From contig NZ_CP147243.1 in assembly GCF_037198285.1 (NCBI RefSeq), positions 1,852,422 to 1,916,421 of the forward strand: a stretch of DNA of 64,000 nt. The letters run 5' to 3'. Shown in pieces: positions 1 through 64,000 of this stretch. A program made the translations under genes and the position numbers. Numbering within the stretch: position 1 is the first letter of the stretch; the number at the start of each line of letters is the position of its first letter. The notes beneath the pieces are model-generated. The model ran no database searches. It saw nothing but the letters and a program-made list of their open reading frames with translations, and was not told the DNA's origin. The stretch comes from Haladaptatus sp. DJG-WS-42. GTDB taxonomy: Archaea > Halobacteriota > Halobacteria > Halobacteriales > Halococcaceae.

Positions 1-1
1 G

Positions 2-91
2 CACAACGTCACCGGCCCGGCGCTCGCAAGCTACTTCTCGCGTGAAGAGGCGGCCGAGAAAGCGTCTGGAACGCACGCCATGAGCGAGTAA
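2..91 (+). CDS. C-terminal end of an unidentified protein (partial)
   Basis: The frame is open from the first bases of the window to a TAA at 89-91 and encodes the last 29 residues of a protein whose start lies outside the window. The tail is Ala/Glu-rich and ends HAMSE. The piece is too short to assign a family. It sits upstream of a SHOCT membrane protein and a metal permease, so a metal-related role is possible but is only inferred from position. Confidence 0.45.
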   Translation, partial: HNVTGPALASYFSREEAAEKASGTHAMSE

Positions 92-245
92 GCGTCTCAC
101 TCGCTCACAATTTGTTCTACTTTTTACGCACTGTAGTTTAGAACCTGAGAGTTCCAGGAGCTAATCCTGTTGTATCGAAGGAGTAACCCTATTGAAATAT
201 CCGCGCGTATCTACTTGTGTAGACCATACGTTACTGGTGATTCCT

Positions 246-617
246 ATGACCACAACCACACAACGACAACTGCTCTGGGTGGCGCTCGCCATCCTCGCCG
301 CGCTTCTCATCCTTCCGGCCCTCCTCATGGGCTTTGGAATGATGGGCTACGGCCCCATGATGGGCGGCTTTTGGGGCGGGGGCTTTGGTATGAACAGCGG
401 AACGATTCCAGGCTGGATGATGGCCGTAGGGTTCCTCATGCAACTCCTGTTCTTCATCGCCATCATTGGCGGCGGCTACCTACTTGTTCGAGCGGTGACT
501 GGGACGCAGGGAAGCGACCGTGCCCTCGATGAACTCAGACTTGCCTATGCCCGGGGCGACCTGACCGACGAGGAGTACGACGAGCGAAAACGACGACTCG
601 AAGCAGACCGTCGCTAA
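246..617 (+). CDS. SHOCT-domain membrane protein with Met/Gly-rich linker
   Basis: This encodes a 123-residue protein with two hydrophobic segments (about residues 8-28 and 59-80). The stretch between them is rich in Gly and Met (for example GFGMMGYGPMMGG). A C-terminal SHOCT motif follows (ALDELRLAYARGDLTDEEY, about 93-118). The ATG at 246 is preceded by a Shine-Dalgarno-like GGTGAT at 237-242, so it is preferred over an in-frame upstream start at 192. SHOCT domains are short helical modules often attached to membrane or oligomerising proteins. The Met-rich linker and the downstream heavy-metal permease suggest a link to copper or another soft metal, which is inference. Confidence 0.8.
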   Translation: MTTTTQRQLLWVALAILAALLILPALLMGFGMMGYGPMMGGFWGGGFGMNSGTIPGWMMAVGFLMQLLFFIAIIGGGYLLVRAVTGTQGSDRALDELRLAYARGDLTDEEYDERKRRLEADRR

Positions 618-723
618 GCCACGTCGAGGATTTAGAACCTAGCATACACCGCCTCCTCCAGTTTATTTTCAAAGCCACAATCGCATTAGGGCAGTCTCCC
701 CAACATATGGACACACCGCTACC

Positions 724-2049
724 ATGGACCGCTGGGAATACGCTCTCTTGACCACAATCGCATTGGCCGTGGTGGGAATCGGTGTCGTCACCACGAACCA
801 ACCCTTAGACACGTTCTTCATAGAAAGCGCGACGACAGCCGCGACGACGACGGTAGCGATGGCGTGGATTACGTGGTGGGCGCTCGTCATCGGCTTCGCC
901 ATCGCAGGCGGCGTCGAGGCGTGGGTCAATTCCGACGACATCGCAGCCCTGCTCGCCGGACACGGAGCGCGAGAAGTCGGCGCTGGCACGTTCTTTGGCT
1001 TCGTCTCCTCGTCGTGTTCCTACAGCGCCATCGCGACCGCGAAAAACCTGTTCAAGAAAGGCGCCTCTGCGGCCGCCGCGCTCGGGGCGTTCATGTTCGC
1101 CTCCACCAACCTCGTCATCGAAATCGGTGCCGTCATCTGGATTCTCCTCGGTTGGGAGTTTCTGGTCGCAGACTTCCTTGGCGGCTTCCTTCTCATCAGT
1201 CTCATGGCACTCGCGTTCGTCTATCTCGTCCCAGACGAGGTCATCGAAACGGCACGTGAGAACGCTCAGCAAGACGGCGAGCCGACGGCCGAAGACCCGG
1301 TCTGTGGGATGGAGGTCAACCCTGAAGAGACGGAGTACAGCGTAGATCACGACGGGACGACCTCCTACTTCTGTTCACAGTCGTGTAAGGAGAGCTTCGA
1401 CCCCGAAGAAGCGAATACGACGATTCGAGAGCAAGCCACCTCGCTCGCGGGCTGGAAAGCCCTCGCTGACAAGCAGTGGAAAGAGTGGGGGATGCTCTGG
1501 GACGAGATTGCGATTGGCTTTATCTTCGCCGGACTCATCGCCGGATTCATCCCCCAGAGCGTCTGGACGAGCATCTTCTCGGGTGGGGCGAACGGCGCAC
1601 CCGTGTTCATCGTCTGGACGGCCGCACTCGGGGCCATCGTCGGCGTCGCAACGTTCGTCTGCTCGGTTGGGAACGTCCCCTTCGGCACCGTCCTCTGGAC
1701 GAACGGCCTGCCGTTCGGGTCGGTGCTCTCGTACATCTACGCAGACCTCATCGTCCCACCCATCATGGACGCTTACCGCGAGTACTACGGCACGAAATTC
1801 GCCGCGATTCTCTCGGGGTTCATCTTCCTCACCTCGGTGCTCGTGGGCGTCGTCATCCACTTCCTGTTCCTCGGACTCGGCATCATCCCTGACCCACAGA
1901 ACGCACAGGTTGCCGAGGTAAAAATCGAGATGAACTACAAGTTGGTGTTGAACGTCCTCGCATCAGCGTTCTTCATCGTGTTGTACTGGTTGCACAGCCG
2001 CGACTCGGTCGGGAGCGACGGCCAGGAGATGGCCCACGCCGCCGATTAA
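724..2049 (+). CDS. DUF318/ArsP-type permease with internal YHS metal-binding domain
   Basis: This 441-residue polytopic membrane protein belongs to the DUF318 permease family, whose members export arsenicals, copper or zinc. The first membrane half carries an SSSCSY motif (Cys98) and a conserved FASTNLVIEIG stretch. The second half carries a matching Cys-Ser-Val-Gly-Asn-Val-Pro motif. Between the halves, residues 191-228 form a YHS domain (DPVCGMEV ... YFCSQSCKESF) with Cys194, Cys217 and Cys221, a typical soft-metal site. The two halves look like an internal duplication. A cytoplasmic metal-capture domain inside a permease suggests metal delivery to the pore. The transported ion cannot be read from sequence. 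Confidence 0.85.
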   Translation: MDRWEYALLTTIALAVVGIGVVTTNQPLDTFFIESATTAATTTVAMAWITWWALVIGFAIAGGVEAWVNSDDIAALLAGHGAREVGAGTFFGFVSSSCSYSAIATAKNLFKKGASAAAALGAFMFASTNLVIEIGAVIWILLGWEFLVADFLGGFLLISLMALAFVYLVPDEVIETARENAQQDGEPTAEDPVCGMEVNPEETEYSVDHDGTTSYFCSQSCKESFDPEEANTTIREQATSLAGWKALADKQWKEWGMLWDEIAIGFIFAGLIAGFIPQSVWTSIFSGGANGAPVFIVWTAALGAIVGVATFVCSVGNVPFGTVLWTNGLPFGSVLSYIYADLIVPPIMDAYREYYGTKFAAILSGFIFLTSVLVGVVIHFLFLGLGIIPDPQNAQVAEVKIEMNYKLVLNVLASAFFIVLYWLHSRDSVGSDGQEMAHAAD

Positions 2050-2127
2050 TCACCTTCGTTTCAGTCTATTGTGTCAGCGCACAGTCGGGCAAGGCTCTTT
2101 TGCGTGCTCCCCTAGACCACGAACACG

Positions 2128-2757
2128 ATGAGCCAGCAACAAGGAGAATCCATCACCGTCTTTTCGGACTACGTCTGTCCGTTTTGCTATCTGGGCCGCC
2201 ACTCGCTTAGCCAGTATCAAGACTCGCGCGAAGAACCGCTCGACATCGACTGGCATCCGTTCGACCTGCGCAGCCAGAAGCGCAACGCCGACGGCTCGAT
2301 TGATTTCTCGGTCGATGACGGCAAGGACGACGACTACTACGCGCAGGCAAAGGAGAACGTGCGTCAGTTACAGGAAAAATACGACGTTGAGATGACGCTC
2401 GACCTCGCGACGGACATCGACTCGCTGCCGGCGCAGATGGCCTCGTTCTACGTCAAACAGGAGTATCCCGAGCAATGGCTCGACTTTGACGAAGCCATCT
2501 TCACCGCACTCTGGATCGAGGGCAAAGATATCGGCGACCGCGATGTCCTCTTCGAACTCGCAGAAGAGACTGGCATCGACCCGGAGGAACTCGACCTCGC
2601 CCTCGATGATGAGACGCTGCGCGAGCAGGTGTTTGCGAAATTCTCAGAAGCGCACGAATACGGCGTGACGGGCGTGCCGACGTTTGCCTACGACGGCTAC
2701 GCCGCCCGCGGCGCGGTGCCACCGGAGCAACTCGACCGCCTCGTCGACGGCGTCTAA
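2128..2757 (+). CDS. DsbA-family oxidoreductase, FrnE-like
   Basis: This 209-residue cytoplasmic thioredoxin-fold protein has the active-site motif CPFC (Cys17-Cys20) right after the first beta strand (ITVFSDYVCPFCYLG). The helical insertion and the C-terminal cis-Pro segment (GVTGVPTFAYDG) match the DsbA/FrnE group. These proteins act as disulfide oxidoreductases or isomerases, and FrnE homologues have been linked to oxidative stress. No signal peptide is seen. A T-rich TATA-like element lies roughly 30 bases before the ATG, which supports this start. Confidence 0.88.
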   Translation: MSQQQGESITVFSDYVCPFCYLGRHSLSQYQDSREEPLDIDWHPFDLRSQKRNADGSIDFSVDDGKDDDYYAQAKENVRQLQEKYDVEMTLDLATDIDSLPAQMASFYVKQEYPEQWLDFDEAIFTALWIEGKDIGDRDVLFELAEETGIDPEELDLALDDETLREQVFAKFSEAHEYGVTGVPTFAYDGYAARGAVPPEQLDRLVDGV

Positions 2758-2799
2758 CTCGGCATCTGCACTTATCGCCTCCCCGCGCATACAGCAGTT

Positions 2800-3423
2800 G
2801 TGAACCGAACGGCGAAACTCGCGGCGGCTTCTGCAGTTGGCGTGCTCGCACTCTGGGCGGCGTGGGGCATCTACAGCAAGCGGTCGGCTGACCGCATCAC
2901 CTACACTGTCGAGCGTATCGTCGATGACGTCGAACTCCGGGCGTACCCCGAAGTCATCCTCGCAGAGACCCGCGCACCGAACGAAACCGTCGCGTTCCGT
3001 CGGCTGTTCGAATACATCTCTGGCGAAAACGAAGGTGCGGCGCAACTCTCGATGACGACGCCGGTCAGAACCCACACCAGCGCGCTCTCGATGACCACGC
3101 CGCCGCACGCGGCTACCGACGAGGAGTTGGTGACGATGGGATTCTACCTGCCCCGTGAGTTCACGCCCGCAGCCGTTCCAAAGCCGACGAACCCGACGGT
3201 GTCGCTCGTCGTTGAAGTGCCTCGGAGCCTCGCTGTGCGGTCGTTTTCGTGGTACGCGACCGAGAAACGGACGGCCCGCGAAAAACGCACGCTACTCGAA
3301 ACGCTCGCCGCCCACGAGGTCGAAGTTCGCGGCGAACCGTTCTTGCTTCAGTACAACGACCCGTGGACGCCGCCGTTCATGCGGACGAACGAGGTCGCCG
3401 TCGAAATTGCACCGCAAGACTAG
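2800..3423 (+). CDS. SOUL-family heme-binding protein
   Basis: This encodes a 207-residue protein starting at a GTG, with one N-terminal hydrophobic segment (about residues 5-24) that probably anchors it in the membrane. The rest matches the SOUL/HBP family: an early YTVERIVDDVELRAYPEVILAET segment, a middle SMTTPVRTH segment and a C-terminal YNDPWTPPFMRTNEVAVEI segment. SOUL proteins bind heme or other tetrapyrroles, and a role in heme handling is plausible. Nothing next to it is a heme enzyme, so the partner is unknown. Confidence 0.87.
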   Translation: MNRTAKLAAASAVGVLALWAAWGIYSKRSADRITYTVERIVDDVELRAYPEVILAETRAPNETVAFRRLFEYISGENEGAAQLSMTTPVRTHTSALSMTTPPHAATDEELVTMGFYLPREFTPAAVPKPTNPTVSLVVEVPRSLAVRSFSWYATEKRTAREKRTLLETLAAHEVEVRGEPFLLQYNDPWTPPFMRTNEVAVEIAPQD

Positions 3424-3519
3424 TTCGACGTTTTATTTCGGCCACCACTCGCCGGGCACCGCCGTGTGTCGGTCGTGCACAGTCCGTACGACTTTGGCCC
3501 CTCGCCGCGAACTCCCCGT

Positions 3520-4620
3520 ATGAACGTTTTCGAGCGACGCACACGCGCCTGTCAGGACGCACTCGACGCAGCGGACGCGGATGCCCTCATCTGTTTTCCC
3601 GGCGAGAACATGTACTACCTCTCCGGGTTTCACGACGAACCGATGGAGCGCCATCTCTTTTTCATTCTCGCGCGCGAGGACGACCCCATCTTCATCGCCC
3701 CGGAGCTGTACGAAGGCCAGATTCGAGATGCCTCGTGGGTCGCAGACGTGCGGACGTGGGCGGACGGTGACGACCCGCGCAAACTCGTCGAAAACGTCCT
3801 CATCGACCTCGACATTGTTGGCGAAAACATCCTCGTCGACGACCAGATGTGGGCGCGCTTTACCCAAGACCTCCGCGCGGCCGCCCCTGGGACGACGTTC
3901 GGCCTCGCAAGCACGATACTTGCGCCGCGCAGAATGCGAAAAGACGCGGCCGAACTCGACGCGATGCGCCACGCCGGGGAACTCGCAGACACCGTGAGCG
4001 AACAGGTCAGAGCGATGGGCGACGACGCCCTTGGCATGACCGAAGCCGAACTCGCCCGCCACATCGAGACTCTGTGTATCGACGCCGGTGGTGATGCGCT
4101 GTCGTTCGACGTCATCGTCGGCTCCGGGCCGAACGGCGCGAAGCCCCACCACCGCCACAGCAACCGCGAAATTCAGGCGGGCGACCCCGTCGTCCTCGAC
4201 TTCGGCGTATTCGCAGACCACTACCCGAGCGACCAGACGCGAACGGTCGTGTTCGCAGGCGAGCCACCGGAGGGCTTCGAAGCCGCTTTCACCGCCGTCA
4301 AAGCCGCTCAAGAAGCCGCCGTCAACGCGGTGGAACCCGGCGTCACCGCAGCGTCAATCGACCGGGTTGCCCGCGACCACCTCACCGAGGCGGGCTACGG
4401 CGAGCAGTTCATCCATCGGACGGGCCACGGCGTCGGCCTCAACGTCCACGAAGACCCCTACATCGTCGCGGGCAACGACACGAAACTGGAACCGGGCATG
4501 GTGTTCAGCGTCGAACCCGGTGTGTATTTCGACGGCGAGTTCGGCATCCGCATCGAAGACCTCGTGGCGGTCACCGAGGACGGCCACGAGCGGCTGAACC
4601 ATTCCTCACGCGAGTTCTAA
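3520..4620 (+). CDS. M24-family metallopeptidase (Xaa-Pro aminopeptidase-like)
   Basis: This 366-residue protein has a creatinase-like N-terminal domain (about 1-130) and a pita-bread M24 catalytic domain. The five expected metal ligands can be placed: Asp in [16 protein letters not shown] (two), His in [15 protein letters not shown], Glu in [12 protein letters not shown] and Glu in [10 protein letters not shown]. Members remove an N-terminal residue preceding proline using two metal ions in the cytosol. The ATG at 3520 is chosen over an in-frame start 54 bases upstream because that extension lacks family similarity. Confidence 0.9.
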
Positions 4621-4660
4621 GCCGAGAGCCTTTTTGACACACGGGACCACTCGTTCGTAT

Positions 4661-7207
4661 ATGGATGGGGCGCTTGGGCCACCCGCGCAGATGGCCGCAA
4701 ACGAAGACGAGCTGACGCCGATGATGGCCCAGTATTTCGAGCTAACAGGCAAATACGACGACTGTCTTCTCCTGTTCCAAGTCGGCGACTTTTACGAAGC
4801 GTTCTGTGACGCCGCAGAGACCATCTCGCGCCTCCTCGACATCACGCTCACCGCCCGCGAAGACAGCACCGGTCGGTATCCAATGGCTGGCGTTCCCATC
4901 GACAGCGCGGCTTCATACGTCGTGAAACTGCTCGATGCAGGCTTTCGTGTCGCCATCGCAGACCAAGTCCAAGACCCCGCTGAGACCTCCGGCATCGTCG
5001 ACCGCGCGGTCACGCGCATCATCACACCGGGGACGCTCACCGAAGACGAATTGCTGCGAACCGATGACAACAACTACGTCGCCTGTCTGACTGCGGGCTA
5101 CGGCCTCGCGCTGCTCGACGTTTCGACCGGCGAGTTCCTCGCCACGAGCGCACGGTCGATAGACGCCATCCGCGACGAACTCGGCCGGTTCGCGCCCGCA
5201 GAGGCCATCGTCGGCCCCGGCGTCGATGAAGATCTGTTCGACGCAAACTGCATGGTGACACCGGTTTCTGACGATATTTTCGAGACAGACGCCGCCCGCG
5301 AGCGCGTGGCAGCGTACTTCGGCCCGCCAGACGCCTTGCTCGCGGGGAGCGCCGAAATTCAGGCGTGTGGCGCGTTGCTCGCCTACGCCGAATACACCCG
5401 CGGGGGCGAGGACGGCCACCTGGACTACCTCAACCACCTCACGCGCTATGACCCGCGCGAATACCTCCTGCTCGACCCCGTTGCCCTGCGCAGTCTCGAA
5501 CTGTTCGAGCCACGGGCGGTCCACGCCGCGCGCGACGCAACGCTCGTCGGCATCCTCGATGAAACCGCCTGCGCACTCGGCAGTCGGAAACTGAAGGCAT
5601 GGCTCCGTCGCCCGCTCGTTGACCCGGAACGAATCGAAGCCCGATTGGACGCGGTGGCTGAATTGACGACGGCGCTCCAGACGCGGGAAGCCGCCCACGA
5701 CCACCTCCGCGACGTGTACGACATCGAGCGACTCATCGGCCGCATCGCTCGCGGCCGCGCGAACGCCCGCGACCTTCGCTCGCTCAAACAGACCCTCGAT
5801 GTGGTTCCCCACCTGCGCGACCTTTTGCGCGACTGTGAGGCCGACAAACTCCAGTCGCTCAGAGACGGCCTCGATGACCTGCCCGAGATTCGCAACCTCG
5901 TAGAGCGGGCCATCCGCGAAGACCCGCCTGTCGAAATCACCGAAGGACGCGTCATCAAACCCGGCTACGACGACGACTTAGACGCGCTCAGAGACACCGA
6001 ACGTTCGGGCAAGGAGTGGATAAACGCGCTCGAAGCAAAAGAACGCGACCGCACCGGCATTGGCTCGCTCAAAGTCGGCTTCAATCAGGTACACGGCTAC
6101 TACATCGAGGTGACGAATCCGAACCTCGAAAAGGTGCCAGACGACTACCAGCGCCGTCAGACGCTCAAAAACTCAGAGCGCTTCTACACGCCCGACCTGA
6201 AGGAGCGCGAAGACGAGATTCTCCGCGCTGAACAGCGCGCAGACGACCTCGAACACGAACTGTTCCGCGAGATTCGTACCGACATCGCCACCGAATCGGC
6301 GCGGATTCAGGCGGTTGCGGACACGCTTGCCACCCTCGACGTGCTCGTTTCACTTGCGGACGTGGCGGCAAAACACGGCTACACGCGCCCAGACCTCGGA
6401 ACGGACGGCATCCACATCGAGGACGGGCGCCATCCCGTGGTCGAGCGTACGAAGCCGTCGTTCGTCCCGAACGACACCCACCTCGACGCCGACAATCGGT
6501 TTGCCATCCTCACTGGCCCGAACATGAGCGGGAAATCGACGTATATGCGACAGGTCGCCCTCATCACCATCCTCACACAAATCGGGAGTTTCGTCCCCGC
6601 CGTGGGTGCCGAACTCGAACTCGTAGACCGCATCTTCACGCGCGTCGGCGCATCCGACGACATCGCGGGCGGGCGTTCGACGTTCATGGTCGAGATGACC
6701 GAAGTCGCCGATATTCTCAGCGAAGCGACCGACTCGTCGCTCGTGCTCTTAGACGAGGTGGGACGTGGGACGAGTACGACCGACGGCCTCGCCATCGCAC
6801 AAGCTGTGACGGAGCATCTCCACGACGAAATCGGTGCGCGAACGCTGTTCGCCACTCACCACCACGACCTGACGGCGCTCGCTGCGGACTTTTCTGGGGT
6901 GCACAACCTCCACTTTGGGGCTACCAACGTGGACGGCGAAGTCGTGTTCCAGCACAACCTCTCGCCGGGTGCGGCGACCGCCTCTTACGGCGTTGAGGTG
7001 GCAACGGCGGCGGGGTTGCCTGAATCGGTTGTCGAACGCTCGCGTGAACTCCTCGCAGACTCAGCTGAGCAACCTGCGCAACCGAAATCCCCCGCAACCG
7101 ACGCAAACGACAATCTGGAAGCCCTGCTCAGCGACGTTGACCTCGCAAACACGACGCCGCTCGAGGCGATGAACGTCCTCCACGCGCTCAAAAACGAACG
7201 TGAGTAG
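4661..7207 (+). CDS. mutS: DNA mismatch repair protein MutS
   Basis: This 848-residue MutS1-type protein has the mismatch-reading motif GDFYEAF in domain I near the N-terminus. It also has the connector, lever and clamp domains, and an ABC-type ATPase domain with Walker [10 protein letters not shown] (from residue 619), a Walker B region [16 protein letters not shown] and an ATHHHDL switch. A T-rich TATA-like box (about 4629-4636) lies some 27 bases before the ATG at 4661, which makes that start better than an upstream TTG. No mutL is adjacent. The gene ends one base from the convergent nucS gene. Confidence 0.96.
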
Positions 7208-7208
7208 G

Positions 7209-7949
7209 TTACTCATCGGGTTCGAGCGAGACGAATTCTAACCCATTCTCGTCGAGTAAGTCACGCGCCCGGTCGGTCACCGACGGGGCGACGAGAATTC
7301 CGCGAATCGTCGCCTCCGTGTGTAAATCGCGCCGGAGCGCATCGACGTAGCGAGCCAACTGGCCGACCGCATCCGGGCCGACACGCCGTCGCTTCAACTC
7401 CACGACGACGGTCGTTCCGTCGGCGTCGCTGCCGAAGATGTCCACTGCCCCTGCTGGGGTTTCTCTTTCTGTGGCGAGCGGTTGGAAGCCCGGTTCGATG
7501 AGTGTCGGGTCGTCTAAGATGCGCTGTTTCAAGTCGGCTTCCGTGCCCGAAACGTTGAGGTCACTTTCGTCGCTGAGGCTGAACGCGGACACCTGTTCGA
7601 TTGTCTCGAAAGTAACATAGAGTTCTTCTGCGGGCGAAGAGCGGACGCTTCGAATCTGCAACGAGTCGTCGCAGAGGCTTAGTTCGTGCGTACAGCCCGG
7701 CGGCTGCCAGTTGACGGGTTTTTGGCCGGCTGCAGTGTGGACGAGCAACGAGCCATCAGGCTTGAGCATGACGTGGCGGTCGCCGGGGCCGAGAGAGCTC
7801 GACGCGCGCCCGTCGTACTCGATCGTACACCGTCCAAAGACAGTCAGCAACTCGCCGCGCTCGATGGCAGTATCAAGGAAGTCGCGGGCCGCACTGGCGG
7901 CTGGTGCGGTGAGCGTGCGGGGGGTGGCATCCTCGTCTGTCGTCGTCAC
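7209..7949 (-). CDS. nucS: Mismatch-specific endonuclease NucS/EndoMS
   Basis: This 246-residue protein has an N-terminal DNA-binding region and a C-terminal RecB-like nuclease core: Asp in GAVDIFG, ELK in VVVELKRRRVGPDAVGQLARYVDAL and the downstream Gln/Tyr. This pattern is typical of NucS. EndoMS/NucS cuts both strands at mismatches and is known as a non-MutS mismatch repair nuclease in archaea and actinobacteria. The GTG start at 7949 is supported by a T-rich TATA-like element about 27 bases upstream; longer in-frame extensions look non-coding. The gene is convergent with mutS. Confidence 0.93.
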   Translation of the reverse strand: MTTTDEDATPRTLTAPAASAARDFLDTAIERGELLTVFGRCTIEYDGRASSSLGPGDRHVMLKPDGSLLVHTAAGQKPVNWQPPGCTHELSLCDDSLQIRSVRSSPAEELYVTFETIEQVSAFSLSDESDLNVSGTEADLKQRILDDPTLIEPGFQPLATERETPAGAVDIFGSDADGTTVVVELKRRRVGPDAVGQLARYVDALRRDLHTEATIRGILVAPSVTDRARDLLDENGLEFVSLEPDE

Positions 7950-7993
7950 TGCGGGTGGATTGCCGCGCGTGGCATAAAAACCGCCTGTTGCGG

Positions 7994-8497
7994 TCACCCT
8001 CGTTCTTGTGTGAGGATGTCGTCGCCAAACCATTCTGGAAGCGCAGTTTCGAAGAATGTACGGGTGGTTTCGGGGGTGAATCCACACGCCTCGCGGTGTG
8101 CTCGCAGGCAGGCTTTCGCGCCATCAACCCAGCCCTCGACGTAGGGCACGTCTACGGGTGCATCGTCTCGAAAAACGACGGGAACGAGCGCGCCGTTTCC
8201 GACCATGCCGTCTGCGGGGTCGAGGCCGAACCAGACTGGCAAGTAGGCAGTCACCTCGAAATCAGGGCTGACGACGTAGAACGCTTCGTGGGCGAGGAAA
8301 TCGAGGTGCTTCGTGAGGATGGTTTTGAGCGAGAGACCGGTTTTACGTGGCGTGGGTTCGACGGCTTCTTGCGGACCAAACGGCGTCGATTCGGTGAGCG
8401 CATCGACCAGCCGAAAGCCGAGGGCCCCCCACTGCGAGTAATGGAGGGTATAGGTGCCATCAGGCTGTTCGTAGGCGACGAGGGCGCGGTGTCCCAC
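7994..8497 (-). CDS. Conserved haloarchaeal protein, probably DUF6735
   Basis: This 167-residue soluble acidic protein begins MGHRALVAYEQPDGTYTLHYSQWG, which matches my recollection of the haloarchaeal DUF6735 family. It has no signal peptide, membrane segment or recognisable catalytic motif. It precedes nucS on the same strand with a short gap, but NucS has its own promoter-like element. Function is unknown. Confidence 0.75.
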   Translation of the reverse strand: MGHRALVAYEQPDGTYTLHYSQWGALGFRLVDALTESTPFGPQEAVEPTPRKTGLSLKTILTKHLDFLAHEAFYVVSPDFEVTAYLPVWFGLDPADGMVGNGALVPVVFRDDAPVDVPYVEGWVDGAKACLRAHREACGFTPETTRTFFETALPEWFGDDILTQERG

Positions 8498-8599
8498 GGC
8501 TCACCACCTCGCGTTGTGGGGTGTTTTTGAATCGAGACGGGGGCTGGGATGGGCGGAGACCATTGCAAAGCTTGCTGGCCTCGTGTTCGGATAAAAAAC

Positions 8600-8944
8600 T
8601 TAGGCCGATTCGACGAACTCGATAATCTGCTCTGCACCCTGAAACCCTTCTGCGAGGCGTCCCACCACGTCGCCGTCTTTGAACAGCAGGAGCGTCGGCA
8701 CGCTTCGCACGTTGTACTGTTCGACCAGCTGGATGTCCGTGACGGGATTGATGAGCGCGACGACGGCGTCGCTGGCGCGGTGGACTGAGCCAAGCACCGG
8801 CTCGATGCTCTGACAGAGCGTACAGCCCTTGGTGTAGAAATCCACCAGGACGAGGTCGTGTGCGGAGACGAGCGCGTCGAGGTCTGCGGCGCGTTCGAGG
8901 CGGACGGGTCGTGGCGGTTTTTCGGTTGGAACGTCTGTCGTCAC
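8600..8944 (-). CDS. Thioredoxin-like protein with CTLC motif
   Basis: This 114-residue protein has a thioredoxin fold. A strand VLVDFYTKG is followed by the redox motif CTLC (Cys41-Cys44) and later the cis-Pro segment RSVPTLLLFKDGDVV. The CxxC is not the classical CGPC, so the redox potential may differ. The first 20 residues are Pro/Arg-rich and probably disordered. It probably reduces protein disulfides in the cytosol. Its partner cannot be inferred. Confidence 0.9.
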   Translation of the reverse strand: MTTDVPTEKPPRPVRLERAADLDALVSAHDLVLVDFYTKGCTLCQSIEPVLGSVHRASDAVVALINPVTDIQLVEQYNVRSVPTLLLFKDGDVVGRLAEGFQGAEQIIEFVESA

Positions 8945-8999
8945 TGTCCTGTGTTCGGGCTGGCGCTATTTAGTGAATCTGGTGAGTAGGAGTTTCTTC

Positions 9000-9392
9000 T
9001 CACCAGGTCACGATGACGTCTCGTCGCCCTTGGAGGGCGGCAACGACATCTGCATCGCGGAAAATGCGCGTACTTTGTCCGTTTCGGTGGATGCTTTTCA
9101 CGTAGCTGATTTGGACGTGCCCGTTCACGTCGTCGCCCCACTCGAAGATGTGAAATTCGAGGGAGGAGCCGTACTGTCGCCACTGTGGGAGGGTGACGTG
9201 AATCCGGCCTTGGGTGTCTGCGTCCCAGTCGATGGCGTAGTCGATTAGGGGTGGTTCTGTGGTCGATTCGGTGTCGCCATCACCGCGCGTCGTGGGCTGC
9301 TCGGTGCTGTCCGGTGCAGCGTTGAGCGAGGGGGAAAGCCACGCTTTCACGCGGGATGCAACGGAGGTGGTTGGGGGGTTCTGACGCTGCAT
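9000..9392 (-). CDS. Hypothetical haloarchaeal protein
   Basis: This encodes a 130-residue protein with a low-complexity Ser/Thr/Pro N-terminal third and a compact second half rich in aromatic residues (LPQWRQYGSSLEFHIFEWGDDVNGHVQISY). No transmembrane segment or known motif is seen. Base composition matches the neighbours and the start is an ATG. I do not recognise the family. Confidence 0.6.
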   Translation of the reverse strand: MQRQNPPTTSVASRVKAWLSPSLNAAPDSTEQPTTRGDGDTESTTEPPLIDYAIDWDADTQGRIHVTLPQWRQYGSSLEFHIFEWGDDVNGHVQISYVKSIHRNGQSTRIFRDADVVAALQGRRDVIVTW

Positions 9393-9527
9393 CGAGAGAG
9401 TGCCTCTGAGCGAGGCTCAGGATGGGTGGGTACAAAGACTTTCGATTTCGCGCGGTAGCGGGGCGCTCGAGGCCATTGAGCGTGATATGGCGTCGCTAGT
9501 CACGTCGAGTAAATCGTGAAAATTCGT

Positions 9528-9887
9528 TCAGTCGTCGGCCGGTTCGATAATCGAGGCGTCGAGCCACTCGTTGGCCCAGTTCTCGATTTCTTCGAACACG
9601 GGAAACAGCGACGCACCCTTCTCGGTGAGACTGTAGTAGGTTGCTACGGGTGCATCCTCTTCGAGCCGCCGGTTTACAAAGCCGGTCTCTTGGAGGTCAT
9701 CGAGAACGCGAGAGAGGGTGCGCGAACTCGCATCGGTCGAGCGTTTGAGTTCGTTAAACCGCTTTTCGCCCTCCTGGAGGTCGTGGAGCACGATGAGCCG
9801 CCACTGGGAGCCAATCTGCTGGAGGGAGTCGATGACGACACACGCGTCCTCCGAATACTTGTCTGATTCTGCATCGTGACTTGGCAT
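9528..9887 (-). CDS. HxlR-family winged-helix transcriptional regulator
   Basis: This 119-residue protein is a single HxlR-type winged helix: IGSQWRLIVLHDLQEGEKRFNELKR, SSRTLSRVLDDLQETGFVNRR and a wing ending TYYSLTEKGASLF. HxlR proteins bind DNA as dimers and often sense electrophiles or redox change through a Cys. Here a Cys lies near the N-terminus (EDACVV). The target is not obvious from the neighbours; autoregulation is the default guess. Confidence 0.9.
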   Translation of the reverse strand: MPSHDAESDKYSEDACVVIDSLQQIGSQWRLIVLHDLQEGEKRFNELKRSTDASSRTLSRVLDDLQETGFVNRRLEEDAPVATYYSLTEKGASLFPVFEEIENWANEWLDASIIEPADD

Positions 9888-10044
9888 GTAGGTTCTCTGT
9901 TCTCTTTTGCGATCCCAGCCACTATAGCAGTTCTGATTGGAACCAGGTTACATATTGAAACTATCTGTGCTCGACTGCTGTTTCAGTCGGAGACATCGAA
10001 AACACATTCTCGAAAGCAACCACCGATATCGTGCTGATTGCTTC

Positions 10045-11013
10045 TTAGGCTGTCGCGGCTTCCTGTTCGATTTTCAGGAGTTCGCGGTAGCGGTTGCGGA
10101 TGGTGACTTCGCTGATATCTGCGACCTCGCTCACTTCCGCCTGCGTAATCTCCGCGTTCGTGAGCAGGCCAGCGGCGTAAATCGAAGCGGCAGCGAGGCC
10201 GACCGGCGACTTGCCGCTCAGGATGCCCTCGCGCTTTGCGGTTTCGAGCAGTTCGCGGGCGCGCCGTTCGGTCTCGTCGCTCACGTCGAGGCCGGAGGCA
10301 AAGCGGCCGACGTAGCTGACGGGGTCTGGTGGCGCAATCTGCAAGTCGAGTTCGCGGACGATGTAGCGGTAGGCGCGCTGGAACTCCATCTCATCGACGC
10401 GCGTGACGGCGGCCATTTCGTCTACGGTGCGGGGATTGCCCGCCTGCCTGGCGGCGGCGTGGAGCGATCCGGTCGCCATGCCTTCGATCGACCGGCCGGG
10501 GAGCAGGTCTTCTTCGAGGGCCCGACGGTAGATGACGGAGGCCGTCTCGCGGATGGCTTTCGGGAGGCCAAGCGCGGAGGCCATGCGGTCGATTTCGCCG
10601 AGGGCTTGCCGGAGGTTACGGTCGCGGGCGTTGCGAGTTTTCGTCCGGCGGTCCCACATCCGTAGGCGGCCGAGTTGCTTTCGCTTTCGCGCGCTCAGCG
10701 TGTTCCCGCGGGCGTCCTTGTCCTGCCAGTCGATGGTGGTCGAGAGGCCCTTGTCGTGCATCATCTTCGTCATCGGCGCGCCGACGCGGGACTTCTGGTT
10801 GCGCTCTGCCGAGTCGAACGCGCGCCACTCGGGGCCGTGGTCGAGTTCTGCTTCCTCGACGACGAGCCCACACGACTCACAGTGGCGCTCGCCGTGTTCG
10901 TGGTCAGTCTTGAGCAGACTTCCACACTCTGGGCAGGTCACCTCTTTTTCGGTGCTGCGAGGTGGCGTGCGCTTCGTCTGTTCTGACTGATTGTATGAGG
11001 TTACTTGTTGCAC
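10045..11013 (-). CDS. tfb: Transcription initiation factor IIB (TFB)
   Basis: This 322-residue archaeal TFB has an N-terminal zinc ribbon (CPECG ... CESCG) and a B-reader region (GPEWRAFDSAERNQKSRVGAPMT). Two cyclin-fold repeats follow (about 125-215 and 220-310), and the second ends in the recognition helix EVTIRNRYRELLKIE. TFB bridges TBP and RNA polymerase and binds the BRE. Haloarchaea carry several tfb genes, so this is one paralogue of a set; which one cannot be told. The start is a GTG. Confidence 0.95.
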   Translation of the reverse strand: MQQVTSYNQSEQTKRTPPRSTEKEVTCPECGSLLKTDHEHGERHCESCGLVVEEAELDHGPEWRAFDSAERNQKSRVGAPMTKMMHDKGLSTTIDWQDKDARGNTLSARKRKQLGRLRMWDRRTKTRNARDRNLRQALGEIDRMASALGLPKAIRETASVIYRRALEEDLLPGRSIEGMATGSLHAAARQAGNPRTVDEMAAVTRVDEMEFQRAYRYIVRELDLQIAPPDPVSYVGRFASGLDVSDETERRARELLETAKREGILSGKSPVGLAAASIYAAGLLTNAEITQAEVSEVADISEVTIRNRYRELLKIEQEAATA

Positions 11014-11256
11014 GGGAATGGGAAATGGGGGGTTGGTGGGCGTGTCAATACATGCTATGCTCAGGACTGTTTCGGGTTATATTCTCGCTTGGTATACACC
11101 AAATAACATCGATGTCACCTGCTTACCGCGACGTGACTCAGTGCTCGAATATCGTATACATTCGGCACGTGGCGGGCGAATTAGCGCATTTTGTCGCGTG
11201 GCGGGGCGGTTCCGGCACCGATACGCTCTTAGGTTGGTGTGTACCAAAGAGAACTA

Positions 11257-11976
11257 ATGAGAGAGTTCGTCTTCAGCCTCACCTACGAACCCGGCGTTGA
11301 CCCCGTCGCTGACGTGTTTATCGACTATCCGGCCGCCCTCTCAAAATCCCTCGACTGTGCGGTTGCCGGAAACAACATGTGGCGACTCGACCGCATCACC
11401 GGGCCGGAAGCGGCGGTGTCCGAACTCACTGACTTGCTCACCGACGCCTCTCGATGCAACGAGTGTCTGAATGACCCGACCTGTGACTCCTACCGCGAAC
11501 ACGAACTGCTCGCCGCGGACACGACGAGCGCAACCATCTACACCTACCGACAGGGCATCGAAGAGTGTCGCACCCTGCCGTCGCTTGCCCACGAACACCT
11601 TGGGCCGGGCCTGCTCTATGAAACCCAACGCCGCGGCGATTCCTACGAGTGGCGCATCCTCATGCGCTCTGACGGGAGTGTGGGCGAGTTGTACGACGCC
11701 GTCCAAGCCGAGCTTCCAGACGGTGTCAACGTGAATCTCTCCCACCTCTCGAATCCGACCCACTGGACGGACGAAGCCATCACCGCCTGCGAACTCCCGT
11801 TCGAACAGCGTCAAGTGCTCGAACTCGCCGTCTCTCACGGGTACTACGAAACCCCCCGCAAGACGACGCTCGCGGAACTCGCAGACGAGATTGGCGTGCC
11901 CCAATCGACGCTGCAGTACCGCCTCCAGCGCGCCGAATCGTGGCTGGCCACTGGCTTCGTCGGCGAATGTCTCTAA
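11257..11976 (+). CDS. HTH-10 family transcriptional regulator
   Basis: This 239-residue protein has a haloarchaeal N-terminal sensor-like region with several Cys (RCNECLNDPTCDSY) and a C-terminal HTH-10 (Bat-type) domain: LPFEQRQVLELAVSHGYYETPRKTTLAELADEIGVPQSTLQYRLQRAE (written in parts, residues about 180-230). The Cys cluster could bind metal or sense redox state, which is inference. The ATG at 11257 is preferred to one 18 bases upstream, because the MREFVFSLTY start is typical of this group. The gene is divergent from tfb. Confidence 0.88.
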   Translation: MREFVFSLTYEPGVDPVADVFIDYPAALSKSLDCAVAGNNMWRLDRITGPEAAVSELTDLLTDASRCNECLNDPTCDSYREHELLAADTTSATIYTYRQGIEECRTLPSLAHEHLGPGLLYETQRRGDSYEWRILMRSDGSVGELYDAVQAELPDGVNVNLSHLSNPTHWTDEAITACELPFEQRQVLELAVSHGYYETPRKTTLAELADEIGVPQSTLQYRLQRAESWLATGFVGECL

Positions 11977-12026
11977 ATCTGGGTGACAATTATCGTCGCT
12001 CCCCGCCTACGTCCGTGTGACGAATC

Positions 12027-12485
12027 ATGAGCGATGCAGTTCCCGACGTGGGGCAGGGACGCGAGATGAACCGCGCAGAGATAGTCGAATTCCTCTACGA
12101 ACAGGGCGTCGGGACGCTCTCGCTCGCCGCAGACCGGCGTGCCTACGCCGTCCCCGTCTCGTTTACGTTCGATGGCACCGACCGCCTGTTTTTCGAACTC
12201 ATCCAGTTTGGAGATGCAAGCAAAAAGCTCGACTTCGCGGACGGCACCGAGGAGGCGTGTTTTGTCACCTTCGCCATCGAGTCGCCCCAGCGGTGGCGAA
12301 GCGTCGTCGCGACCGGCCCGCTCGACCACGTCGAAGACGGCGAATACGGCGACATGGACGCGCTCATGGACGACAACGCGTGGTATCCGAACCTGTTTCC
12401 CGGCAGTGACGTGGTGACGACGATTCGTCGGGCCGTGCTCAGAATCGCGGACGTAACGGGTCGAAAAGGTCCCGACGCTGCGTAA
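12027..12485 (+). CDS. Pyridoxamine 5'-phosphate oxidase-like FMN-binding protein
   Basis: This 152-residue split-barrel protein of the PNPOx-like group has an early helix MNRAEIVEFLYEQGVGTLSLA, then AYAVPVSFTFDG, LFFELIQFG and a WRSVVATGPLDHV strand. Haloarchaeal members bind flavin or heme and are mostly uncharacterised. The next gene downstream, 35 bases away, encodes kynureninase, a PLP enzyme. The two may be co-expressed, but no functional link is proven. Confidence 0.85.
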   Translation: MSDAVPDVGQGREMNRAEIVEFLYEQGVGTLSLAADRRAYAVPVSFTFDGTDRLFFELIQFGDASKKLDFADGTEEACFVTFAIESPQRWRSVVATGPLDHVEDGEYGDMDALMDDNAWYPNLFPGSDVVTTIRRAVLRIADVTGRKGPDAA

Positions 12486-12520
12486 TCAAACGCTTTCTCG
12501 GCGCAGACCGTGGGTCGCGT

Positions 12521-13786
12521 ATGGACACCTCGCTTTCCGCCGCCCGCGAGCGCGACGCGGCCGACGAACTCACCCACCTGCGCGAGCGGTTTCACACGCG
12601 CGAAGACGAGTTCTATATGGACGGCAACTCGCTCGGCCTCGCCTCGACCGACGCAGAACGCACCCTCTCTCGTGCTGTCGACGACTGGCGCGACCTCGCC
12701 ATCCGCGGCTGGACGGACGCAGATCCAGACTGGTTTCACTACGGCGAGCAGTTGGGCGCGCGCCTCGCCCCGCTCGTCGGCGCGACACCCGAGGAAGTCG
12801 TCGTCGCCAACTCCACGACGGTCAACATCCACACGCTCATCGGCACCTTCCTCGCCGACAATCCGGGCACGGTCGTCGTAAACGACCTCGACTTCCCGAC
12901 CGACCACTACGCCATCCAGTCGCAGCTTCGCCTGCGAGGACTCGACCCCGACGACCATCTCAGGGTGGTCGAAAGCCGTGACGGGCGCACCATCGACGAA
13001 GCCGACATCAAGGCGGCCGTAGACGACGATACAGCCATCGTGTTCATGCCCTCGGTGCTCTACCGGAGCGGGCAGTTGCTCGACATCGAGCGAATCACGC
13101 AAACGGCCCACGACCACGGTGCGTTCGCCGGGTTCGACCTCGCGCACTCCGTGGGCGCACTCCCTCACGACCTCGCGGCGTGGGACGTGGACTTCGCCGT
13201 CTGGTGTACCTACAAGTACCTGAACGCCGGGCCGGGAGCCATCGCGGGCCTCTACGTCAACAAAAAACACTTCGGCAAAACGCCCGCGCTCGCGGGGTGG
13301 TGGGGTCACGACAAGGCCACGCAGTTCGAGATGCGCCACGACTTCACACCCGCAGATACTGCGGGCGCGTGGCAAATCGGAACCATCCCGATTCTGAGCG
13401 CCGCACCACTTTCCGGCGCGCTCGACATCTTCGAGGAGACTTCGATTGAGGCAATCCGAGAAAAATCGCTCGCGCTTACGGACTATCTCGTCGCACTGGC
13501 TGACGCAGAACTCAGCGACTGTGGCTACGCGGTCGGCACACCCCGCGACCACGCCCAACGCGGCGGGCATATTGCCCTCGAACACGACGAAGCCTACCGC
13601 ATCTCGCTCGCGCTCAAAGCTCGCGGCGTCATCGTCGATTTCAGGCCGCCGAACGTCGTTCGGGTGTGTCCCGCGCCGCTCTATTCGACGTTCGAAGACG
13701 TGTGGCACGTCTGTTCGCACCTTCGCACGGTGGTGACAGACGAAGCGTACGCGCAGTTCGACCCGCGACAAGGCGGCGTTACGTGA
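12521..13786 (+). CDS. kynU: Kynureninase
   Basis: This 421-residue PLP enzyme of the aminotransferase class V fold has the PLP lysine motif CTYKYLNAGPG (Lys232). It also has the cofactor motif NSTTVNIHTLIGTFL near residue 96, FDLAHSVGALPHDL and a GWWGH substrate loop. Kynureninase cleaves kynurenine or 3-hydroxykynurenine to anthranilate or 3-hydroxyanthranilate plus alanine. Length and motifs match the bacterial enzyme. No tryptophan dioxygenase or formamidase is adjacent, so the pathway must be completed elsewhere. Confidence 0.93.
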   Translation: MDTSLSAARERDAADELTHLRERFHTREDEFYMDGNSLGLASTDAERTLSRAVDDWRDLAIRGWTDADPDWFHYGEQLGARLAPLVGATPEEVVVANSTTVNIHTLIGTFLADNPGTVVVNDLDFPTDHYAIQSQLRLRGLDPDDHLRVVESRDGRTIDEADIKAAVDDDTAIVFMPSVLYRSGQLLDIERITQTAHDHGAFAGFDLAHSVGALPHDLAAWDVDFAVWCTYKYLNAGPGAIAGLYVNKKHFGKTPALAGWWGHDKATQFEMRHDFTPADTAGAWQIGTIPILSAAPLSGALDIFEETSIEAIREKSLALTDYLVALADAELSDCGYAVGTPRDHAQRGGHIALEHDEAYRISLALKARGVIVDFRPPNVVRVCPAPLYSTFEDVWHVCSHLRTVVTDEAYAQFDPRQGGVT

Positions 13787-13922
13787 GCACGACTAGTTCA
13801 GTCCGGCCGTTTCAGCAGTTGTCACCCACATTTGAGTTCGTATTCGCGCGGAGACATGTGATACTGACTGGCCCGGGCGTCTGCGAAGGTATTTTCGTAC
13901 CCATTCCGTAGATGGTAGCAAC

Positions 13923-14897
13923 GTGACTTCAGATTTCGAACCGACGGGCGGCATTCACCACGTCACGGCGCTCGCGAGCGACCCGCAGCGAAACGTCGAT
14001 TTCTATACCGAGACGCTCGGGCTGCGTCTCGTAAAGCAGAGTGTGAATCAAGACGAAGTTCACACCTACCACCTGTTCTACGGCGATGGCAACGGCTCGA
14101 CCGGCACGTCAATGACCTTTTTCCCCATCGAACACGCCCGACAGGGGCGCGTTGGCTCTGGGCAAGTACAGACGACATCCTTTCTCATCGACCCGGACGC
14201 AGTCGAGTTCTGGGTCGAGCGCTTTTCGGCACTCGGCGTCGATTACGCAGAACCAGAACCCCGGGCAGACGAGACGGTCATTCCGTTCCGCGACCCCGAC
14301 GGCCTGCAACTCGAACTCGTTGCCCACCCTGACGCCCCGGCGGGCAACCCATGGGAACACAGTCCCGTCCCCGAAGCCCACCAGATTCGTGGCTTTTTCG
14401 GCGTGACACTCGCGCTTCACACCGCGGGCCCGACGACCGACTTACTCGAAGCGATGGGCTATGCGCGCGTTGGCGACGTTGACGCAGCGCGCACCCGATT
14501 CCGGGCAGACGGCGACCTCGGCTTTGTCGTTGATATCGTCGCAGACGAACAGCGCGGCCGCGGCGTCCCCGGTGCGGGCACCGTCCACCACGTCGCCTTC
14601 CGCGTCCCGGACGACGAGGTGCACGAACAGTGGCGCAAGGCGCTCGTCGCGCGCAATCTCAACGTCACGGACGTTATCGACCGCAAGTGGTTCCATTCGA
14701 TTTACTTCCGCGAACCCGGCGGTATCCTGTTTGAGATTGCGACTGAGAACCCCGGATACACCGTAGACGAAGAACTCGACGCCCTCGGCACGCACCTCGT
14801 CCTCCCCGAGTGGCTCGAAGGCCGCCGCAGCGAAATCGAGTCGAAACTCACCCCACTCGACATCTCCAGTCCAGCAACGATGGAGGCAGACCAATGA
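13923..14897 (+). CDS. Ring-cleaving dioxygenase of the VOC superfamily, MhqO-like
   Basis: This 324-residue protein has two vicinal-oxygen-chelate modules (about 10-150 and 160-300). Metal ligands are visible: His in GGIHHVTALASDP, Glu in LQLELVAHPD, His in GAGTVHHVAF and Glu in GGILFEIATE. It matches MhqO/YkcA-type proteins, which respond to quinones and thiol-reactive electrophiles in Bacillus. The start is a GTG. The stop overlaps the next start by four bases (ATGA), so translation is coupled to a hydrolase. Confidence 0.9.
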   Translation: MTSDFEPTGGIHHVTALASDPQRNVDFYTETLGLRLVKQSVNQDEVHTYHLFYGDGNGSTGTSMTFFPIEHARQGRVGSGQVQTTSFLIDPDAVEFWVERFSALGVDYAEPEPRADETVIPFRDPDGLQLELVAHPDAPAGNPWEHSPVPEAHQIRGFFGVTLALHTAGPTTDLLEAMGYARVGDVDAARTRFRADGDLGFVVDIVADEQRGRGVPGAGTVHHVAFRVPDDEVHEQWRKALVARNLNVTDVIDRKWFHSIYFREPGGILFEIATENPGYTVDEELDALGTHLVLPEWLEGRRSEIESKLTPLDISSPATMEADQ

Positions 14898-15544
14898 GCG
14901 AAACCGACACCCACCCACACCAAGGACAGCCAGTATCGACTGCAGGAACACCACTCGAAGAGGCAGACGCCGCCGTCATCTTACTCCACGGCCGCGGAGC
15001 CATGGCGACTGGCATCCTCGAACTCGGTGGCCAGCTCGCCATCGACAACGTGGCCTATCTCGCGCCACAGGCCGCGAACAATACGTGGTATCCTTATTCG
15101 TTCATGAACCACATCTCGACCAACGAGCCACACCTCACCTCTGCACTCCAACTCGTCGATGAGTTGCTCACAAAGATTGCAGACGCTGGTATCCCACCAG
15201 AGAACACGGCGCTCATTGGCTTCTCGCAGGGCGGCTGTCTCGCCTGTGAATACATGGCCCGCAACCCCAAACGCTACGGCGGACTGGCTGGCCTGAGCGC
15301 AGGCCTCATCGGGCCACGCGGCACGCCGTGGGACTACGAAGGCGACCTCGAAGAGACGCCCGTGTTCCTCGGGTGCAGCGACTCAGACCCACACATCCCG
15401 CTCGACCGCGTCGAAGAGACGACGAAAATCCTCACCGACCTCGGCGCGGACGTGGATGAGCGTATCTATCGGAGCATGGGTCACACCGTAAACGAAGACG
15501 AAATCGACGCCGTCCGGGAACTCGTCGCGAACCTCGTCGCGTAA
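14894..15544 (+). CDS. Carboxylesterase/phospholipase-type alpha/beta hydrolase, MhqD-like
   Basis: This 216-residue alpha/beta hydrolase has the oxyanion segment AVILLHGRGA, the nucleophile elbow GFSQGG, an Asp region GCSDSDPHIPL and a catalytic His in RSMGHTVNEDE. It groups with the phospholipase/carboxylesterase family. In Firmicutes a similar hydrolase (MhqD) and dioxygenase (MhqO) belong to the same quinone-detoxification regulon. The four-base overlap with the upstream dioxygenase gene supports a shared pathway. The substrate is unknown. Confidence 0.9.
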   Translation: MSETDTHPHQGQPVSTAGTPLEEADAAVILLHGRGAMATGILELGGQLAIDNVAYLAPQAANNTWYPYSFMNHISTNEPHLTSALQLVDELLTKIADAGIPPENTALIGFSQGGCLACEYMARNPKRYGGLAGLSAGLIGPRGTPWDYEGDLEETPVFLGCSDSDPHIPLDRVEETTKILTDLGADVDERIYRSMGHTVNEDEIDAVRELVANLVA

Positions 15545-15553
15545 CGACTGAAC

Positions 15554-16417
15554 CTACTTTTCGAGCGCTCGATGGGGCGCGATGTGCGGGCCAGTCTCGC
15601 TCGCTGCATCGACGTCCGCATCGACGTGAAACACGTCCGCGAGCAGGTCTTTCGTCACGACGTCTCGCGGCGGTCCCCAGTCATAGAGCGCGCCGTCTTT
15701 CATCGCAATCAGGTTGTCCGCAAAGCGCGCGGCCATCCCGATGTCGTGGAGCACGACGGCGATGGTCACGTCGCGCTCTGTTTTGAGCGTCCGGATGACC
15801 TCCATCACGCGCAACTGGTGGTGTAAATCGAGGTACGTCGTTGGCTCGTCTAACAACAACACGTCCGTGTCTTGGGCGAGCACCATCGCAATCCACGCGA
15901 GTTGTTTTTGGCCGCCACTCAAACTCCCCAACTCCTCGTCTCGAATCTCAGTGACGCCCGCGAGGTCGATGGCTCGTTCGACCGCCGCGTGGTCGTCCTC
16001 GGTGACGGTCTCGAAGAAGCCACGATGCGGGTAGCGGCCGTGGTACACGAGGTCTTCAACCGTCAGGCTGCCCGGCGAGTCGTGTTCCTGTGAGAGTAGG
16101 CCGAGCTTTTTGGCTACCGCCTTCGAGCCGAGTGAGTGCACGTCCGCGCCGTCTAAGAGGATGTGCCCGCGGTCGAGCGAGAGCTGTTTTGCCATTCCTT
16201 TCAACAGCGTACTCTTGCCGGAGCCGTTCGGCCCGACGAGCGCCGTGACCTCGCCCGCGGGAATGACGACCTTCTCACACTCGACAATCGGTTGTTTCGT
16301 CGTCGGATAGCCAATGGCGAGGTCTTCGCCGACGAGGTTGCTCGCGGCCGGTATCTCGTCGGATTCCGGCTCGTCGTACAGCGAAACGCCACCGTCTGTG
16401 TTCGTGTGAGTTCCCAT
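15554..16417 (-). CDS. Iron/siderophore ABC transporter ATP-binding protein
   Basis: This 287-residue FecE/BtuD-type ATPase has Walker A GPNGSGKST, the signature LSGGQKQ, Walker B VLLLDEPTTYLDL and a switch His in VVLHDIG. It has an N-terminal extension of about 30 acidic residues. The start overlaps the stop of the permease gene upstream, so the two are co-translated. The pair would drive import of an iron chelate, heme or cobalamin. The iron box upstream of the permease favours iron. No substrate-binding protein gene is in the cluster. Confidence 0.93.
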   Translation of the reverse strand: MGTHTNTDGGVSLYDEPESDEIPAASNLVGEDLAIGYPTTKQPIVECEKVVIPAGEVTALVGPNGSGKSTLLKGMAKQLSLDRGHILLDGADVHSLGSKAVAKKLGLLSQEHDSPGSLTVEDLVYHGRYPHRGFFETVTEDDHAAVERAIDLAGVTEIRDEELGSLSGGQKQLAWIAMVLAQDTDVLLLDEPTTYLDLHHQLRVMEVIRTLKTERDVTIAVVLHDIGMAARFADNLIAMKDGALYDWGPPRDVVTKDLLADVFHVDADVDAASETGPHIAPHRALEK

Positions 16418-17577
16418 CAGATTTCACCCAGTTGTTGCTTTTTGCGCATCAGGTAGAGGAAGTACGGCCCGCCAACGAGTCCGGTGACGATGCCGACTGG
16501 AATTTGCACCGGATTGAGCGCGAGGCGCGCGCCGATGTCGGCGCTCACCATCAGCGCTGGGCCGATGAAAATACAGCCAACGATGAGCCGTTTGTAGTCG
16601 CTGCCGACGAGGTTGCGCACCATGTGTGGGACGATGAGGCCAACGAAGCCGACAATCCCGGCCGCCGCGATGCTCGCAGACGCCGCGAGAATCGCAATCC
16701 CCGAGAGGGCAAAGCGAACCTTCTCGACGGACATGCCGAGCGACTTTGCGGTTTTCTCGCCAAGCAACAGCACGTTCAACTGCCGGGAGGCGATGAAGGC
16801 GAGGCCCATCGAGACGATCGTCCACGGGAGCACCATTCGGACTTGCTCCCAGTCAACGCCCGTGAGCGACCCCGTCGTCCACGCGATGGCCGTCTGGACG
16901 ACGCCGATGTCGTCTGCGAAGAAAAACAGCGCCGTCTGGAGCGAGCCGAAAATCGTCGAGACGATGACGCCCGCGAGCACGAGCCGCACCGGACTCGTCC
17001 CGTTTTTCCACGCGATTGCGTAGACGATGAAGAACGCGACCGCACCGCCCACCGAGGCGATGAGTGGCAAGAACGCAGACAGCCCCGAGAACACGACGAG
17101 CGTGAGGAGAATCGAGAGGCCAGCCCCGGAACTCACGCCGAGGATGAACGGACTCGCAAGTTCGTTTCGCGTCACGGCTTGGAAGATGGCTCCCGAGACA
17201 GCGAGGTTCATCCCGACGAGGGCGGCGACGAGCACGCGCGGCAGGCGAATGTTCCAGACAATAAGCGTCTCGTTCGAAAGGTCGATTTCCGCCGTTGACA
17301 TCCCGAGCGTGCCGAGCACGGTTTTCATCAGATCTTCGCCGAGGAGGAACTGAAGGAGCACCTGCGGGTTCGTCCAGACGAGCGGGTCGAAAAACGCCTC
17401 CCACGTCTGGGTCACCGTCATCGAGTACGACCCGAAGCTCATCTGAATCAGTCCGGCGGCGACGACGATGGCCGTACTCCCGAGCATGACGATGAGCAGT
17501 TCGCTCGTAACCCACCCAAGACGGCTCTCTCGGTTACTCCCTGCCCGGTTCGTTTGTGTCGTATTCTCGCTTTTCAT
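16417..17577 (-). CDS. FecCD-family iron transport permease
   Basis: This encodes a 386-residue permease with about nine to ten membrane segments and the FecCD hallmarks RLPRVLVAALVGMNLAVSGAIFQ, ELASPFILGVSSGAGL and a C-terminal LVGGPYFLYLM. The chosen start is an ATG whose TGA-overlapping context (ATGA) would couple it to a short upstream frame. An in-frame GTG at 17721 would add a 48-residue tail without family similarity. The gene is preceded by a TATA-like box and a DtxR-type palindrome, so iron repression is likely. It forms an operon with the ATPase gene. Confidence 0.9.
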   Translation of the reverse strand: MKSENTTQTNRAGSNRESRLGWVTSELLIVMLGSTAIVVAAGLIQMSFGSYSMTVTQTWEAFFDPLVWTNPQVLLQFLLGEDLMKTVLGTLGMSTAEIDLSNETLIVWNIRLPRVLVAALVGMNLAVSGAIFQAVTRNELASPFILGVSSGAGLSILLTLVVFSGLSAFLPLIASVGGAVAFFIVYAIAWKNGTSPVRLVLAGVIVSTIFGSLQTALFFFADDIGVVQTAIAWTTGSLTGVDWEQVRMVLPWTIVSMGLAFIASRQLNVLLLGEKTAKSLGMSVEKVRFALSGIAILAASASIAAAGIVGFVGLIVPHMVRNLVGSDYKRLIVGCIFIGPALMVSADIGARLALNPVQIPVGIVTGLVGGPYFLYLMRKKQQLGEI

Positions 17578-17734
17578 GAGTCGGAATTTCGTGAGGTGAG
17601 GGTGGCGGCCCGTGCGACGCTCAGCAGTCTGCTGCAGTTCGGCCACGGCCCAACTGGTCGGCTTTGACGATGACCGCCACCCCCGCGTTCGGTGAGGGGT
17701 GACCCCCGCGTCGGCGGCCACACTCGCCGCCCAT
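17576..17734 (-). CDS. Possible 52-residue leader ORF of the iron permease operon
   Basis: This short frame starts at an ATG about 25 bases downstream of a TTTTTA TATA-like box (17759-17764), where a leaderless transcript should begin. It ends in a TGA overlapping the permease ATG. The peptide is rich in Gly, Arg and Pro (begins MGGEWPPTRGSPLTERGGG) and resembles no known protein. Its position explains the otherwise long gap between promoter and permease. It could be a coupled leader peptide or merely structured leader RNA; the competing in-frame GTG at 17721 is the alternative. Confidence 0.3.
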
Positions 17735-17738
17735 GAAG

Positions 17739-17754
17739 TTTAGGCGTGCCTAAA
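17739..17754. promoter_or_regulatory. DtxR/Idr-type iron box
   Basis: The sequence TTTAGGCGTGCCTAAA is a near-perfect palindrome and resembles the TTAGG..GCCTAA operators bound by DtxR-family iron repressors (IdeR, SirR and haloarchaeal Idr). It lies between a T-rich TATA-like box at 17759-17764 and the expected transcription start of the iron permease genes, so a bound repressor would block initiation. Confidence 0.75.
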
Positions 17755-17872
17755 CGAGTAAAAACGTTCCTATCTTTCGGCCGCCCTAAAACAAATTCGC
17801 ACGGGCGGTTCGCCTCCCGTACAAGAAGGTGGTACCGTGGATGAGCAACATCACGCCGAGCAGGCCGAAGTT

Positions 17873-18334
17873 TCAGAAAACCGCGTCGTAGCAGATGACA
17901 TCGATGATGACGGGTGTGTCGGAAACTGGGAGAAACGGCTTGACCGGCGGGGCGATGTCCGGCACTGAGAAGCTGTCCGCGACGAGGTGGGTCGACGCCC
18001 CGGTGAAGACGGCGAGCGCGGAGAAGGCAAACACCTGTCCGGTCTCCGGCTGTGCGCCAAGGTAGCGGTCGATACGCCTACGAAGCAGAGGGGCGACGAC
18101 GGTTGCTGTGAGGCCACCCAACACCAGCGCGAGCGTCGCCGCGAACCGGACGGTGTGGGTGATGCCGTGGTGTTCGACCGGAAACCCGGCTCTGAGAAAG
18201 AGGTCAGCATCGGGGAGCAGCGCGGTCGGGGCTGCGAGTGCAAGAAACAGCAAACTCTCCTTGCGACCGAATTTGAGCCAGACGGGCACGGAGAGTGCGA
18301 GCGCAAAGCCGACGTGCCCGGCGAGGTCTACCAT
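17873..18334 (-). CDS. DUF457/YdjM-type membrane metal-dependent hydrolase
   Basis: This 153-residue integral membrane protein has about four hydrophobic segments and the conserved His/Asp motifs of the family: LLPDADLFL, HHGITHTVRF and a late STHLVADSF. It would place a metal-binding site in or near the membrane. Family members are annotated as metal-dependent hydrolases, but substrates are mostly unknown. It is not coupled to its neighbours. Confidence 0.85.
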   Translation of the reverse strand: MVDLAGHVGFALALSVPVWLKFGRKESLLFLALAAPTALLPDADLFLRAGFPVEHHGITHTVRFAATLALVLGGLTATVVAPLLRRRIDRYLGAQPETGQVFAFSALAVFTGASTHLVADSFSVPDIAPPVKPFLPVSDTPVIIDVICYDAVF

Positions 18335-18379
18335 GCCCCGCCAGACGGCACACGGTCAGTTAGGGCCGCCGGGACGTCG

Positions 18380-19534
18380 TTAGGACTCGTTCGTGAGCAA
18401 CTCGCGTACCGCGCGGTCTAACACGTCGTAGCCCGCCTCGATTTCTGCGAGTTCGATGTACTCGTTGAACGAGTGGGCACGCGAGAGGTCGCCCGGCCCC
18501 CACGTAATCGCCTCGACGCTGGCGTCGTTGACGAAGTTTCGCACGTCGGTCGAGGCCTGAATCCCCCACGGCTCGGGGGCGACGCCGCCCACGTCTTCTG
18601 AGTGCTTTCTGAACACCTCAGCGAGCGGGCTGTCCACGTCGATTTCTGCGGCTTCGTAGGTACGAATCCGTTCCCACGACGCGTCTGCGTCGTGTTCCTG
18701 TGCGAACTCAGACACGATGTCGTCGATTTCTGCGTCCACGCCTTCGACCGCTTCGCCCGGCAGAATCCGGCGGTCAATCGTGATTGTGGCTCGCTCTGGG
18801 ACGACGTTTTCTTTGGTTCCGGCTTCGAACTTCGTCACCGTCGCATAGGCCTGTTCGACGAGCGGGTCGGTTCGGGTGCGGAGTTCTGCGTCGTACGCCT
18901 CGATAGCGTCGAGCAGCGGGCGGGCATGCATAATCGCATTTTTGCCTTGGTCGGGGCGACTGGCGTGCGAGGGTGCGCCTTCGACGGCAATTTCGTACCA
19001 CGCGAGGCCCTTCTCGCTTGTCGCGGTGCGCATCTTTGTCGGTTCAAGAACGACGCCGTAATCGCCATCGTAGCCTGCTTCGAGCAGCGCCTTCGTGCCG
19101 GGTTCGCCGGTTTCCTCGCCAATCGCGGCGTGGACGACGACCGACCCGGGTAGGTCGCCGGATTCGAGTTCGGGCCCGAGGTCTCGCGCCAGCAGCATGC
19201 CAATCGCAACCTGCGCCTTCATATCCACGCTGCCGCGGCCGTAGAGTTTCCCGTCGTCAATTTCTGCGCCGTAGGCGTCGTAGTCCCACTGCTCTGGGTC
19301 GCCCGCGGGAACCACGTCGATGTGCCCATTGAGGACGATGGTCGGGTCACCGTCACCGACCCGGGCGGCGACCTGCGGGCGGTCTGGGTACGGCTCTTCG
19401 ACCAGCCACGAGTCGATGCCCTGCTCTGTGAACCAGTCGTGGATGTACTCGGCTGCGGCGGCTTCGTTGCCGGGTGGATTCTCGGTCTCGATGCGAACGA
19501 GGTCTTGGATGAGTTCGGTGAGTTCGTCAGTCAT
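18380..19534 (-). CDS. M20-family metallopeptidase/deacylase (ArgE/DapE type)
   Basis: This 384-residue di-zinc amidohydrolase has metal motifs NGHIDVVPAGD, GRGSVDMKA and AIGEETGEPGTKALLE, plus a dimerisation domain containing SHASRPDQGKNA. It hydrolyses an N-acyl or related amide bond in the cytosol. Its start lies inside the 3' end of the Lrp-family regulator gene, so it belongs to the aminotransferase-regulator-hydrolase operon. An amino-acid or beta-amino-acid derivative is therefore a reasonable substrate guess. Confidence 0.9.
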   Translation of the reverse strand: MTDELTELIQDLVRIETENPPGNEAAAAEYIHDWFTEQGIDSWLVEEPYPDRPQVAARVGDGDPTIVLNGHIDVVPAGDPEQWDYDAYGAEIDDGKLYGRGSVDMKAQVAIGMLLARDLGPELESGDLPGSVVVHAAIGEETGEPGTKALLEAGYDGDYGVVLEPTKMRTATSEKGLAWYEIAVEGAPSHASRPDQGKNAIMHARPLLDAIEAYDAELRTRTDPLVEQAYATVTKFEAGTKENVVPERATITIDRRILPGEAVEGVDAEIDDIVSEFAQEHDADASWERIRTYEAAEIDVDSPLAEVFRKHSEDVGGVAPEPWGIQASTDVRNFVNDASVEAITWGPGDLSRAHSFNEYIELAEIEAGYDVLDRAVRELLTNES

Positions 19535-20045
19535 TGTCTACGGAGAGCAACGCGTCTGCTTGCGCCTCAGAGAGGTTGAGCAGTCGATTGCCTGCGACGG
19601 GGAGTTCTTTCATCACGTAGTGTGAGGATGTCTCATCGACGCCCTCTACGGCGACGATGTCGTCTACGAGGTCGTTCATCTGCTCGCGCGAGGCAACGCG
19701 GGCGATGACAATGAAGTCCACGTCTCCCATGGTGTAGTAGACGTGCTGGACGCCGCCAATCTCGGTGAGCCGTGAGCCAATCTCGTCTGCATAGCCGCGC
19801 TCGTGGGTCACCGATACCTCCGTAATCATCACCGTCGAAAGCCCGAGGGCGTGCGGGTCGATGTCCGCGGTGACACCCGAAATCACGCCCTTTTCTTTGA
19901 GCTTCGAGAGCCGGTAATGGACGGCGGATTTCGACAGTCCGAGTTCGTCCGCGAGCGTCTCTAAGCTCACGTCGAAGTCGCGCTCGACCGCAGAGAGCAA
20001 CGCGAAGTCGGTCTCATCGAGCGTCACGGCGGCGACGCCTTCCAT
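19527..20045 (-). CDS. Lrp/AsnC-family transcriptional regulator
   Basis: This 172-residue protein has an N-terminal winged helix (LLSAVERDFDVSLETLADELGLSKSAVHYRL, positions about 13-43) and a C-terminal RAM ligand-binding domain (STVMITEVSV ... VQHVYYTMGDVDFIVIARV). The ATG overlaps the stop of the aminotransferase gene. It probably senses an amino acid or its product and controls this operon and the divergent dehydrogenase gene; a nested inverted repeat in the shared promoter region is the candidate target. Confidence 0.93.
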   Translation of the reverse strand: MEGVAAVTLDETDFALLSAVERDFDVSLETLADELGLSKSAVHYRLSKLKEKGVISGVTADIDPHALGLSTVMITEVSVTHERGYADEIGSRLTEIGGVQHVYYTMGDVDFIVIARVASREQMNDLVDDIVAVEGVDETSSHYVMKELPVAGNRLLNLSEAQADALLSVDND

Positions 20046-21391
20046 CACTCCTCCATCGCCGCGTCGGAGACTTCGAGCGCGGTGTCGAGGGCGGCGACCG
20101 CCTCGTCGATTTCGTCTTCGGTGATGGTGAGTGGCGGCGCGATGATGAGCGTGTTAATCATGTTTGCGACGTAGACGCCCTGTTCGCTCGCGGCTCCGGA
20201 GACTTTGTCAACGACCGTTTTTCCGGTCGAAATCTTGTCCACGCGCTGGCCAAACGGCACGCGCCCTTCGGTGCTCTTGGTGAGTTCGAGGCCGCGGAAC
20301 AGGCCCACACCGCGCGATTCGCCCACGCTCGGATGCTTCTCCGCGAGTTCGTCGAGCTTCGCGCCGAGGTACTCGCCGCGTTCTTTGGCCTGCTCGATGA
20401 GGCCGTCGCGCTGGTAGGTTTCGACCGCGGCGAGCCCCGCAGCCACGGCGACCGGGTGGCCCGAGTAGGTGTGGCCGTGGCAGAACATGTTGTCCTCGAA
20501 GTGCGCGGCGACTTCGTCGGTGACGATGGTCGCGCCGAGCGGTGCGTACGCCCCGGTGAGGCCCTTTGCCATCGTCATGATGTCGGGCGTCACGTCGAAC
20601 AGGTCACAGCCGAACCACTCGCCAGTGCGGCCAAACCCGGCCATCACTTCGTCCACGATGAGCAGCGCGCCGTGGTCGTGGGCGATCTCTTTCAGGCGGG
20701 GGAGGTACTCAGGTGGCGGGACGAGAATCCCGTTCGAGCCAACGATTGGTTCGACCAGAATCGCGGCGACGGTGTCGCCTTCGAGCATCAGCATCTCGTC
20801 GATGTACTCGAGACTCTCCATCGGTTCGAGCGTCGAACCGTACGCGTAGGGGTCGGGCGCTTTGATGGTGCCTGGAATGCCGGGTTCTGCCATCAGCCGC
20901 CGTGGGTCGCCGGTGACGCTAATCGAGCCGTAGGTCGAACCGTGATACGACCGGTAGCGCGAGACGATTTTCTGCTTGCCCGTGACGAAGCGAGCGATTT
21001 TGATGGCCGCTTCGATGGCTTCGGTGCCGCTCGTCGAGAAGAACGTCTTCGAGAGGTTTCCAGGGGTAACTTCTGCTAGCTTCTCGCCGAGTTTCGCGCG
21101 CGCTTCGGTGGTGTAGCCCGGCGCGACGTACGCCGCGGTCTTTGCCTGCTCTGCCATTGCCTCTGCAACGGCGTCGGCCGAGTGGCCGAGGTTCGAGCAC
21201 ATGAGTTGGCCAGAGAGGTCGAGGTACGACTTCCCGTCTGCCGTCTCGATGCGGTTACCAGATGCGCCGACGACCTGCGTCGGTCTGACTTCTTTCTGAT
21301 ACGACCACGTGCCGAAGACGTGTTTTTTGTCCAGTTGTTCGAGTTCGTTCATCCCAGTTTCAGCCTCGTCGCTCGTCATGTGGCTTGACAT
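20045..21391 (-). CDS. Class III PLP-dependent aminotransferase
   Basis: This 448-residue omega-type aminotransferase has PLP contacts STSGTEAIEAAIKIAR, YHGSTYG, LIVDEVMAGFGRTG and the Schiff-base lysine in IMTMAKGLTGAY (Lys276). The family includes beta-alanine:pyruvate, taurine and 4-aminobutyrate aminotransferases. Divergence from a malonate/methylmalonate semialdehyde dehydrogenase gene favours a beta-amino acid donor such as beta-alanine or 3-aminoisobutyrate, giving a semialdehyde. This is inference from context. Confidence 0.9.
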   Translation of the reverse strand: MSSHMTSDEAETGMNELEQLDKKHVFGTWSYQKEVRPTQVVGASGNRIETADGKSYLDLSGQLMCSNLGHSADAVAEAMAEQAKTAAYVAPGYTTEARAKLGEKLAEVTPGNLSKTFFSTSGTEAIEAAIKIARFVTGKQKIVSRYRSYHGSTYGSISVTGDPRRLMAEPGIPGTIKAPDPYAYGSTLEPMESLEYIDEMLMLEGDTVAAILVEPIVGSNGILVPPPEYLPRLKEIAHDHGALLIVDEVMAGFGRTGEWFGCDLFDVTPDIMTMAKGLTGAYAPLGATIVTDEVAAHFEDNMFCHGHTYSGHPVAVAAGLAAVETYQRDGLIEQAKERGEYLGAKLDELAEKHPSVGESRGVGLFRGLELTKSTEGRVPFGQRVDKISTGKTVVDKVSGAASEQGVYVANMINTLIIAPPLTITEDEIDEAVAALDTALEVSDAAMEE

Positions 21392-21425
21392 CGACTCTCA
21401 TGTGTGGTTAATCTTTTGCTCAACA

Positions 21426-21497
21426 GTCGAATCAGACAACTGTTTCGTGTAGTTTCCCAAAACAATTGAACAGTGTTCGAAAAAATCTGAATTCGAC
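21426..21497. promoter_or_regulatory. Nested inverted repeats in the divergent promoter region
   Basis: GTCGAATCAGA (21426-21436) mirrors TCTGAATTCGAC (21486-21497) with one base gap. Inside them ACTGTT (21439-21444) mirrors AACAGT (21469-21474). The structure sits between the aminotransferase start (21391, minus) and the dehydrogenase start (21551, plus), whose TATA-like element is at 21517-21524. The symmetry suits cooperative binding of Lrp-type dimers to control both directions; binding is inferred. Confidence 0.45.
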
Positions 21498-21550
21498 TAG
21501 ACGTTTGACCGACCAAGATTTATGGTGATGGCTGAGAACCGTTCACGCAC

Positions 21551-23029
21551 ATGGTTTCACTTGACGCCCTCTCACAGACGGGAGAGGTACGCAACTACGT
21601 CGGTGGGAACTGGACCGCAGTCGAGAGCGATGACGGGCAGGCCGTCATCAACCCCGCGACGGGAGACGAACTCGCCTACGTGCCGTTCACCGGAACCGAC
21701 CAACTAGACGAAGCAATCGCCACCGGACAGGAAGCGTTCGAGACGTGGCGCAACACCCCAGTTGTCGAGCGAATTCAGCCACTGTTCCGGCTGAAGGCGC
21801 TGCTCGACGAACACCAAGAAGAGCTCGCAGAGATTCTCGTCCAAGAACACGGCAAGACGTTCGACGAGGCGATGGGCGAACTGCGTCGTGGCATCGAGAA
21901 CGTCGAAGTCTCGTGTGGCATCCCGTCGATGATGCAGGCGGGCTTCCTCGAAAACGCCGCCCCCGGAATCGACGAGGCCGCCGTCCGCCAGCCACTCGGC
22001 GTCTTCACCGCCATCACGCCGTTTAACTTCCCGGGCATGATTCCGCTCTGGTTCCTTCCGTACGCGGTTGCGACGGGCAACTCGTTCATCCTCAAGCCAT
22101 CCGAACAAGACCCACTCGTCGCCCAGCGCATCTTCGAACTGATTGACGAAGCGGGCTTCCCGGACGGCGTTGTCCAGCTCGTAAACGGTGGCAAAGACAC
22201 CGTGAACGCGCTCATCCAACACGAGGGCATCGCAGGCGTCTCCTTCGTCGGGAGTACGCCGGTCGCACGCCACGTCTACAAAGAATCCGCCGCCACGGGC
22301 AAGCGCGTCCAAGCACAGGGTGGGGCGAAAAACCACATCATCGTCGCGGAATCCGCAGACCTCCGCCACGCCGCAGAGCAGACCGTCTCCTCTGCGTGCG
22401 CGTGTGCAGGCGAGCGCTGTCTCGCAAACGACGTCGTGCTCGTCCACGAGTCGGTGTACGATGAGTTCGCAGACCTCGTCGTCGAACTCGCAGACCAACA
22501 GGTCGTTGGCTACGGACTCGACGAGGACACGGACATCGGCGCGATGATTTCTGCGCCCCACGCAGAGCGCGTGCGCGGGCACATCCAGAGTGGCGTCGAC
22601 GAAGGCGCGACGCTCCTGCGCGATGGCCGCGACGTCGAAGTCGAGGGCTACGACGGCGAGTTCATCGGCCCAACCATCTTCGGCGACGTGACCCCGGACA
22701 TGACCATCGCGCGCGAGGAGATTTTCGGCCCCGTATTCGGCCTCGTCCGCGTGAGCGACATGACCGAAGCGATCGACACTCTGAATCAGAGCGAGTTCGG
22801 GAACGCCGCGAGCCTGTTCACCCGCGAGGGCGCAGACGCCCGACGCTTCCGCAACGAAGCCCAAGCGGGCAACCTCGGCGTCAACGTCGGGACGAGCGCG
22901 CCGATGGCCTTCTTCCACTTCGGTGGCCGGAAGGCCTCTGCGTTCGGCGACCTCCACGCACAGGGCGAAGACATGATTCAGTTCTACACGGACAAGACCA
23001 TCTTCATCGAGCGGTGGCCGGACGCCTAA
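21551..23029 (+). CDS. mmsA: CoA-acylating methylmalonate-semialdehyde dehydrogenase
   Basis: This 492-residue aldehyde dehydrogenase has the MmsA signatures FNFPGMIPLWFLP, GGAKNHIIV and the catalytic Cys in GERCLAND (Cys290). It uses NAD and CoA to convert methylmalonate semialdehyde or malonate semialdehyde to propionyl-CoA or acetyl-CoA. Together with the divergent aminotransferase it would form a two-step route for beta-alanine, valine or uracil/thymine breakdown products. A TATA-like element about 27 bases upstream indicates a leaderless transcript. Confidence 0.94.
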   Translation: MVSLDALSQTGEVRNYVGGNWTAVESDDGQAVINPATGDELAYVPFTGTDQLDEAIATGQEAFETWRNTPVVERIQPLFRLKALLDEHQEELAEILVQEHGKTFDEAMGELRRGIENVEVSCGIPSMMQAGFLENAAPGIDEAAVRQPLGVFTAITPFNFPGMIPLWFLPYAVATGNSFILKPSEQDPLVAQRIFELIDEAGFPDGVVQLVNGGKDTVNALIQHEGIAGVSFVGSTPVARHVYKESAATGKRVQAQGGAKNHIIVAESADLRHAAEQTVSSACACAGERCLANDVVLVHESVYDEFADLVVELADQQVVGYGLDEDTDIGAMISAPHAERVRGHIQSGVDEGATLLRDGRDVEVEGYDGEFIGPTIFGDVTPDMTIAREEIFGPVFGLVRVSDMTEAIDTLNQSEFGNAASLFTREGADARRFRNEAQAGNLGVNVGTSAPMAFFHFGGRKASAFGDLHAQGEDMIQFYTDKTIFIERWPDA

Positions 23030-23094
23030 CTCACGGCTGAACTCTCTACTGTCTTTTTCTGCTGTACGAACGTGTCTGAGCAAACGCACGCAGC

Positions 23095-23100
23095 TTTATG
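23095..23100 (+). promoter_or_regulatory. TATA-like element of the candidate RNA region
   Basis: TTTATG lies 20-25 bases before the ATG at 23120. The spacing is that of leaderless haloarchaeal promoters and would start transcription of the small ORF and the structured segment that follows. Confidence 0.45.
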
Positions 23101-23119
23101 GTATGATGTGGCGTACCAT

Positions 23120-23212
23120 ATGTTGTATCGGGAACCGCAAGGATACACCGAACGATCTGTTCCAGAAAATCTGATTTCAGACAGTACGGAAGAGGTTAGG
23201 GGCAACAACTGA
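23120..23212 (+). CDS. Possible 30-residue leaderless small protein
   Basis: The frame starts with ATG about 23 bases after a TATA-like element and ends at TGA 23210-23212. The peptide begins MLYREPQGYTERSVPE, is acidic towards its end and has no known relative that I recognise. Base composition is lower in GC than the flanking genes. It may be a real small gene, the 5' part of a longer non-coding transcript, or the relic of a mobile element. Confidence 0.3.
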   Translation: MLYREPQGYTERSVPENLISDSTEEVRGNN

Positions 23213-23214
23213 GT

Positions 23215-23410
23215 CTCTGTGAAAGGAGAACGAAGTCAACGCTCCGAAGGAGAACCGAAATAACCCACAAACGTTGCCTTCCGGAAGGCGCGTTATGAAG
23301 GCCATGTAACGGATGGGGCGTAAGCATCATTCGTGAAACTGGGAAACCAGAAGAGCCGTAGAGGGGTATGGAAAACGTTTCCCGTTCGGGTCCTAATTGC
23401 GGCTCTCGGT
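23215..23410 (+). ncRNA. Candidate structured non-coding RNA
   Basis: The stretch after the mmsA gene is not coding but folds on paper. CTCC/GGAG closes a GAA loop (23242-23252). AACG..GCCTTCCGGAAGGC..CGTT forms a long hairpin (23270-23294). ACGGATG pairs with CATTCGT around a GC-GTAA-GC core (23309-23334). CTGG-GAAA-CCAG is a GNRA hairpin (23339-23350). AGAGCCG (23352-23358) pairs with CGGCTCT (23400-23406), enclosing GGAAA-ACG-TTTCC (23370-23382). Two GNRA-type loops argue for selection on structure. It does not match what I know of RNase P or SRP RNA. Identity is unknown. Confidence 0.45.
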
Positions 23411-23448
23411 TGCTATCACTCCTCTGAGTTTCATCTCTGAGACCACAC

Positions 23449-24096
23449 TCACGTTTCGCTTGCTGCCAAATACTCGGTCAGCAGTGACGGAAAATCCCGC
23501 CCTTTCAGATACCTGAGTCCAAACCCTTCTGCCCAGTGGATAATGCCCGTATCTTCGGTCACGACGCCCGCTTCGAGTTCCCGCGCGAGAATGAGCAAAT
23601 CGAAGTCCTCGCGCGAATCAAGAATCCCCCGGCGCAGCGTCGAGCGATACTCAGAACGCAGGTCTGAGATGACTTTGTCGACCTCGCTCAGCTGGTCGGT
23701 ACTCTCTGCATCTCTCGACTCCTCTGCTTTTCGCACGGCTTTTTCAGAGACGCGCAGCCCTCTGTCTACGCGATTGCTCATCTCTTCGATGAACTCGTAG
23801 ACGATTTCTGCTGGAATCATCACCGTATATCGGTCTGGATTCTTCTTGATGAGCCACGTGTTGAGCTTCGAGAGTACCTCATCTGAGACGCCTCTGTCCT
23901 CGAGCATCCGCGAGAGTTCGTCGTAAACAGAGGGAGGAATGTAACACGAGATGTGGAGTTTGAGCTTCGCTTCAGCGATGAGGTCTAACAGTCTATCGAC
24001 CGCCTGCTCTAACTCTTCGTCGTCGTCGCGTATCTCCTCGGTGATGAACGTAGACGTGTCGAGCACGAAGCGTTGTTTCAACGGATAGTCCGCCAT
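23449..24096 (-). CDS. RNA ligase partner protein, PIN domain
   Basis: This 215-residue protein starts with [16 protein letters not shown] and carries further acidic PIN residues ([33 protein letters not shown]). It matches the archaeal 'RNA ligase, partner' family (UPF0278-like). Family members usually co-occur with an ATP-dependent RNA ligase and are thought to act as RNA nucleases, though the activity is poorly known. No ligase is adjacent here. The ATG at 24096 is preferred to one at 24117 because TATCTATT (24122-24129) lies at promoter distance. Confidence 0.88.
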
Positions 24097-24185
24097 CACC
24101 ACCAGTTCGTCTCGCATGGCAATAGATACCTGTGCTCGTGGTCGCCCAACACGTTATTGCGCTTCGGGGAATAGTTGTGTACACA

Positions 24186-25280
24186 ATGTCCAATATCACG
24201 CCGTCGGAAGTCAGCGCACGACTCCGTGACGGGGGCGACAGCCTGCACGTCCTCGACATTCGAAATCGGGACGAGTACGAGGAGTGGCACATCGAAGGGA
24301 GCCACAACATCCCGGTGTACAACTCGCTGAGCGCCGGGCAAACTGAGGCACTGCGAAGCCGCCTCAACGAGATCCCAGAGGGTACAGAAATCGCCACCGT
24401 CTGTATCGCGGGCATCGTCTCCCAGAAGGCCGCTGCGGTCTTGCGCGATGAAGGCTACGACGCAAAGTCGATGGAAGGCGGCATGCGCGGGTGGGGAACC
24501 GTGTACGAACCCTACGACACCGACGTGGCCGGACTCACCCAAATCGTTCGCCCGGGAACGGGGTGTCTCTCGTACGTGTATGCAGACGACGGCGAGGCAC
24601 TCGTCGTAGACCCCGCCCTCCACGCCGAGATTTACCAGCAGTTCGCAGACAACCACGACCTCGACATCGTCGGCGTCCTCGACACCCATGCCCACGCTGA
24701 CCACATCAGCAGCGGGCCGCGCTTTAGCGAGTATCTCGAAGTACCCTACTACCTCGCTGAGACCGACGCCCACGACCTCTCGGGGTACACCCCGGTCGCG
24801 GAAGGCGACACCATCGCCGTTGGCAACAGCGACCTCGAAGTCTGGGAGACGCCCGGCCACACCCGCGGCAGTGTGGTGCTCCGCCTCGATGGCGCTATCC
24901 TCGCAGGCGATACGCTGTTCGTCCGCAGCGTGGGCCGTCCCGACTTAGAAGGCGGCGCAGACGAGGCCAAAGAGGGCGCGAACCTCCTGTTTGATAGCCT
25001 CGACCGGCTCAACGCACTCCCTGACGACACGATGGTGTACCCGGGTCACTTCAGCAACGAAACCATCCGCCCGGTCGCAGACACCATCGCGGCGATTCGC
25101 GCGCGAAACGACCTGTTCGGTGTCGCAGACAAAGCCGAGTTCGTCGAAACCATCCTTGCAGACCTGCCCGACACGCCGAACAACTACAACCAAATCAAGG
25201 CCATCAACACGGGCAAAGAGCCGCTCACTCAGCAAGCGGCAGACTTAGAACTCGGCCCGAACAACTGCGCGTCGAACTAA
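24186..25280 (+). CDS. Rhodanese-MBL fusion, persulfide dioxygenase-like
   Basis: This 364-residue protein has an N-terminal rhodanese domain (about 1-108) with active Cys in TVCIAGIVSQKAA (Cys73). A metallo-beta-lactamase domain follows, with the metal motif THAHADH (His168, His170, Asp172, His173), GHTRGSVVLRL and PGH in YPGHFSNET. This combination is typical of persulfide dioxygenases and sulfur-transfer enzymes that oxidise glutathione- or low-molecular-weight persulfide to sulfite. The rhodanese comes first, the reverse of the common MBL-rhodanese order. The MFS gene follows with no gap. Confidence 0.88.
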   Translation: MSNITPSEVSARLRDGGDSLHVLDIRNRDEYEEWHIEGSHNIPVYNSLSAGQTEALRSRLNEIPEGTEIATVCIAGIVSQKAAAVLRDEGYDAKSMEGGMRGWGTVYEPYDTDVAGLTQIVRPGTGCLSYVYADDGEALVVDPALHAEIYQQFADNHDLDIVGVLDTHAHADHISSGPRFSEYLEVPYYLAETDAHDLSGYTPVAEGDTIAVGNSDLEVWETPGHTRGSVVLRLDGAILAGDTLFVRSVGRPDLEGGADEAKEGANLLFDSLDRLNALPDDTMVYPGHFSNETIRPVADTIAAIRARNDLFGVADKAEFVETILADLPDTPNNYNQIKAINTGKEPLTQQAADLELGPNNCASN

Positions 25281-26546
25281 ATGGCGCTCATCCACGGTAT
25301 CCGCGAAAATCGAGGGCAGTTTGCCCTCCAGTTATTGACGGTGTTCGCCGTTGGTCTCACGATTGGTGCAGAACGGAACGTCGTTCCCCTCCTCGGCCGT
25401 GACGTGTTCGGGGTTGAATCGCTCGCCATTATCGGCTCGTTTGTCGTGAGCTTTGGCTTCGTCAAAGCACTCCTCAACCTCTACGGCGGAAAGTGGTCTG
25501 AGACGTACGGCCGTCGCCCAATTCTCATCGCCGGGTGGCTGGTTGCCCTCCCCATCCCGCTCATCCTCATCTACGCCCCAAACTGGTGGTGGATAACGCT
25601 CGGAAACGTTCTCCTCGGGGTCAACCAGGGGCTCGCGTGGAGCATGAGCGTGAACGCAAAAATCGACCTCGCAGGAGCGAACGCCCGCGGCACCGCCGTT
25701 GGCTTAGACGAGGCGTTTGGCTACACTGGGGTTGCCCTCGGTGCGTGGATTACCGGCGTCATCGCCGCCGAGTACGGACTGCAGCCCGCGCCGTTTTATT
25801 TCCTCGCAGGTGTCATCGTCCTCGCGTTGCTTGTGGCGATTCTCTTCGTCGAGGAGACCTTACCCTACGCGCAAGCAGAAGCCGACGCGAGTGACGCGGG
25901 CGAACACCTCCCGTTCAGAGCGGTGTTAAAACGCGCGACGTGGGGCGACCGCACGCTGTTTGCGGCCGCCCAAGCCGGCAGCGTCGAGAAGTTCGTGGAC
26001 GCCCTCGTGTGGATTGCCTACCCGCTGTATCTCACCGCAAACGGCCTCAGCGTTGCACAGGTTGGGGTCGTCGTCGGCGTTTACGGCGGCGTCTGGGGCG
26101 TCCTCCAACTGTACACCGGCAAACTCGCAGACGACATCGGGCGTCGGATTCCGGTCATCGCCGGTATGTTCGTCGCGGGCGGTGGCGTCCTCGCCACGGC
26201 GTTCGTCACGGGGTACTGGCCGTGGATTGTCACCGCTGGCGTCACAGGGGTCGGGATGGCGCTGCTCTACCCCACCCTCATCACCGTCGTCGGCGACGCT
26301 GCCCACCCGACGTGGCGCGCTACGGGACTCGGCGTCTACCGGATGTGGCGCGACGCGGGCTACGCTTTTGGTGCAATCCTTATCGGCGTCACCGCAGACG
26401 CGTTTGGCCTGCAGACGGCCTTCGTGATGGTCGCCGGTGCGATGTTCCTCTCGGGTGGTGTTGCCAGCTTCTGGATGCGCGAGACGCATCCTGAATTTGG
26501 CACACACGCGTCTCGTTCGACGGGCTCGCCAGTCACCGAGGAGTGA
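25281..26546 (+). CDS. Major facilitator superfamily transporter
   Basis: This 421-residue membrane protein has about twelve hydrophobic segments. The first cytoplasmic loop carries an MFS A-like motif (GGKWSETYGRRPIL) and the second half a related one (GKLADDIGRRIPVI). It starts directly after the stop of the rhodanese-MBL gene, so the two are likely co-transcribed. A sulfur compound or a substrate linked to sulfide detoxification would fit, but specificity is not visible. Confidence 0.9.
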   Translation: MALIHGIRENRGQFALQLLTVFAVGLTIGAERNVVPLLGRDVFGVESLAIIGSFVVSFGFVKALLNLYGGKWSETYGRRPILIAGWLVALPIPLILIYAPNWWWITLGNVLLGVNQGLAWSMSVNAKIDLAGANARGTAVGLDEAFGYTGVALGAWITGVIAAEYGLQPAPFYFLAGVIVLALLVAILFVEETLPYAQAEADASDAGEHLPFRAVLKRATWGDRTLFAAAQAGSVEKFVDALVWIAYPLYLTANGLSVAQVGVVVGVYGGVWGVLQLYTGKLADDIGRRIPVIAGMFVAGGGVLATAFVTGYWPWIVTAGVTGVGMALLYPTLITVVGDAAHPTWRATGLGVYRMWRDAGYAFGAILIGVTADAFGLQTAFVMVAGAMFLSGGVASFWMRETHPEFGTHASRSTGSPVTEE

Positions 26547-26571
26547 AAAATCGAAAAACTGCCGAGTTGGT

Positions 26572-27159
26572 TTAGTCGCGCTTCTGGCCAGCGCGGATGG
26601 ACGGACGGGTGTGTTCCGTACCCTTGCCGCGCTTGCCGAGGCCACGGTTGGACTTCCCTGCGCCGGTGAGTCCGCGGTAGGCGCGTCCTTTGTGGTTGTC
26701 GTCGCAGATCCAGTTCAAGTCGTCGTCGTTCTGGATGGCTGGGTGTGCCGGGTCAACGAGGATTGCTTCGAACCATTTCTGGCGGCCGTCTTCCCCGACC
26801 CAGTAGGAGTTGAGCACGCGCATGTTGCGGTACTTCGTCGATGCGCGTTCCTCTGCGATGCGCTGGATGGACTTCTTGCGCGTGATGCGGTTTACGCCCT
26901 GGCGCTTCGAGCGGCGACCCGCTTTGTGGCGCTGTTTGCGGGCGCTGCCTTTGCGGACGCTGATGCGCACGACGACAATGCCCTGCTTTGCCTTGTAGCC
27001 GAGGTTGCGGGCTTTGTCGAGGCGGGTTGGGCGGTCGATGCGCTCGATTGCGCCCTGTTTGCGCCAGTCTTGTTTTCGTTCCCACTGCAGGTCGGCGAGT
27101 TTGCCGTCCCCAGGGGTTTTCCATGCGTCTCGGATGTGAGAGTAGAAGCTTTTTGCCAT
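26572..27159 (-). CDS. rpl15e: Large-subunit ribosomal protein L15e
   Basis: This 195-residue basic protein matches archaeal/eukaryotic L15e from end to end: [16 protein letters not shown], the Arg/Lys-rich [20 protein letters not shown] stretch, [21 protein letters not shown] and a C-terminal [18 protein letters not shown]. It binds 23S rRNA in the large subunit. Its transcript appears to have a leader of about 130 bases with two hairpins, unusual for a haloarchaeon and possibly regulatory. Confidence 0.97.
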
Positions 27160-27198
27160 GGGTTTGCTCCACGGGCGTTGCGTGGTTCAGCCATCTCG

Positions 27199-27236
27199 AC
27201 GGCGTGATGCCGTGCAGTTCGAGACTGTGCGTCTCG
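27199..27236 (-). promoter_or_regulatory. rpl15e: Two hairpins in the L15e leader
   Basis: ACGGC/GCCGT with a five-base loop (27199-27213) and CGAGAC/GTCTCG with a five-base loop (27220-27236) lie between the L15e start (27159) and its TATA-like element GGTAAAAG (27315-27322, minus). Ribosomal protein leaders often bind their own product, so autoregulation is possible. The rest of 27160-27449 holds no convincing gene. Confidence 0.4.
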
Positions 27237-27367
27237 CAGGCCACATTCCGACCTGAGTTCACAGGTGCCCGCTGGTGCCCGTGTCGTCCAGCGAGTTCGT
27301 TTGCGAGTTCTGCCCTTTTACCGCTTAAGGCCTTCGACTTCGCCGTTCGTTGCAGACCGTTTCACGG

Positions 27368-27384
27368 CTTACGTCGGACGTAAG
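27368..27384. promoter_or_regulatory. Perfect inverted repeat CTTACGT-CGG-ACGTAAG
   Basis: Seven-base arms flank a three-base centre and are followed on the plus strand by six T residues (27390-27396). It lies between the divergent L15e and DUF1328 transcription units, upstream of a TATA-like CTTAACAA (27413-27420). No plus-strand gene ends here, so an operator for the DUF1328 unit is more likely than a terminator. Confidence 0.35.
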
Positions 27385-27449
27385 GTCAGTTTTTTGGCGT
27401 GCTTTGCACCCGCTTAACAAAGGCCATCGACAGCAGAGATGCAAGTGCC

Positions 27450-27521
27450 ATGGTGCCAGAACTACTCGGCGCAGATGGCGACTTGCCCGCACACCAGCTC
27501 GGTCACGCTGAGGTGAACTAA
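27450..27521 (+). CDS. Possible 23-residue ORF upstream of the DUF1328 gene
   Basis: A short frame (MVPELLGADGDLPAHQ...) starts near the predicted transcription start and ends one base before the DUF1328 ATG. An overlapping alternative begins at 27439. Either may be a leader peptide; neither has recognisable similarity. Confidence 0.2.
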   Translation: MVPELLGADGDLPAHQLGHAEVN

Positions 27522-27522
27522 C

Positions 27523-27711
27523 ATGTTGGAGTTATTCACGCCGATACAGGCGTTCTCCGGCCAGTTCCTCCAGTATGCCCTGCTGTTCTTCGTGTTGGCG
27601 ATTATCGCGTCCGTCGTAGGCGCGCGCGGTATTGCGGGGATTACCATGGAAATCGCAAAAATCTTCATTGCGATTTTCATTATTCTCGCCATCATCGCGC
27701 TCATCCTGTGA
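27523..27711 (+). CDS. DUF1328-family small membrane protein
   Basis: This encodes a 62-residue very hydrophobic protein with two membrane segments separated by the family motif GARGIAGITMEIAKI. DUF1328 proteins are found in many bacteria and haloarchaea and have no proven function, though some are stress-induced. A T-rich run (27718-27728) right after the stop is a plausible archaeal terminator. Confidence 0.85.
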   Translation: MLELFTPIQAFSGQFLQYALLFFVLAIIASVVGARGIAGITMEIAKIFIAIFIILAIIALIL

Positions 27712-28097
27712 CGGCCGTTTTGTTTTTTCGGCCATACACGTAACTGAGCGTTCTTCGCGAGCGTGTCACGCTCATCGTCAAAACACAGCCGTTACTCGAC
27801 GGACAATCCAGCGAGAGGTGGTACGCGCCCCCTCGGTCGCGGACGCAAGTGCCCCTCTCAAAACGCACTTTGCAACCCGTCTCGCCAGACAAGCGCGTCA
27901 CCTGTCGTGTGGCAACTCCCCGATCCCCGCCCCGCTGTTTCGAGGCGCGGTAGACGAGACTTCTGCCTGCACTCGCAAGCAGCCACTCCAATTTCCTATT
28001 GCAGAATATGGTTTATCCGTTCGGTAATTCTCACGCAGATTCGCGTCGCTCACGGGCTGAAACGCAATCTATCGGCAAATTCAAAAATAGGCTGTGC
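27712..28097. other. Gene-poor intergenic stretch
   Basis: After the T-rich terminator-like run there is a perfect inverted repeat GAGCGTG-T-CACGCTC (about 27759-27773). I see no other element that I can support. An open frame on the minus strand across 27701-27991 has no family similarity and is not accepted as a gene. The stretch separates the DUF1328 gene from the convergent end of the RIO2 kinase gene. Confidence 0.4.
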
Positions 28098-29006
28098 TCA
28101 GGCTGCCGCTTCGACCGTCTCGAACTCACCGGCGACTACCGCGTCGACAATCGCCTGTACGTCCAGCTCGCGGCGTACCTGCTGGGGGTACTTCTGCTGG
28201 AAGTGCTGGACGATATTCTTCACGTCGCGCGCGAGCAACTCGGGGGCGTTGTCGTGGTCGGTCGCCACCGCCTGTGGCCAGTCGAAAATCGTGATCCCCT
28301 CTTTGCCGACGAACACGTTGTACGCGCTCATATCTGAGTGGACGTACCCCCGTTCGTAGGCTCCCTGCATTTCTCCTACGATGAGGTCGAGGACGGGGAC
28401 CACCTGTTCGGGTTCGAGGGCGGCCCGTGAGAGTTCGACCCCGTCGATTTTGTCCATGATGATGGCGTGGCGGTTGTGGTCGATGGGGCGGGGGACGCGC
28501 ACGTCTGGGTACAGGGTGGAGAGCACGTCGTATTCGCGTTCTGCAGCCTTGCGCGCGGTGTACTGCCACGAAACGTGCTGGTTGTCGGCGGTGTAGTCGC
28601 GTTCTTTTTGCACCTCGCGAAAATTCGTAAAGCCCTCACGGTGATATTTGAGCGCGAGTGGTTTGTACGACTGCACTTCATAGACGTCACTTTCCTTTCC
28701 AACCCCCAAGGGTGCGCCAAAGCCACGGATGGTATCGCGCTCTGAAAAGGTGCGAAGCGCGAGCGCATCGTACCCTTCGAACGTCAGTCGGTAGCCTTCG
28801 TACTGCTGGGTCTTTCGCTCTATCAACTCGCGGTCGTGACACCGGTCGATTCGGTAGTCAACCTCCTTTTCGGTGAGGTTTGAAAACTCGGGAAGCTTCT
28901 CCCGGTTGACCCACTTGCTAAAGCGCATCCCGTGTTCGATACCCGAGAGGAGATAGAAGTCCTCGGGTTCGAGGCTCGCCATCTCTGGCGCGACGTTTCT
29001 GACCAT
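28098..29006 (-). CDS. rio2: RIO2-type atypical serine/threonine kinase
   Basis: This 302-residue protein has an N-terminal winged helix typical of RIO2 (about 10-90) and a RIO kinase domain. The domain has a nucleotide loop GFGAPLGVGKESDVYEV, Lys in LALKYHREG, catalytic loop YVHSDMSAYNVFV and metal-binding Asp in ITIFDWPQAV. RIO2 acts in late maturation of the small ribosomal subunit. A TATA-like CTTTTAG (about 29031-29037, minus) sits at leaderless distance from the ATG. Confidence 0.95.
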   Translation of the reverse strand: MVRNVAPEMASLEPEDFYLLSGIEHGMRFSKWVNREKLPEFSNLTEKEVDYRIDRCHDRELIERKTQQYEGYRLTFEGYDALALRTFSERDTIRGFGAPLGVGKESDVYEVQSYKPLALKYHREGFTNFREVQKERDYTADNQHVSWQYTARKAAEREYDVLSTLYPDVRVPRPIDHNRHAIIMDKIDGVELSRAALEPEQVVPVLDLIVGEMQGAYERGYVHSDMSAYNVFVGKEGITIFDWPQAVATDHDNAPELLARDVKNIVQHFQQKYPQQVRRELDVQAIVDAVVAGEFETVEAAA

Positions 29007-29232
29007 TACCGGGTGCTAGCGGGTCGGTGGCTAAAAGTTCGGCGAGTGACCGAAACGAGTCGATAAATCGTATGCTGAGATATCGAATCGGGGTGTTGAC
29101 CAACAACGACCCTCGCGCTCGTGACTTCTCGTGTGTAAATACTGCATGAGCATTCATGCACCAGTTGTTACTGAGTGACACACGTGGGTTCGATACGGGT
29201 CGCCTGAGACGGTGGGTTTTCGGGGCCCGAGC

Positions 29233-29257
29233 GAAAGCCGTCTTCCACACGGCTTTC
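29233..29257. repeat. Perfect hairpin GAAAGCCGT-7-ACGGCTTTC
   Basis: Nine-base arms and a seven-base loop lie 67 bases before the lipoate-ligase-like start, in the 319-base divergent gap after RIO2 (29007-29324). A weaker GCATGA/TCATGC repeat is near 29142. The stem could be an attenuator or an operator. No gene or RNA family is recognised in the gap. Confidence 0.4.
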
Positions 29258-29324
29258 AGCCATTACCTTCGCCACGTTCTCCGAGCGACGCAACGCCTTT
29301 CTCTCCGGCCTGCCCATCTCGACT

Positions 29325-30140
29325 ATGACTGACCTCGCAGACCGGGAGTGGCGGCTCATCCGGGAAGAAGCGTGGGACGGCCCGATGAACATGGCACTCG
29401 ACGAAATCGCCGCGGAGACGGCAGCCGCGGGCGGGCCGCGAACGGTACGCGTCTATCAGTGGAAGCCGAGTACGCTCTCGCTCGGCTACAGACAAGACTC
29501 CGACTCCGTGAATTGGGCGTTTTGTGAACGCGAAGGCATCTCGGTCACCCGCAGACCAACTGGTGGCGGCGGCATCTACCACGGTGAATACACCGACATC
29601 TCGTACTCGATTACTGCTCCAGCCGCAGAACTACCGGGCGACTTGATGGAGACCTACGAGCTACTCTGTACGCCGGTGTTCTCCGCCTTCACAGAGATGG
29701 GCGTCTCTGCACACTTCGCAGACGAACCTCAGCCTTCGCTCTACAAGCCATCGTGTTACCTGCGTGACCTCCACCCGGCCCACGACGTGGTTGCCGAAGG
29801 GCGAAAAATTAGTGGGAATGCGCAGTACCGTCGCCGCGATGCCATCATCCAACACGGCTCGCTCAAGTACGACCTCGACGCAAAGACCCATCTCGGGGTG
29901 TTTGCAGACCCTGACTTGACACCCGGAGACGTACAACGACGTATCACGTCGATTCACGAACTGACGGGCCTTTCGCGCACGGACGCCGTCACTGCACTCG
30001 AAGACGCCCTCGGCGCGTGGACACAGGCTGAAGAAGGAACGTGGACCCAAGACGAAATTGACCGTGCACGCGAGCGAGCGGACGAGAAGTTCGCCTCGGA
30101 GGCGTGGAACAGAAACCGAACGGATCCGCTGTCGAAATAG
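29325..30140 (+). CDS. Lipoate-protein ligase A/octanoyltransferase family protein
   Basis: This 271-residue BPL/LPL-fold protein has the motif RRPTGGGGIYHGEYTDISYSI near residue 77, SCYLRDLHPAHDVV and a Lys-containing GRKISGNAQYRRRDAIIQHGSL. The family attaches lipoate, octanoate or related acyl groups to acceptor proteins such as the E2 or H protein. Whether this one is a ligase, an octanoyltransferase or another acyltransferase is not settled by sequence. No acceptor gene is adjacent. Confidence 0.87.
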   Translation: MTDLADREWRLIREEAWDGPMNMALDEIAAETAAAGGPRTVRVYQWKPSTLSLGYRQDSDSVNWAFCEREGISVTRRPTGGGGIYHGEYTDISYSITAPAAELPGDLMETYELLCTPVFSAFTEMGVSAHFADEPQPSLYKPSCYLRDLHPAHDVVAEGRKISGNAQYRRRDAIIQHGSLKYDLDAKTHLGVFADPDLTPGDVQRRITSIHELTGLSRTDAVTALEDALGAWTQAEEGTWTQDEIDRARERADEKFASEAWNRNRTDPLSK

Positions 30141-30164
30141 AAACCGAATCGACCTGCTTTCGAA

Positions 30165-30698
30165 TTAGAAGCCAAACGTCTCGTTTTCGAGTTCGCCAAC
30201 GTGTTCTGCGACCGCCTCGTGAAGTTCTGCGAGCGGCGGCGTATCGAGCGTCGGGTCGATGGCGTTCTCCGCAATCCACCGGTAGCGGATGATGCCGTCT
30301 TGGTCGATGAGGAAACACGACCGGTGGGCGCGCGGAATCACTTTGAACGTGCGGTATTTCACGTCGTAGGCTTCTGCAATCGAGAGGTCTGCATCGGAGT
30401 ACAGCGGAAACGAGAGGCCGAGTTTGTCGATGAACCGTCGGTGGGTCGCTGGTCGAGATTTGCTCACGCCGACGACCTGCACCCGCTCGCCGCTTGCAAA
30501 CCAGTCGTAATCGCGGAAGGCACACCACTCGCTGATACAGTCCGGCGTGAAGTCGTTGGTGTAGAACGCGAGCAAGACGGGTCGGTCTTCGAGTAACGTC
30601 GCGAGTTCAGTCGGTTCTATTGAGCCGTCTGCGGTGACCAATGGGGCGGTGAATTCCGGTGCCCGAGCCCCCACAGCCAACCCTCGTTCTCCAGTCAT
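30165..30698 (-). CDS. Peroxiredoxin, BCP-like
   Basis: This 177-residue AhpC/TSA-fold protein has the peroxidatic segment FYTNDFTPDCISEWC, with Cys54 and a second Cys five residues later (Cys59), the spacing seen in BCP-type enzymes. VVGVSKSRPATHRRFIDKLGLSFPLYSD and YRTFKVIPRAHRSCFLID complete the fold. It reduces peroxides using thiol electrons in the cytosol. The ATG at 30698 is used; an in-frame extension upstream overlaps the divergent promoter. Confidence 0.92.
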   Translation of the reverse strand: MTGERGLAVGARAPEFTAPLVTADGSIEPTELATLLEDRPVLLAFYTNDFTPDCISEWCAFRDYDWFASGERVQVVGVSKSRPATHRRFIDKLGLSFPLYSDADLSIAEAYDVKYRTFKVIPRAHRSCFLIDQDGIIRYRWIAENAIDPTLDTPPLAELHEAVAEHVGELENETFGF

Positions 30699-30784
30699 GA
30701 ATTTTGATAGGTCTGAATGTATGTATACACTTGGGTCGCCGCAGGGTTCGAAGCTCCTTTGCTCTTCTACGAAAAAAGACGGGT

Positions 30785-31651
30785 ATGCGAGTCGGAGCAC
30801 ACGTTTCTATGTCGAGTTCGAAAGTGTCGAGTGACCCGGAAAAACCGCCACACGACAACATCGCGAACGCCGTTTTCAGGCAGGTTGCCTTCGGCGGCAA
30901 CTGCGGACAGATTTTCACCCACTCCCCACAGGTCTGGCAAAACCCAGATATTAGCGACGAGGAAGCCGCGCTGTTCAAAGAACAGACCGACTCCGAGCTG
31001 TCCGGACCGTGGGTCATCCACTCCTCGTATCTCGTGAACCTCTGTACCCCGAAAGACGGCCTTCGCCAGAAATCCGTAGACAGCATGCAGGAGGAAGTCG
31101 ATGCGGCCGCGCAACTCGACATCGAGTACGTAAACGTCCATCTCGGTGCACACACCGGTGCGGGCGTCGAAGGCGGCCTCGAAAACGCTGTCTCCGCGCT
31201 CTCGGAACTCGACATTCCAGAGAGCGTTACCGTCCTCATCGAGAGCGACGCGGGCAGCGGGACGAAACTCGGCGGCGATTTCGAACACCTCGCCTACGTC
31301 CTCGAACACTCAGACCAGAACCTCGACATCTGCCTCGACACGGCTCACGCCTTCGCGGCGGGCTACGACCTCTCGACCGAGGAAGGCGTCTACGAAACCA
31401 TCGAAGAACTCGACGAGATTGTTGGCTTAGAACACCTCAAATGCGTCCACCTGAACGACTCGAAACACGCCTGCGGGACGAACAAGGACGAACACGCACT
31501 CATCGGTGAGGGGCTGATTGGCGAAGACGGCATGCGCGCGTTCATCAACCACCCCGACCTCGCGGACGTGCCGCTCGTGCTCGAAACCCCGACCGAAGAC
31601 GGCAAGGGCTTCGAGTGGAACATCAATCGCGTCAAAGAACTCCGCAACTAG
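30785..31651 (+). CDS. nfo: Deoxyribonuclease IV (AP endonuclease)
   Basis: This 288-residue TIM-barrel enzyme has the family start MRVGAHVSM and zinc ligands in [54 protein letters not shown] and [12 protein letters not shown]. It cleaves at abasic sites in base excision repair. The ATG at 30785 matches family length better than an upstream in-frame ATG at 30704. It is divergent from a peroxiredoxin gene, a sensible oxidative-stress pairing. A methyltransferase gene follows with no gap. Confidence 0.94.
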
Positions 31652-32437
31652 ATGCGGCGCTTCGGGGCCGAGTACCTCCGCGAGACGCGCCGCGGCATGT
31701 GGGACGACACGACTGCACTTGCGGGACTCGAGCTCCCGAACCGCAGGCGCATCTTAGACGTCGGTTGTGGCACGGGTGAGTTGACGACAGTACTCGAAGC
31801 GACGTCGCCCGGCGAGGTCGTCGGCGTCGACCGCGACCCCGACCTGCTTGCCCATCTCTCTGGCCCAGCCGTCCGCGGCGATGCGCTTTCGCTGCCGTTT
31901 GCAGACAATACCTTCGACCTCGTCGTCTGTCAAGCCCTGCTCATCAACCTCCCCGACCCGGCCGCGGCGGTTCGTGAGTTCGGCCGGGTGTCGAGCGACC
32001 TCGTCGCCGCCATCGAACCGGACAACGGGGCGGTGACCATTGAGTCAACTGTCGAGTCAGAGGCGAAACTGGCCACAACTGCGCGTAAGCACTATTTGGC
32101 GGGCGTAAACACGGACGTGACACTCGGCGCGGGCGCAGCAAACCTGTTCGAAGCGGCTGGTTTCACCGACGTTTCGACCGTGCAGTACGACCACGTTCGG
32201 ACGGTGTCGCCACCCTACGAACCCCACGAATTAGAGGACGCAAAGCGCAAAGCGCTCGGCTCGGGACTCTCGAAAAACCGCGAGGAGCTGCTCGCCGGTG
32301 ACCTCTCGGCCGAGGCGTTTGAAGCCCTCCGCGAGGCGTGGCGCGAGATGGGCCGCGACGCTATCACACAGATGCAGACGGAAACGTACGGAAAAAGCGA
32401 GACGGTGCCGTTTTACGTCACTGTCGGGCGCGTCTGA
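31652..32437 (+). CDS. SAM-dependent class I methyltransferase
   Basis: This 261-residue protein has a SAM-binding core ILDVGCGTGELTTVLEA, an acidic loop VVGVDRDPDLL, GDALSLPFADNTFDLVVCQ and a post-IV region. The C-terminal half is less typical and should hold the acceptor site. It starts immediately after the nfo stop, so co-transcription is likely. The substrate is unknown and could be a small molecule or tRNA; nothing in the sequence decides this. Confidence 0.87.
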   Translation: MRRFGAEYLRETRRGMWDDTTALAGLELPNRRRILDVGCGTGELTTVLEATSPGEVVGVDRDPDLLAHLSGPAVRGDALSLPFADNTFDLVVCQALLINLPDPAAAVREFGRVSSDLVAAIEPDNGAVTIESTVESEAKLATTARKHYLAGVNTDVTLGAGAANLFEAAGFTDVSTVQYDHVRTVSPPYEPHELEDAKRKALGSGLSKNREELLAGDLSAEAFEALREAWREMGRDAITQMQTETYGKSETVPFYVTVGRV

Positions 32438-32438
32438 A

Positions 32439-33053
32439 TCAGCCGTTGAGAATCGCCTTGGTGCGCTCGTTCAGTGCTTTGATTTTCTCTACCGCCGCTT
32501 CGGGGAGCATGTCCTGTGGCGGTTCGAGACCGGGCTGTCCCTCCGGCGACGGAGTACCGACGATGACGGTTCCAAGCATCCCCACCTTCTCGTGGGGCGT
32601 ACAGAAGTAGTCGTAAACCCCTTCGACCTCGAAGGTGTGTTCGAACTCCATCCCTTCGTCCGTGAGCACTTCGCTGTCCCACGGTTCTGCCTCGTCTGGG
32701 ATGCGGGTTGGCTGGTCGTACTCTACGTGGTAGGCGGTCGTCGAGTGGACGCCGCTCACCTGCTTCCATTTCACGGTTGCGCCCTTTTCGACCCAGATGA
32801 TGTCCGGCCGGTAACCGGTCGAGTCGCCTTCGGTCCACATCTCGACGGTCGCACTCGACTGTGGCTCGGTCGGGTCTTCCGGAGTTGGCGCTTTGGTCGT
32901 GGTTTCTGCCGTGGTCGTCTCATCGCCAGATTGCGTGGTCGTGCTCGTGGTCGTCTCGTCGTCTCCGCTGCTGCCAGACGTACAGCCTGCGAGTGAGAGG
33001 GTCAGGCCAGCTCCCGTGAGCTGTACCAATCTGCGGCGAGTCAGGTCAGTCAT
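32439..33053 (-). CDS. Halocyanin-like blue copper lipoprotein
   Basis: This 204-residue exported protein has a twin-arginine-like start (LTRRRLVQLTGAG) and a lipobox LAGC with lipidated Cys24. A long Thr/Ser/Glu linker follows (about 25-65), then a plastocyanin fold. Copper ligands are visible: a His in GVHSTTAYH and the Cys-His-Met cluster YFCTPHEKVGM. It would carry electrons on the outer face of the membrane. The acidic linker is typical of haloarchaeal surface lipoproteins. The adjacent methyltransferase gene converges with it. Confidence 0.92.
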   Translation of the reverse strand: MTDLTRRRLVQLTGAGLTLSLAGCTSGSSGDDETTTSTTTQSGDETTTAETTTKAPTPEDPTEPQSSATVEMWTEGDSTGYRPDIIWVEKGATVKWKQVSGVHSTTAYHVEYDQPTRIPDEAEPWDSEVLTDEGMEFEHTFEVEGVYDYFCTPHEKVGMLGTVIVGTPSPEGQPGLEPPQDMLPEAAVEKIKALNERTKAILNG

Positions 33054-33096
33054 TGTGAAAGAAAACGGGAGACGAACCTAAAACGTGTTGCGGCCG

Positions 33097-33747
33097 TCAG
33101 ACCACGTCACCGCGTACCGATGCCCCTTGCTGGCTGGCACGATAGTCCCGCACGACGTCTGCGGCGGTTTCTGCTTCTCCGTCGTCCATCCCGAGCATTT
33201 CGAGTGCACCCGCGAGCGTCGGGAAGACGTACTCGCCGTTTCGCAGCTTGTCGAAGGCATCCGTAGCCCGGTTGCCGTCAATCCAGAGCGCCGCCCCGCG
33301 CGGGTCTAAAATCTGCTCGTAGGCCTCGCGGGCCATCGCCCCGCGCAGGCGTTGGGTGACGTTGTTCTCGAACCCGGAGTTGCACACTTCGAGATGGATT
33401 GGCTCGTCTGCGTCGACGAGGTGGGCAGCGAGACACTTCTCGGGGGCGACGTGGCCGTTATCGTTCGCGCGGATGTGTTCTGGATACGTTTCTGCCCAGT
33501 CGAGACTCACGGTTTGGCCAACGCCTTTGACGCCGTATTCGCGCCGGAACTCGGCTTCGCGGCTGTCGTCACCGTGAAAGAGCAGGTCTTTTTTGAGATA
33601 GATGTCGAGGCGCTCTACGGGGTCGAGGCCGAGAGCGAGGTCGCCGTACACCCAGATTTCGCGCACGGGAACCGGCATCGTCTCCGACTCGACCGTTTCG
33701 ACGAGGCGTTCGACGCGGGAAACCGCTGTTGTGCGGTCTAATTCCAT
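33097..33747 (-). CDS. Conserved haloarchaeal protein, possibly DUF7095
   Basis: This 216-residue soluble acidic protein begins MELDRTTAVSRVERLVETVESETMP in parts and carries VYGDLALGLDPVERLDIYL, which has a faint nucleotidyltransferase-like flavour but lacks a clear GSx..DxD motif. I recall a similar haloarchaeal family (DUF7095), without certainty. It is conserved in length and composition with real genes and lacks membrane segments. Function is unknown. Confidence 0.72.
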   Translation of the reverse strand: MELDRTTAVSRVERLVETVESETMPVPVREIWVYGDLALGLDPVERLDIYLKKDLLFHGDDSREAEFRREYGVKGVGQTVSLDWAETYPEHIRANDNGHVAPEKCLAAHLVDADEPIHLEVCNSGFENNVTQRLRGAMAREAYEQILDPRGAALWIDGNRATDAFDKLRNGEYVFPTLAGALEMLGMDDGEAETAADVVRDYRASQQGASVRGDVV

Positions 33748-33796
33748 GTCCCGTCTTGCAGGCGCGGGCGCAAAACGATTGCTTCTGGTGAGCGGG

Positions 33797-33822
33797 TATA
33801 CTTTCTTATCATCAATTGATAA
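33797..33822 (+). promoter_or_regulatory. Promoter with overlapping inverted repeat for the first histidine kinase
   Basis: A TATA-like TATACTTT (33797-33804) is followed by TTATCA-TCAAT-TGATAA (33806-33822), then the ATG at 33832. The repeat covers the space between TATA element and the expected start of a leaderless transcript, the classical place for a repressor site. Confidence 0.55.
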
Positions 33823-33831
33823 TATGTTAGT

Positions 33832-36800
33832 ATGATTGGGTCTGCGGTGTGGCGAGGGGGCAAAAACTGGAGCGTGTCACTCGTTGGTGCGCTTCTCGTT
33901 GGACTCTCGTTCGGACTTTTGGGGTTTGCAAACACCTTCACGCGGCCGATTGAGCTTCTGCTCCCACTGTTTCTCGCCAGTTGTCTCATTGGCTTTGGTA
34001 TCTGGCTTTGGCACGGCCCATTAGCACCTTCGCAAACTGCGCGGGTTGCGCTCTGGTCGCTCGCGGGAATCGTCCTTCTCGCGCTCGTGAGCGCGTGGAC
34101 GACGTATCACAGCGTCGCCGAAGGCATCCCACTCACGGAAGCGCTTGAGCAAAGTCTCGTCCAACTCGCCGTTGGTGGCGTTTCGGGCGCAGCGGTTGGC
34201 TTTTTCGACGTCCGCAAAGAAGAACACCGCGAGTTGGCCAACCGCATCGAACAGGCGGTCGATGCGACGATGGACGGCGTTGCAGTGTTCGACGCGTCGG
34301 GGCGGTACGTGTCGGCTAATCAGTCATTCCTCGGCATGTTTGGACTTGAAGACGAGTCGACGCTGCTCGGAAACGAGTGGAACTCGCCCCAGCTCACAGC
34401 GGATTCGATGTTGTCCGACAACCGCATCAGTGAGTCGCTGATGGAAACGGGCAAATGGCACGGAGAAATCGAAGGGCGGCGACAAGACGGGACGGCATTT
34501 CCCATCGAACTCTCGCTCAACCGAACGGACAACGGTGACACCGTGGCTGTGGCACGCGACATCTCAGAACACACTGCATATCGAGAGGCGTTGCAAGCAG
34601 AGCGTGCCCAGTTCAGAGCGCTCACCGAAAACGCACCCATCGGGGTCATCACGATTGACGAACACAGCGTCATTCAGTACTCGAACGACCAGTTCGCAGA
34701 AACGCTCGGCTACGAGGTCGATGAAATCGTTGGCGAGTCGCTGACGATGTTGATTCCTGACAGGCACCAAGAAGCCCACTTCTCTGGTATTAAACGCTAC
34801 CTCGAATCCGATGACCACAACTTCGAGCAGACGCACGTCGAACTTCCCGGCCTCCACCGCGACGGCCACGAAGTCCCGCTCAGCGTCGCCTTCGACGATT
34901 ACGTCGAGGACCGCCAGTTCATCGGCGCGATTTCGGATAATTCGGAGCGAAAAGAGCGCGAACGGCAACTGGACGTCCAAGCCACGGCGATGGACAACGC
35001 GCTTGATGGGATGGCCGTCGTCGACGAAGACGGCACGTTCGTCTATCTGAACCACGCTCACGCAGCCCTTTACGGCTACGACAACCCTGACGACCTGCTC
35101 GGAATGTCGTGGGAGGCGCTGTACAGCACCGCCGAACTCGAACGCTTGTACGAAGACGCCATCCCAACGCTGTCCGAGACGGGCCAGTGGCAAGGAGAAG
35201 CCGTTGGCTTGCGACGCGATGGCTCTCGGTTCGACCAAGAACTCTCGCTCAATGCGCTCGAAAACGGCGAATTCGTGTGCGTCGTCAGAGACATAAGCGA
35301 GCGCAAAGACGCAGAACGCCGAGTGAAGCTGCTCCAAGAGGCGACGCTCTCGTTCGGCACCGAACGCGACAAAGATGCCATCATCGAGTCGGTTGTGGAC
35401 ATCAGCCAGTCGATTATCGACTATCCGATGGCGATTTATTGGTCGTACGACGAGGACGAAGACCGTCTCGTCCCCACCCACGGCTCTGACACGACCTACG
35501 CCATGCTCAACCGAAACGGGCTCTCGCTCGACCAAGCCACCATCAACGAAGGCATGTTCCAACATCGGGTGTTCAAAGGCGGCGAAATCGAACTCATCGA
35601 AGATTACCAAACGATTCCCGCAGAACACCGGCTCCCACTCCAACTCGGGAGTGTGTTGTACGCCCCGATTGGTGACTACGGCCTCCTCGGAATTGCGTCC
35701 GAAACCCGCGAGCAGCTTTCACAGACGAACCGCTATCTCGTGGACATTCTCACGCGCAGTATGCGAACCGTGTTCGACCGCATCACGCACGAGCAGGCAA
35801 TCGAGAAACTCCAGCGCGAGATGCGGACGATGGTTGCGACCACCAACGAGCAGGCAGTCGCGGAGGCGGCCATCGCGACCGCACAGAACGTGCTCGACTT
35901 CCCGCTGTGTGGGGTGTGGCTCGCAGACGAGACCAGAACGAAACTCGAACCGGCCGCGTGGCTCTCTGCTGTCGACGCGTTCGTTCCCGGCCAGCCCACG
36001 TTCACCGCAGACGGCCAGAGTCTCTCGTGGGAGGCTTACGAGACCGGCACTTGGTATGCGTTTGACGACGTGCGCACGGAAACTGCGTGCTACAATCCGG
36101 ACACAAAAATGCGAAGCGAACTCATCATCCCGCTCGGTGAGTACGGCGTGCTCAACATCGCCTCGTTCGAGCCAGCCGCGTTCGACGAAACCGACGTCTC
36201 ACTCGCCCGAATCCTCGCAGCCAACACGGAAACGGCGCTTGGCCGTGCCAAACACGAAGCCGAACTCGAACAACAAAACGACCGGCTTGAGTTCTTGAAC
36301 AGCCTGCTGCGCCACGACATCTTGAACGGCATGGTCGTGATTCAATCGCGGGCACAACTGCTCTCCGAGCGGCTTTCGGACGACGAAAAACGCCACGCAG
36401 ACACCATCGACCGCTGGTGTGTCACTATTATCGACCTCGTCCAACACGTCCGCGCGATGCTCGATGTGTTCGCCGGGTCTGCGCCCATCGAACTGCAATC
36501 GATCAACCTCTCTCAGGTGCTCGTGAGTGAAGTAGACCGCGTCCGGTCTACGTACCCTGACATCGAATTTTCCGTCTCCGTCCCGGACGGTGTCATCGTT
36601 AGGGCAAACGACCTGCTCTCTGAGGTACTCGGAAACGTCGTCTCGAACGCCGTCGAACACAACGCTAGCGACGACCCATACATCGCCGTTTCAGTTACCA
36701 CGGACGACCAGACGGCGATGGTTCGCGTGGCAGACAACGGCCCGGGCGTGCCGGATGCGCAAAAAGAAGCCATCTTCCGGCGCGACACGACGGGCCACGT

Positions 36801-36948
36801 CAAGTCAGCAGGGAGCGGTTTTGGCCTGTTTTTCGTGGATACGATGGTTTCTCAGTACGGTGGTTCTGTCCACGTCGAAGACAACCACCCGACCGGTGCT
36901 GTGTTCGTCATCACGTTCCCGCTCGCAACCGGTTCGCCGAACGTCTAA
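33832..36948 (+). CDS. Membrane-bound multi-PAS/GAF histidine kinase
   Basis: This 1038-residue sensor kinase has about four N-terminal membrane segments (roughly 14-126), three PAS domains (about 139-250, 262-385, 388-505) and two GAF-like domains (about 508-660 and 670-820). A histidine phosphoacceptor lies in LLRHDILNG (His828), and an HATPase domain carries NAVEHN, DNGPGVP and GSGFGLFF. No response regulator is adjacent, which is common in haloarchaea. It is followed by a shorter paralogue with nearly the same C-terminal half. Confidence 0.94.
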   Translation: MIGSAVWRGGKNWSVSLVGALLVGLSFGLLGFANTFTRPIELLLPLFLASCLIGFGIWLWHGPLAPSQTARVALWSLAGIVLLALVSAWTTYHSVAEGIPLTEALEQSLVQLAVGGVSGAAVGFFDVRKEEHRELANRIEQAVDATMDGVAVFDASGRYVSANQSFLGMFGLEDESTLLGNEWNSPQLTADSMLSDNRISESLMETGKWHGEIEGRRQDGTAFPIELSLNRTDNGDTVAVARDISEHTAYREALQAERAQFRALTENAPIGVITIDEHSVIQYSNDQFAETLGYEVDEIVGESLTMLIPDRHQEAHFSGIKRYLESDDHNFEQTHVELPGLHRDGHEVPLSVAFDDYVEDRQFIGAISDNSERKERERQLDVQATAMDNALDGMAVVDEDGTFVYLNHAHAALYGYDNPDDLLGMSWEALYSTAELERLYEDAIPTLSETGQWQGEAVGLRRDGSRFDQELSLNALENGEFVCVVRDISERKDAERRVKLLQEATLSFGTERDKDAIIESVVDISQSIIDYPMAIYWSYDEDEDRLVPTHGSDTTYAMLNRNGLSLDQATINEGMFQHRVFKGGEIELIEDYQTIPAEHRLPLQLGSVLYAPIGDYGLLGIASETREQLSQTNRYLVDILTRSMRTVFDRITHEQAIEKLQREMRTMVATTNEQAVAEAAIATAQNVLDFPLCGVWLADETRTKLEPAAWLSAVDAFVPGQPTFTADGQSLSWEAYETGTWYAFDDVRTETACYNPDTKMRSELIIPLGEYGVLNIASFEPAAFDETDVSLARILAANTETALGRAKHEAELEQQNDRLEFLNSLLRHDILNGMVVIQSRAQLLSERLSDDEKRHADTIDRWCVTIIDLVQHVRAMLDVFAGSAPIELQSINLSQVLVSEVDRVRSTYPDIEFSVSVPDGVIVRANDLLSEVLGNVVSNAVEHNASDDPYIAVSVTTDDQTAMVRVADNGPGVPDAQKEAIFRRDTTGHVKSAGSGFGLFFVDTMVSQYGGSVHVEDNHPTGAVFVITFPLATGSPNV

Positions 36949-37060
36949 CTCTCCACCGGTTGTCAATTCGAAGCTCGTGTTCACCGGTAGTTCAACCATC
37001 CAGACATATCAACAACAAAGTTAATCACATCTCCACGCTGATGTTCTGTCCGCTAGTCGA

Positions 37061-38974
37061 ATGTCCGCTACTGTATCCCGTCGCCGCTGGCAGCCGCTAC
37101 TCATTATCTTCCTTGGATGTTTCTTCGTCGCTCTCACCCTCTTTAGTATCTTCACGTCGCTCGGGCCGACTGTCTCAAATTTCTCGTCGTACGTGATGCC
37201 GCTCTTGCTTTCGGGTGGGTTGATATTCTTTGGCGGGTGGCTCACCCAAAGCGACCTCGAATCGCGCTATCAAACCAGCATCGTCCTGTGGTGTCTTGGG
37301 TCGATGAGTCTCTTTGGACTGCTCGGTCTTTGGGCGTACTATCTCGTCACCACGGCTGGGCTCGACCCCAACAGCGCGGGTTTTCTGTTGGTCGCAAGCA
37401 CATCGTTCGGTGGCTTTGGCGGAAGTATTGCGGGCTACTACAACGTTATTGGCCGCGTCAAGCGCGACGAAGCAAACCTCGCAACCCGCATCATCGACTC
37501 GGTGATGGACGGCATTTCACTGCTCGATGAAGACGGCAATTACATCTTCGTAAACCCGTCGTACACTGATATCCTCGGCTATGACGAAGCCGAACTCATC
37601 TCCGAACACTGGACAATGCTCTATGACGACGAGACTGAACAGTACATCTACGACGAAGTCGTGCCGACGCTCGAACAGTCGGGTACTTGGTTCGGGACAG
37701 TGCCCGCACAGCGAGCAGACGGAACGGAGTTTCCACAGGAAGTCGCCCTCAATCGGCTCTCTGATGGCAGACACATCGCCGCCATTCGCGACGTTTCAGA
37801 CCACCTCCGATACGAACACAGTGTAGAGGAACTCCACGCGGTGACTCGCGAGATGATGCAAGCAGAAACGATTCACGAGGTTTGTACGCTGGTGGTCGAT
37901 GCGTCACACAACGTGCTTTCGATGCCACTGTCTGCGATTTGGCTGTATGATGCCAAAACAGACCGCCTCGAACCCGAAGCGAAAACCGATGTCTCAGACA
38001 TTATAATCGAAACCCTTCCGTCCTACAGCGCAGACGACCCAAGCCTCTCGTGGGACGCATTCAAGCGCCAAGAGCTTCGCATCATCGAAGACCTCGGGAC
38101 AGAGCAGGCGCGTGCCAATCCGAACACCAAGATTCGAAGCGAGATGATCGTGCCACTCGGAACCTTCGGCGTGCTCAACATCGGTTCGATGCGCACCAAC
38201 GCCTTCGACGAGATAGACGAGCGCATCGCCCGCCTGCTCGCCGCGAACGCAGAAGTTGCCCTCGAACGGGCAGACCGCGAGCACGCACTCACCATCAAAA
38301 ACGACCAGCTCGAATTCCTGAACAGCCTGCTGCGCCACGACATCCTGAACGGGATGATGGTGATAAACAGTCGTGCTGACACGCTCTCGACTGAGCTTTC
38401 CGGCGACCAGCAGCGCCACGCAGAGACGATTGTTCGCTGGTGTACCGACATCACGGACCTCGTCACGCACGTCCGAGGCGTACTCAGCGTCCTGACCGGC
38501 GACGACCTCGAAACTAGCGAGGACGTGAATCTCTCTGCCGTACTCGAAGCCGAACTCGACCGAATACGCATGACGTACCCTGAAGTGCAGTTCTCGGTTG
38601 ACATCCCCGCCGATGTGACCGTCGAGGCGAATCATTTTCTCTCGGAGGTGTTCGGCAACGTCCTCACGAACGCCATCGAGCACAACTATGGCGAGAATCC
38701 GTTCGTCGAGGTGTTCGTAGCGCCAAACCCAGCAGATGACGAGGTGACCGTCCACATCGGCGACAACGGCCCGGGCGTTCCAGACGCCCACAAAGAGAGC
38801 ATCTTCCGGCGCGGTGTGACCGGCCACGCGAAAACGTCCGGCACAGGCTTTGGCCTGTTTTTCATCGACACGATGGTCACGCAGTACGGCGGTTCGGTCG
38901 TCGTCAAAGACCGCGAGCCAACCGGCGCACTCTTCTGTATTACACTCCCGCTCGTGGCGACTGCAGAGCGCTGA
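37061..38974 (+). CDS. Membrane-bound PAS/GAF histidine kinase, paralogue
   Basis: This 637-residue kinase has four membrane segments (about 11-128), one PAS domain (about 141-255), one GAF domain (about 258-410), a phosphoacceptor LLRHDILNG (His426) and an HATPase domain with NAIEHN, DNGPGVP and GTGFGLFF. It looks like the upstream kinase with two PAS modules and one GAF module removed, so the pair probably arose by tandem duplication. It may share a response regulator with the larger kinase or compete with it; the stimulus is unknown. Confidence 0.94.
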   Translation: MSATVSRRRWQPLLIIFLGCFFVALTLFSIFTSLGPTVSNFSSYVMPLLLSGGLIFFGGWLTQSDLESRYQTSIVLWCLGSMSLFGLLGLWAYYLVTTAGLDPNSAGFLLVASTSFGGFGGSIAGYYNVIGRVKRDEANLATRIIDSVMDGISLLDEDGNYIFVNPSYTDILGYDEAELISEHWTMLYDDETEQYIYDEVVPTLEQSGTWFGTVPAQRADGTEFPQEVALNRLSDGRHIAAIRDVSDHLRYEHSVEELHAVTREMMQAETIHEVCTLVVDASHNVLSMPLSAIWLYDAKTDRLEPEAKTDVSDIIIETLPSYSADDPSLSWDAFKRQELRIIEDLGTEQARANPNTKIRSEMIVPLGTFGVLNIGSMRTNAFDEIDERIARLLAANAEVALERADREHALTIKNDQLEFLNSLLRHDILNGMMVINSRADTLSTELSGDQQRHAETIVRWCTDITDLVTHVRGVLSVLTGDDLETSEDVNLSAVLEAELDRIRMTYPEVQFSVDIPADVTVEANHFLSEVFGNVLTNAIEHNYGENPFVEVFVAPNPADDEVTVHIGDNGPGVPDAHKESIFRRGVTGHAKTSGTGFGLFFIDTMVTQYGGSVVVKDREPTGALFCITLPLVATAER

Positions 38975-39024
38975 GTCTGTTCGAGACGAAACGGTGATAC
39001 GCTCCGCTCCGTAATCCTCGCTCA

Positions 39025-40002
39025 ATGGAATGCGACAAGTGCGACCGTGATGCCGTCATGCACGCGGCGTACTCCGGGGGGCACCTCTGTGAAGACCACT
39101 TCTGCCAGTCGGTCGAAAAGCGGGTCCGTCGCCGGATTCGGGAGGATTCGCTCGTTCCGCGCTCGGCCACGCCAGAGAACCCAGAGACGTGGGTTATCGG
39201 GCTTTCCGGTGGGAAAGACAGCGTCGTGCTCACCTCAATTCTCGATGAGACGTTCAACAACGACCCGCGCATCGAGATGATTGCGCTCACGATTCACGAA
39301 GGAATCGAGGGCTACCGCGACGCCAGCCTCGACGCCTGTGTTGAACTCGCAGAAGACCTCGACTTGCGCCACGAGGTCGTCACCTACGAAGACGAGTTCG
39401 ACCTCAAAATGGACGACGTGGTCGAGAAAGACCCCGAGAACATGGCCGCGTGTGCCTACTGTGGGGTGTTTCGCCGCGACCTGCTCTCTAAGTACGCAGA
39501 AGAATACGGTGCGACCAAACTCCTGACTGGGCACAACCTCGACGACGAAGCCCAGACCGCGCTCATGAACATCTTAGAAGGCGACGTGCGACAGGTCGCA
39601 AAACACTTCGATGCGAGTCTCGGTAGCTTCGACGAACGCGGGGACTCAGACCACTTTATCCCGCGCGCAAAGCCGCTGCGCGACATCCCCGAAAAGGAAG
39701 TCGCCCTCTACGCGCACGTCAAAAACCTCCCCGCCCACATCACCGAATGTCCCCACTCCTCGGAAGCGTTCCGCGGCGAAATTCAACAACTCCTCCTCAA
39801 CTTAGAGTCCAACCACCCCGGCACGCGCCACTCGATTATGGCTGGTTACGAAGAACTCGCCGCCATCGCCGCAAACGAGTACCGCGAGGATGGCGAGGGT
39901 GACGAACAGACGAATTTAGTCGAATGCGAACGCTGTGGTGCGGCGACGACCCGGACGGTGTGTCGCAAGTGCAAGCTCGTTGAAGCCGTGAACGCTGTCT
40001 GA
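39025..40002 (+). CDS. ncsA: tRNA 2-thiolation protein NcsA (TtuA/Ncs6 type)
   Basis: This 325-residue ATP pyrophosphatase has an N-terminal zinc site (CDKC ... CEDHFC), the PP-loop SGGKDSV (from about residue 60), a catalytic CAYCGVFRRDLL Cys region, a later CPHSSEAFRG and a C-terminal zinc finger (CERCG ... CRKCK). In haloarchaea the homologue works with a SAMP-type ubiquitin-like protein to thiolate U34 of Lys, Glu and Gln tRNAs. It follows the two kinases but is probably a separate unit. Confidence 0.93.
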   Translation: MECDKCDRDAVMHAAYSGGHLCEDHFCQSVEKRVRRRIREDSLVPRSATPENPETWVIGLSGGKDSVVLTSILDETFNNDPRIEMIALTIHEGIEGYRDASLDACVELAEDLDLRHEVVTYEDEFDLKMDDVVEKDPENMAACAYCGVFRRDLLSKYAEEYGATKLLTGHNLDDEAQTALMNILEGDVRQVAKHFDASLGSFDERGDSDHFIPRAKPLRDIPEKEVALYAHVKNLPAHITECPHSSEAFRGEIQQLLLNLESNHPGTRHSIMAGYEELAAIAANEYREDGEGDEQTNLVECERCGAATTRTVCRKCKLVEAVNAV

Positions 40003-40926
40003 TTACTGGTACTGCGCACAGACGAGACCCAGCCCCTTTTCGAAGGTGATGGCTGGTTCCCAGCCGGTTTCTGCCTTCATCTTCGAGCTGTCTGCCATCG
40101 TGTCGTGGACGTACACGTCCTCGGAGATGGGATTCTCGATGTACTCGGGTTCGACGCTCGTCCCAAGCGTCTGATTTAGTTTCTCGACGAGGGTGTTGGT
40201 GGTGTAGCTCTCGCCCGTGCCGAGGTTGTAGATGCCGTCAAGTTCGTGGTCTGCGGCGAGTTCGAGGCCGCGGACAATGTCAGAGACGTGGGTGAAGTCC
40301 CGAGTTTGGGTGCCGTCACCGTAAATGACCGGGGCCTCACCATTCGCAATATCGTCTGCGAACTGGGCGATTAGGTTGGCATACTCGCCTTTGTGCTCTT
40401 CTGCCCCGCCGTAACCCTGATACACCGAGAAAAACCGCATGCTTGCGAGCGTCATCCCATAGTGGTGGGAGAAGTACTCACCGTAGCGTTCACGGGCAAG
40501 TTTCGACGCTTCGTACCCAGTGCGAGCGGACACACTCATCGACTCGGGGGAGGGTTCGGTTCGGTTGCCGTAAATCGAGGACGTCGAAGCGTACACCACC
40601 GTGTCACACCCGTCGAGACGCGCTTGGTTTACTACGTTGACGAATCCTTCAACGTTCACGCGTGCACCCGCTACCGGATCCCCCTCGTGCATCGTGTACG
40701 ACGACAAGGCGGCGAGGTGGAACACGGCGTCCACGTCGGTCGGTAAATCGTCGTCGAGAGCACTGGCTTCGACGAATTCAACCGACGAATCGAGGTTCTC
40801 CGGGGTGCCCAGATAACAGTCATCGACCGCGACGACTTCATTGTCAGTTGCAAGATAGTTTGCGAGGTTCGAGCCGATGAACCCGGCCCCGCCCGTCACG
40901 AGCACGCGCTTGTTTTCCATACTCAT
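40003..40926 (-). CDS. NAD-dependent nucleotide-sugar epimerase/dehydratase
   Basis: This 307-residue extended SDR protein has NAD motif TGGAGFIGSNL, AALSSYTMHEGD, the YxxxK catalytic pair in GYEASKLARERYGEYF and GDGTQTRDFTHVSDIVRGL. It resembles UDP-glucose 4-epimerase and related enzymes. It may supply an activated sugar for the surface glycan genes downstream. A TATA-like TTATATA lies about 23 bases before the ATG at 40926, supporting that start over longer ones. It converges with ncsA, whose stop is adjacent. Confidence 0.9.
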   Translation of the reverse strand: MSMENKRVLVTGGAGFIGSNLANYLATDNEVVAVDDCYLGTPENLDSSVEFVEASALDDDLPTDVDAVFHLAALSSYTMHEGDPVAGARVNVEGFVNVVNQARLDGCDTVVYASTSSIYGNRTEPSPESMSVSARTGYEASKLARERYGEYFSHHYGMTLASMRFFSVYQGYGGAEEHKGEYANLIAQFADDIANGEAPVIYGDGTQTRDFTHVSDIVRGLELAADHELDGIYNLGTGESYTTNTLVEKLNQTLGTSVEPEYIENPISEDVYVHDTMADSSKMKAETGWEPAITFEKGLGLVCAQYQ

Positions 40927-41119
40927 ACTCTCGAAAATTATAGGTATATAATTGTATGGGTGTCGGAAAGTCATACCACCGTCACGCGCTCGTCTGACAA
41001 ATCTAGCAAATATGTTATTTCACCCAGTATTATGAAAGACTTTGAACTGTTCTCGAAATTTATTATAACAAATCAATTATTTCCGATAACTACTTTGGGT
41101 AATATGAATATCAGATACT

Positions 41120-41893
41120 ATGACTAAAATGAAGGAGTTGTTACGCCTTCTTCTTCGGCGAGACGATGTGGTCGCGGCAATACGGGCTGGGCCAGTCGAT
41201 ATACGGACGCTGACGGATACTGTTTCAGTTTCCCGTCCGACCGTCCATCGCTGTTTGAAACAACTGATTGAGCACGAAGTCGTCACAGAGACTCCACGTG
41301 GATATGTGCTTACGAGTTACGGGAGCCTTTTTTTCGACCAGTACCAGTCGTACATCGCAGAAACGGACGCTCTCCACGAAAACCGGGATCTGATTCCCTC
41401 CCTCGACGACCCATCTCACCTCTCTGGACGCGTGTTTCAGGACGCGACGTTTACGAGGGCCGTGTCGTTCGCGCCGGAAAAGCCAATCGCCGAAATCGAA
41501 TCTATTGTCAAGGACGCGACCAAAATTCGAGGCTTCTCCCCCGTCGTCGTCGGCCGGTACGTCTCGCTCTTTCACGAGAAGGTGACCGAAGACCTGCTGG
41601 ATGCAGAACTCATCATTTCACCGAACGTGTTCGACTACCTTGCCGAAACGTGGCCAGAGCAACTCAATGAGGCGCTTTCGATGGGCCTCACCGTGTTTGT
41701 GACCGACGAAACGCTCCCGTACGGGCTCATCCTCATCGACGAGCCGACCCCCCAACTCTGTCTCGTCGTCTACGACGATGGCTCGCTCCGCGGCGTCGTC
41801 CAAAACAACCAAGTCGACGCCATTGAGTGGGGCAATGAGCTGTACGACGCCTACCGCGAACGGGCACGCGAACCATCGGTCTCCGCTGAATAA
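41120..41893 (+). CDS. HTH transcriptional regulator with DUF1724 domain
   Basis: This 257-residue protein has an N-terminal ArsR-like winged helix (VDIRTLTDTVSVSRPTVHRCLKQLIEHEVV, about 25-55) and a C-terminal DUF1724 region typical of archaeal FilR1-like regulators (SFAPEKPIAEIESIVKDA, LTVFVTDETLPYGLILIDEP). AT-rich DNA precedes it, and it lies between a nucleotide-sugar epimerase and the large surface operon, so control of either or both is the obvious hypothesis. Its ligand is unknown. Confidence 0.87.
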   Translation: MTKMKELLRLLLRRDDVVAAIRAGPVDIRTLTDTVSVSRPTVHRCLKQLIEHEVVTETPRGYVLTSYGSLFFDQYQSYIAETDALHENRDLIPSLDDPSHLSGRVFQDATFTRAVSFAPEKPIAEIESIVKDATKIRGFSPVVVGRYVSLFHEKVTEDLLDAELIISPNVFDYLAETWPEQLNEALSMGLTVFVTDETLPYGLILIDEPTPQLCLVVYDDGSLRGVVQNNQVDAIEWGNELYDAYRERAREPSVSAE

Positions 41894-41906
41894 CTCCTGC
41901 GCCTCG

Positions 41907-41923
41907 TGTTCAGTTTGTGAACA
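41907..41923. repeat. Inverted repeat TGTTCA-GTTTG-TGAACA after the regulator gene
   Basis: Six-base arms flank a five-base centre 13 bases after the regulator stop. It may be a terminator stem or a dimer-binding operator upstream of the surface operon. A TATA-like ATTTAAAAT follows at about 41975-41983. Confidence 0.35.
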
Positions 41924-42000
41924 GGCGTTCTTTACGTGAACATCGGCACATTTCTTGCAACACTCCTCAGTTAATTTAAAATTTTTCTCTAGATAATAAT

Positions 42001-42042
42001 ATGGATGTCTACACTTATGCTATCACAACTTACATGCTATGA
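42001..42042 (+). CDS. Possible 13-residue leader ORF of the surface operon
   Basis: The ATG sits about 22 bases after a TATA-like ATTTAAAAT and encodes MDVYTYAITTYML, ending in a TGA that overlaps the next short ORF start (ATGA). It is in the right place for a leaderless transcript, but the length is too small to judge coding. Confidence 0.2.
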   Translation: MDVYTYAITTYML

Positions 42043-42191
42043 AATTAAACTCAGCCACGCCCAGCAGTACGATTTTTCCGGTCACACCGTCCGCAGAAAT
42101 CCAGCGTACAGGCACGTTTCATCAGTGGGTAGCCGCCAATCCCACTCGCCTTCGGAGACGGCGCAGTGAGGAGGCCGTATGTCACGCATAG
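42039..42191 (+). CDS. Possible 50-residue leader ORF overlapping the operon's first gene
   Basis: The frame starts by ATGA overlap with the preceding 13-codon frame and ends 13 bases inside the first large gene of the surface operon. The peptide begins MKLNSATPSSTIFPVTPSAE and turns Arg-rich towards its end. If translated it would couple ribosomes into the operon; no homologue is recognised. Confidence 0.25.
   Translation: MKLNSATPSSTIFPVTPSAEIQRTGTFHQWVAANPTRLRRRRSEEAVCHA
42170..42174 (+). promoter_or_regulatory. Strong Shine-Dalgarno GGAGG
   Basis: GGAGG lies four bases before the ATG at 42179. A consensus ribosome site is unusual here, where most genes look leaderless, and indicates a leadered transcript starting far upstream (about 42000). 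Confidence 0.6.
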
Positions 42192-42949
42192 CCCTCCTCT
42201 CTCGGGTAGTGTCTGCGAACAGACGTGAAGTGCTGGCGCTTGTCATCACCGCAGGCTTGCTCGTCTCGCTCGTGGTAGCGGCCACACCAGCGGGAGCCCT
42301 CAACACCGTTCTTCACGGCCCGAATGAGGTTGACACCAACGAACGTCTCACCGTCAAGGCTGACGTCGATATCCGCCCGAGCGACGAGTTCTCGCCAAAC
42401 GAGTTCACCTATACGATTTGGCCGACAGAGAGTCCAGAAAAAACGGTCACGGTGACGTTCGCTCCAAACGGTACCGTCCTCGACATCTCCCCAGAGCGCG
42501 GAACGGTTGACAACCGCATCCACGTCAGACGAGTTGCGAACACACTCGAAATCACACCCATCAAGCGCCCCGAACCGGGCTTCGGGTACGGCTACGGCTA
42601 TGGGTACGGCTATGGCTACGATACGGAGCTTGCGTATGAATACGAGATTTCGATGGACGCAAACGCCTTCAAGCAAGGATCCTACGAGAGTCAACTCGTC
42701 GTTTCCGCCGACGGCGGGAAAACCGACGAGTCGAACGTATTCGACTTCGACGTGACGATTCCAAGCGAGGACGAGGACGCCGATGGTGCGGGAGACGGAG
42801 AGAAAAACAAGGGTAAAGATAAAGACAAGGGTCGAGACAGCGACCACCGGTCTCCGGGTGACGTTGGCTCGTGGGTCGCCGTAATTGGGAACTTCTTCCG
42901 GGCATTGATTGCGAGCTTCCTCGGTTCGTTCGGAGTGGTTATCCCGTAG
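42179..42949 (+). CDS. Secreted surface protein with Gly-Tyr repeat
   Basis: This 256-residue protein has an N-terminal signal-like hydrophobic segment (about 18-38, ending PAGALN). A beta-rich domain follows (about 42-130), then a run of alternating Gly and Tyr (about 137-148). A second strand-rich part leads to a highly charged DADGAGDGEKNKGKDKDKG linker and a C-terminal hydrophobic segment (about 232-255). The hydrophobic tail could be a membrane anchor. It opens the operon, three bases ahead of a flippase gene, so it may be a surface acceptor or assembly factor. No family is recognised. Confidence 0.75.
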   Translation: MSRIALLSRVVSANRREVLALVITAGLLVSLVVAATPAGALNTVLHGPNEVDTNERLTVKADVDIRPSDEFSPNEFTYTIWPTESPEKTVTVTFAPNGTVLDISPERGTVDNRIHVRRVANTLEITPIKRPEPGFGYGYGYGYGYGYDTELAYEYEISMDANAFKQGSYESQLVVSADGGKTDESNVFDFDVTIPSEDEDADGAGDGEKNKGKDKDKGRDSDHRSPGDVGSWVAVIGNFFRALIASFLGSFGVVIP

Positions 42950-42952
42950 CTC

Positions 42953-44233
42953 ATGGGCCCAGACAACAGTTTCACGGCTCGACAGTTCGCAACCGAGCCG
43001 GTCGCCACCCTCAGACAGTACGTCCTTAGCGATGACTTACTCCACCACGGCAGCGTGATGGCCGTCGCAACCGCTGCGAGTGGGGCGCTCAATTACGCCT
43101 ATCAGGTGTTTATGGGCCGGGCACTCGGCCCCGAACAGTACGGCGTGTTCGGCGCGCTGTTCGCGCTGTTCTATCTCGTGAACGTCCTCGGACGAGGCAT
43201 CCGCTTCAGCGCGACGCGCTTTAGCGCCGAACTCTCAACAGACCGGGCGGCGCTCGGTGCGTTCCACCGTGGGTTTCTCCGCAAATCGCTGATGTTCAGT
43301 TGCGTCGTCTTCGTGGTGCTCGCCCTGAGCACACCGCTACTCGGTGACTTCCTCGGCGTCTCGACGCCGCTGTTGCTCATCGCCATCGCGGGAACCGCGC
43401 CGTTTGGCCTCGCGCTCACGGCGAACTTCGGAACCTTCCAGGGACTCCAGTGGTTTCCGACGCTCGGCGGCTACAAGGTACTGCTCGCCGGGGTGAAACT
43501 CGCCTTCGGCGTCGGCCTCGTCACCCTCGGCTACGGCGTGTCCGGCGCGTTCGGTGCGCTCGTCATCTCCTCTGTTCTCCTGTTCGGGCTCTCTACGGCG
43601 CACGTTTTCAGAACCCTCGGCAACGAGAGAACGTCATTCGAGTTCGAGTACACTCGGGCCTACAAATACACCCTTCCGGCCGTGCTCGCCGGATTCTGCC
43701 TGACCGTGCCGACCACGGTCGACGTCATCCTCGTCAAGCACTTCTTCCCGAGCCATACCGCCGGATTGTACGCCGCCGCCTCGGTGCTCGGGAAAATCCT
43801 CATCTTCCTCCCGATGGGCATCAGCACGGCGCTGTTCCCCAAAGTGTCGGGCCAGCAGACGAGCGGCGAGCGCCGGGCCCTCCTCACGCGCGCGTTGTTT
43901 TACACGGCCGTCATCGCGGGGGCCGGAGCCGCGCTGTTTGCGCTGTTTCCCCACTTCGTACTGACCGCGTTCTACGGGATGCCCTACGCCGATGCAGCCG
44001 CTGTACTCCCGTGGTACGGGGTTGCAGTCTTTGCATTCTCGCTGTCGAGTGTGACGCTTAACTTCCAACTCGCGCTCGACCAGAACCGGTTTGTCTACCT
44101 GTTTACGGCTGGCTCGCTCGTGGAAATCGCCCTGATGTGGGTGTTTCACGGCTCGTTGCTCCAGTTCGTCCAGATTCTCTTTGTCGTGAATGTGGGCCTG
44201 TTCGCACTCGGCCTGTTTGAGGTGTACTCATGA
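42953..44233 (+). CDS. MOP-superfamily polysaccharide flippase-like protein
   Basis: This 426-residue protein has about twelve membrane segments and the Wzx/oligosaccharide-flippase start (ALNYAYQVFMGRALGPEQYGVFGALFALFYLVNVLGRGI in parts). A related motif is FPSHTAGLYAAASVLGKILIFLPMGIS. Such proteins flip lipid-linked oligosaccharides across the membrane. The stop overlaps the glycosyltransferase start (ATGA), tying glycan assembly and export together. Confidence 0.87.
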   Translation: MGPDNSFTARQFATEPVATLRQYVLSDDLLHHGSVMAVATAASGALNYAYQVFMGRALGPEQYGVFGALFALFYLVNVLGRGIRFSATRFSAELSTDRAALGAFHRGFLRKSLMFSCVVFVVLALSTPLLGDFLGVSTPLLLIAIAGTAPFGLALTANFGTFQGLQWFPTLGGYKVLLAGVKLAFGVGLVTLGYGVSGAFGALVISSVLLFGLSTAHVFRTLGNERTSFEFEYTRAYKYTLPAVLAGFCLTVPTTVDVILVKHFFPSHTAGLYAAASVLGKILIFLPMGISTALFPKVSGQQTSGERRALLTRALFYTAVIAGAGAALFALFPHFVLTAFYGMPYADAAAVLPWYGVAVFAFSLSSVTLNFQLALDQNRFVYLFTAGSLVEIALMWVFHGSLLQFVQILFVVNVGLFALGLFEVYS

Positions 44234-46146
44234 GTAAAACCGATTCCACTTCCAGAACCCCAGCATCGTCCGCAAACCAAACCCGCTCGGTCGTCGTTCC
44301 CGTCTACGGCGAACACCCGGAGACGGTGTCTGCGCTCGTCTCTGACCTGTACGACGCCGGATGGGACGAGGTCGTCGTCTGTGCAGACGACCCGACACCT
44401 AACCTCGAAGCACGACTCTCGACGCTCGCAGAGGACGGCAGAACCGCCGTCTCGCTGAGCGACGCTCGCCGTGGAAAAGGGGGCGCACTCAGCGACGGAC
44501 TCGACGTCGCTACGGGCGACGTCCTCGGATACGTTGATGCAGACCGCGCGATTCCCGTCGCTGAACTCGACCGGCTCTACTCGGTGGTCGAATCACACAC
44601 TGCCGCGGTGACGGTCGGTTCACGCGACCTCGAAGGGAGCTGTCGTCTCTCACAGACACCCGCCCGCCAGTGGCTCGCAAAGGGCTACCGCTCGCTCGCA
44701 CGCCACATGACGCGGGTGCAAATAGAAGACCTCCAGTGTGGCGCGAAAGCGTTCCGCGCGGAGGTCTGGGAGCAGGTTTCGCCGCGGATGAACGAGGAGG
44801 GCTTCGCTTTCGACACCGAATTCGTCGCCCGCGTCCACCGTCACGGCTACGAGGTGAGTGAGGTCGCAATCGAGTGGGACGACCCCGGCGACAGTAGCGT
44901 CTCACCCACCCGCGACGCCCCCGATATGCTCCGGTCGTTGTTCCGGATTCGCCGCTCACTTCGCGGGCCGATTCCCACCGCCGACCGCGACGACAAACTG
45001 TCGGTCGCGCTCATCACGTCGCATCCGCCGAATCGCGGCCACCTCGCTGAGTACGGTGAGGAACTTGCGAGAGCGTACGGCCAGCGCGACGACCTCGACG
45101 TGACGGTACTCGCCCGGCGAATGGACACCGCACCTCCCGTCGAGTTCCGCCGGGGCTACGAAGTACGTCGGGTTTGGGATCGCGACTCGTTCGACGGCGC
45201 GAGTGCGTTGCTCGAAGAACTCGTCGCGGGCGACTACGACGTGGTGCACTTCAACATCCACATGACCTACTTCGGCAACGAGAACGTCCACCGGTTCATC
45301 GGTCTCGTGTTGCCGCCGTTGCTCAGCCGCGTCTACGGCATGAACGTCATCACGACGATGCACGACCTACTCGAAGTCGTCGAAGAGGAGATGATAGACG
45401 AGAACATCGGCCTCGTAGAACAGGTCGGTGCGCGGGCAGCGACCCAACTGCTCTTGCTCGGGGACGCATCGACCGTCACCTCGAAAGAGTACCTCGACAT
45501 CCTCACCGACCGCTACTACTCGAAAGACGTTTTCCACGTCCCTCACGGCACGTTCGCGTGCGCGGACGGTGGTGTCCAACAGATACCCGACCCGTTCCGT
45601 ATCATGGTGTTTGGCCACCTCAGTCCGACGAAAGACATCGAGACGGTGGTCGAGGCGTTCGAGGACGTTCGTGCGGCTATCCCGGACGCAGAACTCTACA
45701 TCGCGGGTGACTCACATCCCGGTTTCCCCACCCACCGCCAAGACCTCGAAAACGCGTACGGCGACCGGCCGGGCGTCCACTTCCATGGCTATGTCGAGGA
45801 CGACGAGATGGACGCCGTCTGGCAGCAGTCGTCGGTCGTCATCATGCCGTATCGGACGTGTACGGGCGTGAGTGGCGTGTTCCAACTCGCCAAAACCTAC
45901 GGTACGCCGGTCGTGAGCTACGACGTTGGCGGGATGCGCACCTCGACCGTCGAAACCGGTGGAGCCGCAGAGTTCGTCCCGCCAGGTGACGCCTCAGCGT
46001 TGGCTGGGAAACTCCGTTCGCTGTGGACCAATCCTGACCGTCTCCACGAGATGGCCCAACAGAACGCGGAGGCCGCAAACGCCTACACCATCGGTGATAC
46101 CGCAGACCGGATGGTCGAAATCATCGAGGAGCGTGTGCTGCCATGA
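44230..46146 (+). CDS. Bifunctional GT2-GT4 glycosyltransferase fusion
   Basis: This 638-residue protein joins two glycosyltransferases. Residues about 18-245 are a GT-A (GT2, dolichol-phosphate sugar synthase-like) domain with RSVVVPVYGEHP, RRGKGGALSDGLDVATGD and DADRAIP. Residues about 258-638 are a GT-B (GT4) domain with SHPPNRGHLAEYGEELARAY, HVPHGTFAC, IMVFGHLSPTKDIETVVEAF, an acceptor loop GVSGVFQLAKTYGTPVVSYDVGG and EFVPPGDASALA. No membrane segment links the halves. One polypeptide could load a lipid carrier and add a following sugar. The order of reactions is inferred. Confidence 0.88.
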   Translation: MSKTDSTSRTPASSANQTRSVVVPVYGEHPETVSALVSDLYDAGWDEVVVCADDPTPNLEARLSTLAEDGRTAVSLSDARRGKGGALSDGLDVATGDVLGYVDADRAIPVAELDRLYSVVESHTAAVTVGSRDLEGSCRLSQTPARQWLAKGYRSLARHMTRVQIEDLQCGAKAFRAEVWEQVSPRMNEEGFAFDTEFVARVHRHGYEVSEVAIEWDDPGDSSVSPTRDAPDMLRSLFRIRRSLRGPIPTADRDDKLSVALITSHPPNRGHLAEYGEELARAYGQRDDLDVTVLARRMDTAPPVEFRRGYEVRRVWDRDSFDGASALLEELVAGDYDVVHFNIHMTYFGNENVHRFIGLVLPPLLSRVYGMNVITTMHDLLEVVEEEMIDENIGLVEQVGARAATQLLLLGDASTVTSKEYLDILTDRYYSKDVFHVPHGTFACADGGVQQIPDPFRIMVFGHLSPTKDIETVVEAFEDVRAAIPDAELYIAGDSHPGFPTHRQDLENAYGDRPGVHFHGYVEDDEMDAVWQQSSVVIMPYRTCTGVSGVFQLAKTYGTPVVSYDVGGMRTSTVETGGAAEFVPPGDASALAGKLRSLWTNPDRLHEMAQQNAEAANAYTIGDTADRMVEIIEERVLP

Positions 46147-46361
46147 CAGAACTCACCGTTGACCAGACCACGGCGGACGACCAGCAGATGACAACTGAGT
46201 CCATCGAACAGACTTCCGTCCTCACGGAACTCGACACGGAACCGTGTCCCCACCCCGCGTGCGACGGCTCCCTTGACCACTCGACGTACAAGGGGTACGA
46301 CGCCGTCGTCTGTGACGACTGCGCCACCCCGGCGGTGTGTATCTTCGGAGATGGAGAATGA
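46143..46361 (+). CDS. Small zinc-ribbon-like protein in the surface operon
   Basis: This 72-residue protein has a disordered Thr/Glu/Asp N-terminal half and a C-terminal metal-site pattern CPHPACDG ... CDDCATPAVC. It overlaps both neighbours by ATGA, so it is translated with them and is a genuine gene by position. Haloarchaea encode many small zinc-finger proteins of unknown role; here it might scaffold or regulate the enzymes of the operon. Confidence 0.75.
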   Translation: MTELTVDQTTADDQQMTTESIEQTSVLTELDTEPCPHPACDGSLDHSTYKGYDAVVCDDCATPAVCIFGDGE

Positions 46362-47770
46362 CGGGCGAGGACGCACCCCTCATTTCGAGTGGCGTGGATG
46401 CGGCAAAACGACGGCTCATGGAGTCGATGCCCGATGCTCTCAAACGGCGACTCGTCGGCCCGTACAACCGCATGCTGAAAGCGAAGGGAAATCGGGCGTA
46501 CAGAACACGACAGCAGGCGCTTCCCACACGGTCGCCCAGCGACGACGCCCCAGACCACATTGTCTGCGTCGTGGTAGATGCACTCCGAGCTGACGCCGTG
46601 ACCGCAGAGGATAGCGCGTTTCTCGCAGAGCGGTTGTGGGGTGACCTCGTCACGCCCGCTCCGTGGACGTTTCCCGCGGTCACCTCGCTCGTAACTGGCG
46701 AGTATCCCCACGAACACGGGTCGGTTCGCCAGTCCGACGAGTCGGACACCGGCGCAACCGACCTCGTCATCCCGCCGAAACTCCCCGCCGACCGCGAGAC
46801 GCTCCCCGACGTGTTCGGGAGTGCAGGCTACGAAACCTACGGTGGCTTCGCGTTTCACATGCCGTTTTTCGCCATCGGCGGGCGATTCGCCACCCACTCG
46901 CTCTACGACGACGCGCCCGCCGACACGCTCGTAGACGATTATCTCGACTGGGCTGACGCTCAAACTGGGAAGACATTTTCGTACCTCCACCTCGCAGACC
47001 TTCACGAACCGGTCGACCCACCCGCACCTTACTGGGGGCGCTACGAAGTCGATGCGTCGATTCCAGACATCAAGACGTGGGACTACACCGAGGCGGCCGA
47101 TGTTGGCCCCGACGGTCGGCGCTACAGAGCAAATCGGAAACAGCTCTACCGCGCCGCCCTCGCCTTCGTCGATGACGAACTCGGCCGACTCTCCTACAAC
47201 CTGAACGAGCGTCTCGATGGCGACGTTGCGCTCGTCGTCACCGGCGACCACGGCGAGGCGTTCTGGGAACACACCGAATTCGACGCGGCTCACTTCGCCG
47301 ACTCGCGGCCCGCCTACTGCGTCGACCACGGCGGCACGCCCTACGAGTCGCTGACGCGCGTCCCCCTCGCGGTCGATGGACTTGATCTCGCGCCTGCCGA
47401 CGGCGGGACGCCGTCGCTCATCGACCTCGCGCCCTCGTTGCTCGACAGTGTGGGGTTGGGCGACGCCCTCGAACCGACCGGTACATCGCTCGTTTCTGGC
47501 GTCCCGACAGACCGCGTCACGCTCGTCGAAAGCGCGCGATACGGTCACGAAAAGAAGGCGGCCTACTTCGACGGCTGGAAACTCGTCGTCTCGAAAGGCG
47601 ACGACCAGTCGGTCGGCTTCGACCTGCCAGCAGCGGAGCCAACGACGCTCCCCGAAGCCGTCGAGCGTCGGCTTACCGAGGCACTCCCTGCGTGGCCAAA
47701 CGGCGAACACGCCGACGTTCGCGTCTCAGGAATGGCCCAACAGCGTTTGGAGGACCTCGGGTATGTCTGA
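46358..47770 (+). CDS. Soluble sulfatase-like alkaline phosphatase superfamily enzyme
   Basis: This 470-residue protein has no signal peptide or membrane segment. Metal-site motifs of the superfamily are visible: HIVCVVVDALRADAVT, nucleophile region APWTFPAVTSLVTGEYPHEHG, LHLADLHEPVD, VVTGDHGEAFWEH and a final His-rich VDHGGTPYESLTRVPL. The nucleophile is probably a Thr. These enzymes hydrolyse or transfer phosphate or sulfate groups. The C-terminus ends QRLEDLGYV, echoed by the second such enzyme two genes later. A cytosolic location suggests work on nucleotide-linked or lipid-linked glycan precursors. Confidence 0.87.
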   Translation: MTGEDAPLISSGVDAAKRRLMESMPDALKRRLVGPYNRMLKAKGNRAYRTRQQALPTRSPSDDAPDHIVCVVVDALRADAVTAEDSAFLAERLWGDLVTPAPWTFPAVTSLVTGEYPHEHGSVRQSDESDTGATDLVIPPKLPADRETLPDVFGSAGYETYGGFAFHMPFFAIGGRFATHSLYDDAPADTLVDDYLDWADAQTGKTFSYLHLADLHEPVDPPAPYWGRYEVDASIPDIKTWDYTEAADVGPDGRRYRANRKQLYRAALAFVDDELGRLSYNLNERLDGDVALVVTGDHGEAFWEHTEFDAAHFADSRPAYCVDHGGTPYESLTRVPLAVDGLDLAPADGGTPSLIDLAPSLLDSVGLGDALEPTGTSLVSGVPTDRVTLVESARYGHEKKAAYFDGWKLVVSKGDDQSVGFDLPAAEPTTLPEAVERRLTEALPAWPNGEHADVRVSGMAQQRLEDLGYV

Positions 47771-47954
47771 CCGCGAAATCCGAGATACTCCAATTGCGTT
47801 CCAACCCAGCCTCTCCTCCCGTGATTCGTCCGCGCAGACAGCAACCGCTGTCCTCGCTCCTCCACTGCAGTTGATTCCAATGACTCTCATCGACACTACC
47901 ACCGACTTAGCATCGCAAGAAAGCGCAGTCACCACCGTCGGGGTAACGCCATGA
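47763..47954 (+). CDS. Small coupled protein of unknown function
   Basis: The frame encodes 63 residues, beginning MSDREIRDTPIAFQPSLSSR and rich in Ser, Thr and Ala. It overlaps the preceding enzyme gene by eight bases and the next start by ATGA. It exactly bridges two genes that would otherwise be 180 bases apart in an operon where all others touch, which argues that it is translated. No family or motif is recognised. A shorter product from an internal ATG is possible. Confidence 0.5.
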   Translation: MSDREIRDTPIAFQPSLSSRDSSAQTATAVLAPPLQLIPMTLIDTTTDLASQESAVTTVGVTP

Positions 47955-49447
47955 AGGTCTGCGTCATCGGGCTTGACGGAGCCACGTGGGACCTCCTCGA
48001 CCCGTGGCTTGACGACCTGCCGACCATCAAATCGTTCGCAGACGAGCGACGGACGGAACTCGACAGCTGTATCCCACCGCTGTCGATGCCCGCGTGGAAG
48101 GTGTACTCCACGGGGATGAATCCGGGCGACCTCGGCGTGTTCACCTTCGTCGAACCCGACTTCGAAGACCAGCAGTTCAAGACGGTCACGAACGAGTCGT
48201 TCACGACGCGCGAAATTTGGGATTACCTCGGTGAACACGGCCACCAGAGCGCCGTCATCAACATGCCAACGACGTACCCACCGCGGGACGTAGACGGCTG
48301 GATGATAAGCGGCCCATTCTCGGGGAAACAGGAAGAGTACACCCAGCCAGCCACTCTCGAACGCACGCTGAATCGCAACGAGTACACGATTCTTCCCGAG
48401 TACTATCTCTCGCGCGACCCCGACGACATCGACGGGGCGGTCGCGTCGGTCGAGAAAAAGCTTCAGACGGCACTTGGCTTCACCGAAAAAACTGACTTCA
48501 TCCACACGACGCTGTACCTGACCGACACGGTCCAGCACACGGAGTGGGACTCGCCCGTCGCAAAGGCGTTCTGGGAGGAAGTGGACGCGAAACTTGCGTG
48601 GTTCCTCGACCAACTCGACGAGGAGTGGAACGTGGTACTCATGTCGGACCACGGGTTTGGCTACACCAAGGGGCGTTTTTACCTCAACACGTGGCTCGAA
48701 GAACAGGGCTACATCCACATCGACGACTCGGGCTTCGACCTCGGCGACCTCTTTGGCGTGGTCGGACTCGATTACGACCGCGCGCTCGCGCTCATGCAAA
48801 AGCTTCGCCTCTCCGGGTTCGTTCTTGACGTACTCCCCGAGAGCTTCCTGCGGAAAGTCGCCCGGCAGATGCCCGGCAACCGCAAGCTGGAGGGGTTACA
48901 GGATAAAATCGACTGGGAGGCAGACGCCGTTGCCCTCGCGCCACTCATCTACACGCGCAACAAGCAGATTGCAGACGAAATCCGGAGTAAGTTGCTCGAA
49001 GTCACCGACAGAGACGGCGAGCGCGTCATCGAGGAAGTGTATTACGGTGAAAACATCTACCCCGATGCGGACGTGCGCGTGCCCGACCTCGTCATCAAAC
49101 ACACCGACTACGGCATCAGCGACATCGTGAAACCGGGCGTGCTGTTCGAGTACGACGGCAACTGGCGACATCACAAGACGGCCCACCACCGCCGTAATGG
49201 TATCCTCACCGCACGCGGGCCGGACGTCGAAGACGTGTCGTTCGACTCGCCGCGGCTCTACGACATCGCCCCGACGATTCTCGACGGCTTCGGCATCGAC
49301 ATCCCCACAGGGATGCGCGGTGAGAGTCTCGGCTTGCTCGGGAATAACGCCCAACGGCGGGACGTTCCGGTCGATCGTAACGTCGAGCGGGTGGTCGAAC
49401 ACGATGCCCACGTAGAGCAGAAACTCAAAGACCTCGGATATCTGTAG
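47951..49447 (+). CDS. Type I phosphodiesterase/nucleotide pyrophosphatase-like enzyme
   Basis: This 498-residue soluble alkaline-phosphatase-superfamily protein starts MKVCVIGLDGATWDLLDPW and carries a Ser nucleophile region PPLSMPAWKVYSTGMNPGD, VVLMSDHGFGYTKGRFYLN, then HHKTAHHRRNGILTARG and RLYDIAPTILDGFGI near the C-terminus. This resembles archaeal proteins annotated as AP-superfamily phosphodiesterases, often beside glycosyltransferases. It could cleave or transfer phosphodiesters in precursor metabolism. The last residues (QKLKDLGYL) resemble the end of the other superfamily member here. Confidence 0.87.
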   Translation: MKVCVIGLDGATWDLLDPWLDDLPTIKSFADERRTELDSCIPPLSMPAWKVYSTGMNPGDLGVFTFVEPDFEDQQFKTVTNESFTTREIWDYLGEHGHQSAVINMPTTYPPRDVDGWMISGPFSGKQEEYTQPATLERTLNRNEYTILPEYYLSRDPDDIDGAVASVEKKLQTALGFTEKTDFIHTTLYLTDTVQHTEWDSPVAKAFWEEVDAKLAWFLDQLDEEWNVVLMSDHGFGYTKGRFYLNTWLEEQGYIHIDDSGFDLGDLFGVVGLDYDRALALMQKLRLSGFVLDVLPESFLRKVARQMPGNRKLEGLQDKIDWEADAVALAPLIYTRNKQIADEIRSKLLEVTDRDGERVIEEVYYGENIYPDADVRVPDLVIKHTDYGISDIVKPGVLFEYDGNWRHHKTAHHRRNGILTARGPDVEDVSFDSPRLYDIAPTILDGFGIDIPTGMRGESLGLLGNNAQRRDVPVDRNVERVVEHDAHVEQKLKDLGYL

Positions 49448-52237
49448 ATGACGCCCGACAGCCCGATTTCACTCCCGCGCAGCCTCGATGACAGCCGACT
49501 ACAACACGCCCTGTGTTTCCTCGGTTTCCTCGTCATCTACGGACTGCTCCTCCGTGGCATCACCATCGGGAACCTGTACACGTTCGGGGATTTCGCGCCG
49601 TTCTACGGCACGGACGGACTCACTAAGTTCACCACTGTCTGGGTCAATCAGGGGCTTGGTTACTCGTACATCTACCACGTCCTGCCCGCGTATCTCGGGG
49701 CGATAACCGCCGTCGGTGGCGTCCTCGCACAGAACCTGCTGTTTCTCGCGTTCATTCCGGTGGGTTACCTCACGTTCCTCGTCTTCGGGAAACGGTTCGT
49801 CGAGTCGATTCCCGCCCTGCACCTCGCCGCGTTCGTTTACGCAATCAACCCACTCACCATCGGTGAGTTCGTAAACGGCGGGGTCGCCGCGCTCATCGGT
49901 TTCGCGTTCCTTCCGCTGTTGTTGTACTACCTGTACGCCATCGTGGACACCGACTCGTGGGATGCGACGCTCAAAGCGGGCGCGGTGTTCGGCGCGACGA
50001 CGGTCAGCCCGTGGCTCGGTTTCTGGATGGTTGCACCGTTCGCGACGTATCTGGTTTACCGCGCACGGTGGTCGCCGCGCACTCTTCTCAAACTCTGCAT
50101 GTCCGGCGCACTCGGCGTGATTCTCTCGCTCCCGAGCGTCCACCACATGCTCCAGCGCGCGCTCGGCTTCGACTCCGGCCAAAGCGTCCTCGAAAGCACG
50201 TTCATGTGGAACTACACCGAGGCGAGCGTCCTCGCCGTTGTCCGCCTCGCGGGGAATCACGGCGTGATGGCGATGAACCAACTCGGCTACAACGACGACC
50301 CCGCGATGTTGATTGGGTTGGTCATCCCCGGTATCGCGCTGCTCGCCATCCGCCAGCGCCGACTGACGGTGTATTACGCCATCGCGTCGCTCATCGTCTC
50401 GTTCATGGTGCTCACGAAGTACGGCGTCACGACGCCGCTGTTCGAGGTGTTCCCACCGATGTGGTCGCTCAGAAATCCTGTGAAACTCCAGTACCCGCTC
50501 ACCATCTGCATGAGCCTCCTGTTCGGCGCTGGCTTGGACACGGTGCTCGTCGGCCCACGCGCGGAACCACATCCGCTCGCAACCCCCTCAAAATCGACGC
50601 GACCTGTGCTCACCGACGGCGGGACGCCTTCGCGGGCGAACGCCGTCGTCCTCGGCATCGTCTTACTTTCGCTGGTCGCCTACGCCGCACCCGCTGCGGG
50701 CGCGCTCGGCCTCCAAGACGTTCGCGGCGACGATTACTACGTCCCCGACGAACAGGCCGAACTCGCAGACAGACTCGACGGAACCGTGATGTGGGTGCCC
50801 TACGGCTACACCTCACAACTTCGCCTGCGCCACACGTACCCCGCCCACGTCGGCCTCAAAAGCGGCGGCATCGCACAGGGGATTCAGAACGCCGGATACG
50901 TCACAACGCTATTCGAGAAGTTCGCCCGTGACCCCGAAGCCGTCCGTCCACAGCTCGCCAAACAGGGCGTGAAGTACGTCGTCGTCGAGTCCGACCCGCC
51001 GGGCGACATCGACAACGGCCAGCCGCGCGTCGTCGAACGCTGGGGTGCGCCGTGGCTCTGGGGGAGCAGTGAGAACTACGATGACCGACTCGCAGAAAGC
51101 GACGGCTACGAGGAGGCCTTCGAGACGGGCGACTACACCGTGTACCGCGTCGAAGGCGCGCGCGATGTGTCGCGCTTCGAGGAGTACGACGGCCTCCACC
51201 GCCTCTACTACCCGAATTCGCGTGGAACCGTCGAAACGTACGGCGAAAACCGCATCACAAACGGCGGGTTCGACGACGACCTCGACGGCTGGTGGGTGTG
51301 GTCTGGGGAGAACGGCACGCAGTCGCGCGTCATCGAAACTGACGAGGGCGACCACGCAGTCGAGATGGTGACCGAGTCGGGCGATGCCTACCCGCTCGCC
51401 CAATCGACCACGGTGGAAGCCGACCAGCCCTACGAACTCGCCGTCTCCGGAGCCGGGAACGCGACGGTTTTCCTCTACTGGTACAACGGCAGTAAGTCAC
51501 AGGACAACCTCGTCGCCCGCGAGAGCCACCTGCTCAATGAATCCGCGACGACCGTGCTCGCACAGGGTGACACCCTCTCGGTACGCATTCGTCCCGACTC
51601 GTCGCGCGTGCGTATCGACTCCGTCTCGCTCGAACGCGCGAGCTACCCGCGACAAACCGGGTTTACGACGAACGGCGGGGACATCCCCGGCGTCGTCGTT
51701 GATGGCTACGACGACAATCAAACGCTCGGCACAGCCGTCGCCGTCAACCTGAACAAGTCAGAAGCCGACGCTGTCGGTGCCGATGTGGTCATTCGAGACG
51801 CAGAGACGATTCTCGACGAGCAACTCGTTTACAACGAATCGTATCGTCAAGGCGCGGGCGTCCTTCTCTCAGAAGACGATGTAGAAACCGTGGTTCCAGA
51901 CGGCGCAACGGCGGTCACGTACGACCATCCCGACGGCGTCGTCCTCGACTACTGGATGTTTGGCACGTTCGACACCCGCTCGGTCACCGTGCTGGCCACC
52001 TCCTACGACGAACGGTGGGTTGGCCCTGCGGACGCAGACCACTTCCGCGCCTATGGCTGGGCAAACGGCTACCTGAACGCAGAGCCCGACGAAATTCGCT
52101 GGACGGGTGGGGAACTCAGAACGTGGGTCGTCCGCATTTGGGCCGGTGCGTGGATCGTCGTGGTGTCCCTGCTCGTCTCGAACGCGCTTAGAAAGCGGTG
52201 GCTCGCGCGTGAAAACGGTGACCGACTGGGTCTATGA
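49448..52237 (+). CDS. Large multi-spanning membrane protein with extracellular domain (GT-C-like)
   Basis: This 929-residue protein has roughly ten to twelve membrane segments in the first 430 residues. A large soluble, strand-rich region follows (about 430-890, with NGGFDDDLDGWWVWSGENG in a carbohydrate-binding-like stretch), then one C-terminal membrane segment (about 893-912). An early acidic loop FGDFAPFYGTDG lies in the first outside loop, where GT-C transferases keep catalytic acids. It probably transfers a sugar or glycan from a lipid carrier outside the cell, or polymerises it. The family is not firmly identified. Confidence 0.75.
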   Translation: MTPDSPISLPRSLDDSRLQHALCFLGFLVIYGLLLRGITIGNLYTFGDFAPFYGTDGLTKFTTVWVNQGLGYSYIYHVLPAYLGAITAVGGVLAQNLLFLAFIPVGYLTFLVFGKRFVESIPALHLAAFVYAINPLTIGEFVNGGVAALIGFAFLPLLLYYLYAIVDTDSWDATLKAGAVFGATTVSPWLGFWMVAPFATYLVYRARWSPRTLLKLCMSGALGVILSLPSVHHMLQRALGFDSGQSVLESTFMWNYTEASVLAVVRLAGNHGVMAMNQLGYNDDPAMLIGLVIPGIALLAIRQRRLTVYYAIASLIVSFMVLTKYGVTTPLFEVFPPMWSLRNPVKLQYPLTICMSLLFGAGLDTVLVGPRAEPHPLATPSKSTRPVLTDGGTPSRANAVVLGIVLLSLVAYAAPAAGALGLQDVRGDDYYVPDEQAELADRLDGTVMWVPYGYTSQLRLRHTYPAHVGLKSGGIAQGIQNAGYVTTLFEKFARDPEAVRPQLAKQGVKYVVVESDPPGDIDNGQPRVVERWGAPWLWGSSENYDDRLAESDGYEEAFETGDYTVYRVEGARDVSRFEEYDGLHRLYYPNSRGTVETYGENRITNGGFDDDLDGWWVWSGENGTQSRVIETDEGDHAVEMVTESGDAYPLAQSTTVEADQPYELAVSGAGNATVFLYWYNGSKSQDNLVARESHLLNESATTVLAQGDTLSVRIRPDSSRVRIDSVSLERASYPRQTGFTTNGGDIPGVVVDGYDDNQTLGTAVAVNLNKSEADAVGADVVIRDAETILDEQLVYNESYRQGAGVLLSEDDVETVVPDGATAVTYDHPDGVVLDYWMFGTFDTRSVTVLATSYDERWVGPADADHFRAYGWANGYLNAEPDEIRWTGGELRTWVVRIWAGAWIVVVSLLVSNALRKRWLARENGDRLGL

Positions 52238-54087
52238 GCGAGACGAATACCCGGGCTCTCCGTGTCCGACTGGCGTCCGTCGTGTCCCACGACATCCTCG
52301 CGGTGGGCTATTTTCTCCTGTTGAGCCTGCTCGTATTCTACCCGCTGTTGGATTCCGGTTACATACTCACGCTCGATATGATTTTCGCGCCCACGGCTGA
52401 CTACTTGCAGTTCGGTCTGACGACCAAGGGGCCGCTGTACTACGGCCGACTGCCGTTTCTCGCGGTGCTCGATGCCGCGGCGCTGGTCGCACCCGACTGG
52501 CTCATCCAGAAGGTAATACTCGTCTGTCTCCCGGTGTGGTGTGGGTGGAGCATGGTTCGCGCGTGTCGGGGACAGCCCCGCGTGGCCGCGCTGTTCGCGG
52601 GGACGCTCTACGCCTTCAATCCGTACGTGTACGTCAGACTGCTCGCCGGGCACTGGTACTTCTTGCTCGGCTACGCGTTCGTCCCACTCGCCATCGTCTC
52701 GTTCGCCCAGTATCTCGACGAGGGGCAGCCACGGTCGCTCGTCGGTGCGGTTTGGTGGACAACGCTCGTGAGCGTGTTCGACCCACACGCAACCGTACTG
52801 GTTGCTGTGGCTGGCGGCTGTCTGTTCGTCACGCACGCCGCGAGTGAGTGGCGGCGTCATGCAGAAATACTCGCTTCCATCCGACGATTTGCAACGTTTT
52901 CTGCGGGTGCATTCCTCGTAAACGCCTACTGGCTCCTCCCGGCGCTCGCCGCGGGAGTGACTGGTGGGACTCGTCTCACGGCTATCTCGGGGGCCGACCT
53001 CACCGTCTTCAGTGCCGGGGGAACGATTGCCGGAAACGTTCCCCTCTCCGTGTCGATGCTTTATGGCTTCTGGCGCGGCGGCTACCTGACGGCGTTCGAA
53101 CTGCTGCCGTCGTGGCTCGTGTTCGGCCTGTTCTGTGGGTTGCTGTACCTCGCGGTTCGCGGTGCTGTCACGGCCAGCGACGAACCACTCGTGGCCGGGG
53201 TCGCCCTCTGTGGCGTCGGTGCCTTCGTGCTGAGCCTCGGCGTGAGCACGTCGTTTTCAGACCCACTGTTTCGGACGCTCGCTGACGTGCTTCCGTTGTT
53301 TCGCGGCATGCGTGATTCCCAAAAATTTGTGGGGCTGCTCTGTTTCGCCTACGCATTCCTCGGCGGGCGGGGTGTCTCACAACTCGTTTCGGAGGGTGGC
53401 GGGCGAAGCCACGACGAAACCGATGTCTCACACCGGCGCTGGACGCTCCCGTCTCGTCGCAGCGTTCTTCGAGTGGTGTGCATCTGTTTGGTGCTCGCCA
53501 CACCGCTCGCGTACGCCGCGCCGATGTTCGGCGGCTTTTCGGGGCAAGTCGAGACCACGACGTACCCTGAATCGTGGCACACCACCAACGACTATCTCGT
53601 CGGCGCGTCCGACGGTTCGCGGACGCTCTTTCTCCCGTGGCACCAGTACATGGACTTTTCGTGGACTGACCGTCGCATCGCAAATCCTGCACCGTTGTTC
53701 TTCGAAACACCGGTGATTGCTTCCGAGAATCTCGAAGTCGGCGACGTTCGATCGCGGGCGACCGACCCAACCCATGAGGAAGTCGCGGCAATCCTCGAAC
53801 ATCCTGACGACGACCTTGGCGAGCGGCTTGCGGCGGTTGGGGTCGAGTACGTTATCCTCGCCCACGAGGTGGACTACCGACGGTACGACGTGCTCACAGA
53901 CCACGAGGATTTCTCCGTTGCGGTCGCTTCACCGGGGCTTACGCTGTACAAAAATAACGCATACGCTCCCGGGGAGGCACCTCGAGCTGGCCCGCTGATT
54001 CCACTGTGGCCGCTCCTGGTCGGAAGCGTCGTGTCCGTCGTCACAGCGGCGCTGCTCGTGGTGAAACGACGCGAGAATTCCCTCTAA
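52234..54087 (+). CDS. Second large multi-spanning membrane protein (GT-C-like)
   Basis: This 617-residue protein has about twelve membrane segments in the first 420 residues, an outside region (about 425-590) and a final membrane segment. The first outside loop carries ILTLDMIFAPTADY, comparable to the acidic loop of the preceding protein, and NAYWLLPALAAG resembles a motif seen in archaeal membrane proteins of this kind. It overlaps the preceding gene by ATGA. The two probably act as a pair or alternative transferases. It ends the operon. Confidence 0.75.
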   Translation: MSETNTRALRVRLASVVSHDILAVGYFLLLSLLVFYPLLDSGYILTLDMIFAPTADYLQFGLTTKGPLYYGRLPFLAVLDAAALVAPDWLIQKVILVCLPVWCGWSMVRACRGQPRVAALFAGTLYAFNPYVYVRLLAGHWYFLLGYAFVPLAIVSFAQYLDEGQPRSLVGAVWWTTLVSVFDPHATVLVAVAGGCLFVTHAASEWRRHAEILASIRRFATFSAGAFLVNAYWLLPALAAGVTGGTRLTAISGADLTVFSAGGTIAGNVPLSVSMLYGFWRGGYLTAFELLPSWLVFGLFCGLLYLAVRGAVTASDEPLVAGVALCGVGAFVLSLGVSTSFSDPLFRTLADVLPLFRGMRDSQKFVGLLCFAYAFLGGRGVSQLVSEGGGRSHDETDVSHRRWTLPSRRSVLRVVCICLVLATPLAYAAPMFGGFSGQVETTTYPESWHTTNDYLVGASDGSRTLFLPWHQYMDFSWTDRRIANPAPLFFETPVIASENLEVGDVRSRATDPTHEEVAAILEHPDDDLGERLAAVGVEYVILAHEVDYRRYDVLTDHEDFSVAVASPGLTLYKNNAYAPGEAPRAGPLIPLWPLLVGSVVSVVTAALLVVKRRENSL

Positions 54088-54166
54088 CAGAGTCACGTTG
54101 CGGGTCGCTCTCGGATGTGGTAAAAAAGAAAATGAAAACCGGAGTTCTTGGAATGAGATTTGACGT

Positions 54167-55339
54167 CTACCGGATGACGTCGAGTCCGTTGTTGTTTTCG
54201 ACTTCGTTCTGCCCGCCGTCTGACTGGGCACCGAACGTTTTGATGCCGTTGTCGTCGTTGTCGTCACCAACTTCGTTCAGCTTCGCGCGCGAGCGGTTGG
54301 CCTGTTTCTGCGTCGATGGGCCGAGAATCTGCGCACTCTGGACGCCGGTCATGATGGCCATGACGCGAACCTTACCCTTGTACTCCTCTTGGATGCGCGC
54401 GCCCCAGATGACGTTTGCCGAGGCGTCGAGGCGCTCGGTGATGTTCTGGGCGATGCCCTCTGCCTCTTTGAGCGTGAGGTCTGGGCCGCCAGTGATGTGG
54501 ACGAGGCCACCCGACGCCCCGCGGTAGTCCACGTCGAGCAGTGGGTGGTTCATCGCGTCGCGCACCACTTCTTCGGTTTTGTTCTTGTCTTGGGTCTCAC
54601 CAACGAGCATCACGGCAACGCCACCTTGGTTCATGATGGCGGTCATGTCCGCGTAGTCAAGGTTGATGAGCGACGGCTGGGTAATCGTCTCCGAGATGCC
54701 CTTCACGGTTTCGGCGATGATCTGGTCCATGACCGAGAACGCCTTGCCGATTGGGAGGTTCGGGACGTAGTCGAGCAGGCGGTTGTTGTCGAGGACGATG
54801 ATGGAGTCCGCGGCGTTGCGGAGCTTCTCAAGGCCTTCTTCTGCTTTCACCGTGCGGGCACGCTCGACGTTGAACGGTGTCGAGACCATGCCGACGACGA
54901 TTGCGCCTTGCTCTTTTGCGATTTTGGCGACGACGGGTGCCGCACCGGTCCCCGTCCCGCCACCCATGCCTGCCGTGACGAACACGAGGTCTGCCTCGCC
55001 GAGCACTTCCTTGATGGTCCCCTGGGCCATCTCGGTTGCGCGTTCGCCCATCGATGGGTCGCCACCGGCACCAAGCCCCTGAGTCAGCGACTTGCCGACG
55101 AGGATTTTGGTGTCCGCCTCAATCATCTTGAGGTGTTGTTTGTCGGTGTTGATGGCGATTGTGTCTGCGCCCTCGACACCGATGTTGTAGAGCCGATTGA
55201 TGGTATTGTTCCCGGCACCACCAGCACCGACGATGACGATTCGTGGGTCGCCAAATTCGTCGCCGGTAGAGGAGGCGTCGGCTCTCTTTTGCTGTTCTGC
55301 TTCCGAGTTTTCAAGTGCCGACTGAACGATGTCTTGCAT
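54167..55339 (-). CDS. ftsZ2: Cell division protein FtsZ2
   Basis: This 390-residue tubulin-family GTPase has [20 protein letters not shown], the tubulin signature [12 protein letters not shown] and the T7 loop NLDYADM. Start and end ([14 protein letters not shown]) resemble the haloarchaeal FtsZ2 group rather than FtsZ1. FtsZ2 drives constriction at mid-cell in haloarchaea, together with FtsZ1. The gene follows cdrS by two bases, the conserved arrangement in which the RHH protein CdrS controls ftsZ2. A charged, disordered tail of about 50 residues follows the core. Confidence 0.95.
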
Positions 55340-55341
55340 TG

Positions 55342-55521
55342 TTAGACCCTCGCCCAGTTGCGCTTTTTGCTCGTGGGCTCGCGGCCCTCTGTCTGTTCGT
55401 TGAGCATCTCGCGGACTGCCGACCGAATGGCTTCACTGCGATTCGGGAACTCTCCCGTTTCGACCATTCGCTCAACTTCCTCGATCTGCTGCTTTGGAAT
55501 CCGTAATGTCACACGCTCCAT
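55342..55521 (-). CDS. cdrS: Ribbon-helix-helix regulator CdrS
   Basis: This 59-residue protein is an RHH DNA-binding domain: strand RVTLRIPKQ, helices [11 protein letters not shown] and [14 protein letters not shown], with PNR before helix two. A basic tail ends KKRNWARV. CdrS is known in Halobacterium and Haloferax as an essential cell-division regulator encoded just before ftsZ2, and size, position and fold match. The gene was found by reading the gap between ftsZ2 and cdrL. Two perfect inverted repeats lie in its leader. Confidence 0.93.
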
Positions 55522-55534
55522 GGTATATCCCCTT

Positions 55535-55577
55535 TGTAAGATGTGCGTATGCGGGTCACCCGCATACTTGTCTTACA
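55535..55577. promoter_or_regulatory. Nested inverted repeat before cdrS
   Basis: An inner perfect palindrome has arms GTATGCGGGT (55547-55556) and ACCCGCATAC (55558-55567) around one C. It is framed by TGTAAGA (55535-55541) and TCTTACA (55571-55577). It ends 14 bases before the cdrS ATG. It may be a protein-binding site or, if transcribed, a very stable mRNA hairpin near the ribosome site GGGG (55529-55532). Confidence 0.7.
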
Positions 55578-55626
55578 CACCAAAACCGATAGAGGTCGCA
55601 CCGTTCCACCCCTATTTCGGCGGTCT

Positions 55627-55644
55627 GTAAGACAACCGTCTTAC
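55627..55644. promoter_or_regulatory. Inverted repeat GTAAGAC-AACC-GTCTTAC at the cdrS promoter
   Basis: Seven-base arms flank four bases. On the minus strand the TATA-like TTTATAACC (about 55668-55676) would place the transcription start of cdrS-ftsZ2 close to this repeat. Repression by an RHH dimer pair is a natural reading; CdrS and CdrL are the local candidates. Confidence 0.65.
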
Positions 55645-55689
55645 GCAGAAGTATACACAAATTGAAGGGTTATAAATGTTTTGGCGATT

Positions 55690-55696
55690 GTAAGAC
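55690..55696. promoter_or_regulatory. Single GTAAGAC element upstream of the cdrS promoter
   Basis: GTAAGAC sits between the end of cdrL and the cdrS TATA-like element and repeats the arm sequence of the two palindromes. A further copy (GTCTTAC) lies inside cdrL at 55935-55941. Confidence 0.45.
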
Positions 55697-55723
55697 GCTG
55701 CCAAAAATTCTGCGTGTCTTCGT

Positions 55724-56245
55724 TTACGACCGGTCGAGTACGTCAGCCGCCGGCGTCCGACGCCCACAGCCCGGGCAGAACGCCCAGTCAGAACGGACCT
55801 CATCGCCGCACTCACAGAACACGCGATGGGTTCCCTTCTCGCCGCAGTTTGGACAGTACACGTGGTCGCCATCGAGCGATTCTCCACACTGGACACACGC
55901 GTCTTCGGACTGCTCACGGGGTGCTGACTCGGATGTCTTACGTACTTCTTCGCGGGCGCGTACCCCGTCGCCTTCGAGCGAGATGGTGACGTTTACGTCC
56001 TGTGCGCGCTGGCTGTGCGCGCCAAGGCGGGCGTCGATGAGCGTATCTAGTCGCTTTGAGATGAGCGCATCCACTCGTTCTGCAACGAGTGTATCGAGGC
56101 TGTCGGCCGATGCCTCGGGTTCGGGCGGCGGACTCGCGTCGAGGTACTGCCTGAGCGCCTCACGCATGACCTCACTTTTTGAGGAGTCGAACTCCTCTAA
56201 GCGTCGAACGAGGTCGTCGTTGGCCCGAAACGTGATTTTGCTCAT
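55724..56245 (-). CDS. cdrL: RHH and zinc-ribbon regulator CdrL
   Basis: This 173-residue protein has an N-terminal ribbon-helix-helix (KITFRANDDLVRRLEEF, SKSEVMREALRQYL) and a helical middle with RVDALISKRLDTLIDARLG. Two C-terminal zinc ribbons follow (CVQCG ... CPNCG and CECGD ... CPGCG). CdrL is the longer regulator encoded with CdrS and FtsZ2 in haloarchaea; domain content and position match. A TTAATATG element about 30 bases upstream and a GTCTTAC site between it and the ATG suggest auto-control. Confidence 0.92.
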   Translation of the reverse strand: MSKITFRANDDLVRRLEEFDSSKSEVMREALRQYLDASPPPEPEASADSLDTLVAERVDALISKRLDTLIDARLGAHSQRAQDVNVTISLEGDGVRAREEVRKTSESAPREQSEDACVQCGESLDGDHVYCPNCGEKGTHRVFCECGDEVRSDWAFCPGCGRRTPAADVLDRS

Positions 56246-56255
56246 CTCGCCAATC

Positions 56256-56262
56256 GTCTTAC
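56256..56262. promoter_or_regulatory. GTCTTAC element at the cdrL promoter
   Basis: The element, in the context CAATCGTCTTACG, lies between the TATA-like TTAATATG and the cdrL start. A near copy, CAATCGTCCTACG, is at 56361-56373, just before the tRNA gene. Both share the core of the cdrS palindromes. Confidence 0.55.
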
Positions 56263-56384
56263 GGCTTGTCTCCCACGCATATTAACTTTCCTACCAGTCT
56301 GACGCCTGTCGTCTGCCCGGCATCCGTCTGCCGGGTGCGAATAATAATTCTTAAGTCGGGCAATCGTCCTACGTTGTATTGTAT

Positions 56385-56458
56385 CCGCTCTTAGCTCAGC
56401 CTGGTAGAGCAGTCGACTGTAGATCGACTGGTCCCCCGTTCAAATCGGGGAGAGCGGA
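56385..56458 (+). tRNA. tRNA-Tyr (anticodon GTA)
   Basis: Acceptor arms CCGCTCT (56385-56391) and AGAGCGG (56451-56457) pair fully and are followed by discriminator A. The D arm (TAGCTCAGCCTGGTAGAGCA), anticodon stem GTCGA/TCGAC with loop CTGTAGA and T arm CCCCG-TTCAAAT-CGGGG are all present. The anticodon is GTA and the first pair is C1-G72, as expected for archaeal tRNA-Tyr. No intron is present and CCA is not encoded. Confidence 0.96.
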
Positions 56459-56531
56459 CTTTTCCTGCGAACAACGTGAGCAGTGAAAAGTGCACCCGGG
56501 TGATTTGAAGCCTCCCTGCGGTCGCTCCTTT

Positions 56532-56545
56532 TTCAAATCGGGGAG
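56532..56545 (+). repeat. Duplicated tRNA-Tyr 3' segment, possible att relic
   Basis: TTCAAATCGGGGAG repeats the T-arm sequence at 56439-56452, 93 bases downstream. Fourteen identical bases at a tRNA 3' end are what integration by a tyrosine recombinase leaves behind. No integrase gene remains nearby. Apart from this, 56459-56660 shows no gene. Confidence 0.4.
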
Positions 56546-56660
56546 TACGAATTCCAGCTACCGTTGAATCCCCAGCAGACACCCTGCTCCTGCGACCAAC
56601 AGACCGAGATACGTGAGAGACATCTCGTAACGACGGGGAAAAACGGGGAGTGGCTTTTGC

Positions 56661-57980
56661 TCAGTCCAGTACCGCAGCAAGCGGGTCGAGGAAGCCCGCA
56701 CCATAATACTCTTTATCGTGGCCCTCCGGAACACTCGAGGTTCGTTCGAGCACGGTTCGAACCTTGTTCGCGGAGTAGTCTGGATTCACGCTTTTGACGA
56801 GTGCGGCGGCCGCGGCGACCTGCGGGGCGGCCATGCTCGTCCCGGCGAGCCACGAGTAGGTGTTTTCGAAGCGAAAGGAGTCCGTGGCTTCGTCGTATGT
56901 CGGGATGGCGTAGGTGTTGTACACGAGGTCGTAAAACCACGGAACACCGGTGTCGATGGCGTCTACGTCCGCGTCGCCGCCGGGTGCGCCGAGGTCCACC
57001 GCGTTCGTGCCGTAGTTGGTGTAGAACGCAGGCGAATCAAACGATTCTCGCAGGCCATCGTCACCCCACTGGTAGCCAACGGGGCCGGTCGCGCTGATGC
57101 TCATGACGTGCGCCGCCTCGTTTGGCAGGCTGATGGCGTTGCCGTCGTGTTGGAGGGCTGCGCCGTCGTTGCCCGACGACGCCACGATGAGCGTGTCGAG
57201 TTGAGTGCTCACGTAGGCGGTGGTTCGATTGAGTACCTTGCCGTAGAACTGCCCGTTTGCACTTCGAGAAACTGGGTACGCGCCGAGACTCATGTTCGCT
57301 GCGTCACACCCAATCTGTCCCGCGTACACGAGCGCGGCGAGGATGTCACCGAAGTTCGCGGAGGGGCCGGTCGAGAACACGCGACAGTCGATGATTTCGG
57401 TGGCCGGTGCGCTCCCGGTCACGCCTTCGTCGTTCTGGTCGCTCGCGGCGATGATGCCCGCGACGTGTGTGCCGTGGCCGCCACCGACCGCACGGCCTGC
57501 GCCGTAGCCGTCGCCGGTGAAGTTCCGCGAGAGGTCGGTGTTGACTGCGTGCTGGAGGTCGGGGTGAGTCGCAGAGACACCGGAGTCAATGACCGCAACC
57601 CGCGTGCCTTCACCGCGGGTCACGTCGTGGACGGCGGGGATGTTCTGTACCTGTTTGTCCCACTGCATCGCGTAGCCGGGTTCGTCCGAAGTTTCGGCAG
57701 CGCTCGCAGGAATGTCGAGTTCGTAGATGAGGTCAGGTGCAAAGGAGACGCCGAGGGCAGAGACCGCCGACTTCGTCCCCGAGACAACCGCGTAGCCAAC
57801 GTCGTCTAGGTCGTGGACGACGCTCAGCGCCGATGCGGTGAGTTGCTGGTCGCTCAGGTGTTTTGTTTCGACGATGTACCGTTCCGTTGCTTCAGTTGCT
57901 GAGACGATTGGACTGGCGGCAATCCCACCCACGAGAAGGCCACTCGCTTTGAGAAAACAACGACGAGAATTGTTTACCAT
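56661..57980 (-). CDS. Tat-type secreted subtilase (halolysin-like S8 protease)
   Basis: This 439-residue protease has a twin-arginine signal (NSRRCFLKASG, cut near SATEA), a prodomain (about 30-105) and a subtilisin domain. The triad is Asp132 (VIDSGVSATHPDL), His169 (GGHGTHVAG) and Ser382 (LAGTSMAAPQVAA), with an oxyanion Asn in AANMSLGAY. Unlike many halolysins it lacks a long C-terminal extension. It would be exported folded and act outside the cell on proteins or peptides. It stands alone. Confidence 0.93.
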   Translation of the reverse strand: MVNNSRRCFLKASGLLVGGIAASPIVSATEATERYIVETKHLSDQQLTASALSVVHDLDDVGYAVVSGTKSAVSALGVSFAPDLIYELDIPASAAETSDEPGYAMQWDKQVQNIPAVHDVTRGEGTRVAVIDSGVSATHPDLQHAVNTDLSRNFTGDGYGAGRAVGGGHGTHVAGIIAASDQNDEGVTGSAPATEIIDCRVFSTGPSANFGDILAALVYAGQIGCDAANMSLGAYPVSRSANGQFYGKVLNRTTAYVSTQLDTLIVASSGNDGAALQHDGNAISLPNEAAHVMSISATGPVGYQWGDDGLRESFDSPAFYTNYGTNAVDLGAPGGDADVDAIDTGVPWFYDLVYNTYAIPTYDEATDSFRFENTYSWLAGTSMAAPQVAAAAALVKSVNPDYSANKVRTVLERTSSVPEGHDKEYYGAGFLDPLAAVLD

Positions 57981-58113
57981 ACAGGCTTACTTTCACACAT
58001 GATAACATATATTATTCTATAAGTTCGATTATTTAATCAAGTCTAATATACAACTGAAAAAGCTGTGGCTCGGTGGTACAATCGGCCGAAAAACGGGTGG
58101 AAAGTAGGTGGTG

Positions 58114-58407
58114 TTACGCCGTTGCCTTGAGGACGTCGTCTAAGTACTGCTGTTCCCATTCTTTGCGCGCTTCGATTTCGCGGCGGCCGCGGCGCGTGAG
58201 GGTGTAGAAGTTCGTCCGGCGGTCGAGTTCGCCCTTTTCGACGAGGCCCTTGTCGACGAGGGTGTCGAGGTTCGGGTAGAGTCGCCCGTGGTGAATCTCC
58301 TTTTCGTAGTAGGATTCGAGTTCTTCTTTGATGGCGAGGCCATGCGGTTCGTCTTTGCCTGCAATCACGTACAACAGGTCACGCTGGAAACCAGTCAGGT
58401 CGTGCAT
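58114..58407 (-). CDS. PadR-family transcriptional regulator
   Basis: This 97-residue winged-helix protein starts MHDLTGFQRDLLYVIAGKDEPHG, followed by LAIKEELESYYEKEIHHGRLYPNLDTLV in parts and a wing RRTNFYTLTRRGRREI. This is the PadR pattern common in haloarchaea. It binds DNA as a dimer, with the last helix forming the interface. The target is unknown. The adjacent subtilase gene is one option. Confidence 0.9.
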   Translation of the reverse strand: MHDLTGFQRDLLYVIAGKDEPHGLAIKEELESYYEKEIHHGRLYPNLDTLVDKGLVEKGELDRRTNFYTLTRRGRREIEARKEWEQQYLDDVLKATA

Positions 58408-58522
58408 TACCACACAGTATCACGTACCCCTTCTTATCCCTAATGGCCGAATACGTGTCCCATTGACAGGTATCCTCCCAACTATCTGACTCGACTGATG
58501 GTGCAGTATCGACGCTGCGAAA

Positions 58523-59941
58523 TTACGCAGACTGAATGCCCGTGACTTCGAATCGAGCGCCCGCAGAAGCCCCCTCTCGAATCGAGATATTCCAGTCATG
58601 CCCCTCAACAATCTGCTGTACGATTGATAACCCGAGTCCGGTACCTTCTGGTGCGTCGGTGAATCCGGCTTCGAACACTTCGGCTCGGCGTTCTGGTGGG
58701 ATTCCAGGCCCGTCGTCTTCGACGTAGAAGCCCCGGTCATCCGTGAGCGTGCCGACGTGGACTGCCACCGTTTCACCACCGTGTTCGATGGCGTTTCGAA
58801 AGAGATTCTCGAACAGCTCATACAACCGCCCCTCATCCGCCAAGACCGTCGTTACGGGGTCAATATCCACGGTGAGCGTCGCCTCGTGTGAATCGACGTG
58901 CGACCACGACGTTTCGACAGCCTGTCGAAGCGCTACCACGTCCGGGTCGAGTACGGTTCGCCCCTGTTTGGCGAGCGTGAGAAGCTCGTCTATCAACTGC
59001 TTGATTCGCTCGTGTGCGCGCTCGACCGAATCGAGATGCTCCGCCGTGTCACCCTCCCGGGAGAGTGAGAGTTGCCCTATGGCGATGGCGAGTGGGTTTC
59101 GCAGGTCGTGGGCAATCGTGTCGGCGAACGTTTCGAGCCGCTCGTTCTGTCGTTCGAGATTTTCCTGTTTCTCGATTCGCTCGGTGATATCTCTGAAGAT
59201 ACCGATTCGCTCTGCGTCCGTGTCTCGGTCGGTGATACTGGCGGTGCGCAACTCCGTTACGAGCCGAGTGTCGTTTTCGAGTTCCCACTCGACCATCGTC
59301 GTATCTGACGCATCGCCAGTCATCTGCCGGTGGAACTGTTCGACAGCCGTACTGGGAGAGAGTTGGAGCGTCGAGATCGACGCGCCGGTAACCGTTGACG
59401 CATCGACATCGAAGGTGGTGGTAAACGCGCTGTTCACCTCCGTCACGATTCCATCGGCGGTGCCGACGAGTACGGGGTCTGGTGAGGCGTGGAACAACGT
59501 TTTGAACCGCTGTTCGCTCTGATCTTTCTGCCGCGTGAGTTCGAGCGAAAGCGCGCGTCGTTCGAGGAGATTTTCGACACGAACGTTGAGTGCGGTTTTG
59601 CTTACTGGTCGCTGTATCACCTCGTCTACAGTGTCCGTGATTGCAGACGAGAGGTCGTCCGGTGAGTGTGTGCCGGTGAGCAGTAAGTACGGGAGGAAAG
59701 TCGGCTCAGCCGCCTCTTTTTCTGCTTCGAGTTGCTCGCGGTACCGCTGAAACGACTGGATGTCGAGCAGACAGAGGTCGAACGTCGGCTCGGAGAACGG
59801 GTCGTCTGCGTGCGTTTGTACGGCAACGTCTGAAAACTGGTTCGTGAGGAGTTCTCGATTCCGGTCGCTCTCTACGAGCAACAACAGCGTCGGCGTCGAG
59901 ATGCCGTCGGGGGCTGCAGACGCCACTCGTTGTTCAGTCAT
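58523..59941 (-). CDS. Histidine kinase with degenerate receiver and PAS domain, coupled to KaiC-like gene
   Basis: This 472-residue soluble protein has an N-terminal receiver-like domain (about 17-130, with LCLLDIQS where a phospho-Asp would sit), a PAS domain (about 145-265), a HisKA domain with phosphoacceptor IAHDLRNPLAIAIGQ (His278) and an HATPase domain with NAIEHGG, DDGPGIPP and GTGLGLSIV. The start overlaps the KaiC-like gene by eight bases, so the two are co-translated. This recalls the KaiC-SasA partnership, where a kinase reads the ATPase state; a similar role here is inference. Confidence 0.93.
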   Translation of the reverse strand: MTEQRVASAAPDGISTPTLLLLVESDRNRELLTNQFSDVAVQTHADDPFSEPTFDLCLLDIQSFQRYREQLEAEKEAAEPTFLPYLLLTGTHSPDDLSSAITDTVDEVIQRPVSKTALNVRVENLLERRALSLELTRQKDQSEQRFKTLFHASPDPVLVGTADGIVTEVNSAFTTTFDVDASTVTGASISTLQLSPSTAVEQFHRQMTGDASDTTMVEWELENDTRLVTELRTASITDRDTDAERIGIFRDITERIEKQENLERQNERLETFADTIAHDLRNPLAIAIGQLSLSREGDTAEHLDSVERAHERIKQLIDELLTLAKQGRTVLDPDVVALRQAVETSWSHVDSHEATLTVDIDPVTTVLADEGRLYELFENLFRNAIEHGGETVAVHVGTLTDDRGFYVEDDGPGIPPERRAEVFEAGFTDAPEGTGLGLSIVQQIVEGHDWNISIREGASAGARFEVTGIQSA

Positions 59942-61439
59942 TGCTCCGGTGACCCGGGCTGGTGTCCCATTCCGGAGATCCGCTGAGGATCCCCTGCAGG
60001 TTTGTGAGTGGGTCGCCAACGGTGATTCCGTATTTCGTAATCTCGAATTCGCGAAGCGTCCGCTCGAAGTTACTGGTCCGCATTTTCAACACGCCGATGA
60101 CCTTCCGCATCTCGCCTTTGAACTCGAGGTGTCGGAAGAAGACGATGTTATCTGCGAGATAGCTGATGCCGACGTTCGTTGCCTGGAACTCTCCGGTGAC
60201 GTTCGCCACTTCATCGATGAGGATGACAGTCACGCCCATATTTTTCAGATACTTGTTGAGCGAGTGCAGATGCGTGATGAGTTCATCTTCTTCGCCCCGG
60301 AGGCTGAGTTTGTAGCCAGCCACCCCGTCGATCATGACGATGTCCGTGCCTTCGACCTCAACTTCGTGGCGGACGCGTTCTGCGAACTCCTGTGGAGAGA
60401 CTTTGAGTGGCTCTATCTCTTCGACTTTGAGCGACCCCCGCTCACACATCTTCGTGACGGGTGTGTTAATGGCCTCAGAGCGCTGTTTGAACGTGGCTTC
60501 TGATTCCTCAAAGAGGTAGATGACCGACCGTTCGCCGCGGCCTGCGGCTTCTTTCATGAACTGTGTGCCTGTCGTTGTTTTCCCGACGCCCGTCGGGCCA
60601 CTAATCACGGTGACTGTGCCACGATTCAACCCGCCACAGAGCAGTTCGTCCACCTCGGGAATTCCTGCCGAAACCTTCTCTTCGACGAACGATTTGTTGT
60701 GCTTATCCGGCCTAATTTCTGGAAAGACGGTGAGTCCGTCTGCATTCAGTTTCAACGAGTGATTCCCATTTTCGACGGACGACCCGCGAAACTTCGGGAC
60801 GCTAATTTTGCGTCCGGTCGAAGTGTATCCGAGTTCGATGGTTCCGTCGCTCATGAACTGGAGGTCTTCGTCGGGTGCGTTCTCCGTTGCTTGTGTCGTA
60901 AACAGCACGGTTGCACCGTACTCACTGAGGAGGCGCATGAACGACAGCGCCTGCTTTCGGAACTGGTACTCGTCGGTCGAGAGGTAGCGAAGTTGTGTAA
61001 TCGGGTCAACGAACACGCGGTCTGGGTCGAGTTCTTCGACGCGGTCTGTAATCGCCTTGACCATCGGATCTCGCTCAACTTCGCTCGACTCGAAGATATC
61101 GTAGCCCTGGTCGTCTGCGAAGAACTCTGAGTTGGGGCTTAAATCGAGGAAATTGATGCCGTCAACATCGAAGCCAAGCCCGGCTGCGTTCTGGGCGATG
61201 TCTTCGGTCGTTTCCTCTAAATTGATGAACAGCGCGGTTTCGTCGTTTTCGACGCCCTTAGTGAGATAGTGTAGGCCAAGAATTGTTTTCCCCGTTCCCG
61301 GGTCACCGCGGACGAGATAGCTACGCTCTGTGATGAGCCCGCCGTTGAGAATGTCATCGAGGCGCTCTACGCCGGTCGAAATGCGTTCCGGTGGTTGCTC
61401 GCGGTTCTTCTGCGGGCCGGGGTCTGAATTTTGCGTCAT
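59934..61439 (-). CDS. KaiC-like double RecA-fold ATPase
   Basis: This 501-residue protein has two KaiC modules. The first has Walker A GDPGTGKT (45-52) and acidic pair NLEETTED (75-76). The second has Walker A GPTGVGKT (281-288) and LFEESEATF. Walker B-like segments DRVFVDPIT and DIVMIDGVAG are present. The layout equals cyanobacterial KaiC, but no kaiA or kaiB is adjacent. Haloarchaea carry several KaiC-like ATPases, some light-responsive. The ATG at 61439 is chosen over a GTG at 61490. Confidence 0.93.
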   Translation of the reverse strand: MTQNSDPGPQKNREQPPERISTGVERLDDILNGGLITERSYLVRGDPGTGKTILGLHYLTKGVENDETALFINLEETTEDIAQNAAGLGFDVDGINFLDLSPNSEFFADDQGYDIFESSEVERDPMVKAITDRVEELDPDRVFVDPITQLRYLSTDEYQFRKQALSFMRLLSEYGATVLFTTQATENAPDEDLQFMSDGTIELGYTSTGRKISVPKFRGSSVENGNHSLKLNADGLTVFPEIRPDKHNKSFVEEKVSAGIPEVDELLCGGLNRGTVTVISGPTGVGKTTTGTQFMKEAAGRGERSVIYLFEESEATFKQRSEAINTPVTKMCERGSLKVEEIEPLKVSPQEFAERVRHEVEVEGTDIVMIDGVAGYKLSLRGEEDELITHLHSLNKYLKNMGVTVILIDEVANVTGEFQATNVGISYLADNIVFFRHLEFKGEMRKVIGVLKMRTSNFERTLREFEITKYGITVGDPLTNLQGILSGSPEWDTSPGHRSND

Positions 61440-61441
61440 GG

Positions 61442-61549
61442 TTAGCGGAGGGGTGTCGGCTTGGTTGCGAAAGGTGTCGGGTTCGAACACTCATTTCGGC
61501 CGTCGAGGTGGCCGATTGCGCCAGCGTTCGCGTCGCAGATGGAACCCAT
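61442..61549 (-). CDS. Possible 35-residue leader ORF of the KaiC-like operon
   Basis: The ATG lies about 30 bases after AT-rich DNA with a TATA-like AATTATAG, and the TAA is two bases before the KaiC-like ATG, mirroring the spacing of cdrS and ftsZ2. The peptide begins MGSICDANAGAIGHLDG. It may be a small coupled protein or a leader peptide. Confidence 0.3.
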   Translation of the reverse strand: MGSICDANAGAIGHLDGRNECSNPTPFATKPTPLR

Positions 61550-61577
61550 AGATGTTCTTTCACCTCAGAAAAATTCT

Positions 61578-61593
61578 ATAATTAATCAATTAT
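61578..61593. repeat. AT-rich inverted repeat ATAATT-AATC-AATTAT
   Basis: The repeat overlaps the presumed promoter of the KaiC-like operon. Between it and 61870 I see a GCCAC/GTGGC stem near 61752-61767 but no gene I can support: a Cys-rich open frame at 61592-61819 has unsuitable composition for a haloarchaeal protein. Confidence 0.35.
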
Positions 61594-61870
61594 GTCTGGC
61601 CGTAAAAATGTTCTGGTCAACTGTACAGTACAGAGCTCCGCATGCTTCTGTGTCCAGCGTGCGAGGCCACTGCTGTGCATTTGCTATCGTGCCATGTGGT
61701 TTATTTGTCTGGAGGTCGCGCCAAACTCACGCGCCTCTTGTAGCATGATTCGCCACGGTCACGTGGCAAAAACCGCCCTGCAGTTGGCTTATCTCAGTAA
61801 TCGGTTCTTGTTGTTATAACTCAAATACCGTTCCCAAAACATCTATGATACTTCAGAGAGAGGTAGCGGT

Positions 61871-62332
61871 GTGAACGTGGTCGTTCTTGCTGAAGCTTCG
61901 GTCAGTGATGCCGTAGCTGCGGCGCTCTCAGACCACACCGTCCAGACCGTCTCGTCAGTCGAGGCAACCAGCACCGTGGCTCCCCCGGATCTGTTTTTCG
62001 TTTCACTTTCGGTTCCGGGTGTCGCTGCGTTTGCAGCCACGGTGGACATTCCCCTCATCGCGATTGCCGACGACGACACGGCACGCGATGATTTCTGCGC
62101 CGTCCTTTCTCAGCCAGCAGACCCAGAAGCTGTCCGGTCTGCCCTCACCTGTGCAGAGCGCGTTATCGACTACCAACACGCTGTAGACGAACTCTACACG
62201 CTGTGCCGGGCGCGCGCAAAGGGCAACGAGGTGTCCTCGCGCAAACTTCAGGAAGCACGCTCGTCTGCGCGAGAGCGGCTCCAAGCGGTCAATCGAAGCG
62301 GCATCCCACCGCTCAAGCAGTTGCTTCGGTGA
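61871..62332 (+). CDS. Degenerate receiver-like protein with HalX-like C-terminus
   Basis: This encodes a 153-residue protein with a GTG start. Its first 95 residues have the alternating strand-helix layout of a response regulator receiver (MNVVVLAEAS, DLFFVSLSVPG, IPLIAIADDD), but the usual acidic pocket and phospho-Asp are missing. The C-terminal helix (VIDYQHAVDELYTLCRARAKGNEV and following) resembles HalX. It could be a phosphorylation-independent relic of a HalX response regulator. Its partner is unknown; it precedes a MinD-like gene. Confidence 0.65.
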   Translation: MNVVVLAEASVSDAVAAALSDHTVQTVSSVEATSTVAPPDLFFVSLSVPGVAAFAATVDIPLIAIADDDTARDDFCAVLSQPADPEAVRSALTCAERVIDYQHAVDELYTLCRARAKGNEVSSRKLQEARSSARERLQAVNRSGIPPLKQLLR

Positions 62333-62437
62333 GCTACGCGAGAACGCCACGCCAGTTGCGCGGCCCGTTTTATCTGGCAGGCTGACCTGTCCGTAAACTG
62401 CGAACTTTTATTCACCATACAGCCACAAGTACGGATA

Positions 62438-63211
62438 ATGGTCGAGGCGTTTGCCGTCGCAAGCGGAAAAGGCGGGACGGGAAAGACAACGAGTACGCTG
62501 GCGCTCGGGATGGCGCTTGCCGCGGAATACGACGTTACCGTTGTTGACGCGGATACGGGGATGGCGAACCTCTTGTTCCATGCCGGACTCGCTGATGTCG
62601 AAACCACGCTTCACGATGTGCTGTTGAGTGACGACCCCGCGCCCGTCTCCGCAGCCGTCTACGAGCAGTTCGGGATGAAGGTCGTGCCCTGCGGGACGAG
62701 CCTCGCAGATTTCAAGGCCGCAGAGCCAGCGCGGCTCACACACGTTGTCGCGGAACTCGCTGCTGACACGGACGTGCTCTTGCTCGACTCGCCCGCCGCC
62801 CTCGACAGCAGGAGCGCCGTCCTCCCAATCGTGCTCGCAGACCGCATCATCGTCGTGCTCGAACCGACGATTCCGGCGCTCTCTGACGCGCTCAAAGTAC
62901 AGGAGTACGCCCGGTCGTACAGCACGGGAACAGCGGGCGTGCTGTTCAACAAAGTGCGCGACGAGGCGGGCATCGACCGCATCACCGAACAGGCTGCCCG
63001 TTACTTCGACGGACCGACGCTCGCCACCGTTCCTGCAAGCGAACACGCACGCGCCGCACGCCGCGCCGGAAAACCGCTACTCGCACACGCGCCTGACTCG
63101 GCGGCCGCCGACGCCTACCGTACCGCCGCATCTCGCATCGACGTACAGGCGGGCGAATCGGGCGCGGTGGCAGACCGCTTTCGCAGCGCGGTGATTCCAA
63201 AGTCGCCATGA
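62438..63211 (+). CDS. MinD/ParA-family ATPase
   Basis: This 257-residue protein has the deviant Walker A ASGKGGTGKTT (signature Lys11 and Lys16), switch I VVDADTGMAN and switch II LLLDSPAALD. The C-terminus lacks an obvious amphipathic membrane-targeting helix. MinD/ParA proteins position cellular structures such as chemosensory arrays or archaella in haloarchaea, and several paralogues exist. A TATA-like TTTTATT about 30 bases upstream implies a leaderless transcript. It overlaps the next gene by ATGA. Confidence 0.92.
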   Translation: MVEAFAVASGKGGTGKTTSTLALGMALAAEYDVTVVDADTGMANLLFHAGLADVETTLHDVLLSDDPAPVSAAVYEQFGMKVVPCGTSLADFKAAEPARLTHVVAELAADTDVLLLDSPAALDSRSAVLPIVLADRIIVVLEPTIPALSDALKVQEYARSYSTGTAGVLFNKVRDEAGIDRITEQAARYFDGPTLATVPASEHARAARRAGKPLLAHAPDSAAADAYRTAASRIDVQAGESGAVADRFRSAVIPKSP

Positions 63212-63759
63212 AACTGCCCCGAGGCACGCTCGAAAAATCGCGGGTCGTCCCGAGCCCCGGAGCCACGTTCGAGACGGCACTCGAACGCGAACTCACCGGC
63301 TACGCCGTGCTCGTTCCTCAAGACTCGCTGTTGCTCGATGAAGACGGCCGTGGCGTGGTGACCTTCGAAGCGGGCATTCCACTGCTCGCCTACCACACAG
63401 GGACAAATCGCGGTGGCCCGGCGGCGCTTGCCGACCTCGCCGTCCCGGGCCCGTACAGCGTCTCGCTGTTCTCGCTCAGTGCTGACGTCCTCGCCGCCGT
63501 CCACGAAAACGACGACTTGGCTGTCCCGCCGGGCATGCCCGCAGAGCGCGTCGCCGGCGACGCAGCCCTTGCGGCGCGGACGAGAGCGGCCGCGCCAACA
63601 GCCCGCCTCACTGCGTCATCGCCGGATGCGGCAGACGAGCCGGGCGCAGTCGAGGCGTTTCTGGCCGACGAGGAGAAAATTGCGGCCATCCAACAGCAGG
63701 CGCGAGCAGAGGCTGCTGCGCGCGCAGAAGAGTGGGGATTTTCCGACCACACAGAGTGA
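63208..63759 (+). CDS. Unknown protein coupled to the MinD-like ATPase
   Basis: This 183-residue protein has a compact N-terminal half (MKLPRGTLEKSRVVPSP, ELTGYAVLVPQDSLLLDEDG, GVVTFEAGIPLLAYHT) and an Ala-rich helical C-terminal half (EAFLADEEKIAAIQQQARAEAAARAEEW in parts) that could form a coiled coil. It overlaps the MinD-like gene by four bases. Such coupling usually marks a cargo adaptor or regulator of the ATPase, which is inferred. No family is recognised with confidence. Confidence 0.75.
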   Translation: MKLPRGTLEKSRVVPSPGATFETALERELTGYAVLVPQDSLLLDEDGRGVVTFEAGIPLLAYHTGTNRGGPAALADLAVPGPYSVSLFSLSADVLAAVHENDDLAVPPGMPAERVAGDAALAARTRAAAPTARLTASSPDAADEPGAVEAFLADEEKIAAIQQQARAEAAARAEEWGFSDHTE

Positions 63760-63813
63760 CAGGCTCGGTGCGAACCGGGTGCAGGTGGCCACACCGACAA
63801 GAGACGCCGCTGA

Positions 63814-63826
63814 CATAATCATTATG
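63814..63826. promoter_or_regulatory. CATAAT-C-ATTATG inverted repeat at a promoter
   Basis: A perfect six-base inverted repeat with one central base lies about 30 bases before the last ATG of the window and includes the only TATA-like element there. It may be an operator overlapping the TATA box, or chance symmetry of an AT-rich promoter. Confidence 0.35.
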
Positions 63827-63853
63827 CACTCTTAGACCGTGACATACATCAAC

Positions 63854-64000
63854 ATGGTTTCAATGGGGGCGACCGCAAGCGCGGTCTACACACGCAGTCC
63901 GCAGATGGAGGGGGCAGATTGGTGTCAGGCATTCGAGTGTGCTGGCGCGGCGCAGTTGAGCGAGTTATATCTCTACGTCGGCGTTGGACTGTTCACACTC
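63854..64000 (+). CDS. N-terminus of an unidentified protein, cut by window end
   Basis: The frame is open for 49 codons from the ATG at 63854 to the last base. It has Cys residues at 24 and 29 (WCQAFECAGA) and a hydrophobic stretch beginning near residue 38 (LYLYVGVGLFTL), so a membrane protein is likely. A promoter-like element lies about 30 bases upstream. The family cannot be told from this part. Confidence 0.5.
   Translation, partial: MVSMGATASAVYTRSPQMEGADWCQAFECAGAAQLSELYLYVGVGLFTL

Follow-up and report, generated by a model that had tools for sequence, protein, structure and literature searches.

The window analysed here, a 64,000-nucleotide stretch of a haloarchaeal genome (2.78 Mb, single contig), contains a mobile gene cassette that is best read as a self-contained, horizontally transferred, dolichol-phosphate-dependent transmembrane glycosylation system, a reading that we consider probable. 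An earlier note on this DNA had described nine genes between 42179 and 54087, each touching or overlapping the next. All main open reading frames (ORFs) were found again at the same coordinates, and eight of the genes, g1–g5 and g7–g9, are solid and point in one direction (Table 1).

Table 1. Features of the cassette in the window
Feature	Coordinates	Strand	Evidence
NAD-dependent epimerase/dehydratase; left end of inserted unit	40003..40974	-	NCBIfam sugar-nucleotide epimerase matches, all below cut-off
Winged-helix regulator, FilR1 middle domain; divergent from epimerase	41120..41893	+	PF08350 113.8 bits, PF25213 54.9 bits
g1, secreted Ig-like protein with Gly-Tyr array	42179..42949	+	N-terminal hydrophobic segment 15-45
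(Gly-Tyr)6 array of g1, residues 136-147	42584..42619	+	Mixed synonymous codons
g2, MOP/MATE-type flippase, ~11 TM segments	42953..44233	+	Homology to annotated flippases
g3, GT2-GT4 fusion without TM	44230..46146	+	PF00535, PF00534, PF13692
g4, small zinc-ribbon protein, HVO_A0556 type	46143..46361	+	NF041921 57 bits
g5, AP-superfamily (PF00884/PF01663) soluble enzyme, Thr at nucleophile position	46358..47770	+	Family matches, ligands
63-codon ORF 'g6', probably spacer rather than gene	47763..47954	+	Codon-position test
g7, AP-superfamily type I phosphodiesterase-like soluble enzyme, Ser at nucleophile position	47951..49447	+	PF01663 134.8 bits
g8, 929-aa GT-C-like membrane protein; large outer part including CBM-like beta-sandwich	49448..52237	+	Homology to g9
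g9, AftD/MmpA-like GT-C protein	52234..54087	+	PF11847, NF053599, Foldseek

The ninth candidate, a 63-codon ORF between g5 and g7, is rejected as a gene. When differences from the sister genome (G017) were counted per codon position, its 53 differences were spread evenly (17/22/14), compared with 23/20/140 in g5 and 6/4/102 in g7, and it matched no Pfam or NCBIfam family. The small zinc-ribbon protein g4 (11/9/21) is thus the one of the two small proteins in the earlier description that stands. Most junctions are as tight as described, with 4-nt overlaps at g2/g3, g3/g4, g4/g5 (taking the ATG at 46358 as the most likely start of g5) and g8/g9, and with g7 and g8 abutting at 49447/49448; the exceptions are a 3-nt gap between g1 and g2 (42949/42953) and the 180 nt that separate g5 from g7 once the 63-codon ORF is discounted.

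The gene set is a real unit. A search with g8 found nine holders among 392 haloarchaeal genomes, our own included, with 51–93% identity in the others and no weaker matches, and full-length g3 at more than 50% identity marks exactly the same nine of 392; outside them, the g3 matches listed cover the GT2 half alone at 33–39% identity. Halorarius litoreus holds a tenth copy, and g9 is confined to cassette holders in a sample of 242 haloarchaeal genomes. The order g1-g2-g3-(g4)-g5-(g7)-g8-g9 is identical in all ten copies, which lie between mostly different flanks in genomes of at least three families. While g1 is always present, g4 was detected in six copies besides that of the window and went undetected in three, and g7 is absent from half of the ten. 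The earlier note had proposed looking for this gene order in other haloarchaea; its recurrence is far beyond chance, the genes co-occur in a fixed order, and no characterised locus with that order was found in the literature searched. No copy of g8 was found in the plasmid collection. One copy carries an insertion of its own, a 742-residue secreted NosD-type beta-helix protein between g5 and g7 (L017:7157-9382).

The insertion site is preserved in relatives. The genes ncsA and ftsZ are adjacent in one genome of the same genus (G016) and in two of the same family (G004 and G001), and in the window they are separated by exactly 40003-54166. This empty site puts the left edge of the block at 40003, so that the epimerase and the FilR1-type regulator belong to it; the operon given in the earlier note as 42179-54087 is real and conserved, but the true unit is larger. 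Both genes accompany the operon in L011–L013, the epimerase at 76–88% identity and the regulator at 53–89%; genomes with both genes beside the operon include two of another family (G311 and G095 of family f5). The epimerase is missing from the ncsA-ftsZ interval of relatives. The empty-site genomes are natural controls; in G016 the gap holds a methyltransferase-like reading frame in place of the cassette (L057:9118-9844).

The g8 phylogeny places the window copy with G311 and G095, and the remaining copies of family f5 with Halorarius. A topology that unites all f5 copies in one clade fails the AU test (p 1.4e-68), and the g8 identities agree with the tree (67–69% versus 51–53%). As far as sequence relationships tell, the tree shows a cassette that has passed between haloarchaeal families by horizontal transfer.

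Synthesis would begin inside the cell with g3, whose fused GT2 and GT4 domains (Table 1) bear out the earlier assignment. The GT2 half (PF00535) has a DAD motif at residues 103–105, and among its best NCBIfam models are dolichyl-phosphate (DolP)-sugar synthases (AglJ and DPhHxTase), below cut-off in both cases (TIGR04182, 48.6 bits; NF041391, 33 bits). We suggest that the GT2 half charges dolichyl phosphate with a sugar and that the GT4 half extends the lipid-linked sugar; the epimerase would perhaps supply the sugar nucleotide, and regulation would probably lie with the FilR1-type protein. Cooperation of GT2 and GT4 in one pathway is supported by their being fused in haloarchaea and encoded elsewhere by two separate neighbouring genes beside a flippase and g9 (L108, L114 and L115). 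The resemblance of the GT2 half to AglJ might also indicate an accessory branch of AglB-dependent N-glycosylation. We regard such a branch as very improbable, given that the score is far under the AglJ model cut-off of 325 bits, that there is no aglB among the cassette genes, and that the GT-C proteins are closer to AftD than to oligosaccharyltransferases. The earlier note had placed the two soluble enzymes and the two small proteins outside the known AglB scheme, and for the gene content of the locus this holds.

The flippase g2 matches no Pfam or NCBIfam family itself. It shares 40% identity with a protein annotated as an oligosaccharide flippase (PF13440, 66 bits) and 36% with the flippase of L108, which supports the MOP-type assignment and gives the cassette the flippase expected of a transmembrane glycosylation system. 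Its predicted substrate is the lipid-linked sugar, which g2 would turn to the outside.

The outer steps would fall to g8 and g9, described earlier as two large GT-C-like membrane proteins and found here to be paralogues. The AftD GT-C domain PF11847 scores 33.5 bits in g9, above the gathering cut-off of 26. A structural model of g9 of moderate quality (pLDDT 59.3, pTM 0.58) has mycobacterial AftD (6w98) as its best Foldseek match (E 8.7e-8), followed by STT3, PglB, AftA, ArnT and ALG9. No Pfam or NCBIfam family matches g8, which is homologous to g9 by hhalign profile alignment (423 columns, probability 91%, E 9e-7). Searches of the PDB with g8 and g9, as sequences and as profiles, gave nothing significant. 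An aspartate in the first outer loop, D48, is invariant in g8 and in g9, and GT-CA enzymes have an essential aspartate at the same place (PMC12041299). The fold comparison with GT-C proteins called for earlier gave matches for g9; the g8 model was too poor (pLDDT 39.8), and its whole-model fold search was dropped. The beta-sandwich at residues 600–730 of g8 gives weak CBM16/CBM matches mixed with unrelated proteins and carries little weight. We propose that g9, together with g8 and its carbohydrate-binding-like domain, transfers or polymerises the sugar outside the cell, the predicted transferase activity following from the domain and fold matches of g9 and from the homology of g8 to it. With the g3 fusion and the flippase homology, these matches uphold the earlier view of a glycan that is made, flipped and then transferred externally. 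Three genomes of a single genus encode g9 as two ORFs, with the break near residue 385 where the membrane part meets the soluble part (L113:7373-9334, L114:10613-13455 and L115:4476-6399).

A different role for g9 has to be weighed. The MmpA equivalog model NF053599 covers nearly its whole length at 168.2 bits (158–175 bits in orthologues), and among the control genomes only Corynebacterium glutamicum has the family. MmpA takes part in the transport of trehalose lipids and is not known to be a transferase (PMC8698533). A non-catalytic g9 is therefore conceivable; with or without g8, it would help to carry a glycolipid made in the cytoplasm to the outer layer, as the corynebacterial protein does. 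We think this unlikely: the score is under the curated cut-off of 210 bits, the setting has no trehalose-mycolate context, PF11847 is above cut-off, the loop aspartate is invariant, and CBM-like parts occur in g8 and in a Halobellus relative.

The constant partner of these enzymes is g1, in which the N-terminal hydrophobic segment and (Gly-Tyr)6 array agree with its earlier description as a secreted Gly-Tyr repeat protein. Homologues of g9 were found in other classes of the phylum, where g1 homologues are likewise secreted, Ig-like, equipped with Gly-Tyr (GY) arrays and near g9; the g1 homologue of L075 has a PGF-CTERM sorting tail that passes the cut-off, and in L077 the tail scores below it. 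Among related genomes, g1 occurs in 16 of 19 with g9 and in none of six without it (Fisher p 5e-4, an optimistic value as the genomes are related), and in at least nine of the 16 it lies within ~20 kb of g9. The association has exceptions, since g1 is distant from g9 or missing in some g9-bearing genomes. Among haloarchaea, g1 was found in five of five cassette holders and in one of 189 other genomes, and that sole outside gene, only distantly g1-like, lies beside GT2, GT4 and a flippase. This g1-like protein (L067:5957-6694), which also neighbours an AglF homologue, has no GY run but AGYEVGAAGYEVG. The recurrence of the g1–g9 pair in other classes is new.

The homology of g1 does not reside in the array: nearly all homologues were recovered after the arrays had been masked in both the profile and the target sequences, and an array-only resemblance is rejected. 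Nor are the arrays a chance feature, as all 23 ORFs with (GY)3 or longer, among 3506 in the loci examined, are g1 homologues, in a locus set enriched for g1 by design. The arrays are encoded by mixed synonymous codons, so what is maintained seems to be the amino-acid sequence and not a product of DNA slippage. One g1 homologue has a run of 16 Gly-Tyr pairs (L134, G727:C97:34263-34820). It is plausible that g1 is the dedicated outer partner of g9, as acceptor or scaffold. A bolder idea, which we offer tentatively and consider rather doubtful, is that an AftD-like GT-C enzyme modifies a surface protein dedicated to it, attaching sugar within or beside the GY array, possibly to tyrosine; this would be an undescribed archaeal protein modification, conserved from haloarchaea to other classes and spread between families by the cassette. 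The literature searched, mostly without subscription papers, held nothing on point for archaeal GY arrays or for AftD-like archaeal enzymes.

The constancy of g1 also bears on whether the cassette assembles an exopolysaccharide or capsule, with g3 starting the repeat unit, g2 exporting it, g8 and g9 serving as polymerase or side-chain transferases, and g1 anchoring or organising the polymer on the S-layer. A flippase with glycosyltransferases is the usual composition of such systems, a DolP-glucuronic acid synthase serves an acidic exopolysaccharide in Haloarcula hispanica (PMC9943897), and copy L017 adds its secreted beta-helix protein. The cassette has, however, a single fused glycosyltransferase pair and, the GT-C proteins apart, nothing that is obviously Wzy-like, and its constant partner is the protein g1, not further glycosyltransferases. 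Polymer assembly is accordingly a serious possibility, on balance not a likely one. A point against the glycosylation reading is that neither a phosphoglycosyltransferase nor a ligase was found in the cassette.

The two soluble enzymes g5 and g7 had been called sulfatase-like and phosphodiesterase-like. Both belong to the AP superfamily, and both have the score (PF01663, 38.8 bits in g5 and 134.8 bits in g7), metal ligands and nucleophile of the type I phosphodiesterase/AP group. Residues D74, T104, D214, H216, D297, H298 and H324 are invariant in g5, and D9, S45, D192, H196, D233, H234 and H412 in g7. The phosphodiesterase-like assignment of g7 stands. The formylglycine-sulfatase motif C/S-x-P-x-R is absent from g5 and g7, and g5 is rejected as a sulfatase. 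Since neither has a hydrophobic segment, both look cytoplasmic, and in the glycosylation reading they would be phosphoesterase- or phosphotransferase-type enzymes acting on a precursor. A phospho- or sulfo-glycan, as the earlier note had suggested, would instead have them act on the polymer, attaching or removing phosphate or sulfate groups. Two such genes within the operon, with complete metal-ligand sets, are what that proposal has in its favour. It is improbable in view of the missing motif, the predicted cytoplasmic location, the loss of g7 from half of the copies and the lack of any sulfotransferase seen among the cassette genes. The two proteins share the same kind of tail (..LEDLGYV in g5, window 47735-47770; ..LKDLGYL in g7, 49415-49447), which is kept in orthologues.

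The zinc-ribbon protein g4 scores 57.0 bits against NF041921 (HVO_A0556 zinc finger), below the cut-off of 65. Deletion of HVO_A0556 in Haloferax leads to more biofilm and less swarming (PMC6562870), a phenotype that by analogy hints, at the most, at a function of g4 connected with the surface.

Nothing resembling the composition of the cassette was found in the literature searched. The nearest known systems are bacterial, namely the three-component transmembrane glycosylation systems such as the pentofuranose system with a MATE flippase and GT136 (PMC11127046; PMC8035078). Shared with multi-component systems are a GT2-type or other lipid-phosphate sugar synthase, a MOP/MATE or Wzx-type flippase, and a GT-C protein with a CBM-like domain. 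The cassette differs from them in being archaeal, in the fusion of GT2 to GT4, in its two paralogous GT-C proteins, and in the addition of two soluble AP-superfamily enzymes, a zinc-ribbon protein and a dedicated secreted GY-array protein. The likeness to the arabinofuranosyltransferase AftD lies in the GT-C domain of g9, by sequence and fold, and in the CBM-like domains added in g8 and in the relative from Halobellus. In length g9 is roughly half of AftD, identity in the fold alignment is only 15%, and arabinose is not implied. That relative, on a Halobellus ramosii plasmid (NZ_CP101826), combines a related flippase and a GT4 with a 1299-residue AftD-like gene containing a distant g9-like domain with a CBM; the locus is simpler, and no GT2 fusion, g1, g5 or g7 was found there. 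AepG, the DolP-glucuronosyltransferase of Haloarcula hispanica (PMC9943897), is likewise a haloarchaeal GT2 that loads DolP for a surface glycan, but it is a single GT2 with C-terminal TM segments within an aglB-containing cluster.

If the glycosylation reading is right, a glycosylation pathway of a bacterial kind exists in archaea too, complete and in portable form, and includes relatives of AftD and MmpA. In haloarchaea, surface glycans have an influence on how cells tolerate salt and on how viruses attach. The puzzling GY-array surface protein would be tied to a specific enzyme family, and the pair would provide a handle on the function of the array.

A related run outside haloarchaea, L108, consists of a flippase, GT2, GT4, a secreted protein that on inspection resembles kelch proteins, a g8-like gene, a g7-like phosphodiesterase (30% identical to g7) and g9. 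Adjoining g9 in other classes, and not in haloarchaea, is a small membrane protein with the motif G(N/D)E...AN.AI..Y..LV.GV; the two scanned matched no family, and the gene was observed at L074:9564-10130, L077:12295-12963, L078:3568-4197, L102:7317-7838 and L103:9589-10065.
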